DNA from: a virus
DNA: 31,066 nucleotides
IMG/VR virus record: IMGVR_UViG_3300042458_000289
Location: 1 to 31,066 of that record
Strand: one strand, 5' to 3'
The notes under the pieces are model-generated. The model saw only the letters and a program-made list of their open reading frames with translations. It was not told the origin of the DNA and ran no database searches. How positions within the stretch are numbered: the first letter of the stretch is position 1; every line of letters starts with the position of its first letter. Positions 1-31,066 of the stretch are shown piece after piece. A program made the translations under genes and the position numbers.

Positions 1-879
1 ATTTAAAGAACCACTTGTGTTTCCGCTTAAAGCAGTAATTCCTACTGTGGTATTTGTAGCAACTTGCCCTCCACCCAATCCAATTGGAATCGTGTTTAAC
101 CTCGCAGTACCATTAACGTCAAGCTTGAATCCTGCGTCTGTGGTGGTGTTGATTAGGACGTTGCCCGTTCCATTTATTCGCATTGCCTCTAATGGTGTTG
201 CTCCATTCGTGTTTGTGGCGTAAAAGAATATTTTTCCCGATGAGGTTGAGCCTTCCATACTAATTTGAGCAGACGCCTTTCCCGTGTTTGTAAATACACC
301 CGTTGAAGGATTTCTATTAACGGCTATTTGTAAGAAGTCGTCAAAGCTACCAAAATACGAACTATTAGTACTTCCCGTTGTATCTCTTATTGATATTGTA
401 GGTCTTAATGAATTTACCGATAATGCAGTCAAAGGCGTTGCACTTCCTATTCCAAGACGAGCATTCGTATTATCCCAAAACAAGTTCGCACTCTCCTGAA
501 CTACGTTACCCGTTCCCTCGAATAACACACGTCCAACAGTACCCGATGTGATTGCAGTCGTACCTATTGTGATTCCCGTAGATACCGTGAATGTTCTATC
601 TGCTGATAGGTCTTGTGTAGTTCCGTTTATTGTTAGGGTGCGAGTTGTTGGGACTTTACCACTTAACGCAGTATTTAAGTCAGTTTGTGCGGATAGTGTT
701 CCCGTGATAGTTCCCCATGCGGTAACCGATGGTGGGACCGATGCAATTATTTCAGCTCCAGTGATTGACTTGGTTACATAGCTACCACTCACCAATTCAG
801 ATATCTCCAATAAATCGGTTGATGCAAGGTTGGAACCTTTCGGATCCATCTGCGATATTTTCTTTGTTCTAAATGCCAT
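1..879 (-). CDS. Tail fibre protein B with YadA-like beta-roll (3' end beyond window)
   Basis: Open frame of 293 codons from ATG at 879 to the left edge, with no stop, so the C-terminus is missing. The N-terminal ~110 residues (start MAFRTKKISQMDPKG) look like a virion attachment domain and are shared in part with the fibre at the right edge. Residues ~115-125 read GRVLFEGTGNV, followed by a variable section, then the cassette DAGFKLDVNGTAR, then the start of a left-handed beta-roll (IGLGGGQVATNTTVG). Repeats of the form NTxVGxxAL..NTSG are known from YadA-type adhesin heads and from Bacteroidota phage fibres; a role in receptor binding is inferred. The gene lies directly downstream of terL (29-bp gap). 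A TAnnTTTG-like box (891-898) and the TTAATATATA element (881-890) precede the start. Confidence 0.85.
   Translation of the reverse strand, partial: MAFRTKKISQMDPKGSNLASTDLLEISELVSGSYVTKSITGAEIIASVPPSVTAWGTITGTLSAQTDLNTALSGKVPTTRTLTINGTTQDLSADRTFTVSTGITIGTTAITSGTVGRVLFEGTGNVVQESANLFWDNTNARLGIGSATPLTALSVNSLRPTISIRDTTGSTNSSYFGSFDDFLQIAVNRNPSTGVFTNTGKASAQISMEGSTSSGKIFFYATNTNGATPLEAMRINGTGNVLINTTTDAGFKLDVNGTARLNTIPIGLGGGQVATNTTVGITALSGNTSGSLN
100..167. repeat. 68-bp exact repeat shared by both tail fibres (copy in B)
   Basis: Identical to 30331-30398. On the minus strand it encodes the cassette NVLINTTTDAGFKLDVNGTAR, less its first residue. Sequence on both sides differs between the two fibres, so this is a conserved module inside otherwise different proteins, consistent with mosaic exchange by recombination. 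Confidence 0.9.
583..709. repeat. 127-bp exact repeat of the window's right end (copy in B)
   Basis: Every base matches 30940-31066, and the second copy stops exactly at the window end. Just before the repeat the two copies are similar but not identical. Both copies are in the same reading frame of tail-fibre genes. A length of 127 is a common assembly k-mer, so the match may mark the point where the graph closes a circular genome (inference). Confidence 0.9.
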
Positions 880-880
880 A

Positions 881-890
881 TATATATTAA
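881..890 (-). promoter_or_regulatory. TTAATATATA pre-start element
   Basis: On the minus strand TTAATATATA sits just before the fibre ATG. Related TCTTAATATA elements lie 3-5 nt before the starts at 18321, 20925 and 22628. It could be a late promoter element or an AT-rich ribosome-loading leader. A TATTTTTG box (Bacteroidota TAnnTTTG type) lies at 891-898, but I find no matching upstream TTTG. Confidence 0.4.
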
Positions 891-908
891 CAAAAATACC
901 TCTTTTGT

Positions 909-2060
909 TTAGAAGGCGAAGTATGAGTCATCGGTATAGTATTCCTTTCGGATGTAAGTACCGGCATATCGCACCGCATCCATGGCATCATCCCACAGCT
1001 TCACCGGCTCATCAGTGATTTGGTCGCCAATCTTCTTCCACTTATAATTCTCATACTCCTTCTTAATCCTGGACTCATCCTCACAGAACACGCCGAAGGT
1101 CTTGATGTTATCGATTCCCTTCTTGACCACCTTGTTGGCATTCTGCACATCGTATCCTGCGTTGTTCATCTCAGCAATTATCTCCGGTCGTGCGTAATCC
1201 GCTACAATGGTGATGTTCTTCTCCACTCCAAGTTGCTCACATTTCTCGATGAGATTGGTCGTGGTGAGGTAGCTCTCATAGATGACCGGCTCGATGTAGA
1301 TGTCATCCTCACACCAATACACTCGCATGAGAGCAGTGGGGTGATTATAACCGAAGTCAAGTCCATACACATAGTTGACGAACCTGGCAGGTCGATGCTT
1401 GATGAATGTCCAATTGGAATATATGTTGCTCTTGCTGATTGCCTTCTCACCGAGTGCGTAGATTTGATACAGGGACTCATCCGTTCGCTTGAGGTCCTCG
1501 ATTTGCCTACGGATGGAATCAGGCAGGAATGGATTGTCGCGGTACGTTGATTTGATGAGGATGCTCTCCTCCTTAGGTAGCTCATACAACCAGGATGCCG
1601 ATTCACTTGGATTGTAATCGAATATGAGCTTCCATTCAGTTCTCATGTTGAGCTGAGTGAAGTCATCATAGAAAAGCTCATTGGCCTCATTACACCATGC
1701 GAGGTCGCGTTTCCTTCCTCGTATCTTTTGCTCATCATCCACACTGAAGAACTCCACAATGCTTCCATTCGGGAATGTGTAGATGTGCTCGGACTTGTTG
1801 TGGGAGTTGACATCATACAAGTCCATCATCTTCATGATCTCAAGGAAATCTCGCATGACTGTTGCTCTGAGTGCTGGGAATGTTTTTCGGATAATAGAGG
1901 TAACCTTCCCCCTATTTTGGAGAGAGTAGACAATTATCATTTGACAAAGAGAATAGGTCTTTGATGACCTTGATCCTCCCTCATTTATTATAAACCGTAT
2001 ATCCTTATCCTGGAGAGCTTCGTAGTTCTTCTCAAAGATAACGGTGCTATTTATTTCCAT
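909..2060 (-). CDS. terL: Terminase large subunit (PBSX/Terminase_3 type)
   Basis: ATP-driven DNA packaging motor with C-terminal nuclease, 383 aa, a usual length for this family. Walker A is GGSRSSKT (residues 28-35); the Walker B region is DLAWCNEANE (119-128) with N-E in place of the usual acidic pair; the coupling motif is FDYNPS (147-152). The RNase H-like nuclease shows D235 in LDFGYNHPT, D288 in ADYARPE and acidic residues in WDDAMDAVRYA (356-366). It follows TerS, separated by a 53-aa ORF that overlaps both. Families of this type usually package by headful, which would fit a circularly permuted genome (inference). Confidence 0.95.
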   Translation of the reverse strand: MEINSTVIFEKNYEALQDKDIRFIINEGGSRSSKTYSLCQMIIVYSLQNRGKVTSIIRKTFPALRATVMRDFLEIMKMMDLYDVNSHNKSEHIYTFPNGSIVEFFSVDDEQKIRGRKRDLAWCNEANELFYDDFTQLNMRTEWKLIFDYNPSESASWLYELPKEESILIKSTYRDNPFLPDSIRRQIEDLKRTDESLYQIYALGEKAISKSNIYSNWTFIKHRPARFVNYVYGLDFGYNHPTALMRVYWCEDDIYIEPVIYESYLTTTNLIEKCEQLGVEKNITIVADYARPEIIAEMNNAGYDVQNANKVVKKGIDNIKTFGVFCEDESRIKKEYENYKWKKIGDQITDEPVKLWDDAMDAVRYAGTYIRKEYYTDDSYFAF

Positions 2061-2208
2061 TTGCTATCTCATAACAGTGAGCCAACATGCTGAATTGACG
2101 TTGATCACTCATGACTGCCATTCGATTGATTCTAACATTCACTCCCTTCTTGAAATGGATGTACCTCTCAACCACCTGGCACATCATATCGATTATATCA
2201 CTTGACAT
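2047..2208 (-). CDS. Small protein between terS and terL
   Basis: 53-aa ORF starting MSSDIIDMMCQVVERYIHFK and ending EIANGNK. It begins 11 bp inside the end of terS and ends 14 bp inside terL, which fills the otherwise empty gap and suggests translational coupling. It is predicted mostly helical, with no motif I recognise. A packaging accessory role is only suggested by position. Confidence 0.55.
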   Translation of the reverse strand: MSSDIIDMMCQVVERYIHFKKGVNVRINRMAVMSDQRQFSMLAHCYEIANGNK

Positions 2209-2620
2209 CCGGCTTGATGATGTTCACCTTGATTTCGTTTATGTCCTTCCCATTGGTCGTGATGTCCGACTTCTCGGTGAGTCCATTTAAGCGTTGAGTG
2301 ATGGATGGATTGTAAAGTCCTGCCAACCCGTTCTCAATTTGATTTTGACGAATCACTCGCTTAATGCGTGTACAGATATCCACGTATGTTGAATACCTCC
2401 CTTCTCTATTCTCAAAGTATTGATGAACTAAACAAACCTTCTCTTCAGCAAAGTTAAGGAATCCCTCCAAGGTATAAGGTCTTGGAATCAGTTCATAGTC
2501 ATGCCTTCCATCCTTACCAACAAACACTTGTTTCTTGATTGGATTGTTCTCAATGAATTGCTTCCATTCAATGAATAGAGCTTCGAATTCCTCTTCAGTT
2601 AGCATCTTGTGTTTCGGCAT
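2198..2620 (-). CDS. terS: Terminase small subunit (gp3-like DNA-packaging protein)
   Basis: 140 aa. Residues ~5-110 match the pattern of the gp3-like DNA-packaging family: an N-terminal helix with EEFEALFIEWKQFIE, then IPRPYTLEGFLNFA, then a region with Y, R and K residues leading to IKRVIRQNQIENGLAGLYNP. The end (NGLTEKSDITTNGKDIN) resembles the C-terminal segment that contacts TerL in such proteins. It recognises phage DNA and loads the large subunit. Its ATG overlaps the stop of the upstream 88-aa gene by one base, and terL follows shortly downstream. Confidence 0.85.
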   Translation of the reverse strand: MPKHKMLTEEEFEALFIEWKQFIENNPIKKQVFVGKDGRHDYELIPRPYTLEGFLNFAEEKVCLVHQYFENREGRYSTYVDICTRIKRVIRQNQIENGLAGLYNPSITQRLNGLTEKSDITTNGKDINEIKVNIIKPDVK

Positions 2621-2886
2621 TATTCCTCTCCTTTCCCTGGTGTTGGTTTAGTTCTTCTTTTTCTTTTCGGAATCGGTTTTGCACTCACTTCCTGCTCGAT
2701 GCCCTCATATTTGATTGGCTCCGGTGCAGTCGTTGTTTCTGATTCCTTCTCAAATAAATATCCCATGCCAATAGACACATAATATTTGTACTTTGATACA
2801 TCTATATTATCAACAACTACGATAATGTTTCTAACCGTTGTATGTTTGACAATAGTTTTACCCTTGTATTCTGCTTTTATTCTCAT
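2620..2886 (-). CDS. Hypothetical protein with basic C-terminus
   Basis: 88 aa: a compact N-terminal part (RIKAEYKGKTIVKHTTVRNI..) likely to form beta strands, followed by an extended tail rich in K/R and P (KPIPKRKRRTKPTPGKGEE). Small proteins of this design, with a beta domain and a lysine/arginine tail, are common beside packaging genes in Bacteroidota phages, but I do not know their function. Nucleic-acid contact through the tail is possible. It overlaps the sigma-like gene by 29 bp and abuts terS. Confidence 0.7.
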   Translation of the reverse strand: MRIKAEYKGKTIVKHTTVRNIIVVVDNIDVSKYKYYVSIGMGYLFEKESETTTAPEPIKYEGIEQEVSAKPIPKRKRRTKPTPGKGEE

Positions 2887-3403
2887 CTTTTATCTTATTT
2901 AGATCGTGTTTAATATCCCTAATATAGTAATGAGCTGAGGTGACCGGAATGTCAAAATACTTAGCCATTGACCTGGCGGTTGTGTATCCCTTCTCATAGT
3001 ATGCCTCAAAGATTATCAACTTAATCCTATCCTTGACCTCTCTCTTGTATATCTCAATGCATGACTTGTGGTCATGGTATTTCTTTTCCTCTCGAATCTT
3101 GTGTTCCAAATCCTCCTCATCATCGCAGTCATTCGGAATGTCGAGCTCATTGGCACCCACTCTCTCCTCAAGTTGACTGATTGAAGTTGACCAAATGATT
3201 TGCTTCTTGATCGTATTCAATAAGTAGCTCTTGACCTTATTCTCATCCTTGGTGTCATCACTTATCTCAGCCACATAAAGATAACTGTTGTTGATGACCA
3301 CATCGGCAATCATGTTGGCTTTGAATTTAGCGAGGAAGTACTCAGTGTACGTCCTCACCTCATCATAGTGCCTTGAGATATATCGGTCAAGTGTTCGCTT
3401 CAT
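2858..3403 (-). CDS. Sigma factor-like regulator
   Basis: 181 aa, the size of a small ECF-type sigma factor. Residues ~18-70 resemble sigma region 2 (helical, with ADVVINNSYLYVAE then VKSYLLNTIKKQI). Residues ~138-170 look like region 4: GYTTARSMAKYFDIPVTSAH followed by YYIRDIKHDL, a helix-turn-helix pattern. An acidic linker (DIPNDCDDEEDLE) lies between. It is the last early-type gene before terS/terL, a sensible place for a switch to late transcription, and TCTTAATATA elements before structural genes could be its targets (inference). It could instead be a generic HTH protein. Confidence 0.5.
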   Translation of the reverse strand: MKRTLDRYISRHYDEVRTYTEYFLAKFKANMIADVVINNSYLYVAEISDDTKDENKVKSYLLNTIKKQIIWSTSISQLEERVGANELDIPNDCDDEEDLEHKIREEKKYHDHKSCIEIYKREVKDRIKLIIFEAYYEKGYTTARSMAKYFDIPVTSAHYYIRDIKHDLNKIKDENKSRIQG

Positions 3404-3590
3404 ACCATTCCATGAATTGCTTATAGTATATCTTCCTCACTGTCCTGGCACAAAAGCAATCGGTTGTAATTTCTCCGGTGTGCTCATCGTATATTCGGTA
3501 CAGTGCTTTAAGCGTAATCTTGGCGTACTTAGATGCATCAGTTGACCTGACAATATCATTGATATATTTTACTTGAGCTTCGCTAAACAT
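3387..3590 (-). CDS. Hypothetical protein
   Basis: 67 aa starting MFSEAQVKYINDIVRSTDAS, with CFCARTVRKIYYKQFMEWYE near the end. Two cysteines separated by one residue are present but no further metal motif. Length and the helical C-terminal half suggest a small regulatory or structural protein. It overlaps the downstream sigma-like gene by 17 bp and the upstream membrane protein by 22 bp, so it belongs to the same tightly packed operon. Function unknown. Confidence 0.65.
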   Translation of the reverse strand: MFSEAQVKYINDIVRSTDASKYAKITLKALYRIYDEHTGEITTDCFCARTVRKIYYKQFMEWYEANT

Positions 3591-3817
3591 TCCTCAATTA
3601 TAAACGCAATGAATGATACAATAGTTGCCTGAATGAAATCACCAGTGATGATCCATGTGGACCAAAAGCTCATGCACTTCCAACATCCAAGTCCTGCATG
3701 AAGATAGTTGACCAAGTGATTCGGTCGGATTCGCACTGCGATGTTATCCCATAACAACTGCAATGGCTCGAATGATATCAGGAACCAACTGAGTGCGAGT
3801 GAAGCTAAGTAACTCAT
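3569..3817 (-). CDS. Small membrane protein
   Basis: 82 aa with hydrophobic segments at about residues 3-22 (YLASLALSWFLISFEPLQLL) and 48-76 (FWSTWIITGDFIQATIVSFIAFII), plus a central CWKC motif (about 45-48). Two membrane passes are likely. The CxxC-like pair could be a redox or metal site, or chance. The gene overlaps the upstream MazG-like gene by 4 bp. Function unknown; a holin-like role is unlikely since the lysis cassette is elsewhere. Confidence 0.65.
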   Translation of the reverse strand: MSYLASLALSWFLISFEPLQLLWDNIAVRIRPNHLVNYLHAGLGCWKCMSFWSTWIITGDFIQATIVSFIAFIIEECLAKLK

Positions 3818-4155
3818 ATCTCTTGCTTTAATTTTTCAATATACAAGGTTGCATCCATCAATTCCTCCTGGAGATGATTCAACCAATCAATCAAAGGTAA
3901 GGAATTATTTTCCAATGTTGTACCATATTTTTTGATTCCCTCATTTGACCGCTCCTGATACTTGCTATATACCTTGATTAGAATTGGATCAACGTGAATT
4001 GGTTTCTCTTCGGGAACAACCTCGATTTCATCAAGTATTGCACCAAATGTCCTCAGCTCCTCAGCAAAGATTCGTTTTGTATTAGGATGAATCTCATCCA
4101 TCATTGCCTCCATGAAGTCGTATAAGTCCTGGAGTTCTTGGTTAGTTTTTTTCAT
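3814..4155 (-). CDS. MazG-like nucleotide pyrophosphohydrolase family protein
   Basis: 113 aa. The C-terminal half (YQERSNEGIKKYGTTLEN.. then WLNHLQEELMDATLYIEKL) has the pattern of the all-alpha NTP pyrophosphatase group in phages: a K-Y-G-T-T-L element and an EE..DA..Y helix that would coordinate magnesium. Family members hydrolyse (d)NTPs to monophosphates or clear unusual nucleotides. The N-terminal ~45 residues are helical and unassigned. It overlaps the next gene by 4 bp. The family match rests on these short motifs only. Confidence 0.55.
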   Translation of the reverse strand: MKKTNQELQDLYDFMEAMMDEIHPNTKRIFAEELRTFGAILDEIEVVPEEKPIHVDPILIKVYSKYQERSNEGIKKYGTTLENNSLPLIDWLNHLQEELMDATLYIEKLKQEI

Positions 4156-4156
4156 C

Positions 4157-4351
4157 TCAATTCATTTGACATTTAACTTCATCGAATGCAGCTGCATCAA
4201 CTTCCTCGATATATACCTCATCATCTTCCATCGTTAACACAATGCAATAGTTGACGTTCATCCCACTGAACACATCTTGAAATCGGTTGATGATCATGTG
4301 GGGATTCTCATTCTTGGTGCCAACATAGGCAATGAAGTATCTATCTCTCAT
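4157..4351 (-). CDS. Hypothetical protein
   Basis: 64 aa, MRDRYFIAYVGTKNENPHMI at the start, then alternating hydrophobic strands (VNYCIVLTMEDDEVYIEEV) and an acidic end. The pattern suggests a small alpha/beta fold. It overlaps the upstream HTH gene by 11 bp and is one base from the next gene. Function unknown. Confidence 0.65.
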   Translation of the reverse strand: MRDRYFIAYVGTKNENPHMIINRFQDVFSGMNVNYCIVLTMEDDEVYIEEVDAAAFDEVKCQMN

Positions 4352-4550
4352 AATACTTGAAAAATTTGATATAGAACTCCTCGTTCACTGGATGACCTTT
4401 CAAGAATCTCCACAACTGAAGGTAAGTAATTCCCATATCTTCAGCGATATGTGCTAATTTGTATCTCTTGGATACTCGTGACCTCACCTCTCTGTCGATG
4501 AAGTCACGAATGGTTTCCCCATCAGAAAGGTGAATCGTCAAAGCTCTCAT
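4341..4550 (-). CDS. Small helix-turn-helix protein
   Basis: 69 aa from ATG at 4550; a TTG codon lies one step upstream, and the ATG is preferred. Residues ~30-55 (YKLAHIAEDMGITYLQLWRF followed by LKGH) have the spacing of a helix-turn-helix, as in Cro/XRE-like regulators, and the N-terminus is basic (DREVRSRVSKRY). It overlaps the end of the SSB-like gene by 29 bp. It is a candidate phage transcription regulator, but its target cannot be told from sequence. Confidence 0.6.
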   Translation of the reverse strand: MRALTIHLSDGETIRDFIDREVRSRVSKRYKLAHIAEDMGITYLQLWRFLKGHPVNEEFYIKFFKYYER

Positions 4551-4824
4551 CAACTACCGGCATTGAATTAATATTCCACACATCCAAAGTATTATAATAC
4601 TTCCCATTGTATTCTCTTCCTCTCAGATTGAATTTCACTGTGATTGGAATACCAGGTGAATAGTTCTCGATTAGTTTACACTTGTCTTGAGCCAATTGGA
4701 AGATGACATCCTGAGGATACTCTCCATTAGGTACGGTTAGGACAAACATTCTCACTGAGAACTTGTCGCTGATTTGCTTGATTGGCTCAATTACTTTGAT
4801 TGTGCCTGTTACTGTTAATTCCAT
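4522..4824 (-). CDS. DUF3127-like OB-fold protein, probable ssDNA-binding protein
   Basis: 100 aa. It matches the layout of the Bacteroidota DUF3127 family: MELTVTGTIKVI, a central PQDVIFQLAQDK strand pair, then VKFNLRGREYNGKYYNTLDVW. This is a small OB-like barrel. The last residues, DESFDDSPF, look like the acidic C-terminal tail of bacterial SSB (DDxPF), which recruits repair proteins. Together with ERF and exonuclease genes upstream, a role in covering single strands during replication or recombination is likely (inference). The start is preceded by an AAACAAAACAAG leader with no Shine-Dalgarno site. Confidence 0.7.
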   Translation of the reverse strand: MELTVTGTIKVIEPIKQISDKFSVRMFVLTVPNGEYPQDVIFQLAQDKCKLIENYSPGIPITVKFNLRGREYNGKYYNTLDVWNINSMPVVDESFDDSPF

Positions 4825-4842
4825 TTATCTTGTTTTGTTTAT

Positions 4843-4867
4843 GTTACTATTTGGTAAGTTACTATTT
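4843..4867. repeat. Tandem 10-bp repeat GTTACTATTT
   Basis: GTTACTATTT occurs at 4843-4852 and 4858-4867, 15 bp apart, between the 34-aa gene and the SSB-like gene and overlapping the stop of the former. It may be an operator or chance in AT-rich DNA. Confidence 0.5.
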
Positions 4868-4970
4868 AGAAAGCTCCCTTAAATATCTGCGATGCGATGG
4901 CGGTGCCAACCAATGTCAATGATATCGCCATGACTATAAGAGTGATGAGTGCGCATATCTTCTCTTTCAT
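4866..4970 (-). CDS. 34-aa membrane peptide
   Basis: ATG at 4970 lies in the ATGA overlap with the upstream gene and inside the repeated junction sequence. The product, MKEKICALITLIVMAISLTL and 14 more residues, has one hydrophobic segment (about 5-27) and could be a single-pass membrane peptide. The junction-linked start argues that it is translated. Function unknown. Confidence 0.5.
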   Translation of the reverse strand: MKEKICALITLIVMAISLTLVGTAIASQIFKGAF

Positions 4971-4980
4971 TGTTCTTGTT
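4967..4980 (-). repeat. Junction repeat AACAAGAACAATGA, copy 1
   Basis: On the minus strand the core encodes the final QEQ codons and the TGA of the 117-aa gene and supplies the ATG of the 34-aa gene. Six copies of this core occur in 1.1 kb, each at a gene junction. Confidence 0.85.
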
Positions 4981-5320
4981 GTAAAATATCAAGTTCTTTT
5001 CTTACTGATTTCCAATACAATCTATCTTCGGGGTAGTGTAGGCAATCACTTTCAATAATTGTATCTACTGCTACTTGTGCTGATAATATAGCGTTATCAC
5101 ATTCTCTGCAACTAAAATTAAATTTATCTACTAATTCTTTTGCTTGTTCTTTTGTTGTTGATTGTTTCTTTTTCATTTTATGTTTGTTTAATTGTTCGGG
5201 TTCACAATTAGAAATAATACTATTTATTGCTTCTGCGTGACAATCTTCTGCGCTTACGCAACATTCATCATCACATTGTGTTTTGGTTTGTGGACATATA
5301 TATACTATATCTTCTTTCAT
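4967..5320 (-). CDS. Cysteine-rich hypothetical protein
   Basis: 117 aa. The N-terminus is cysteine-rich (ICPQTKTQCDDECCVSAEDC, then SNCEPE), with another CREC motif at about 71-74 and a late C near 95. Several CxxC-like pairs suggest zinc binding, but no named fold is clear. It ends LQQEQ, as do its upstream neighbours, because the last codons lie in the junction repeat. AT-rich codon use, like the rest of this small-gene cassette. Function unknown. Confidence 0.65.
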   Translation of the reverse strand: MKEDIVYICPQTKTQCDDECCVSAEDCHAEAINSIISNCEPEQLNKHKMKKKQSTTKEQAKELVDKFNFSCRECDNAILSAQVAVDTIIESDCLHYPEDRLYWKSVRKELDILQQEQ

Positions 5321-5330
5321 TGTTCTTGTT
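5317..5330 (-). repeat. Junction repeat AACAAGAACAATGA, copy 2
   Basis: At the join between the 52-aa and 117-aa genes; the extended match is AAACAACAAGAACAATGA, identical with copies 3, 4 and 6. Confidence 0.85.
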
Positions 5331-5475
5331 GTTTAAGTTCTTCTAATTCTTGTTCTTTTTGTAATTTTAATTCTTGTAGGCCTTCAATAACTTTTTTCAA
5401 ACGCCTAATCTCAAATTCTTCAAATGTTAAAGTATTATCAAAATATTCAATGCTAAGAGATTCTATTATTTTCAT
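5317..5475 (-). CDS. Short coiled-coil protein
   Basis: 52 aa from ATG at 5475, sharing ATGA with the upstream stop. Sequence MKIIESLSIEYFDNTLTFEE, then a long charged helix (RRLKKVIEGLQELKLQKEQE) and the end LEELKQQEQ. Heptad-like leucines suggest a coiled coil, possibly dimeric. Same junction-repeat start and end as its neighbours. Function unknown. Confidence 0.6.
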   Translation of the reverse strand: MKIIESLSIEYFDNTLTFEEFEIRRLKKVIEGLQELKLQKEQELEELKQQEQ

Positions 5476-5485
5476 TGTTCTTGTT
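5472..5485 (-). repeat. Junction repeat AACAAGAACAATGA, copy 3
   Basis: At the join between the 71-aa and 52-aa genes; the extended match TTTAAACAACAAGAACAATG also occurs in copy 4. Confidence 0.85.
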
Positions 5486-5687
5486 GTTTAAATATTTTGT
5501 TAAATTTTTCAAATTCTAATTCACAATATTCTTTCCCAAATTCAATAGGAGTCATTCTATATGCTATTGAAAATATAGATTTTTCCCGTTCCTTCTCCAT
5601 TTCTTTGGCTTCTGCTAATTCATTAGAGTATTTACAAACATCTTCTAAAGACATTTTCTCAATTAGTTGGTCTACTGCTGTTTTCAT
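5472..5687 (-). CDS. Hypothetical helical protein
   Basis: 71 aa, largely helical and charged (EDVCKYSNELAEAKEMEKER), ending FNKIFKQQEQ. It shares the internal stretch KEMEKE-like with the 82-aa protein at 8202-8450 (KAKEMERKQKLERQ), which may mean the two are distant relatives. Start and stop both lie in copies of the junction repeat. Function unknown. Confidence 0.6.
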   Translation of the reverse strand: MKTAVDQLIEKMSLEDVCKYSNELAEAKEMEKEREKSIFSIAYRMTPIEFGKEYCELEFEKFNKIFKQQEQ

Positions 5688-5697
5688 TGTTCTTGTT
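5684..5697 (-). repeat. Junction repeat AACAAGAACAATGA, copy 4
   Basis: At the join between the 67-aa (5684-5887) and 71-aa (5472-5687) genes. The overlapping ATGA gives stop and start in four bases. Confidence 0.85.
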
Positions 5698-5887
5698 GTT
5701 TAAATTTGTCTAATTGCTCATCTGTAAATTTAATACCAAGAGCATCTTCAATTTGACTAATGGAAGTAGTCCATTTTTTAATAACAGAACCACCACCCCA
5801 AGGTTTTGCACCACAAATTCTTGTGTCATTTAGGTAAATAGAATCACCTTCTACACCATTTACTAATTCTAAAATTATATTTATCAT
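5684..5887 (-). CDS. Hypothetical protein
   Basis: 67 aa, MINIILELVNGVEGDSIYLN at the start, a glycine-rich PWGGGS turn near the middle, then a helix ending LDKFKQQEQ. Probably alpha/beta. It begins in one junction repeat and ends in another. A short stretch, WTTSISQIEDALG, resembles WSTSISQLEERVG in the sigma-like protein at 2858-3403, suggesting a shared segment. Function unknown. Confidence 0.6.
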   Translation of the reverse strand: MINIILELVNGVEGDSIYLNDTRICGAKPWGGGSVIKKWTTSISQIEDALGIKFTDEQLDKFKQQEQ

Positions 5888-5897
5888 TGTTCTTGTT
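5884..5897 (-). repeat. Junction repeat AACAAGAACAATGA, copy 5 (short form)
   Basis: This copy lacks one CAA unit (GATAAACAAGAACAATGA), so the upstream protein ends DKQEQ and not KQQEQ. Confidence 0.8.
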
Positions 5898-6099
5898 TAT
5901 CAATGTGAATTAAAAAACTTGTCTTCCGTTTTATTGTAGGAAACTGATTCAATAGCCATAAGGTCAACTCGTCTTTTTCTGAGTCATCAATGTGGAATTC
6001 TGCATAGGTATGCACCTTATGTCCTTGTAGGATTTCATCTTGTTGTAAATGCTGTGGAATATCCGACAACTTAATTACTGATTTTGTTATTCTTCTCAT
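5884..6099 (-). CDS. Hypothetical protein
   Basis: 71 aa starting MRRITKSVIKLSDIPQHLQQ and ending SFLIHIDKQEQ. The start at 6099 lies in the junction-repeat copy that follows a tiny reading frame (MITKQQEQ, 6096-6122). No recognised motif. It has the same AT-rich composition as the rest of the cassette. Confidence 0.6.
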   Translation of the reverse strand: MRRITKSVIKLSDIPQHLQQDEILQGHKVHTYAEFHIDDSEKDELTLWLLNQFPTIKRKTSFLIHIDKQEQ

Positions 6100-6109
6100 T
6101 GTTCTTGTT
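6096..6109 (-). repeat. Junction repeat AACAAGAACAATGA, copy 6
   Basis: It precedes the gene starting at 6099. No full gene ends here, only an 8-codon frame MITKQQEQ from ATG at 6122, which could be the stub of a deleted gene. Confidence 0.8.
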
Positions 6110-6154
6110 GTTTAGTTATCATTTCTATTTAGTTTATGTGGTAAAAATTGCCAC

Positions 6155-6337
6155 TTATCCTTTAAAGGTTTCATCATTATCTACCCACTCATCCACTATT
6201 TCAAGATTTCCACTAAAAGAATATCCAGTAGCTTTTAAAAGTCCTTCAATCATTTGTAAAGCTTCGTCTAGAGTTACATCGTTATGAGGTACTTCGTGGG
6301 TGATTTTGTGTTCGTATTGTTCTATCGTTATTTTCAT
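6155..6337 (-). CDS. Hypothetical protein
   Basis: 60 aa, MKITIEQYEHKITHEVPHND, then a helix (LDEALQMIEGLLKATGYSFS) and an acidic end (DEWVDNDETFKG). Small proteins with this pattern occur in many phages of Bacteroidota, of unknown role. Its ATG overlaps the stop of the exonuclease gene by four bases. Confidence 0.65.
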   Translation of the reverse strand: MKITIEQYEHKITHEVPHNDVTLDEALQMIEGLLKATGYSFSGNLEIVDEWVDNDETFKG

Positions 6338-6951
6338 TTCGCTTCCAATAATTTATAATACTCATTATAATACTCAGTACACAATTCCAATCTCTCAATC
6401 ATCTCCTTCTCCTTCTCCTCATCACGATCAAATGAAAGTACGGTGATTCTCTTCTCCGGTGCGATGTGGTCAACGCGGTGAATATCTAAGTTCTCCCACT
6501 CGTTCAGTAGCTCGTTGGATGTAGTTACCATGCAATAGATTAACTCTGCCTTAGGTTTGTCGTATAGCCTCATGTAAGCTCTCAACTGCCACTCATAGAT
6601 TGCATCATATCCATCCTCTGCCATCACTGGAAAGGTATCCAATGACCAGGATGTTTTGATATCGATGATTGAATCGTTGGTGATGATGTCTGCCTCACCG
6701 GTCATCAGCTCATCAACCATTCGCACGGTGTTCTTGACGTACCCCTCGAATCGCACGGTGTTAACTAGGTCGATTGAATCCTGCTCTTGCATTAATCCTT
6801 TTTGGATGTACTTATTGTTGATTTGACTGCGGTATCCGTAGAAGTTTTCCTTAGCAACTTGCTTGATGTAACTCTTCGCAGTTGCTCCCATTTCATTTTT
6901 ACCTCGGCCATTGGTCATCAACTTGCCGATGGAGGATGGATGCCACTTCAT
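6334..6951 (-). CDS. PD-(D/E)XK exonuclease (YqaJ / lambda-exonuclease-like)
   Basis: 205 aa. The motif order fits the YqaJ/RecB-like family: E56 in KGLMQEQDSI, D88 in GEADIIT, D97-x-K99 in IIDIKTS, and Q122 in EWQLRAYM. The fold degrades one strand of double-stranded DNA 5'-3' to give overhangs for annealing. It is next to the ERF annealing gene (4-bp overlap), the standard two-part phage recombination system. The length is short but in range for phage versions. The start MKWHPSSIGKLM carries the usual opening HxSSxxxLM-like segment. Confidence 0.85.
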   Translation of the reverse strand: MKWHPSSIGKLMTNGRGKNEMGATAKSYIKQVAKENFYGYRSQINNKYIQKGLMQEQDSIDLVNTVRFEGYVKNTVRMVDELMTGEADIITNDSIIDIKTSWSLDTFPVMAEDGYDAIYEWQLRAYMRLYDKPKAELIYCMVTTSNELLNEWENLDIHRVDHIAPEKRITVLSFDRDEEKEKEMIERLELCTEYYNEYYKLLEAK

Positions 6952-7469
6952 ACTTCTAATGCTTTAAGTTGTACCTCAGTCAATGTCCATTTCTCAATCA
7001 ATTGCTCCTTTGTGTACTTTCCTGCTTGAATGGATGCCACTGCGGATTCGAATCTCGCATTGTCCAACGCAGGTTTAACCGGTGCGACTGCAATCGATGC
7101 TGCCTTTCCATCATCATCCACTGCCTGAAGCGAAAGAAGTGATTGCAATGTACCTCTTCGGAAGTAAGTCACCGCACTCAATACCTTTTGTGGATCAGTA
7201 ATAATCGGTAAGGTCATGAATGACTCAACCATCTCACCCGAATCGATGTCAATGATTCTCGTCACCACATCATTCCCAACTATTGGCTGAAGTAGAATCA
7301 ATCCATTCTCCAATAGAATCGGCTCGACTGCGGTGAGCAGTGCATTGATGTCGGCATATGACTTTTTGAAATGTGGATTCGTAGCATTCTTTGCTACCTT
7401 TCCAATCTGCTGCTTAGCAGTGTGCAACTTTTGATACAGCGTTGCGACTGTTTTCGTGTTCTTTTCCAT
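6948..7469 (-). CDS. ERF-family single-strand annealing protein
   Basis: 173 aa. The N-terminal ~125 residues match ERF: LYQKLHTAKQQIGKVAKNAT, NPHFKKSYADINALLTAVEP, then SAVTYFRRGTLQSLLSLQAV and DDDGK. The C-terminal ~45 residues (EQLIEKWTLTEVQLKALEV) form a short helical tail. It anneals complementary strands made by the partner exonuclease downstream and may bind the SSB-like protein. The start at 7469 is preceded by AACACGCTAAATA, one copy of the ACGCT pre-start element. Confidence 0.85.
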   Translation of the reverse strand: MEKNTKTVATLYQKLHTAKQQIGKVAKNATNPHFKKSYADINALLTAVEPILLENGLILLQPIVGNDVVTRIIDIDSGEMVESFMTLPIITDPQKVLSAVTYFRRGTLQSLLSLQAVDDDGKAASIAVAPVKPALDNARFESAVASIQAGKYTKEQLIEKWTLTEVQLKALEV

Positions 7470-7504
7470 TATTTAGCGTGTTAATTTTCAATAAAGATAA
7501 TAAA

Positions 7505-7963
7505 CTATTTTAGATTGGCAATAAAATTATCATAAAATTCGATGAAATCATCAAAAGTTCTTGAGATATAGTACACTCCTCCAGCATCTTCAATCATTTT
7601 TTGATATACCTTTTGTGCGTCTGATTGCCTATCCTTCCCATACTTCACCTCAATCTTGACTGAGCGACCTCGAATGGTTGCCGAGATATCTGCGGAACCT
7701 GGTGTTCCCGTTCCTTTGGTCCATTGTCCACCAATCTCAACTCCATCGGTACGGTACTTTTTGCGATAAACTCCCATCGTATTGATTCGCTCTGCTTGGC
7801 ATCCACTCATCTGAAGGAATCCGCAGATTGATTTGGTGAGTGCGTTCGCTGAGTTATCCTGCCAATTGGTGAGGAATGAATCGATGTATGGCATCTTCGG
7901 ATACTTCGCCCTGGTGAGAGCTCGTTCGAGTTCCTTGATTCGTTCTTTGTTTTGTTTGGTCAT
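7505..7963 (-). CDS. VRR-NUC-like nuclease
   Basis: 152 aa. Residues ~78-135 carry the PD-(D/E)XK signature of the VRR-NUC group: GTPGSADI (D92), VKIEVKYGKDRQS (E105, K107, Q113), then a helix AQKVYQKMIEDAGGVYYIS. The N-terminal ~75 residues are helical and basic. Such phage nucleases are thought to act as structure-specific or resolving enzymes in replication and recombination. It lies between the primase-helicase genes and ERF. The start is preceded by AAAAACGCT directly before ATG. Confidence 0.8.
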   Translation of the reverse strand: MTKQNKERIKELERALTRAKYPKMPYIDSFLTNWQDNSANALTKSICGFLQMSGCQAERINTMGVYRKKYRTDGVEIGGQWTKGTGTPGSADISATIRGRSVKIEVKYGKDRQSDAQKVYQKMIEDAGGVYYISRTFDDFIEFYDNFIANLK

Positions 7964-8205
7964 AGCGTTTTTATTATTGATTTTTTAAAAGGCATTTCTT
8001 CAATTCTCAAATTATTTATTTTAAACTCACCTTCTTTTATTGTATCTACTTCATATATTCTTTTCCATTTATTAAAGATACTTTTCTTTTCTTCCACATA
8101 ATAAATTGGCGGTGAGTATTCTATATCATTTTGAATTATGCTAGTTTCATTCAAATATAATTGCAGTAATGGCACTCGTTCTTCAATGATTCTGTATTTT
8201 CTCAT
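7960..8205 (-). CDS. Hypothetical protein
   Basis: 81 aa, MRKYRIIEERVPLLQLYLNE, rich in I, Y, K and E, probably beta-rich. Sequences of this kind in phages occur as small uncharacterised proteins. AT-rich compared with the primase and nuclease genes on either side, suggesting separate acquisition. Four-base overlaps with both neighbours. Confidence 0.6.
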   Translation of the reverse strand: MRKYRIIEERVPLLQLYLNETSIIQNDIEYSPPIYYVEEKKSIFNKWKRIYEVDTIKEGEFKINNLRIEEMPFKKSIIKTL

Positions 8206-8450
8206 ATCTCTTCAATTGCTTGTTTTGATTCTCTTAATAGTTCCAATGTCTTATCATCTCCAATTATTTCACATACTTTACCAATAAATAATTGCCTTTC
8301 AAGTTTTTGTTTTCTCTCCATTTCTTTGGCTTTAATTAATACGGATGATAATTTGCAAAGCATTTCTCCCGTTGAAATTTTACCTTTTAACCTTTCTATC
8401 TCTAATTTCATTGCATTTTCAGAATAAAATTCTACTGCTGATTGATTCAT
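8202..8450 (-). CDS. Hypothetical helical protein
   Basis: 82 aa, a long charged helix (MKLEIERLKGKISTGEMLCK, then LIKAKEMERKQKLERQ) and a C-terminal helical end. Likely coiled coil. Its middle resembles part of the 71-aa protein at 5472-5687. AT-rich like that cassette. ATG overlaps the stop of the primase-helicase gene by four bases. Function unknown. Confidence 0.6.
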   Translation of the reverse strand: MNQSAVEFYSENAMKLEIERLKGKISTGEMLCKLSSVLIKAKEMERKQKLERQLFIGKVCEIIGDDKTLELLRESKQAIEEI

Positions 8451-10837
8451 ATCTCCTTTGCTTTATTGTTTAACTCATCCCAAATATCATCCGGATCACT
8501 TGGTGTTTTATCGGTCCTTCCGTATTCAATCCATCTCCGGTTGTTTGTTTTATTCTCAGTGATTTGATGTCCATGATAATGCCCAAAGATACTCAGCCAT
8601 TGAGAGAATTTCTTTTTGCTCAGTTTAGCATAATCAGTATACTCATTAGTGAAGGCCTCATGAAGCTCGTCTTTGTACAACCGTACATTGATAGGAAGAT
8701 TCCCATCATTGGACCAATCGTAAAACTCAAAACAAGTTTCCTTGATGAATTTACGCACATCTAGGTTGGTGAATTCATGAGATACCAATCCATTCTTGAG
8801 ATAATATTGACAGCATTGAATCATGAAGTTATCAAAGATTATCCATTCCTCATCATTCCAATCATCAAACAACATATGACCGAACTCATCCAATGGTGAT
8901 CGTGTGTGACCAAAATAGTTGCTCATCTCCACCTCGAATTTTCTTCTCTCGAATGAGCCTCCCACTCCACCAATCGTGTAATTGGTTGTGATGATTATCT
9001 TGGGAGATTTGTTCACTGGTATCTTGATGGCATCCTGCCCTTTGTATTCCAATGTGATTCCCTCAGTAATCAATGAGAAGAGATTCTCAAAGTTGAAGTT
9101 CTTTTTAACATCATCAAACACAAGGAGCTGAGTATCGGTTGACACTGTTTGATAAGGGAATCCCTTGGTGAATTCAAATGTCTTTCCATCAATTGATGCT
9201 ACCTTTTTTAACTTAGCCAATGCATTCCAAAACAATCCCTTTCCACTTCCTCCATTCGGATTCTCTGAGATGGTTTCATCGTTGAATATTATTGCCTTAT
9301 TACTCGCTGAGGTCTTGTATGAATGCATCAAATATCCAATCACCGACTTGAATGAGTTGTACTTCGCTGAATCTTTACCACTTACCAACCATAGGAATGT
9401 TCTAAACTCACTTTTATGGTGATCACTAGCAATATATTCTCGGTCAATTATCTGCCTCTTCCATACATATCCATCCAGGTCAATATACTCATGCTTAAAT
9501 ATGCCTTGCTTGGTAATTTCCACCGCACAATTGCGATAATATAAATAACACTTATCCGCAGTATCCTCCATCATCTCAACTTGAGCACTGTCCAACATGG
9601 AAAGGAATTCGGATGTGAAGTATTTGGTCGCACCTGCCATCAAATCATACGGTTGGAATCCAATCTCCTCCCTCGACAATAGAGAGCTGAGGGTGAAATC
9701 CTTGATTCTCTTCTCATTGGTTTCCTCAATTAGATTCTGCTCCTTCTTAATGAATGAGTAAGTATTAGAATCAGCAGGAAAGTATTTAAAAAAGTTGTTT
9801 TGTTGGAGCCAAAACTTGTATTGATGTATGCTGAGTTGAATTCGATTCTGATTGTTATAAGTCCAAAAGTCCTCGATGTTTCCCGTTTCCTTGATGGCAT
9901 CAACGCACTTCTCAACTTCATCTTGAGTAAACTCCGGAAGTATCTTGATGATATCGTTGGTTTTTTTACCTGCTCGAATGTGTTTTTCAATCTTCGCCCT
10001 GGATGTATTATCTTCGAAGTACCTGGTCCCGAATTGAGAGGTCTTGGAATATGCTGATTTGATTATCTTTCGAATCTCATTCTCTTTCCCTCCTTCATCA
10101 AAGCGAAGCATCACATTCTCGCATTCAGTTTTCTGAATTCCAAAGTCATTGAATGCAGCTGCAAGTTTGAATAGGTTGTTATTCTTCTCACCTGGCACCA
10201 TTCCATACTTCCGTTCCCACCATTTCATCAAGTTATCAATGATACGGTTGTCCGATTTGATTGGAATCATTACATCCATTGAGCCAATTTCCTCAATCTC
10301 CGGCTCCTCGATTTGAGTCCACATGATTGAATCTTGGTTGATGTAAATATCCGGATCATATGACTCAAAACAAAATCGGTCAAGGTTACTCCCTGAACTA
10401 TCCCAATAGTCCGAATCAAAGTAAGTTCTCAAGGCATCGAAATATCCTTTGAAATCTCCCTCAGTTGGAATCTTGACCAATGCCTTCACTCCTTTTCCGC
10501 TTGGTGATATCCATGCACTGAAAACATAGTTGTTGAACATCAATGCGTCCTTGAATTGAATTGCTTCAGCGGTGTGACTCATGTTATCAAAGTCCAATAT
10601 CATTAATCCGGACCTTTGTTCGATACCTTTTACTGAGCGACTCTTGAAAGTCCCATTGAAGCAAACTCCAGGAAGCTGATTCTTGTATTGTTTTTGCTCA
10701 TCCTTAGTTGCACAAGCTCTGATTTGTTCAACCAATTCCTTTGACTTACCATCTCGAATTCTTTCAAGACAATAAAGAGCTGATTTGTTGAATGGATTTG
10801 TGGTATCCGTTACCTTCTTAAAAATTGATACGATCAT
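8447..10837 (-). CDS. Primase-helicase: BT4734/VirE_N-type primase domain with SF3-like helicase
   Basis: 796 aa. The N-terminal ~180 residues fit the BT4734-like/VirE_N domain of archaeo-eukaryotic primases: GLMILDFDNM with D82 and D84 as likely metal ligands, then SPSGKGVKALV (111-121). Residues ~190-330 are a helical linker. The C-terminal half is an SF3/D5-like helicase: Walker A NPNGGSGKG (526-534, K533), Walker B LLVFDD (571-576), sensor PKIIITTN (612-619) and an arginine finger near R631-R632. It would prime and unwind at the phage origin; no phage DNA polymerase is seen, so host polymerase is presumably used. The start overlaps the HNH gene stop (ATGA). Confidence 0.9.
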   Translation of the reverse strand: MIVSIFKKVTDTTNPFNKSALYCLERIRDGKSKELVEQIRACATKDEQKQYKNQLPGVCFNGTFKSRSVKGIEQRSGLMILDFDNMSHTAEAIQFKDALMFNNYVFSAWISPSGKGVKALVKIPTEGDFKGYFDALRTYFDSDYWDSSGSNLDRFCFESYDPDIYINQDSIMWTQIEEPEIEEIGSMDVMIPIKSDNRIIDNLMKWWERKYGMVPGEKNNNLFKLAAAFNDFGIQKTECENVMLRFDEGGKENEIRKIIKSAYSKTSQFGTRYFEDNTSRAKIEKHIRAGKKTNDIIKILPEFTQDEVEKCVDAIKETGNIEDFWTYNNQNRIQLSIHQYKFWLQQNNFFKYFPADSNTYSFIKKEQNLIEETNEKRIKDFTLSSLLSREEIGFQPYDLMAGATKYFTSEFLSMLDSAQVEMMEDTADKCYLYYRNCAVEITKQGIFKHEYIDLDGYVWKRQIIDREYIASDHHKSEFRTFLWLVSGKDSAKYNSFKSVIGYLMHSYKTSASNKAIIFNDETISENPNGGSGKGLFWNALAKLKKVASIDGKTFEFTKGFPYQTVSTDTQLLVFDDVKKNFNFENLFSLITEGITLEYKGQDAIKIPVNKSPKIIITTNYTIGGVGGSFERRKFEVEMSNYFGHTRSPLDEFGHMLFDDWNDEEWIIFDNFMIQCCQYYLKNGLVSHEFTNLDVRKFIKETCFEFYDWSNDGNLPINVRLYKDELHEAFTNEYTDYAKLSKKKFSQWLSIFGHYHGHQITENKTNNRRWIEYGRTDKTPSDPDDIWDELNNKAKEI

Positions 10838-11313
10838 AACGAATTTAATTTATTTTGATATGCTAAATGGGCATCGTATTCATTAGTGAATAATCCTAAG
10901 TAATATTTTTTACCATTTATGATAATAGATGCTCTCCATTTTTTATTATCTTCTTGCCAATGCACACCTGTATATTTAGAGGTAGATTTTATATGCTTTT
11001 TATTAGCATTTTCTCTTTGAGTTACAATTCTTAAATTTTCTACCCTATTATCTAATCTATTATTATTTATGTGGTCTACAACTAATTTTAATCCGCAAGG
11101 CTTATGATTTAAAAATGATTCAGCAACTAATTGATGAATGTCTCTTGTGATAGTTTTGTTATCATAAAGCCCAACAATAAAATAACCTCTTGTTCCTATT
11201 CTTTGCTTTAAAATAAGTTCTTTATTAAACCTTAAACTTTTTACTTTACCATATGAGCTAACCTCATAAACTCCTTCAAAATTTGGAATTGGTCTCCATT
11301 CTTCTTTTTCCAT
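10834..11313 (-). CDS. HNH homing endonuclease (NUMOD4-HNH-AP2)
   Basis: 159 aa. NUMOD4 at residues ~4-30 (EEWRPIPNFEGVYEVSSYGK), HNH core ~58-97 with H60, D80-H81-x-N83 and N85, N93 and R95, and an AP2-like DNA-binding end ~112-155 (STSKYTGVHWQEDNKKW..LGLFTNEYDAHLAY). It nicks or cuts DNA lacking the element so that it is copied in by repair. It is free-standing, with no intron borders seen. It is clearly richer in A+T than the primase gene it precedes, a sign of later insertion, and it overlaps the primase ATG by four bases. Confidence 0.9.
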   Translation of the reverse strand: MEKEEWRPIPNFEGVYEVSSYGKVKSLRFNKELILKQRIGTRGYFIVGLYDNKTITRDIHQLVAESFLNHKPCGLKLVVDHINNNRLDNRVENLRIVTQRENANKKHIKSTSKYTGVHWQEDNKKWRASIIINGKKYYLGLFTNEYDAHLAYQNKLNSL

Positions 11314-11419
11314 AACTGCATTTTATGTTAAACAAAAAATCCCCTTGAACTTTCGTGAATGCAGCACTACTAATCCAAGAGGATTCTAATAATTTTTTTA
11401 GTGTCTCTGCATTTGACAT
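11276..11419 (-). CDS. Possible 47-aa protein upstream of the HNH gene
   Basis: Frame from ATG at 11419: MSNAETLKKLLESSWISSAA and 27 more residues. The front looks like a small HTH protein (TLKKLLESSW..), and the last third overlaps the HNH gene in another frame, so it may be a gene cut short by the HNH insertion. Against it, the best promoter box (11421-11428) would start RNA within its ATG, and the frame crosses a strong hairpin. It could be a fortuitous frame in a leader. Confidence 0.3.
   Translation of the reverse strand: MSNAETLKKLLESSWISSAAFTKVQGDFLFNIKCSYGKRRMETNSKF
11333..11385 (-). terminator. Terminator-like hairpin in the HNH/primase operon leader (possible attenuator)
   Basis: Minus-strand RNA can form a 12-bp stem, AATCCTCTTGGA (11385-11374) with TTCAAGGGGATT (11349-11338), including two G-U pairs, with a 24-nt loop and a T run (11339-11334). 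On the plus strand the two wobble pairs become mismatches, so the structure suits minus-strand RNA. It lies between the promoter at 11421-11454 and the HNH start at 11313. Confidence 0.5.
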
Positions 11420-11420
11420 A

Positions 11421-11454
11421 CAAATATAATAAATAATCTTTAATGTGATACAAA
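11421..11454 (-). promoter_or_regulatory. Bacteroidota-type promoter for the replication operon
   Basis: Minus strand TATATTTG (11428-11421) fits the TAnnTTTG -7 box, and TTTG (11454-11451) lies 22 bp upstream, close to the usual 19-21 bp. RNA would start near 11416. Tandem GTGTACCT repeats sit just upstream, where regulators bind. Confidence 0.5.
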
Positions 11455-11469
11455 ATACACTTTATTTTC

Positions 11470-11504
11470 AATTAGTACCTCAATGTGTACCTAAATGTGT
11501 ACCT
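11470..11504. repeat. Three tandem 12-bp repeats (AATGTGTACCT)
   Basis: AATTAGTACCT (11470-11480), AATGTGTACCT (11482-11492) and AATGTGTACCT (11494-11504), exactly 12 bp apart. An inverted copy lies at 11541-11553 (TGGTACACATTTT), with further copies at 11633-11643 and 11642-11652. Candidate operators or origin iterons beside a DnaA domain IV-like gene. Confidence 0.7.
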
Positions 11505-11658
11505 ATAAAAATGTAGTATTTACTAGTGTTTCAGCGATTTTGGTACACATTTTCACGTTTTTTTGGTATTTTTTGAAAATATTATTTTTTCCAATTCTCA
11601 AAATAATTTAATTCATATAAGTATATGACCGAAAATGTGTACTTGTGTACCTATTTTA

Positions 11659-12060
11659 TTACTCAGTTGAAAGCAATTCCTCATATTCATTCCTCAACAC
11701 CCTTCTCTTGATTGATTTGAGCTGATTGTATGACTTACATTTGAGAATCTCATCACGAAGGAATCGCATTTTTTTCACATGAGCATTCCCACGAAGCTCA
11801 TCGATATCATCCTGGATAACGGTGATGTAATACAAATCACCACTCTCAATTGCCCAATTGTGTTGATTGATATTGTGCATTACTGTTGCATGACCTCGAT
11901 TGAAATACTCACCAATCGCATGAAATGGGATGTTCAATCCCCTCAGCTCTGCCATTAGATACCTTCTCCTCATTGTCAATACCTGGTGTCGACTTATTAC
12001 ATCCAATTTATCACGTTGGATGATGTGCTTGATTGCTTTTATTTTATCTTGTTTTGTCAT
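11659..12060 (-). CDS. DnaA domain IV-like DNA-binding protein
   Basis: 133 aa. Residues ~25-68 match the helix-turn-helix of DnaA domain IV: RRRYLMAELRGLNIPFHAIG then EYFNRGHATVMHNINQH, parallel to the family's R..YL.REL..LSL..IG..F.RDHTTV.H. There is no AAA+ ATPase part, so it would bind DNA but not open it by itself. The C-terminal ~55 residues are a basic helical region (KSYNQLKSIKRRVLRNEYEE). A role in binding the phage origin or controlling early genes is inferred. Overlaps the winged-helix gene by four bases. Confidence 0.7.
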   Translation of the reverse strand: MTKQDKIKAIKHIIQRDKLDVISRHQVLTMRRRYLMAELRGLNIPFHAIGEYFNRGHATVMHNINQHNWAIESGDLYYITVIQDDIDELRGNAHVKKMRFLRDEILKCKSYNQLKSIKRRVLRNEYEELLSTE

Positions 12061-12245
12061 CTTATAAAGTATTTCTTGTTTTCATTCTTCTCAACCTGGT
12101 ATCCTAACTGCTCATACATCTTGAGGTATCGGTATACTGATCGTTCACCAATTTGAAGATACCTGCCCATCGTGTGGATGTGTCGAGGTTTCTCTTTGAG
12201 GAATTCAATGAGCTTGATCACTCGCATGATTCGATGCTGATTCAT
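12057..12245 (-). CDS. Small winged-helix (HTH_11/DeoR-like) protein
   Basis: 62 aa, essentially one DNA-binding domain: RVIKLIEFLKEKPRHIHTMG, recognition helix GERSVYRYLKMYEQLG, then a wing ending NENKKYFIR. The pattern fits HTH_11/DeoR-type winged helices. No effector domain, so it probably binds DNA constitutively, perhaps at the palindromes or the GTGTACC repeats (inference). Overlaps neighbours by four bases on both sides. Confidence 0.7.
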   Translation of the reverse strand: MNQHRIMRVIKLIEFLKEKPRHIHTMGRYLQIGERSVYRYLKMYEQLGYQVEKNENKKYFIR

Positions 12246-12385
12246 ACCGCCTCCACTTTAAATTTTCCAACCGTACACAATCCTTGATTCAATAGCTCCG
12301 ATTTCTTCCAATAGCACAATGCCTTGGATGGGAAGGTCCAGGATTGGATGACTGTTTTCCCTGAGCAATAACTTAATTTATACAT
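12242..12385 (-). CDS. 47-aa hypothetical protein
   Basis: ATG at 12385, reading MYKLSYCSGKTVIQSWTFPS, then KALCYWKKSELLNQGLC.., ending with TGA that overlaps the next ATG (ATGA). The start is preceded directly by TCACGCT, a copy of the ACGCT pre-start element. Its stop-start coupling supports translation. Function unknown. Confidence 0.5.
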   Translation of the reverse strand: MYKLSYCSGKTVIQSWTFPSKALCYWKKSELLNQGLCTVGKFKVEAV

Positions 12386-12486
12386 AGCGTGATAATTTTA
12401 ATGATTCCTAAAACTGCGACCATTGCCAAACTTATGGCAATTCCAAGCATTGAAGCTTCATAGTTTTCTTTTCTTTTGTAGCTCAT
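12373..12486 (-). CDS. 37-aa single-pass membrane peptide
   Basis: ATG at 12486 in an ATGA overlap with the upstream ORF. The product starts MSYKRKENYEASMLGIAISL and continues as a hydrophobic segment (about residues 13-36). A positively charged N-terminus with one membrane span. Overlaps the next ORF by 13 bp. Function unknown. Confidence 0.5.
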   Translation of the reverse strand: MSYKRKENYEASMLGIAISLAMVAVLGIIKIITLCIN

Positions 12487-12590
12487 AACGTCTGATTAAA
12501 TTTAATTTCACATATTCTTTTGTACAATTCCTCATTGAATGTACCTCTGATGTGTTCGTGTGATGACTTGGTTGTCCAAAACCTCTTCAT
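12483..12590 (-). CDS. 35-aa hypothetical protein
   Basis: ATG at 12590, product starting MKRFWTTKSSHEHIRGTFNE; ends with an ATGA overlap into the next ORF. It begins 10 bp after the upstream gene's stop. Small and basic at the front. Packing between coupled ORFs is the main support. Confidence 0.45.
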   Translation of the reverse strand: MKRFWTTKSSHEHIRGTFNEELYKRICEIKFNQTL

Positions 12591-12600
12591 CCTTTGCAGT

Positions 12601-12951
12601 TTAAATACCATATTCTTCCCAATCTATTTCATCGTTATCATTTCCCCAAGTGTATTCACTCAGGAACTCTCTCTCATCCATTAGGTGATCAATCATGTTG
12701 AGCATCCATTCCTTGTAAGATGGCTCAAATTCCATAACCTTATCTTCGGGTGATTCATCGGTCCACCACACTCCACCTTTGACATTGATATCAATATCAT
12801 ATCGAGAGGTATCAAAATCATAGTTATTCTTCCACCATTCAATATCAATCTTGAAGTATATCGCTCCAATTTTGTAGTGACCTTGCATCGAGCAGTTGTC
12901 CACATCCATGAAGTCCAAATCAATTCTTTCTACTTCTTTTTTCCAATTCAT
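12601..12951 (-). CDS. Acidic hypothetical protein
   Basis: 116 aa, rich in D, E, W and Y: MNWKKEVERIDLDFMDVDNC, a beta-like central part (DIDINVKGGVWWTDESPEDK) and a helical acidic C-terminus ending EIDWEEYGI. The net negative charge is strong; DNA-mimic behaviour is conceivable but unsupported. ATGA overlap with the upstream small membrane protein. No family recognised. Confidence 0.65.
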   Translation of the reverse strand: MNWKKEVERIDLDFMDVDNCSMQGHYKIGAIYFKIDIEWWKNNYDFDTSRYDIDINVKGGVWWTDESPEDKVMEFEPSYKEWMLNMIDHLMDEREFLSEYTWGNDNDEIDWEEYGI

Positions 12952-13151
12952 TTCGCTGAGTGTTTAGTTATTAGTTCTCCGTATGCATCCAATACCTTCG
13001 ATTGAACGTGTTTTCCTTCGATTTGCGGAGCTTTCTCCGTATTCATGTACGTTGGTTGCGTTGCGGTAAAATAAAGCATCACAGTCCAAAATAACGTGAA
13101 TGCAATTGCACCACCAATAAAGTCCTTTTGTGTGTCGTTTAGTGTTTTCAT
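12948..13151 (-). CDS. Small membrane protein
   Basis: 67 aa with one hydrophobic segment at about residues 12-30 (IGGAIAFTLFWTVMLYFTAT) and a soluble C-terminal ~35 residues (TEKAPQIEGKHVQSKVLDAY..). Likely an inner-membrane protein with its tail outside or inside the cytoplasm. Overlaps the upstream ORF and the downstream gene by four bases each. Function unknown. Confidence 0.6.
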   Translation of the reverse strand: MKTLNDTQKDFIGGAIAFTLFWTVMLYFTATQPTYMNTEKAPQIEGKHVQSKVLDAYGELITKHSAK

Positions 13152-13315
13152 ATTCCTCTTAATTTACATACTAGTTTATGAACAGCTGACCATCTTGCAA
13201 TTTGCATATCCGTAATTGGATCATGCATTCCAAGTTTATCAATACATTCCATCATTTCGTTCCATAATTGCTTTTCCTCTGCAATCATAATTTGAATCAT
13301 TTCTTGTTTTTTCAT
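13148..13315 (-). CDS. 55-aa protein, first gene of the early operon
   Basis: ATG at 13315, product MKKQEMIQIMIAEEKQLWNE followed by a helical, methionine-rich remainder ending VCKLRGI. TGA overlaps the next ATG. The leader reads AAAAAACACGCT directly before ATG, one of four ACGCT elements. It is the first ORF after the control region, so likely the first made on infection. Function unknown; early single-domain proteins of this kind often act on host factors (inference). Confidence 0.55.
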   Translation of the reverse strand: MKKQEMIQIMIAEEKQLWNEMMECIDKLGMHDPITDMQIARWSAVHKLVCKLRGI

Positions 13316-13399
13316 AGCGTGTTTTTTAAATTTATACTGCGAATATCGTAATAAGTTTCATTTCTGCAAAACTTTTTCAACTTTTTTTTCACTTTTGAA

Positions 13400-13407
13400 C
13401 AAAATTA
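13400..13407 (-). promoter_or_regulatory. Candidate -7 box of the early promoter
   Basis: Minus strand TAATTTTG fits TAnnTTTG. RNA would begin near 13395 and run ~80 nt to the ATG at 13315. No TTTG at the usual upstream distance; the palindrome 13420-13435 occupies that place instead, suggesting an activator-dependent or repressed promoter. Confidence 0.35.
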
Positions 13408-13419
13408 ATTGTGAATGCT

Positions 13420-13435
13420 ATACCCGATGGGGTAT
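13420..13435. promoter_or_regulatory. Operator-like palindrome 1
   Basis: ATACCCGATGGGGTAT, perfect 6-bp arms. Centre 13427.5. First of three sites spaced 41 bp apart. Confidence 0.6.
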
Positions 13436-13459
13436 TCATGTATGGGAAATTAACTTAAT

Positions 13460-13477
13460 TATACCCGATAGCGTATA
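13460..13477. promoter_or_regulatory. Operator-like palindrome 2
   Basis: TATACCCGATAGCGTATA, 5-bp perfect outer arms with the same TACCCGA core. Centre 13468.5, 41 bp from sites 1 and 3. Confidence 0.6.
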
Positions 13478-13500
13478 AAATAGGTATGATGTATAGAATT

Positions 13501-13518
13501 TATACCCGAAAGGATATA
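13501..13518. promoter_or_regulatory. Operator-like palindrome 3
   Basis: TATACCCGAAAGGATATA, 7-bp arms with one mismatch. Centre 13509.5. All three sites read TCGGGTAT on the minus strand. Confidence 0.6.
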
Positions 13519-13661
13519 ATAACTTGTACAAAAAAGCACATTATAATATGTATTTGGTACTTATATGACCACTTATGAATAGTATAATATACCTAAATCA
13601 CATTAAACTATTATTTGTCCAACTATACAAATGCCAATAAATCGAAATAGTGGCAAATGTT

Positions 13662-13689
13662 TGTCACAAAATAAGGGTAAATTGTGACA
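13662..13689. repeat. Inverted repeat TGTCACAA/TTGTGACA, copy 1
   Basis: Perfect 8-bp arms (13662-13669 and 13682-13689) around 12 bp that contains one AAGGGTAAA repeat. Confidence 0.65.
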
Positions 13690-13751
13690 GTTTTTGTAAT
13701 AGAAAAAGGGTAAATGTCCGATAAAATAAACAGAACAAGGGTAAATGTCCG
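13673..13751. repeat. Three direct repeats AAGGGTAAA
   Basis: AAGGGTAAA starts at 13673, 13706 and 13737 (33 and 31 bp apart, about three helical turns). The last two extend to the identical 15-mer AAGGGTAAATGTCCG. Confidence 0.7.
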
Positions 13752-13768
13752 CTAGAATGTCAATTTGC

Positions 13769-13799
13769 TTGTCACAAATACTTGCTAAATATGTGACAA
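13769..13799. repeat. Inverted repeat TTGTCACA/TGTGACAA, copy 2
   Basis: Perfect 8-bp arms (13769-13776 and 13792-13799) with a 15-bp spacer, next to the late terminator. Same half-site as copy 1. Confidence 0.65.
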
Positions 13800-13825
13800 A
13801 AAAAAGAGGTACCGTTTCCGATACC
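13798..13825 (-). terminator. Intrinsic terminator of the late operon
   Basis: Minus-strand RNA GGTATCG-GAAA-CGGTACC (7-bp stem with one G-U pair, tetraloop GAAA) followed by eight T (13805-13798) after a short TCT. It lies 31 bp past the stop of the metallophosphoesterase gene. Confidence 0.8.
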
Positions 13826-13855
13826 CCCAATTACACACGCTAATGAGTTGCTAAT

Positions 13856-14731
13856 TTACAAAGGAAATTTGATTGAATCGATACTTTTGTACATTTTTCT
13901 TATGCCTTCCTTCTTTATTTCTTTGCAGTTGATTTTCAAAATACGACCTCCCGTTGGTTTGATGGGAGCTCCACGTTCAACGTGCCATCCTTTTGAGCCA
14001 TCACCGTACTCCTCTTTGTAAGTTCCAGTGAGCATGAGGTGAATGTTTTTGTGATGGTTGACATATCCATGCTTGGGTGAATGAATCACTGTATCTCTCA
14101 CATCGTTTCGACAAGCATTCTCATGGATGTGGCCCATTGAGAAGATATCGAAGTCCTCGTATGTTTCCAATGCCCTGGTCAAGTTGATTGCTCCCTTGGT
14201 CACGATACCTCCACCACCTGAGCCATGGAAGTATTTTAATTTGGTTGTAGTGATTGAGTTGGTATCATATGCCTGGCGAAGTATCAACCATCCACCATAT
14301 CCTCCGGTCATTACGTTGCTTCCATTTTTGTAATTAAGTAGGTCAACGAATCGTTGAAGGATGTCGGTTTCTTGATACTTAATGATTGCGGTTTCATGAT
14401 TTCCGTATCCGATGACAGTAAGGATGTGAGCATATGGACTAAACCACTCAACTGCGGTTTCAACGATTGAATCCAAATACTTTGCGTTGTTGTGTTCAGG
14501 TCGGATGTCGGACTTGTTGCCTCGTTTATCACCTTTCCCTTGCATCAAACAAAAGAAGTCACCATTCACCATGACTTTGATATCATTCTCAAGGCAGTAA
14601 TCAAAATCACGTTTCAATAAATCCCAATCGCATTTTGGATTGTCCCAGTGAAGGTCGGACATCATTGCAAGTTGAACGGTTGCTCCATCAAGGTGAAGCT
14701 CGTGAATGTTTTTAGAGTGCTTTTTTAGCAT
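13856..14731 (-). CDS. Calcineurin-like metallophosphoesterase
   Basis: 291 aa from ATG at 14731; an upstream TTG at 14767 would add 12 residues, and the ATG is preferred. Full motif set: D26-x-H28 (SDLHWD), D58 in VNGDFF, N111-H112 in GNHE, H169 in YFHGSGGGG, H201-x-H203 in GHIHE. These would bind two metals and cut a phosphoester bond; the substrate is unknown (nucleic acid, nucleotide or a capped end). It is the last gene of the late operon, after the spanin (20-bp overlap) and before a terminator. An enzyme placed after lysis genes is uncommon; host-DNA processing or a DNA-repair role is possible (inference). Confidence 0.85.
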   Translation of the reverse strand: MLKKHSKNIHELHLDGATVQLAMMSDLHWDNPKCDWDLLKRDFDYCLENDIKVMVNGDFFCLMQGKGDKRGNKSDIRPEHNNAKYLDSIVETAVEWFSPYAHILTVIGYGNHETAIIKYQETDILQRFVDLLNYKNGSNVMTGGYGGWLILRQAYDTNSITTTKLKYFHGSGGGGIVTKGAINLTRALETYEDFDIFSMGHIHENACRNDVRDTVIHSPKHGYVNHHKNIHLMLTGTYKEEYGDGSKGWHVERGAPIKPTGGRILKINCKEIKKEGIRKMYKSIDSIKFPL

Positions 14732-15155
14732 ATTGGAAAAGGTATTTGGTGAATAATCCGAGTCCAAATCCTATGACAAACAACCAAATATTCGCCTTCC
14801 CCTTTTTCTCGCTCTTATATTTGGCAACTTCCACCTTTTGAATTTGGCGGATAGTATCTCTTTTCAATTTATATTCTATCTTTTTCTCCCAACGGGTGCG
14901 TGGAATATACTGCGTCTTCCACATTACAACCGTATCCTTTTGAGTGATGTATTTCTCCCACACGATTTCGTTGTTCACGATCACGGGGAATGAATCAACT
15001 GATGTGATTTGGATGGTATCGGATACCTCCTCACATTTGTATCCTTTTTTGATTGCCTTATTCAGATGGTGCTCTGCTGAACACGATACCAATAATACAC
15101 TAATGAGTATTAAGGTCTGAAGGTTTTTTGATAATCTGATAATCGATTGAGCCAT
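14712..15155 (-). CDS. Probable unimolecular spanin (lipoprotein with C-terminal membrane anchor)
   Basis: 147 aa. The N-terminus is a lipoprotein signal: hydrophobic TLILISVLLVSC with lipobox L22-V-S-C25, which would anchor the mature end in the outer membrane. Residues ~40-118 are periplasmic, beta-like then charged (TRWEKKIEYKLKRDTIRQIQ). Residues 121-140 (ANIWLFVIGFGLGLFTKYLF) form a membrane segment for the inner membrane. One protein spanning both membranes is the definition of a u-spanin, which fuses the membranes as the last lysis step. It overlaps the endolysin gene by 46 bp. A simple lipoprotein remains possible. Confidence 0.7.
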   Translation of the reverse strand: MAQSIIRLSKNLQTLILISVLLVSCSAEHHLNKAIKKGYKCEEVSDTIQITSVDSFPVIVNNEIVWEKYITQKDTVVMWKTQYIPRTRWEKKIEYKLKRDTIRQIQKVEVAKYKSEKKGKANIWLFVIGFGLGLFTKYLFQYAKKAL

Positions 15156-15673
15156 CCGTTCAAAAATTTAGCGTTTTTCCCTGTTGAAATTGCATAAAAG
15201 AATCGTTTTCTTTCGTTGATTAATTCATCAAATAATTGTGTGGGATTGATAGCATTTGCAGCGTTAATCGTTTTATTTCCGATTACCCCATCTATACTGC
15301 ACAACAATCCACAGTGATTGATTGCAACCTGTAAACTTTTACCTGCTTGTTTGGCTCCGCTTCCCCATGCCATTCCTGTAACAAATATTGCAATGTTTTG
15401 TGACGTAAATGAATCACCTTTAACACCATCCCAATATCCTTTCTTAAATATTTTAAACCAATCCGCTGAATTCATAGCAAAGAATCTTGCATTGTTTTCG
15501 GGACCATAAAAAGAAACCCACGTTTTGTATGTGATTCCTGCGTTCGTATGCCAACCACTTTTGCCATTGAATGGTGTTGGACATGGATAGGATGAAGCCG
15601 AATCATTTTTATCACGACTCAATCCACCTTCCCATTTCTTCACGAACTTAACGTACTTTTCAATCAATGTCAT
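15110..15673 (-). CDS. Endolysin: GH108 muramidase with peptidoglycan-binding C-terminus
   Basis: 187 aa. The N-terminal GH108 domain shows VKKWEGGLSRDKND, with E15 of the EGG motif as the catalytic acid, and TNAGITYKTW (43-52). The C-terminal part (~112-185: SLQVAINHCGL..SIDGVIGNKTINAAN..LINERKRFFYAI) fits the PG_binding_3 domain. It cuts the glycan strands of the cell wall. No signal peptide is seen, so export depends on the holin encoded just upstream (4-bp overlap). The length is standard for this family. Confidence 0.9.
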   Translation of the reverse strand: MTLIEKYVKFVKKWEGGLSRDKNDSASSYPCPTPFNGKSGWHTNAGITYKTWVSFYGPENNARFFAMNSADWFKIFKKGYWDGVKGDSFTSQNIAIFVTGMAWGSGAKQAGKSLQVAINHCGLLCSIDGVIGNKTINAANAINPTQLFDELINERKRFFYAISTGKNAKFLNGWLNRLSDYQKTFRP

Positions 15674-16095
15674 TTGAATTCGTCTAAGTTAGTCTTGGTC
15701 CTGGTGATAAATTTGCGAAGAGCTGCGAGTACATTCTTGCCGGTCACACTCTCATATGATTCGTTGATTGACTTTATTTCCACCATCACACAAAAGAATG
15801 CGAATACTTTGGTCATTATAAGCTCAACGGAGATGAACTGAGCGATGATATCCCCTGCGATGTACTTCTCAATCAAGAAGGTGAACATAATCGCTCCACC
15901 GTAAAGTAATGACTTGGAGATTGTGTCTGATAATCTGCGAGATTGGAACGCTTTCCATCCTCCTTTTTTCACTGATCGCCAAATGCCGAAGCAGGTATCA
16001 ATTGTGATGGCTAACATTGCTAAGTATATCATCGGCATGACCGGTGAAAGTACCGCCCAAAACGAAGCAAACAATATCAACACATTCTGCCTCAT
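15670..16095 (-). CDS. Holin (phage_holin_4-like)
   Basis: 141 aa with hydrophobic segments at about residues 5-34, 62-80 and 85-108, and a charged C-terminal tail (RKFITRTKTNLDEFK). The signature DTCFGIWRSVKKGGWKAFQS followed by RLSDTISKSLLYGGA and a later EIKSINESYE is typical of the toxin-secretion/phage lysis holin family. It forms the inner-membrane hole that lets the endolysin out and sets lysis time. It overlaps the connector gene and the endolysin gene by four bases each. Confidence 0.85.
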   Translation of the reverse strand: MRQNVLILFASFWAVLSPVMPMIYLAMLAITIDTCFGIWRSVKKGGWKAFQSRRLSDTISKSLLYGGAIMFTFLIEKYIAGDIIAQFISVELIMTKVFAFFCVMVEIKSINESYESVTGKNVLAALRKFITRTKTNLDEFK

Positions 16096-16658
16096 AATAC
16101 CAAGATTGAATTGTTATAACCGTTATCGGTTGGATATCCGCAAGTCCATGTACCGTTCATGAAGCAATTTCCAACACACATATGACAATCAATCTGAGGT
16201 CGCAAATCAGTATCACGATTCTCATGGGATGTGAAGATTGGATACAATGCTTTGTTCTTCACCAGGTACTTAATCAATCTCATTTCAAAGAATGATGCCT
16301 TCTGAGCATAGTGTTCCATGCCGAATGCAACCTCTGAACGTGATACACTCGATGAGTTGTCCCCAAATTGAGTTTGAAGTCCTTTGTTTTTCAATTGATA
16401 CGTCAATCCAAATACTGCATCCTCAGCTGAACGCCAAGCAATCACCGGTTGAATGAATGCCACCAATATTTCCTCATCGGGATCTAATGTCTGAGCATTG
16501 TACTTGGTCAATAAGTCATCATAGAATACTGTTCCAAGTATCGGCATCACTCTCAATTGTGCTTGAGTAGCAATGTATGGTGTCACATCAGTCACATCCA
16601 CATTGGCAGTGATTGGTGTGTTTGTTTTGAGATAGGTTTCAGTGATAAAATACAACAT
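16092..16658 (-). CDS. Head-tail connector/adaptor-like protein (DUF6712-like)
   Basis: 188 aa. It starts MLYFITETYLKTNTPITANV and has a helical core (YIATQAQLRVMPILGTVFYDDLLTKY.. and VAFIQPVIAWRSAEDAVFGL). The pattern resembles a Bacteroidota phage family filed as DUF6712 that lies beside portal genes and is thought to be a head-completion protein. Four cysteines near the end (CHMCVGNC, CGY) could bind metal. It is adjacent to portal, with ATG touching the portal stop. It probably closes the portal and receives the tail. Confidence 0.6.
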   Translation of the reverse strand: MLYFITETYLKTNTPITANVDVTDVTPYIATQAQLRVMPILGTVFYDDLLTKYNAQTLDPDEEILVAFIQPVIAWRSAEDAVFGLTYQLKNKGLQTQFGDNSSSVSRSEVAFGMEHYAQKASFFEMRLIKYLVKNKALYPIFTSHENRDTDLRPQIDCHMCVGNCFMNGTWTCGYPTDNGYNNSILVL

Positions 16659-17977
16659 TATGCTTGAGGTGTTTGTGGTTGATTACTTGCAATCACATCC
16701 CCTCCCTCCAATGGAGGTAACGATGCCAATGCTCTCACTTCGTTTGGTGTCATGGTATCAAGTACCTTGGTCGCAACCAATGGACTCATGGCATTCAATG
16801 CATCTTGAGTTTTGGATGCATCACCCTCCACCTCAACGATTGTTTCATTGATGATTTGGAAGTTGTTGACCATGAAATCTGCGTTGACTTTTGCAATACG
16901 AAGTATCTCATTGAAGATATCGGATACCTGCTCTCTCAATGGCATGACCACGTTCTTCTCAAATATCACATATGCTTGTTTGATGTCACTACCACTTCCA
17001 AGTGAACCCGTTGTGCGTACTCCCATCAGTATTGGATCTATTGTATGAGCAAAACAAATCTGCTCGGTATTCAATCCCGATGCTTCCTGGAATAGTTTAT
17101 CGTTTTGATTTGTTGGAATGCTTTCAATCTTCGGCAATTGGTCCTGAGAGTTAGCGAAAAAAGCGACAGCTTTGCCCGAGTTGGCTGCTCCCTTCATCTT
17201 GTCGATTGTGTTTCTCAAGACATTTTTCTCCTCTTCACTTTGTGGTCGCTTAGGGAACATCATTGCGAATGATGGGAACACACTATTCTGAATGTTTGAT
17301 TTTGCGAAGTAACTTAACTCACCGGAAAGATATGCAAAGTTCAAAGCTGATGTGTATTTTGGAAGTGGATACCAATCTTGACCTAAACACTCAACCTCAT
17401 ATACAAATAATTGGCAACGGTCTGAGCAAGTTGGATGATATCTTGGAATGTCACGCACATCGATTCTACTCGCCCAATCATCACAAATAAAATAGTTGTT
17501 AGGATTTTGTCCTCTTCTCACTTTGTCCGGTGAAACATTCTCAATGCGAGTGAGCTTCATCTTATCATCAAAGTACAATTTAAAATAAACACGATTGTGG
17601 ACAATCAATTGTTCGGTTGTTATCCGAACTGTCTTTTTTAGGTGAGATTTCTTCTCAAATGTATATAAATCAAGAAGCTCTTGAGGTGTTGAGGTCGTTG
17701 CTCTCAATTCAATCCCTCCTCCAATTACTGCATTGGTTTTATAATCCACAATGGAACCATGGAGAGGTGATGAGTATACCAATTGATTAAGGACGGAAGG
17801 AAAAAGATTGCCCTCACCAAATGGAATCCATCCACTTGTTTGATGCCTCCCATTCACATATGGAAGAGATAAATTCCCTGAGCCAATTCTTCCGAATGGT
17901 GTACTGAAGGACTGATATCCTTCCACCACTTCAGGTGATTGTTGTTTTGTTCCAATAAATCGGTCGTACCAAGCCAT
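16658..17977 (-). CDS. Portal protein
   Basis: 439 aa, typical for siphovirus portals. Recognisable parts: SSPLHGSIVDYKTNAVIGGG (about 69-88), stem and wing region with VYFKLYFDD, a proline-rich crown (FPSFAMMFPKRPQSEEEKNV) and TTGSLGSGSDIKQAYVIFEK, the conserved segment before the final helices, then PNEVRALASLPPLEGGD. Twelve copies form the vertex through which DNA enters. It follows a short structural gene with 2 bp between them and abuts the connector gene. The order in this genome is unusual: capsid genes are transcribed before it. Confidence 0.9.
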   Translation of the reverse strand: MAWYDRFIGTKQQSPEVVEGYQSFSTPFGRIGSGNLSLPYVNGRHQTSGWIPFGEGNLFPSVLNQLVYSSPLHGSIVDYKTNAVIGGGIELRATTSTPQELLDLYTFEKKSHLKKTVRITTEQLIVHNRVYFKLYFDDKMKLTRIENVSPDKVRRGQNPNNYFICDDWASRIDVRDIPRYHPTCSDRCQLFVYEVECLGQDWYPLPKYTSALNFAYLSGELSYFAKSNIQNSVFPSFAMMFPKRPQSEEEKNVLRNTIDKMKGAANSGKAVAFFANSQDQLPKIESIPTNQNDKLFQEASGLNTEQICFAHTIDPILMGVRTTGSLGSGSDIKQAYVIFEKNVVMPLREQVSDIFNEILRIAKVNADFMVNNFQIINETIVEVEGDASKTQDALNAMSPLVATKVLDTMTPNEVRALASLPPLEGGDVIASNQPQTPQA

Positions 17978-17979
17978 GT

Positions 17980-18321
17980 TTAATCGTAGATTGAGTTTTG
18001 TATTGCACCACTTACAACCATTCTGCCCTCTTCAATGACGATTCCCGTCGTGTCCTGGATAGATGTTGGTGGAATTGTTGATTCATACACTGAATATGTG
18101 TATTGTCCTTTGACCAATGTCACGTCAACCGGCTCATCCAATAGGAACATATTAAATCTTTCCTTCCAGGTGGAGATGTCAGCGGTGGTGAATAGGATTG
18201 GAGCATCGGTGACATCCATTTCATTCTCAAAAACGAACAAATAATACGGATTCGAGAGAGTGCTCACCTCAGTTAAAGTCAGCACAATGGAATTCACCTC
18301 ACCTTTATCAATGTAAATCAT
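17980..18321 (-). CDS. Structural protein of unknown role
   Basis: 113 aa starting MIYIDKGEVNSIVLTLTEVS, beta-rich (PYYLFVFENEMDVTDAPILF; VDVTLVKGQYTYSVYES). It resembles small beta-sandwich proteins that occur with portal and tail genes in Bacteroidota phages; whether it is a head decoration, neck or tail part is not clear. It begins right after the terminator behind the tail tube gene, with a TCTTAATATA element 5 nt before its ATG, so it may head a new transcription unit with the portal. Confidence 0.6.
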   Translation of the reverse strand: MIYIDKGEVNSIVLTLTEVSTLSNPYYLFVFENEMDVTDAPILFTTADISTWKERFNMFLLDEPVDVTLVKGQYTYSVYESTIPPTSIQDTTGIVIEEGRMVVSGAIQNSIYD

Positions 18322-18326
18322 ACTAT

Positions 18327-18339
18327 TATATTAAGAAAA
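18327..18339 (-). promoter_or_regulatory. TCTTAATATA pre-start element
   Basis: Minus TTTTCTTAATATA, the same 13 bases as at 20929-20941. It sits 5 nt before the ATG at 18321 and just behind the terminator 18357-18383, as expected of a promoter for the portal-lysis operon. Confidence 0.45.
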
Positions 18340-18356
18340 CCTTCAAAAATGTTTAT

Positions 18357-18383
18357 AAAAAAAGCCCACCCGAATGGATGAGC
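18357..18383 (-). terminator. Intrinsic terminator after the tail tube gene
   Basis: Minus-strand RNA GCTCATCC-ATTC-GGGTGGGC, an 8-bp stem with two G-U pairs, followed by seven T (18363-18357). It lies 20 bp past the stop of the tail tube gene. Confidence 0.8.
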
Positions 18384-18403
18384 TCTCTCTCTTTCTAAGA
18401 ATA

Positions 18404-18928
18404 TTAAGCAATCAATGCCGCGATAATAGTTGAGTCAACCTCGTATGCAAGGAAATCATTCTCCGCGATTAATGTCACTGAGTATTTCGAACCATCTGCA
18501 CGAGCAGTTCCCGAACCTTCACCAACTGCACTCAATTGTAAATATGGGAAGTACCAATATTTACCATTCGCATCTTGGATGATTGCATTCAGGTATTGTT
18601 GACCAGCACCAAGAACCTTAATCGCTTGCGACTTAGATTGGTCACGACGATGGAACATCAAGCTGATTGTTGCAGTTACATATGAGCTACCATTGACAAG
18701 GTCAATTGCTGCATCTTCGGTGTAACTTCCGGTATTTCTGCGGATTTCAAATTCAGTGTATAAATCACCACCACCAACTAAAGTGATACTATCAATGGTC
18801 CATGTATTTGGAGCTGAGTCCAAAGTGAATCCATCGATGTTATCTTGTTGGTTGATATATACCTTGAAAATCCCACCACTGTTATTGTCGCACGACTTAA
18901 CTATGGATTCTAAATTTTCACAAGCCAT
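18404..18928 (-). CDS. Major tail (tube) protein
   Basis: 174 aa, beta-rich with small residues, MACENLESIVKSCDNNSGGI at the front and GSGTARADGSKYSVTLIAEN near the end, a pattern of Bacteroidota siphovirus tube proteins. It sits directly after the capsid gene, each gene followed by its own terminator, as expected for the two most abundant virion proteins. The leader TTTAAAACAACAAAAA before ATG is A-rich with no Shine-Dalgarno site. A minor capsid or tail protein is the alternative. Confidence 0.75.
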   Translation of the reverse strand: MACENLESIVKSCDNNSGGIFKVYINQQDNIDGFTLDSAPNTWTIDSITLVGGGDLYTEFEIRRNTGSYTEDAAIDLVNGSSYVTATISLMFHRRDQSKSQAIKVLGAGQQYLNAIIQDANGKYWYFPYLQLSAVGEGSGTARADGSKYSVTLIAENDFLAYEVDSTIIAALIA

Positions 18929-18948
18929 TTTTTGTTGTTTTAAATTTT

Positions 18949-18978
18949 AAAAAATAGAGGGGAGTATTTCATCCCCTC
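18949..18978 (-). terminator. Intrinsic terminator after the major capsid gene
   Basis: Minus-strand RNA GAGGGGA, 8-nt loop, TCCCCTC: a perfect 7-bp stem, followed by TATTTTTT. Partial termination here would set the ratio of capsid to tail tube transcripts, since no separate promoter is visible in the 60-bp gap. Confidence 0.8.
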
Positions 18979-18987
18979 AAGAATATG

Positions 18988-19923
18988 TTATGCAACTGAA
19001 TTGTAGAATACAATCTCAGCACCATTCACGTGAGTGAATCCAACTTTCATGTTTGCACGAGTACGGATTACCGGCTCAGCAACTGTGTCAGCAAGATTGA
19101 TTGCACGTAATGCTTTTCCATCTCCTTCAGCATCGAATGCGTATAAAAGATTTCCACGTAACGTAGCAACAATTTTGGATGTTGTTCCCATTCCTGGACA
19201 CATTACCATTTTGATACCTAAGTATGAGAAATCCAATGCTTGAGTCAAGTTGGCTTGAGTATTCGCAGCAGCAACCGCAGCACGATAAGCAGTAGCTACC
19301 GGTGTAGATACATAGATTCTCAATTCTCCTTGGTTAGCGATAACCGCAGCAGGAATAGCAGCGTAAACCAATGCCAATTTAGCAAGTACGTTAGATGCGT
19401 TGATAGCAACCGGTGAAGCGATGTCAATCACGTTAGCTGAATCAGCAACTAATGACTTCACATAACCATCACACAATGCCAATGCATCAACCTCAGAATC
19501 CGTATCACCTAACCAACGTAATTTCTCGATGTTCTCAGCGATTGTTTTTGCCATTTCTCCCCAATAGAAATCCATGAAAGAAGCAACAGTGAAATCACCG
19601 TTAGAACCTTTAGTCATTTGCAATGAAACGAATGATTGCTCCAAAGAAAATTGACAAATTTCTGCCATCGCACTTAATCCACATACGTCGATTTCAACGG
19701 ATGAAAGGTCATCAGTGGAAGCATTCCAAGCACAGTTCTCAGCTTGTAAAACTTGACCGAAAGTTACGGTTGAAATTTTAGTTTTGTACTTTACTCCTGG
19801 AAGTGTACGGTAGTTATCAACTACTTCCTCATTCAAATACGCACGAGAATAGAATGCCTCGCTGTTTGCTTGCAATAACGCTGATGCGTCAATGTCCAAG
19901 TCGAATTTTAATTTTCTGCTCAT
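18988..19923 (-). CDS. Major capsid protein (HK97 fold)
   Basis: 311 aa. Features of HK97-like capsid proteins: an N-terminal segment rich in helix (SRKLKFDLDIDASALLQANS), E-loop-like PGVKYKTKISTVTFGQVLQA, a long spine helix around SFMDFYWGEMAKTIAENIEK, A-domain strands ELRIYVSTPVATAYR, and the end MKVGFTHVNGAEIVFYNSVA. Codon use is the most ordered of the window, as expected of a highly expressed gene, and the leader is a run of AAAAC units. Downstream of the protease/scaffold gene (24-bp gap) and upstream of the tail tube gene. Confidence 0.9.
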   Translation of the reverse strand: MSRKLKFDLDIDASALLQANSEAFYSRAYLNEEVVDNYRTLPGVKYKTKISTVTFGQVLQAENCAWNASTDDLSSVEIDVCGLSAMAEICQFSLEQSFVSLQMTKGSNGDFTVASFMDFYWGEMAKTIAENIEKLRWLGDTDSEVDALALCDGYVKSLVADSANVIDIASPVAINASNVLAKLALVYAAIPAAVIANQGELRIYVSTPVATAYRAAVAAANTQANLTQALDFSYLGIKMVMCPGMGTTSKIVATLRGNLLYAFDAEGDGKALRAINLADTVAEPVIRTRANMKVGFTHVNGAEIVFYNSVA

Positions 19924-19947
19924 TTTGTTTTGTTTTTGTTTTGTTTA

Positions 19948-20925
19948 TTAATTATTAGAATTTAAAAATTTGCTAACTGCACTAAACTTGTCATGTGCCG
20001 ATAATTTTGTTTCAGTCATTTCAACTTCATCTTCAGTTTCAGTGACTAACATTTCTTCCATTTGGTTGCGAAGGTCAGCGATCAATGCGATGATTGCTTT
20101 CTCTCTCTCCTCAAGAATCGGTGTAACGATTGCAAGGATAGCTTCAGCATCCAATGCGGGATCAACTGCCATTTCTTCCTCAACTGCATCTTCAACAATT
20201 GGAGCTTCTTCCTCAACAACTGTTTCTTCGAGTGCAACTTCTTCCATTGCAACCTCTTCCATTGCCTCTTCGACAACTGGTGCATCCTTAATCTCAATGA
20301 TTTCGCCATCCACTACAACGTAGATTTTGCCATCGATTAAGTGCTCCCCATCAGGTAATTTGTTCATGTTATATTTATTTAATTGATTACTTAATTTTAA
20401 ACCAAGGAATCCTTCAATTGAGAATCCCACCTGGTCATTGGCAACCAATTCAGCATAATACTCTTTATCAGTTATCTGAGCAGTTACCATCAATGTTCCT
20501 TTTGGAACTTCAATACCAAATGTTGAGAATGCCTTATCTTGTTTTGGATTATCAACCACCCATGTTTCAAGGATATATGCAGGAACTGTCTTGGATGTGT
20601 CATGTTCCAGGTTGAATAGGTCGCGATTGCGAAGGTCACTCATGAACTTCTCATGAATCTTCGCGATTGTTTCCTCAGTGAATTGCACATAGTATTCTCC
20701 CTCCTGGTCATCCTTGCGATATATCTCCATCGGTATCATGGCAGGTGCGGTGATTCGATACTTTAAGTCATCAGCGAATATCATTCGTTGTGCTTGTTCG
20801 AATGCCATTCCTTTCACCTTGATTGCCGGTTGAGAAGTGAATGCAATCTGCTCAATGCCCAAATCTTCTCCATCGGAGTATTCGGGATCAATAGTGATTT
20901 TGTAAATTGGCAAATCTTTGGTCAT
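19948..20925 (-). CDS. Prohead protease (S78_2/XkdF-like) fused to acidic scaffold
   Basis: 325 aa. Residues ~10-180 fit the XkdF/Peptidase S78-type prohead protease: IEQIAFTSQPAIKVKGMAF, then FNLEHD with H108 and VGFSIEGF with S169 as the likely catalytic pair, in the usual His-then-Ser order. Residues ~215-265 are almost pure E/V/A repeats (EEAMEEVAMEEVALEE..), then a coiled coil (EAILAIVTPILEEREKAIIA) and a short basic-polar end (KFSAVSKFLNSNN), a typical scaffold that contacts capsid protein and is cut away during maturation. The start is preceded by the TCTTAATATA element. Confidence 0.85.
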   Translation of the reverse strand: MTKDLPIYKITIDPEYSDGEDLGIEQIAFTSQPAIKVKGMAFEQAQRMIFADDLKYRITAPAMIPMEIYRKDDQEGEYYVQFTEETIAKIHEKFMSDLRNRDLFNLEHDTSKTVPAYILETWVVDNPKQDKAFSTFGIEVPKGTLMVTAQITDKEYYAELVANDQVGFSIEGFLGLKLSNQLNKYNMNKLPDGEHLIDGKIYVVVDGEIIEIKDAPVVEEAMEEVAMEEVALEETVVEEEAPIVEDAVEEEMAVDPALDAEAILAIVTPILEEREKAIIALIADLRNQMEEMLVTETEDEVEMTETKLSAHDKFSAVSKFLNSNN

Positions 20926-20928
20926 GTA

Positions 20929-20941
20929 TATATTAAGAAAA
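20929..20941 (-). promoter_or_regulatory. TCTTAATATA pre-start element
   Basis: Minus TTTTCTTAATATA, 3 nt before the protease ATG at 20925; identical over 13 bases with 18327-18339. It lies in the 44-bp divergent gap with the plus-strand genes. Confidence 0.45.
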
Positions 20942-20944
20942 TTG

Positions 20945-20952
20945 TATATTTG
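20945..20952 (+). promoter_or_regulatory. Plus-strand -7 box (TATATTTG)
   Basis: TATATTTG matches TAnnTTTG exactly and lies 17 bp before the ATG at 20970. The nearest upstream TTTG (20917-20920) is 24 bp away, a little too far. It gives the plus-strand gene pair its own promoter. Confidence 0.45.
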
Positions 20953-20969
20953 TTCATAAATCTATACAC

Positions 20970-21524
20970 ATGATAAAAATTTTTGAGAGGGAAATCCCCA
21001 ACAAGATGGATGAATTGACCATTGAACAATTCGAGAAGGTAACTGAAATCACCAACAACAAGGAGCTTGATAACATCGATAGGTATATCAAGATTTTTGA
21101 ATACTTCGGTGTTAAGGAATCCGAATGGGATGACAATGACGTTGAACTTTCCGACTTTATTGAGATAGTGAAGGAATTCAATTCTAATAACTATGAGAAA
21201 AAAGAGCCGATTGAATCAATTGAATTGGATGGATATACCTATGATGCGAAGATGAAGCTCTCGGTGAAGGATACCAAGATGATTGAGAAGTTGATTGGTC
21301 GTAAATCGCACAATTGGATTAGTGATTTGTTGGCATTGATGTTCAAACGAACTGACCTCAGCCAAGCGGAACACTACACTGAAGCACATTTGAAACACAA
21401 AGCGAAGTTATTCAAACAATTGAAAGCGGAAATCGCAGTGCCTTACCTGGTATTCGTTACTGAAAAAATCTCAAGCCATGCAAAATCTGAAGCTGCCGAA
21501 AGCGTGGAGCCAAATAACGATTGA
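20970..21524 (+). CDS. Putative tail assembly chaperone 1
   Basis: 184 aa, acidic and helical. It starts MIKIFEREIPNKMDELTIEQ and carries FEKVTEITNNKELDN, a second block ELDGYTYDAKMKLSVKDTKM, and a helical end. Its layout repeats in the next gene (TIEQF..; ITLGEFI), so the two are paralogues. Position between the capsid/tail tube genes and the tape measure gene is where tail assembly chaperones (gpG/gpGT type) lie, and these are often a pair. Here it is on the plus strand, opposite to all neighbours. Function by position and pairing only; I do not recognise a named family. Confidence 0.5.
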   Translation: MIKIFEREIPNKMDELTIEQFEKVTEITNNKELDNIDRYIKIFEYFGVKESEWDDNDVELSDFIEIVKEFNSNNYEKKEPIESIELDGYTYDAKMKLSVKDTKMIEKLIGRKSHNWISDLLALMFKRTDLSQAEHYTEAHLKHKAKLFKQLKAEIAVPYLVFVTEKISSHAKSEAAESVEPNND

Positions 21525-22209
21525 GCAATTCATTGAGATAAGGTCATTAAACATTGAGGATGGAACATTGCAGTACAATACTGATGTGCTCTCCACCCTC
21601 TCCGACCTACCCATTGAGGACTTCGATGATATAGAACTTGACGAACTTCAGAACATCACCAAGCAATTGAAGTGGATGACATCGGAGCCATCCAAAAGAT
21701 ATCAGCATCAACTCGGTGAATTAAAGCTCAAGCCATTTGTTGATATCACTCTCGGTGAGTTTATCACACTGGAGGCATTCGTGACCGATGACTACATCAA
21801 GAATCTTCGCAACATATGTGCAATCCTTTACCGGAAGACATCCACTGATGAATGGGGGAATGTTATCACCGAGCCATATAAATTCAAATCAAGTGAGAGG
21901 GTGCATCTCTTCAATGACTATCCCATTACCTCAGTATTTGGATTGATACCTGAGTACCTTCAGTTCCGCCAAAACTTCCTTGATAGCCATGCCAACCTAA
22001 TGACTGAATCCTTTGAGGATGATGAAGAAGTTGTTGATGTGGAAGAACGTAAAGAGCAGGAAGAGGAAAAGAAATCTTCCAAGTGGGGATGGGAGCAATT
22101 GATATGGACAATGTGCAATGGTGACCTCTCAAAGTTCGATGCGATAACCGACACCAAACTTGTGTTGATTTTTAACTTCCTTGCAATGAGAAAAGAGTTG
22201 GAAATTTAG
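21478..22209 (+). CDS. Putative tail assembly chaperone 2
   Basis: 243 aa, MQNLKLPKAWSQITIEQFIE at the start, then LDELQNITKQLKWM, KPFVDITLGEFITLEAFVTD, a linker rich in E and K (EDDEEVVDVEERKEQEEEKK), and a last helical part WGWEQLIWTMCNGDLSKFDA.. It overlaps the previous gene by 47 bp in the +1 frame, with its own ATG, so coupled translation is more likely than a -1 slip. Its stop TAG overlaps the stop of the opposite-strand gene at 22206 (TTAG). Longer than its partner, like gpGT compared with gpG. Confidence 0.5.
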   Translation: MQNLKLPKAWSQITIEQFIEIRSLNIEDGTLQYNTDVLSTLSDLPIEDFDDIELDELQNITKQLKWMTSEPSKRYQHQLGELKLKPFVDITLGEFITLEAFVTDDYIKNLRNICAILYRKTSTDEWGNVITEPYKFKSSERVHLFNDYPITSVFGLIPEYLQFRQNFLDSHANLMTESFEDDEEVVDVEERKEQEEEKKSSKWGWEQLIWTMCNGDLSKFDAITDTKLVLIFNFLAMRKELEI

Positions 22210-22628
22210 TAATCCAATGCATCCCAAAACTCTCCGAATAGAGGATTGAAATCATAAATGACTTTTACTTTTTTACGAAGCAATCCACCAAGCTCCAGGA
22301 TAGGGAACTTTTGAGCCATGTTCTGAACGTATTGTCCGTACATCTCGGATATCAATCCACTTTGCTCAAGTGCGGTGTTGAATTTACGCACCAAATGGTA
22401 GGGTGCAATGGTGATTGTACCGTTGTTTAGGAATCCGAAGTAATATGCTGCGAGTATCTCAATACGAAGATTGCCTTCGGTAGTTACTTTGGCATTGATA
22501 CGGATGGAATCATACAAAGTGCGTGTATCAATCAACTGTTCATCAACGATAATCTTCTTTAATACATTCGCCACCCTTCTTCTCGTGGGATATTTGATGT
22601 TGAATTCGCCTGTGTTCTTGTAAGCCAT
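22206..22628 (-). CDS. Tail/neck structural protein
   Basis: 140 aa: MAYKNTGEFNIKYPTRRRVA, basic at the front, then VTTEGNLRIEILAAYYFGFL with NNGT, and a helical C-terminal half. The Y-x-x-F/L-N-N-G-T segment is like that of gp10/HK97-type minor tail or neck proteins, in which YaxyvE/NyGT is typical; this supports a head-tail joining role with moderate weight. A TCTTAATATA element lies 5 nt before the ATG. It faces the plus-strand pair tail to tail. Confidence 0.55.
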   Translation of the reverse strand: MAYKNTGEFNIKYPTRRRVANVLKKIIVDEQLIDTRTLYDSIRINAKVTTEGNLRIEILAAYYFGFLNNGTITIAPYHLVRKFNTALEQSGLISEMYGQYVQNMAQKFPILELGGLLRKKVKVIYDFNPLFGEFWDALDY

Positions 22629-22633
22629 ACCTA

Positions 22634-22643
22634 TATATTAAGA
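22634..22643 (-). promoter_or_regulatory. TCTTAATATA pre-start element
   Basis: Minus TCTTAATATA, 5 nt before the ATG at 22628, in the 15-bp gap after the tail completion gene. Confidence 0.4.
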
Positions 22644-23093
22644 TTAATCACCGATTTGTTCAGGAATTTGGCAATCAGTCCATGAAGGAAGTACAAAAGT
22701 AATGCTCATCAACCATCCTGCTGCGTAATCCAAGAGGTCATTGTTCAATGGGGTGAATGTTGGAAATCCTTCCACATCGAAATCAGTATCGGTCAATGAG
22801 AATGTATAGTTGAGATAAAGGTCATTGAGAATCTGCTGACAATCCGAGAGAATTGTGGTGATATTTGCACGGTCTTTTTGGATGATGTCAAAGCAATATA
22901 TCTCAAGGTTGAATAAGTTCACGTTATCACCTGCAATGACATCCACAGGGACCACATACACGAGTGGGTACTTCTCATCCTTAGTGGCAAAGTTGAATAA
23001 CTGCTCCTTAAAATCAGTGCCTACCTTTTTAACTTGCAGATGTGCATTGTAGAAAGCGATAATTTCATCGGTTAATGCTTGGTAAGATATCAT
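22644..23093 (-). CDS. Tail completion/terminator-like protein
   Basis: 149 aa with an alpha/beta layout typical of tail terminators: N-terminal helix (ISYQALTDEIIAFYNAHLQV), KYPLVYVVPVDVIAGDN strand, NLFNLEIYCFDIIQKDRANI, ISDCQ-like helix with LNDLYLNY, and DYAAGWLMSITFVLP at the end. This order (short helix, strands carrying lifecyD-like motif, helix, strands) is like other terminator/completion proteins. It overlaps the tape measure start by four bases. Assignment from pattern and place only. Confidence 0.55.
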   Translation of the reverse strand: MISYQALTDEIIAFYNAHLQVKKVGTDFKEQLFNFATKDEKYPLVYVVPVDVIAGDNVNLFNLEIYCFDIIQKDRANITTILSDCQQILNDLYLNYTFSLTDTDFDVEGFPTFTPLNNDLLDYAAGWLMSITFVLPSWTDCQIPEQIGD

Positions 23094-25165
23094 AATTGTG
23101 CTGATTTTTGGATTTTCAATATGTTGTTTTGTGTCGCAGTTATTTCCGTTTCGGAAACAACTGCCGTAACCGTGATGTTTGTGTTGGTATCTTGACTTCC
23201 CCCGACATTGTTTAGATCGTTGTTTTGACCAAATAGATTACCAGGTGTGAATGCCGGTACCGATGTGTCAGGTGCTGATGTTCCCGATGGTGTGGATGGT
23301 GGTGCCGGTGCGGATGTTGATGTGAATTGTGTTGCTGCTATCTTTGCGATGTTAGCTGCGGACATTGCTGCGGTTGCCACAAGGTTTGCAATACCAACAG
23401 GATTCGGTACAACTCCAATTGCTAATGGTGCAGCTGCTAATGAAGCGGTAACCGCCTTACCAGCATCCACCACTGCACCTGCTAACTGCATCGATTTGTT
23501 GAACTTGAATTGTTTCTTGGCTAAATCTTCCTCAGCCTTACCACCTTTCACCACGTTCTTCATCTTGTTAGCGAATGCAATATCACCAAGTGCTTGGATT
23601 GATTTCACTCCATCCTCAGCAATGTCAAGTGCATCGTTAGCCGTTTTAAGTTGTGCATCGCGTTTCTTTTTTTCCTCCTCTTCTTTTAAAGCAATCCTCT
23701 CCTCTGCTGCGGTTTTCTCGATATCAGTTATATCCAATTCAAGTTTAGCGGTGAGTGCTTTTTTCAAGGCAGCATTATCACCTGCCAATTTCATTTCCTT
23801 CTCGTATTCCTCCTCAAGTTGAAATATCTTGAATTCACTTTCGGATAAGGTAAGTTCTTGAAGCCTTACAAATCTTTCATTTGCCTCCTCCTTTTTCTTA
23901 TCATTTATTTCCTTTTCTTTATTTGCTAATTCTTTTGCTGCATCATTAGCAGCTTTTAATTGTTTTTCACGAAAATCAACTTCAGCCTGAACCATTAAGG
24001 CGATATTTTGGTCTGATAAAATTTTCTTTTCTGAGGCAGTTAATTTATCATTTAATTTAATATCCTCTGCTTTTCTTTTAAATCCTTCTTTGAGTTCTTT
24101 AAATTCTCGTCTGTTCTCATCTTGAATTAAGGCAATACGATTATCAATGATTGCTCTCTCCGCTGCTAATCGATTCGCTGCGTTCTCTTTTCTCTTATCC
24201 GCTGCTGCTTTCGCTGCTGCTGCTCCTGCTGCCGCATCTGCTTTGGCATCATTGATTGCTAATACCTGGCGATTAACTCTTTCATTTCCGATGATTGCTC
24301 TCTCATCTGCAATTTGCTTTTTCAAGTCCTTCAACTTCGCTGCATCCGCTGCTTTGCCAAGAGCTCTCTCAGCGTTGTATGCGGTTAATGCTGAATTGTA
24401 TCTCTCCCTCGCAAATAAACTCTTGGACATGGATGCCTGAACTTCCGTTTTGTAGGTATCAGCTCCATTAGCTTTGAGCAATGCAAGTTGATTCGAGTAC
24501 ATTTGATTCGTTACCGCCTCACGTTCTTTGGATGATTCCTGGACTCTCTTGTTCGCGGCTGCCATCTTCTCAGCATTCTCTTCCGCAGCGAATTGTGTTA
24601 TCCCTAACCAATCAGTCAATTCCTTAAATCCTGCAATAAGTAAATTGAGGGGAGCCATTATCACCTTGAGTACATCGTCAAGTATTCCAAGTTTTTTCAT
24701 GAATAGAACTACCGCCACCACAATCAATGTGATAACCGCAGCCAATAGGAAGATTGGATTCATTAAGATTTGAGCACCGAGCTTCATGAATGTACTCCCA
24801 AGAGTAGTGACTGTTTTACCGATTCCTTTCAATGCGGTACTTATCTCAGCTTTACCGATGGAACCCATTACTTTTTGGAAGGTCCCTGCTTTAGCCGCTG
24901 CCTCTTCAAAATCCAATGACATGATTGAATCCTTGATACCTCCGAATGATGAGGATATCTGCTCAAATTTGGAACCTGAAGCGAATACATTCACCGCATC
25001 ATTGGCATCCTTTATCCTATCCGATACCTCTCCCGCCTTTTTAGCGAGTGCATCCATTTGTGCGGGATCACTAGCCTCAGCAATCGCAGCCTTTAATTGT
25101 TTTAACTGCGACTTGAGGGAGCCTACTCCGTTTAATGTTAAATCAATTGCTACCTCGTTACTCAT
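23090..25165 (-). CDS. Tail tape measure protein
   Basis: 691 aa. N-terminal helices (LKSQLKQLKAAIAEASDPAQ), a hydrophobic segment at ~137-156 (PIFLLAAVITLIVVAVVLFM), a long charged coiled coil (about 310-560, rich in K, E and A) and an alanine/glycine-rich hydrophobic section (AAPLAIGVVPNPVGIANLVA) before a proline-rich end. At about 0.15 nm per residue this would set a tail near 100 nm (inference). It overlaps the next gene's coding end by eight bases on one side and the completion gene by four on the other. Tape measure length and composition support a siphovirus. Confidence 0.9.
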   Translation of the reverse strand: MSNEVAIDLTLNGVGSLKSQLKQLKAAIAEASDPAQMDALAKKAGEVSDRIKDANDAVNVFASGSKFEQISSSFGGIKDSIMSLDFEEAAAKAGTFQKVMGSIGKAEISTALKGIGKTVTTLGSTFMKLGAQILMNPIFLLAAVITLIVVAVVLFMKKLGILDDVLKVIMAPLNLLIAGFKELTDWLGITQFAAEENAEKMAAANKRVQESSKEREAVTNQMYSNQLALLKANGADTYKTEVQASMSKSLFARERYNSALTAYNAERALGKAADAAKLKDLKKQIADERAIIGNERVNRQVLAINDAKADAAAGAAAAKAAADKRKENAANRLAAERAIIDNRIALIQDENRREFKELKEGFKRKAEDIKLNDKLTASEKKILSDQNIALMVQAEVDFREKQLKAANDAAKELANKEKEINDKKKEEANERFVRLQELTLSESEFKIFQLEEEYEKEMKLAGDNAALKKALTAKLELDITDIEKTAAEERIALKEEEEKKKRDAQLKTANDALDIAEDGVKSIQALGDIAFANKMKNVVKGGKAEEDLAKKQFKFNKSMQLAGAVVDAGKAVTASLAAAPLAIGVVPNPVGIANLVATAAMSAANIAKIAATQFTSTSAPAPPSTPSGTSAPDTSVPAFTPGNLFGQNNDLNNVGGSQDTNTNITVTAVVSETEITATQNNILKIQKSAQL

Positions 25166-27854
25166 ATGTTCGGATTTCTAAGGGTGAATAGTTAAGCCTC
25201 CCATCGGTATGTTGATGGTTGGATGTTTTGGTTGTTCTCACTACCACATTGCCATCGGTGTTGATGTTTGCGGTTGCGAGGTAGTCGTGTTCAGTGTTTC
25301 CAATAGTTACAAAGGTAGTCAATGTATCCAATGGAATCAATGGAGTTCCAAGATACTCACCTTGAGCGGTGCGAGTCCAGGTGATTTGTCCGATTGTGTT
25401 GGAGAATTCAATCACTGTTGGTGCTGATGTACTTAGTTGATTGAGTAATGCAACATATCCTCTCGTTTGGAACGTGATTCCGTTGATTTGCGGAGTTATT
25501 ATTCCATCATCATTCAATACCTTATTGTCACCAATTACAATCCCTCTCAGCCCTGTTCCAACAATGTTGCCTGTACCCTTCACAATGACATCATCTCCAC
25601 TTAGATTCCCATTGGACTGAATGGATTTTGTCACAATGGTTGACTCAACTGCATCAACCGATGTGATTGGGGATGTTGGTGTTCCTGGCTTTGTTTGGAA
25701 TGGTGCAAATTCGATGTCCGTATCCACTGATATTAATTCAACTTTGGTTGGAGCTGATGTGTTCGCATCGTAGTCAACAACCTGATTGATGTTCCACCAT
25801 GAATTGTCGATGCGGATTTTGTCATTCAATAGCAATGTTTGGATGTCATTCTCCTTCAAATCGAAATATGCGGTGAGCATTTTACCGACATTGATTTGGT
25901 TGACTGTTCTTCTCCAATATGTATTGTAGAGGTTGTTTGATGTTAATGACTCAGGTGAATAATAATAGTAATCACAAGTACCAAAGTTGATGTCAAAGGT
26001 TGGATTGACTGCATCATTGAAATGGCCAATCATTGGATAAGTCGTGTTGTTGAATACTCCCGTTGTGCCATACTCAACCAATCCCCATGAGCCACAAGTT
26101 TGAACACCTCCATCGTAAAGGATACGGATGTTTGTCTTGGGAGCTTCACCATCCAGGATTGGAACATATCCATTGATTGAGTTGATGATCACTGGAGTTG
26201 GTGAGAAGATAAGCTCTTTGGTATCGGTGTCCTTCACATATTCATTGTCGAAGGTATACTCAATCTGCCCATATATCTCATCAGTCATTTGAGTGTATAC
26301 CACATTCGCTGAATCGGTATCCGCTTTGTATGTTAGCTTTAATTTCTTGTTAGTTACATCGGGAAGGAAGAGGAGATTCTGCTCTTTATCCTTCATCAAT
26401 TTGTAGGTCCAATCCTTTTCAGTTCCATTGTCATAAAACTCATCACGATGGCGAAGAGTTAATTTGTTAGGTTGGTCAGTATCTACCTCAGCATAGAGGT
26501 TATACATTTGGAAGATTGACTTGATGTAATCCGATTGCTTAATCTTCAATGGGATGTATTCGTTAATGGCTAATGTACCGCCAATCACCTGGACATTCTG
26601 CGTTGGAAGGATTCGGATTCGAAGTGAGTTAACTGTCAACACTACGTCAACCGGTTGAACTACTCCTGCACCAAAGAATGCACCGTATGTTTGATATATA
26701 CCAACCTCAAGTTGAACTGAATCACCCGTGTTGAGCTCTCCACTATTTGCTACATTCTGAGCCACGAACATTCCTCCGGTCTTTACTCCCGAATCCAATG
26801 TCAATCCACTTGTTGTAATGGTCGTGTTCACCGATACGGTTGATGATGGTGCGACATTACTCAACTGAGAAACATACGAACCAATGGAAGCTCTCATGCG
26901 AGGTCGAGTGACGAATGCTGCGTTTGAATTTATCACACTCATCCCTGAATTGTTATCCAAAAAGAGTGAGTAATCCATCTCATACATCATCGTGTATCCT
27001 TGAGCTGAATTTAGTGAGGTATCGAATGGAACAGTGAACACTCCCGTTGTTGGATTGAATGATGCTTGAAGGTCAGTTATCTCAGTCCATCCCGTTGCAT
27101 TGTCAAAGTTGCCATATGATTGAACTGATGAAGTCACATCGAATGGAGTGGTGATTTCTGCCTCAACCAAGTAATCCTCAGTGTCAAATGTATTGGCATC
27201 CCCATTGTATGGGATAAGTAATTTGTCGAAATGGGAGGAACTCAATCCCGTCCATTCGTATGTGAATCCTGCATTCGAGAATATGCGGTCAAAGTATTGT
27301 TTGGCGTATATAGCAGGTTTAAATTGTCGCACCTGGTACTGATTGCTTCCGGTAGATGAATACGGGAACACATATTTGAATCCATCGGTGATGGTATTGT
27401 CAAACGATGCGATGATATCTGCAGCAGTGAATGTGTGATTCAAATCACTGAAATCCAAATCAGTCAATTCCTTGTTGGTGATCGCGGTGTAAAATTCGCA
27501 TTGAGTATCTTTCACCAGGACATCATACTCAACCATCTGCTCATGTGCATCGGTCATCTGAGATTTGCGAACATTGACCAACTGAAGCAATGCATCCTCC
27601 ATGATTGGCACATCGTTCTGAAGTACCGTGCATTTCGTGATGGTGTTGATGTTGAATGTACCCTCCTCAATATTTACATCGTAATGGTGTCCAAGGAGGT
27701 TGTGGTTGTTCTTGCTTCCAACCAATGTGATTGTCTTGGAGAACGTACCGGTACGCTTTGTAAGGTCACGGATATCACCGATTGAGAAGTTCAATGGGAA
27801 TGCAGTACCTTCCTTTACGTCAAGATAGCCGGTTGATAGTTGAATTCTAACCAT
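25158..27854 (-). CDS. Large tail tip/baseplate protein
   Basis: 898 aa, mostly beta. It starts MVRIQLSTGYLDVKEGTAFP then NFSIGDIRDLTKRTGTFSKT, a pattern seen in Bacteroidota siphophage tail tip proteins of unassigned family. A middle region (RNAGFTYEWTG-like at ~195, LRHRDEFYDNG at ~470) resembles tail hub proteins, and the C-terminus (~790-898) is a repeated, threonine-rich beta section with GTGNIVGTGLRGIVIG. Placed directly after the 489-aa tail gene and before the tape measure gene, where hub or distal tail proteins lie. The exact role is unknown. Confidence 0.65.
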   Translation of the reverse strand: MVRIQLSTGYLDVKEGTAFPLNFSIGDIRDLTKRTGTFSKTITLVGSKNNHNLLGHHYDVNIEEGTFNINTITKCTVLQNDVPIMEDALLQLVNVRKSQMTDAHEQMVEYDVLVKDTQCEFYTAITNKELTDLDFSDLNHTFTAADIIASFDNTITDGFKYVFPYSSTGSNQYQVRQFKPAIYAKQYFDRIFSNAGFTYEWTGLSSSHFDKLLIPYNGDANTFDTEDYLVEAEITTPFDVTSSVQSYGNFDNATGWTEITDLQASFNPTTGVFTVPFDTSLNSAQGYTMMYEMDYSLFLDNNSGMSVINSNAAFVTRPRMRASIGSYVSQLSNVAPSSTVSVNTTITTSGLTLDSGVKTGGMFVAQNVANSGELNTGDSVQLEVGIYQTYGAFFGAGVVQPVDVVLTVNSLRIRILPTQNVQVIGGTLAINEYIPLKIKQSDYIKSIFQMYNLYAEVDTDQPNKLTLRHRDEFYDNGTEKDWTYKLMKDKEQNLLFLPDVTNKKLKLTYKADTDSANVVYTQMTDEIYGQIEYTFDNEYVKDTDTKELIFSPTPVIINSINGYVPILDGEAPKTNIRILYDGGVQTCGSWGLVEYGTTGVFNNTTYPMIGHFNDAVNPTFDINFGTCDYYYYSPESLTSNNLYNTYWRRTVNQINVGKMLTAYFDLKENDIQTLLLNDKIRIDNSWWNINQVVDYDANTSAPTKVELISVDTDIEFAPFQTKPGTPTSPITSVDAVESTIVTKSIQSNGNLSGDDVIVKGTGNIVGTGLRGIVIGDNKVLNDDGIITPQINGITFQTRGYVALLNQLSTSAPTVIEFSNTIGQITWTRTAQGEYLGTPLIPLDTLTTFVTIGNTEHDYLATANINTDGNVVVRTTKTSNHQHTDGRLNYSPLEIRTYE

Positions 27855-29316
27855 TGATATTGTCTTGATTTGATAATTTGATGGTAATGCTTTGCTTGAT
27901 TAGATTCTTGTTGCGTTGTTGGTATACCTCGTATGCGTTGTTCTGCACGATGCATGGTTGATATGCGGTTGACTCAGCTATATGCACCGGACATCCATCC
28001 TCTCCAATGATTGGAAGACCTTCCTCAGTGGTGTTGTACTGCACAATCTTCACGAATGTCTGAGGTGATGTCAAGAGCTCTTCGAAGTATTGCCCTGCAC
28101 TCTCTTCCATCCAATTGGTATTAAGGTCAAATGACTTGGTCACGTTGATGTTGGACTGCATGAATCCCATGTCCTCAGTGCGGTAGTTCCATGATGCTCC
28201 ACTCACATATCCTTCGACATCCTTGTTGAATATCTCGCGAGTGATTTCTCCTCTCTCATATGATTTCAATTGGAATGCGAATGATGAGTATGAGCCTAAT
28301 CGGTCAAGGAAGAGCATATGATACTCAGAGATGGTCGTTCTCCTGTCCAGGTTGATTCGGTACTTTTTCGAATCGATGCCTAATGCAGTGCGATACCAAA
28401 CATCATAATGAGTTACCGTGTTGCTGATAAGGTCACCCGTTCCAACCAAGACACCGAAGTTATTCGGACCAACAGGAACTTGAGATATCTCATCTGCGTT
28501 GTTAATGTCTTTGTAGAACGAAGCTCCAAGGCTATTAACAAAAATAATGCGGTCATGTCCTTTTGGACTCCAAAGATTCAAATATAAATCCTGACCTAAT
28601 GTGCAACTGAACTCTTGAGGTTGATTCGTTAACCAATAGCTATCTGCGAAGGATAGCTTATAATCTGAGTTATCATAGACACTCCAATCCAACCATCTGA
28701 ATGCTCCATTAAACACAACGTAATCCTCAAAGTTAGTGACGTTTAACGTAATCAATTTTCGGTTATCAGCGTAACAAACATCTCCATTTATTGTTACATC
28801 GGTGATGGAGCTGAATAGCACGTTGACTGTGAAGTTAGATCCCGTTGCACTGAGCACGGTGTGAAGGCCTTCCAACTGAGGATTCGCCACACCACCATCT
28901 GCTTGTGTGATGACTACCTGGTCACCAACCGCGAATGTGTTGGTCACGTTTATTCTTGCATTCCCTCCATTGTTGGTGATGTTGGAAGTCCATGAGTATT
29001 CAGCCAATTGCTCCTCTCCGACTTTGACATCGTAAAGGTATCTCGAATTCGGTGCGTTGTACCATGATGTGCTCAGCGTGTTGAGGTCCCATGATACTTG
29101 TGTTTGAAGTAGTTTGGATAAATCAATCTCACCATATCCATCAACGTAGGTTGGGAGCACTTTATACTCCGCAATCTTGGTTGCAGTTCCTGCCTCGAAT
29201 ACTTGGAATATGTATTTGAATCCAGTGTTGTTCTTGTTGGTTGAATCAACGATGAACTTCAAAGGATTGTATGCTGGACTGAATGCCTGAGGTGATGCTA
29301 TGGTTGATTGACTCAT
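27847..29316 (-). CDS. Tail tip/distal tail protein
   Basis: 489 aa, beta-rich, MSQSTIASPQAFSPAYNPLK at the start. Central RINVTNTFAVGDQVVITQAD is a small beta insertion, and the end EVYQQRNKNLIKQSITIKLS is a conserved-looking closing motif. It overlaps the larger tail protein by eight bases and is coupled to the 41-aa ORF upstream by an ATGA overlap. In Bacteroidota phages paired proteins of this type sit between fibre and tape measure genes and are thought to build the tail tip; this is from gene order and not a known family. Confidence 0.6.
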   Translation of the reverse strand: MSQSTIASPQAFSPAYNPLKFIVDSTNKNNTGFKYIFQVFEAGTATKIAEYKVLPTYVDGYGEIDLSKLLQTQVSWDLNTLSTSWYNAPNSRYLYDVKVGEEQLAEYSWTSNITNNGGNARINVTNTFAVGDQVVITQADGGVANPQLEGLHTVLSATGSNFTVNVLFSSITDVTINGDVCYADNRKLITLNVTNFEDYVVFNGAFRWLDWSVYDNSDYKLSFADSYWLTNQPQEFSCTLGQDLYLNLWSPKGHDRIIFVNSLGASFYKDINNADEISQVPVGPNNFGVLVGTGDLISNTVTHYDVWYRTALGIDSKKYRINLDRRTTISEYHMLFLDRLGSYSSFAFQLKSYERGEITREIFNKDVEGYVSGASWNYRTEDMGFMQSNINVTKSFDLNTNWMEESAGQYFEELLTSPQTFVKIVQYNTTEEGLPIIGEDGCPVHIAESTAYQPCIVQNNAYEVYQQRNKNLIKQSITIKLSNQDNING

Positions 29317-29438
29317 TCTTCTTCGCTTGGTTTACTAGCTTCGTTTAAGATATTCAAAATAGGAACTCCGAACTTCATCGGTAATTCACTTAAGATTGCT
29401 TCTAATTGCTTTACTTGTTCTTCTGATAGTGTTAACAT
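29313..29438 (-). CDS. 41-aa hypothetical protein
   Basis: ATG at 29438, product starting MLTLSEEQVKQLEAILSELP, then MKFGVPILNILNEASK.., a short helical protein, whose TGA overlaps the next ATG (ATGA). It fills the gap between the tail gene and the 88-aa gene (11 bp). Amphipathic helices suggest a small structural or assembly factor. Function unknown. Confidence 0.6.
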   Translation of the reverse strand: MLTLSEEQVKQLEAILSELPMKFGVPILNILNEASKPSEEE

Positions 29439-29449
29439 TTGTCCGTGTT

Positions 29450-29716
29450 TTAGATGATTACTACTCCGATAGCTTCAGCGACGTATTCATTTACGACTGA
29501 ATTATCTTGTCCCCAAGATGCGAATTCTTTTTCAGTTAGCGTGTAATTGCCTTGTGAAAGTTGAATGCCTTCTTCGGTTAGTAATTGCCAATACGTTGTG
29601 CAAGTTGTTGCAGTTGTTTCGAAGTTCAATACAAGTACGCTTAATCGTGTTGCAGTACCTTCGTTAAGTGGATAGACGATTGGTTGAATCGCTACTCCGT
29701 TTGTTTGTGTTTCCAT
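29450..29716 (-). CDS. Small fibre-associated protein
   Basis: 88 aa from ATG at 29716; a TTG at 29746 would overlap the fibre gene, and the ATG leaves a 5-bp gap and is preferred. METQTNGVAIQPIVYPLNEG, then LNFETTATTCTTYWQLLTEE, GNYTLTEKEFASWGQDNS and a hydrophobic end. Proteins with this LNEGTAT..YW.L..E....L..G.Y.LT..EF..W pattern occur next to tail fibre genes in Bacteroidota phages. A fibre chaperone or tail tip part is possible. Confidence 0.65.
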   Translation of the reverse strand: METQTNGVAIQPIVYPLNEGTATRLSVLVLNFETTATTCTTYWQLLTEEGIQLSQGNYTLTEKEFASWGQDNSVVNEYVAEAIGVVII

Positions 29717-29721
29717 ATTAT

Positions 29722-31066
29722 TTAAATTGATGTTACTACTTCCCAACCCGATGCACCACCAACTACTAACTTACTCAATGTACTATCGTAAATTAAAGCA
29801 CCTTTGACGTATGTTGGTCGTGAACCCGTTGCGTATTGTTGTAAGTTTACTCTACCTCTTAAAATTGTATCTACTATTGAAGTATTTCCAAGTGTTGCGG
29901 TGTTACTTCCCGCACCGATTGCATTGTGTCCAATTACTATTTGATTCGTTTGTGAATTGGCTAATGGTCTTGCGGACATCCCCAAAAACACGGAGTTATC
30001 AGAGCTAGTTAAATTAGTTACTCCATCGGAAATATATCTACCCGCTTCCGCTCCAACCGCAGTATTTAAACTACCACTTGTAATATTTCTTAAACTTGAA
30101 TTACCTACACCCGTATTGTTTGTTCCATTAGTACCACCTAAAGAACTAAATCCAATGGCAGTATTTGCACTTCCACTTGTTAAAGCATTTAAAGTAGAAG
30201 AGCCAACCGCAGTATTTGAAGTACCCGATGAATTATTTATTAAAGCTGCTAATCCTATTGCTACACTATTTGTGTTTGCACCGCCTCCGAGTCCTACGGT
30301 CATACCTTGAATAGTCGCTTGACCTACCACCCTCGCAGTACCATTAACGTCAAGCTTGAATCCTGCGTCTGTGGTGGTGTTGATTAGGACGTTGCCCGCT
30401 AAATAGGTGGATGTTGTTGATGAGTTACCTATCCAAGTTCTGTTTGATACGTTGTTAACTACTCCCGTACTCCAATTACCAATAAAAATATTGGAACTTC
30501 CCGTTGTATTAACATTTCCTCCACCTTCTCCAAATGCAATGTTTGCAGTTCCCGAAGTATTATTTTCCATTGCACTATTTCCGATTGCAATGTTACTTGC
30601 TCCCGTTGTTGACCTTAATGCCTTTCTTCCAAATGCACAATTTCCCGAACCCGTTGAATTTAGTAAAAGTGTTTCAAATCCAAATGCCGTGTTTGATACT
30701 CCCGTTGTGTTGGCGTTTAATGCAGTAACTCCGACTGCGGTGTTTGTCGCTCCTTGCCCTCCACCTAATCCAATGTACAAAGTATTTATAACTGCATCAC
30801 CGATTATTTGAAATCTATTCGTGGAATTGTTCCACGTGATGTTAGCTGATTCTTGAACTACATTTCCCGTACCTTCAAACAACACACGTCCAACAGTACC
30901 CGAAGTGATTGCAGTCGTACCGATTGTGATTCCCGTGCTTACCGTGAATGTTCTATCTGCTGATAGGTCTTGTGTAGTTCCGTTTATTGTTAGGGTGCGA
31001 GTTGTTGGGACTTTACCACTTAACGCAGTATTTAAGTCAGTTTGTGCGGATAGTGTTCCCGTGATA
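29722..31066 (-). CDS. Tail fibre protein A with two beta-roll domains (5' end beyond window)
   Basis: 447 codons plus a stop are in the window and the frame stays open to the right edge, so the true start is outside. The first visible part repeats the N-terminal domain of fibre B in the same frame; if it shares all of it, the whole protein would be ~504 aa. Then a beta-roll with NTAVGxxAL..TTGxxNxAFG repeats, the DAGFKLDVNGTAR cassette, a second beta-roll (NTNSVAIGLAAL..TSGSANTAIG) and a C-terminal tip YDSTLSKLVVGGASGWEVV. YadA-like rolls bind surface ligands in other systems. A V in GRVLFEG is GTG (30885) and is an internal codon, not the start. Confidence 0.85.
   Translation of the reverse strand, partial: ITGTLSAQTDLNTALSGKVPTTRTLTINGTTQDLSADRTFTVSTGITIGTTAITSGTVGRVLFEGTGNVVQESANITWNNSTNRFQIIGDAVINTLYIGLGGGQGATNTAVGVTALNANTTGVSNTAFGFETLLLNSTGSGNCAFGRKALRSTTGASNIAIGNSAMENNTSGTANIAFGEGGGNVNTTGSSNIFIGNWSTGVVNNVSNRTWIGNSSTTSTYLAGNVLINTTTDAGFKLDVNGTARVVGQATIQGMTVGLGGGANTNSVAIGLAALINNSSGTSNTAVGSSTLNALTSGSANTAIGFSSLGGTNGTNNTGVGNSSLRNITSGSLNTAVGAEAGRYISDGVTNLTSSDNSVFLGMSARPLANSQTNQIVIGHNAIGAGSNTATLGNTSIVDTILRGRVNLQQYATGSRPTYVKGALIYDSTLSKLVVGGASGWEVVTSI
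30331..30398. repeat. 68-bp exact repeat shared by both tail fibres (copy in A)
   Basis: Identical to 100-167. Encodes the DAGFKLDVNGTAR cassette that joins two different beta-roll modules in fibre A. Confidence 0.9.
30940..31066. repeat. 127-bp exact repeat at the right end (copy in A)
   Basis: Identical to 583-709 and ends with the window. Upstream of 30940 the two copies differ at several positions, so this is a real paralogue or allele boundary, not simple terminal redundancy. Confidence 0.9.

Follow-up and report, generated by a model that had tools for sequence, protein, structure and literature searches.

In anatomy, the closest described counterpart of the sequence considered here is the Start-Associated Sequence (SAS), known from cluster K mycobacteriophages and cluster EF Microbacterium phages (PMC3203893, PMC7302621). 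Like the connector described below, SAS is short and asymmetric, occurs in many copies per genome in one orientation, placed at the ribosome-binding position of genes that are non-structural and unrelated, is conserved past the ordinary needs of initiation and can have the upstream stop fall inside it; it also has a Shine-Dalgarno core, mostly follows gaps of more than 50 bp and often has an upstream inverted repeat. In effect, the counterpart is the T4-type PeSL (Arbiol 2010; Comeau 2014), which in the accounts given by PMC4503421 and PMC3950731 is a promoter-terminator cassette, combining an early promoter with a stem-loop terminator, and like the connector a short intergenic motif, present repeatedly, at sites where small genes are shuffled, a process that it is believed to mediate. 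Short module-border homology for recombination has also been proposed for the conserved boundary sequences of lambdoid phages, as the concept is presented in PMC3029335. Integron cassettes, like the array dealt with here, form a chain of promoterless genes with a common separator element, there an attC-like folded site. Lambdoid boundary sequences are few and gene-specific; the connector, unlike them, joins many unrelated genes serially by one sequence. A preliminary description of this locus knew of no named element like it, which holds in part: the anatomy of SAS (PMC3203893) and the effect of the T4 PeSLs (via PMC4503421) were already known, while the connector lacks features of both systems that are compared below. 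In the part of the open literature covered, we found no description of such a connector in Bacteroidota phages.

The window, by which we mean the whole 31,066-nt stretch analysed, is a 31-kb virus record of a tailed phage, for which the primase, terminase and BT4734-type domains suggest hosts among the Bacteroidota. Near-identical repeats at its ends (15-709 and 30331-31066) probably stem from a single repetitive tail-fibre-like gene that the record ends split, in which case the genome would be circularly permuted. On the minus strand, on which all features of the locus lie, six small genes stand head to tail with an exonuclease/ERF pair on one side and an SSB-like gene on the other. The preliminary description was correct that AACAAGAACAATGA has six copies, all exact, with starts at 4967, 5317, 5472, 5684, 5884 and 6096, and it occurs nowhere else in the window. 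With up to two mismatches allowed there is a single extra weak match, at 20785 within another gene, while the shuffled window gives a mean of 0.93 matches and a maximum of 4; the shuffles and the same-composition permutation control given below rule out a chance origin. The sequence stands at every junction of the six-gene array, and each copy contains the ATG of the downstream ORF. Five of the six also carry the last codons and stop of the preceding gene. The claim that every copy ends an upstream gene fails for the one at 6096, where what ends is not a real gene but an eight-codon minicistron, MITKQQEQ and a stop (6096-6122), about 32 nt past the end of the gene at 6155-6337, the stop overlapping the ATG of the first cassette.

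The connector copies were placed by sequence match. The first (6096-6114) is the leader of a 71-aa cassette (5884-6099, family F13), without a Pfam match and at most 86% identical at the amino acid level to relatives in other phages. The second (5884-5902), with one CAA fewer, leads a 67-aa cassette with no assigned function (5684-5887); the third (5684-5702) leads a 71-aa cassette of the MKTAVEWL-type family F9 (5472-5687). Behind the fourth (5472-5490) and fifth (5317-5335) come cassettes of 52 aa (5317-5475, F14) and 117 aa (4967-5320, F15), which the relative L138 has in another order, the former at 98% nucleotide identity and the 3' part of the latter at 94%. The sixth (4967-4985) precedes a 34-aa small hydrophobic, putative membrane protein (4866-4970), the last gene of the array, with no connector behind it. 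Compared with one another within the window the cassette genes gave no similarity; the preliminary description had called them unrelated. To the right lies the SSB-like gene (DUF3127, 4522-4824), kept in relatives; to the left are a gene for a 60-aa protein (6155-6337, F2) that is connector-led in other phages, the phage exonuclease (phrog_5715, 6334-6951) used as the anchor for finding relatives, and an ERF single-strand annealing protein (6948-7469), a candidate recombinase. In most connector-bearing relatives the array head, TAAATAGAAATGATAACTAAACAACAAGAACA, stands before differing first cassettes. Directly before the head there is a short inverted repeat, GTGGTAAAAATTGCCAC (6137-6153), also present in relatives (inverted in L148, GGGG/CCCC in L153, broken in several); it may be a hairpin or an invertible loop.

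In a wider viral set, 262 non-redundant copies give the full element as TTAAACAACAAGAACA followed by ATGA, or in a longer rendering (T)TAAACAACAAGAACA followed by ATGA. The 14-nt core given at first was too short: positions -15 to -13, outside the search pattern, are 87-94% conserved across these copies. Among the matches listed, more than 120 viral stretches contain the 16-mer ACAACAAGAACAATGA, many in two to five copies, at most five being exact in any one stretch, and connector arrays of two to six copies are common, whereas a permutation of the same letters, ACAAGAACAACAATGA, is found in 97 stretches of the whole viral collection, only one of which has two copies. The contrast recurred when identical 12-mers ahead of gene starts were counted de novo. 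All copies lie on a single strand in 117 of 117 multi-connector contigs; an ORF of at least 25 codons, or one running off the contig, is opened by 248 of the 262 copies; and of the occurrences of AACAAGAACA in connector contigs, 296 run directly into an ATG and 22 do not. As to the upstream gene, its stop is a TGA overlapping the ATG in 116 of the 262 and a TAA at -15 in 42, which sets the connector apart from the gap-following SAS; the third frame, without a stop in the element, is used in only a handful.

Is it then the encoded tail that is conserved? In the 52 copies where the upstream gene has already ended, conservation from -15 onwards is 87-100% per position. Copies without a coding role being as conserved as coding ones, the constraint is on nucleic acid, DNA or RNA, and not on the QEQ tail, and a protein-level explanation through a conserved KQQEQ tail is ruled out. 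A host-derived or prophage origin was set aside as well, since the 19-mer has 12 matches in 84,980 prokaryote genomes, each single and mostly in unrelated phyla, which look like chance. Among named phages there was no DNA match to the array region and no match to the 60-aa and 71-aa proteins; short connector queries found one diverged junction, in Tenacibaculum phage Gundel_1, a further match in Flavobacterium elemo phages being discounted for lying within a coding region and not at a gene start.

Conservation greater than initiation requires, in copies that precede only a set of small genes on one strand, is also what a binding site for a trans-acting factor would give, with a phage protein or small RNA co-regulating the array genes, as proposed for SAS. 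We regard this as unlikely: no candidate regulator was found, the carriers are phages very different in size and gene content, and, as described below, cassettes occur with two different connectors. Such a site would be compatible with the dual role that we favour.

The connector's proposed place in translation fits the published rules of initiation without Shine-Dalgarno in Bacteroidota, where A at -3, -6, -12 and -13 raises translation in Flavobacterium johnsoniae (PMC6847099). The array genes have A at -3 and -6 in six of six and at -12 and -13 in five of six, against 16-30 of the 40 other window genes at these positions; four of the six window copies have all four, compared with four of the 40. 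Start regions of the array genes fold more weakly (mean -0.33 vs -1.53 kcal/mol), weak folding being, like the A positions, among the determinants measured in F. johnsoniae (PMC6847099), and are essentially unfolded, unlike the PeSL stem-loop terminator as that is summarized in the accounts cited above. Nor does the consensus TTAAACAACAAGAACA have AGGAG, the Shine-Dalgarno core which SAS has. The Bacteroidota promoter consensus, TAnnTTTG or TTG-N15-23-TAnnTTTG, is absent from the coding strand of 4866-6122, and a promoter role was rejected; the connector, which would act at the level of translation, differs here too from the PeSL with its early promoter, as those same accounts have it.

If the element were only an optimised start of this kind, with illegitimate recombination moving the cassettes and selection keeping working starts, its identity would reflect translational selection and not the use of homology. 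The Kozak-like pattern of A positions agrees with this, as do boundaries that are all gene boundaries and a second connector, with equal A positions, that does the same job. Against it, at least 15 positions are nearly invariant, whereas reports credit about four with an effect on translation, and a permutation just as rich in A hardly ever recurs within a contig; moreover, with all four A positions in just four of the 40 other window genes, such optimisation is not generally needed. We consider this account rather improbable.

That small cassettes are added or lost by way of the connector, as the preliminary description proposed, survived scrutiny on the points where it might have failed, in that relatives have or lack units as wholes, and the core recurs in many other phages, some with an exonuclease or terminase only about 30% identical to that of the window. 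Among 36 loci encoding relatives of the window exonuclease, zero to seven connectors, or units in relatives whose flanks are nearly identical, lie between the same flanking genes, the cassettes differing and being reordered, and the genes beyond the array are constant where loci extend far enough. The nearest relative, L127, shares 1987 nt with the window with one mismatch and diverges at +5 of connector 6, after which it has one additional cassette and connector; the L127 contig stops shortly beyond these, and re-entry is not visible. L144 matches the window to +3 of connector 1 and resumes at -12 of the last connector, with five units between these points in the window and one in L144. L128, L129 and L146 have an empty site, the leader TAAATAGAA-ATG being joined directly to the 34-aa closing gene. 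Left-flank identity ends away from connectors in 83 of 207 pairs, which are non-independent and many of which trace to L157/L054 and L147.

Exchange reaches much further. Many connector contigs have an exonuclease only about 30% identical to that of the window, some of them still with cassettes 70-97% identical in protein, and phages otherwise unrelated share cassettes at 95-100% identity, often with the connector at the cassette borders. DNA blocks common to unrelated contigs tend to start at -15 and finish just after ATGA: both ends lie at connectors in 11-14% of 174 blocks (pairs being non-independent) against 1.2% under random placement, and unrelated contigs share 34 non-redundant blocks at least 95% identical, of which 30 have their end and 17 their start at a connector of one member or more. 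L114 and L124, for instance, are 100% identical over 248 nt starting at -15. A repeat immediately 5' of the starts of unrelated genes in one orientation is a trait that the connector shares with SAS, and an association with small genes gained and lost from phage to phage is one that it shares with PeSLs; unlike SAS, it lies at the limits of units exchanged across phage groups.

The commonest cassette family, with an MKTAVEWL N-terminus and a very variable remainder, has 79 members on 66 contigs and is often present twice per array. Function searches with ten family representatives returned one thioredoxin, one protein with a DUF and otherwise blanks, the MKTAVEWL representative being a splice of two members, so that its blank result says little. 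Thioredoxin is a connector cassette in two phages, L009 and L021. In L007 (11332-12466) a three-cassette block has a second identical copy that starts at a connector, with 15 nt shared before the ATG, and reaches the contig end; this 483-nt internal duplication is either a tandem duplication or an assembly effect. Assemblers can be misled by repeats, and short repeats misjoining metagenome contigs would mimic shuffling, for which the L007 case at a contig end could be adduced. As a general explanation this is scarcely credible, since identical array orders came from independent samples (L138/L139, L137/L140/L141, L144/L145 and L054/L157) and misassembly is an unlikely source of six exact copies in one record.

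In place of the first connector, relatives L151 and L156 carry CCTTTAAATCAGAATAAG followed by ATGA. This second connector, TTTAAATCAGAATAAG followed by ATGA with the tail FKSE and a stop, is found in those two and in at least about 110 other viral loci, sometimes on contigs that carry both types; the consensuses of both have A at -3, -6, -12 and -13, and the second plays the same role as the first. Since 22 cassette families are found with either, a cassette can change its connector, something that crossover between identical connectors alone does not explain. The leaders AAAAATAAAAGTT-ATG and AAAATAAGAGAT-ATG, each kind seen three times within a contig (L009, L358, L364), hint at further connector types.

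Taken together, we think it probable that the connector is a Kozak-like start without Shine-Dalgarno, with a stop-start overlap, that doubles as short homology for cassette exchange. At the RNA level TTAAACAACAAGAACA and its ATGA would be a complete translation start in a Bacteroidota host that dispenses with Shine-Dalgarno pairing, offering the upstream gene a TGA over the ATG (tail KQQEQ and a stop) in one frame and a TAA at -15 in another, so that termination-reinitiation would translate the next gene regardless of which gene precedes it; translational coupling is what this arrangement suggests. At the DNA level the connector is the sole sequence common to unrelated small genes, and copy-to-copy crossovers could insert, delete or reorder whole units, from ATG through connector, with expression unharmed. 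Likely agents would be two products of genes beside the array, the ERF annealing protein and the exonuclease of the phage itself; phage annealing proteins, an Erf among them, beat RecA in recombining diverged sequences (PMC3945230). That the element is itself the substrate of crossover, rather than a by-product of selection, has points against it. Random joining followed by selection would also be expected to give breakpoints at gene boundaries, and such breakpoints are ambiguous because each gene boundary here carries a connector. Moreover, 15-20 nt of homology is short for Red/ERF-type recombination.

Whole-unit mobility could also suggest that, as in integrons, a site-specific recombinase or a homing endonuclease acts on the element and moves the cassettes, and a putative HNH-like gene, named from its sequence, lies elsewhere in the window (10834-11313). 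That gene is outside the array and was detected in few connector contigs, there is no recombinase gene among the cassettes examined, and the site is asymmetric, without inverted arms; we hold this to be very improbable. No attC-like folded site accompanies the connector, no integrase was recognised among the part of the window's proteins compared with Pfam or PHROGs, and exchange here likely goes by general annealing recombination, unlike that of integrons.

More tentatively, and with some doubt on our part, at least two interchangeable connectors could serve as docking homology and stop/start adaptor for a pool of small genes shared among phages, a recombinase-free, translation-coupled cassette system. 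If so, any small gene could join the chain at any point and be expressed immediately, across diverse Bacteroidota phages. The connector offers a simple search pattern by which small accessory genes can be found in phage metagenomes, and Bacteroidota genetics gains in it a candidate translation connector. Phages trade in small genes, and about 19 nt of defined sequence delimit the traded units across many phage groups, making the idea of dedicated exchange junctions directly testable.

Follow-up and report, generated by a model that had tools for sequence, protein, structure and literature searches.

A metagenomic phage contig read as a circular map with a stub of a second tail fibre allele

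We analyzed the viral record IMGVR_UViG_3300042458_000289 over its whole stretch of 31,066 nucleotides (the window) and found that, although classed as linear in IMG/VR, it is very probably a circular phage map of 30,357 bp plus a stub, 582 nt long, that belongs to a second allele of the fibre. The two alleles, A and B, stand at opposite ends of the window; they have a stretch in common on the anchor side but carry different bodies. The best explanation of the whole, and one that we hold with good confidence, combines a circle and a variant stub with a single fibre locus whose bodies are exchanged by recombination. A circular genome with one fibre locus and alternative bodies in the population had been proposed in the initial annotation, and the proposal is now well supported by end-repeat circles, by the single fibre behind terL and by contigs of the same stub-plus-circle shape among the relatives.

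The contig ends in a block that it had already passed. The terminal copy at 30940–31066 and the inner copy at 583–709, where alleles A and B merge in the assembly graph, are both on the minus strand, 100% identical over 127 nt and in the same codon phase. To the left, the match is limited by A at 582 vs. T at 30939, with no extension on the divergent side; to the right, its limit is the last base of the contig (31066). Outside the exact match the identity is lower: the diverging edges of the shared region, 469–582 in fibre B and 30826–30939 in fibre A (both minus strand), differ at 24 of 114 nt (79% identity), and the 241-nt block including the exact match is 90% identical overall. The whole window contains only three exact direct repeats of at least 25 nt, this block and a 68-nt block among them, and the 127-nt identity is therefore far beyond chance. 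The repeat and its preserved phase had been noted before and proved correct, the match being exactly 127 nt and maximal on the divergent side. A second fibre had also been said to run from 30885; the frame does continue to 31066, but 30885 only marks where the first GTG falls in an ORF with an open end.

The length of the match is explained by the assembly. We read both ends in 20 near-full-length relatives, found via TerL, and observed that a contig end takes part in an exact match of 127 nt in eight of them (G001, G004, G013, G014, G015, G020, G021 and G026). In four (G004, G013, G015 and G021), the two copies lay at the outermost ends of the contig, and these ends fell at map positions with no relation to one another (near p113, p303 and p181), as expected of a circular template after k-mer assembly, and we accordingly read these contigs as circles. 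JGI assemblies use k values up to 127. For contigs from circular templates, the authors of CheckV described k-mer-length repeats of 55, 77 and 99 nt (PMC8116208). Given the end matches in the relatives, the CheckV report and general knowledge of such assemblies, 127 is the k-mer size of the assembler and without biological meaning; the biology sits in the branch point. A biological meaning of the length was dropped for the same recurrence at contig ends. The earlier description of the match was right about its reality and had overlooked the k-mer origin of its length.

With positions 1–709 (the stub and the inner block) taken off, the window closes as a circle of the size given above. The N-terminal anchor (MAFRTKKISQMDPKG...) is encoded at 710–879 (minus strand), directly after the terminase large-subunit gene terL (909–2060, minus strand; phrog_2, E 1e-38), and is in frame with fibre A: joined across the contig ends, the two give 1515 nt with no internal stop and a protein of 504 aa, a size within the range of the relatives. 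Behind their terL, the relatives carry one fibre each, with the same start peptide, MAFRT(K/Q)KISQM. On the other side of the locus are p98 (29450–29746, minus strand), a small protein whose gene comes immediately after the fibre and is conserved next to it in many relatives, and p489 (27847–29316, minus strand), taken from the gene order as the downstream anchor of the locus. The order in the relatives, terL–fibre–p98–p489–p898, agrees with the joined ends of the window; the small ORFs in their loci come from mechanical segmentation and are uncurated. A k-mer-length repeat that is maximal on the divergent side, together with the gene order of the relatives, is the pattern expected of a circular, k-mer-closed contig with a variant branch.

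Both alleles resemble phage tail proteins. Fibre B is an open frame of 293 aa at 1–879 (minus strand) with an open C terminus, containing the anchor domain and the 5' portion of an alternative body, which is truncated where the contig begins; beyond the merging node it is visible for 582 nt only, and its residues 49–153 match the tail protein phrog_25379 (E 5.5e-5). The body of fibre A occupies 29722–31066 (minus strand), has 447 aa and an open N terminus, and is followed by p98; it matches phrog_6002 (virion structural, E 2e-34) and phrog_4636 (tail spike, E 1e-25). The fibre also has partial matches to tail proteins of Flavobacterium and other phages. Two arrays of 16/17-aa repeats (N-x-A-x-G), the first at 30495–30744 and the second at 30018–30216 (both minus strand), flank a seam block in fibre A, the second array following it. 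A conserved N-terminal anchor, a variable body and similarity to known tail fibre and spike proteins characterize the gene, and on this sequence evidence we regard its product as a putative receptor-binding protein of the modular type. An AlphaFold2 model of fibre A (pLDDT 57) gave no PDB match at E ≤ 0.001; the trimeric adhesin CbpF, in the top row at E 0.12, was too weak to be accepted as a structural relative.

A k-mer-length end match would also arise if one genome carried two tandem fibre genes and the repeat of their shared start broke the assembly, as had been suggested for this contig, and some phages, such as K1-5, do have two fibre genes. We consider this arrangement very unlikely here. 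The cassette is kept behind terL in 69 of 80 TerL relatives, and among these 69 no contig has two tandem copies of this fibre, nor does any relative have two copies between terL and p489. The anchor does match twice in G014 and in G020, which is accounted for by contigs that are chimeric or overlap themselves round a circle, and the single-allele circle is already as large as the circle-closing relatives (~28.8–29.7 kb).

Fibre genes are classical targets of DNA inversion and of diversity-generating retroelements, and either could in principle change a fibre in a programmed way; phase variation had been raised on seeing the two bodies. What separates A and B, however, is the replacement of the whole body, and the machinery of such switching was absent from the window. 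Among its 45 proteins, we found no reverse transcriptase, invertase (site-specific invertases included) or integrase families. The window contained no inverted repeats, no inverted 16-mer involving the fibre, no pair of template and variable near-repeats and no silent fibre body or cassette elsewhere. Programmed switching is thus a highly improbable source of the two alleles.

A more specific objection to two strains at one locus is that fibre B could come from a different phage lineage with which only part of the fibre gene is common, the graph then merging two phages. There is a precedent in G014 (IMGVR_UViG_3300034111_000131, L280 and L281; 33,482 nt), a chimera of two lineages in which a sister-lineage circle and a tail from a phage of the window's lineage, with two gene orders and two terL genes (76 and 86% identical to that of the window), meet at a single 127-mer that lies within the fibre gene. 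The seam block is also found, at 98% identity, in an unrelated contig with a different fibre N terminus (L278). Against this origin, B leads by way of the anchor into terL in the contig, and A and B grow more alike on the anchor side, which is what two fibres running on into one anchor would show; we judge the origin unlikely. The initial annotation had taken the anchor and terL to belong to fibre B, which cannot be read from the contig, the merged paths in G014 stemming from two lineages.

For the reading as a circle with a variant stub, G020 offers a counterpart, consisting of a circle and a variant terL–fibre stub that merge inside the fibre gene; after G020 and G014, the window is the third case of the stub-plus-circle shape. 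Contig ends are also concentrated at this locus. Of the 69 cassette-bearing relatives, 27 have a contig end no more than 2 kb downstream of terL, and 8 have one no more than 2 kb upstream (p = 0.0003, with contigs that are not fully independent). In the clade lacking a fibre there, 2 of 11 contigs end in this downstream stretch, and the excess relative to this clade alone is not significant (p = 0.31). The excess of contig ends behind terL fits a locus where strains differ.

The locus itself is not fixed in all relatives. In a sister clade with ~84% identical TerL (L064, L079, L284 and L285), p489 follows terL directly, and the members inspected have the fibre, and p98 where detected, after p149, indicating that the cassette has moved. 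Some relatives with 85–97% TerL identity (L019 in its terL–p489 interval; L023, L029, L030, L056 and L073) lack the single long fibre behind terL and have in its place either shorter ORFs, numbering two or three, or an unrelated cassette (MAIYNQSW..., MSLLDTASL...).

Within the bodies, identity is confined to short blocks. The seam block of fibre B (VLINTTTDAGFKLDVNGTAR; 100–167, minus strand) is 68 nt long and 100% identical to 30331–30398 (minus strand) in fibre A, where it occupies a different place in the gene. Compared pairwise, relatives with 93–95% identical terL DNA have fibre bodies that align in short blocks only, at shifting positions. The block encoding NVLINTTTDAGFKLDVNGTAR appeared in 60 distinct contexts at 47 loci, and across loci the nucleotide identity was 79% inside the 63-nt seam vs. 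30–39% in its flanks. Among pairs of seams from different loci encoding the same peptide, 24% were at least 95% identical in nucleotides vs. 0% in codon-shuffled controls; selection acting on the protein alone would not lead one to expect synonymous sites so nearly identical. In L278, with its unrelated fibre N terminus, the seam differed by one mismatch in 63 nt. Exact scans with the seam and with the anchor-side block recovered one further contig each, and the blocks are consequently widely shared yet rarely letter for letter. On this pattern, modules seem to be exchanged at the block, while recent common descent of the blocks, with no special role in recombination, is a possible alternative. 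We propose only tentatively, and with rather more doubt than belief, that the short stretches that encode NVLINTTTDAGFKLDVNGTAR, together with the adjacent ITIGTTAITSGTVGRVLFE segment, serve as DNA-level recombination seams, at which fibre bodies are cut and rejoined across separate environmental phage lineages that draw on a shared pool of receptor-binding modules.

Under the preferred explanation, the sample would hold at least two fibre versions at one locus between terL and p98/p489, with the anchor-side stretch in common and different receptor-binding bodies. Bodies A and B would merge at one 127-mer of a de Bruijn graph built with k = 127; the contig enters through B, rounds the circle and halts on re-entering the 127-mer through A, a path shown by its sequence and by the sister contigs. 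Phages circulating together may have swapped the bodies through mosaic homologous recombination, using short conserved seams, and this is the mechanism that we favour. Judged by gene content, likely agents would be the phage's own single-strand annealing recombinase of the ERF family (6948–7469, minus strand; PF04404, E 1e-16; phrog_2324, E 1e-32) and its partner exonuclease, encoded alongside (6334–6951, minus strand; phrog_5715, E 1.5e-58). On identical DNA and on DNA of 78% identity alike, the Erf/Exo pair of phage D3 performs as well as lambda Red in recombination (PMC3945230). The result would be host recognition varying at the level of strains; this effect on host range, like the agent and the timing of the exchange, we infer.

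The host is probably a member of Bacteroidota, the nearest named TerL relatives being Flavobacterium and Parabacteroides phages at ~32% identity; a search for TerL relatives in genome contigs, made for host assignment, found none. At 4967–6112 (minus strand), the 17-nt sequence AACAACAAGAACAATGA occurs six times with at most two mismatches (0.05 expected). Five copies lie at the overlapping stop and start (ATGA) of consecutive small ORFs, each preceding ORF closing with the same few residues (...EQ), and we liken the element to a start-associated repeat for small-gene cassettes. Exact copies were present in 34 of the 285 loci fetched, with up to five per locus, and the end repeat of G001 adjoins one of them (L088, 1833–1849).

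In practical terms, the end of a contig can itself mark receptor-binding variation. Assemblies of this phage group tend to halt at the fibre gene, since it is there that strains differ; rather than as fragments, records of this type can be taken as circles that carry variant stubs. Should the seam idea prove true, it would provide wild phages with a concrete way of exchanging their host-binding modules.

The case is a clean but ordinary one of tail fibre variation in a wild phage population, and variation of this kind is already known. As in the circular viral contigs of PMC8116208, the repeat length equals the assembler k-mer; unlike in those terminal repeats, the second copy lies 583 nt inside the contig, as the circle was entered via a variant branch. 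In a natural population of crAss-like phages, the variable genes include those for tail fibres (PMC6962324); the fibre described here likewise varies within a natural phage population, but by whole-body replacement, whereas the crAss-like variants are nonsynonymous point changes. Tailspikes are modular through horizontal transfer, and their conserved motifs have been proposed to aid recombination (PMC10408124). They share with our fibre an N-terminal anchor conserved in the phage group and an exchanged receptor-binding body; they differ in belonging to phages of Enterobacteriaceae, whereas our phage probably infects Bacteroidota and has many small modules per fibre. The distal tail fibre adhesins of T-even phages, going by the account of Tetart et al. 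1998 cited in PMC6027323, are swapped at conserved motifs. As that account has it, short conserved motifs in the fibre or adhesin gene flank exchanged specificity segments, much as in the present gene, although here the protein family and the motif are others and recombination is deduced from metagenome contigs.
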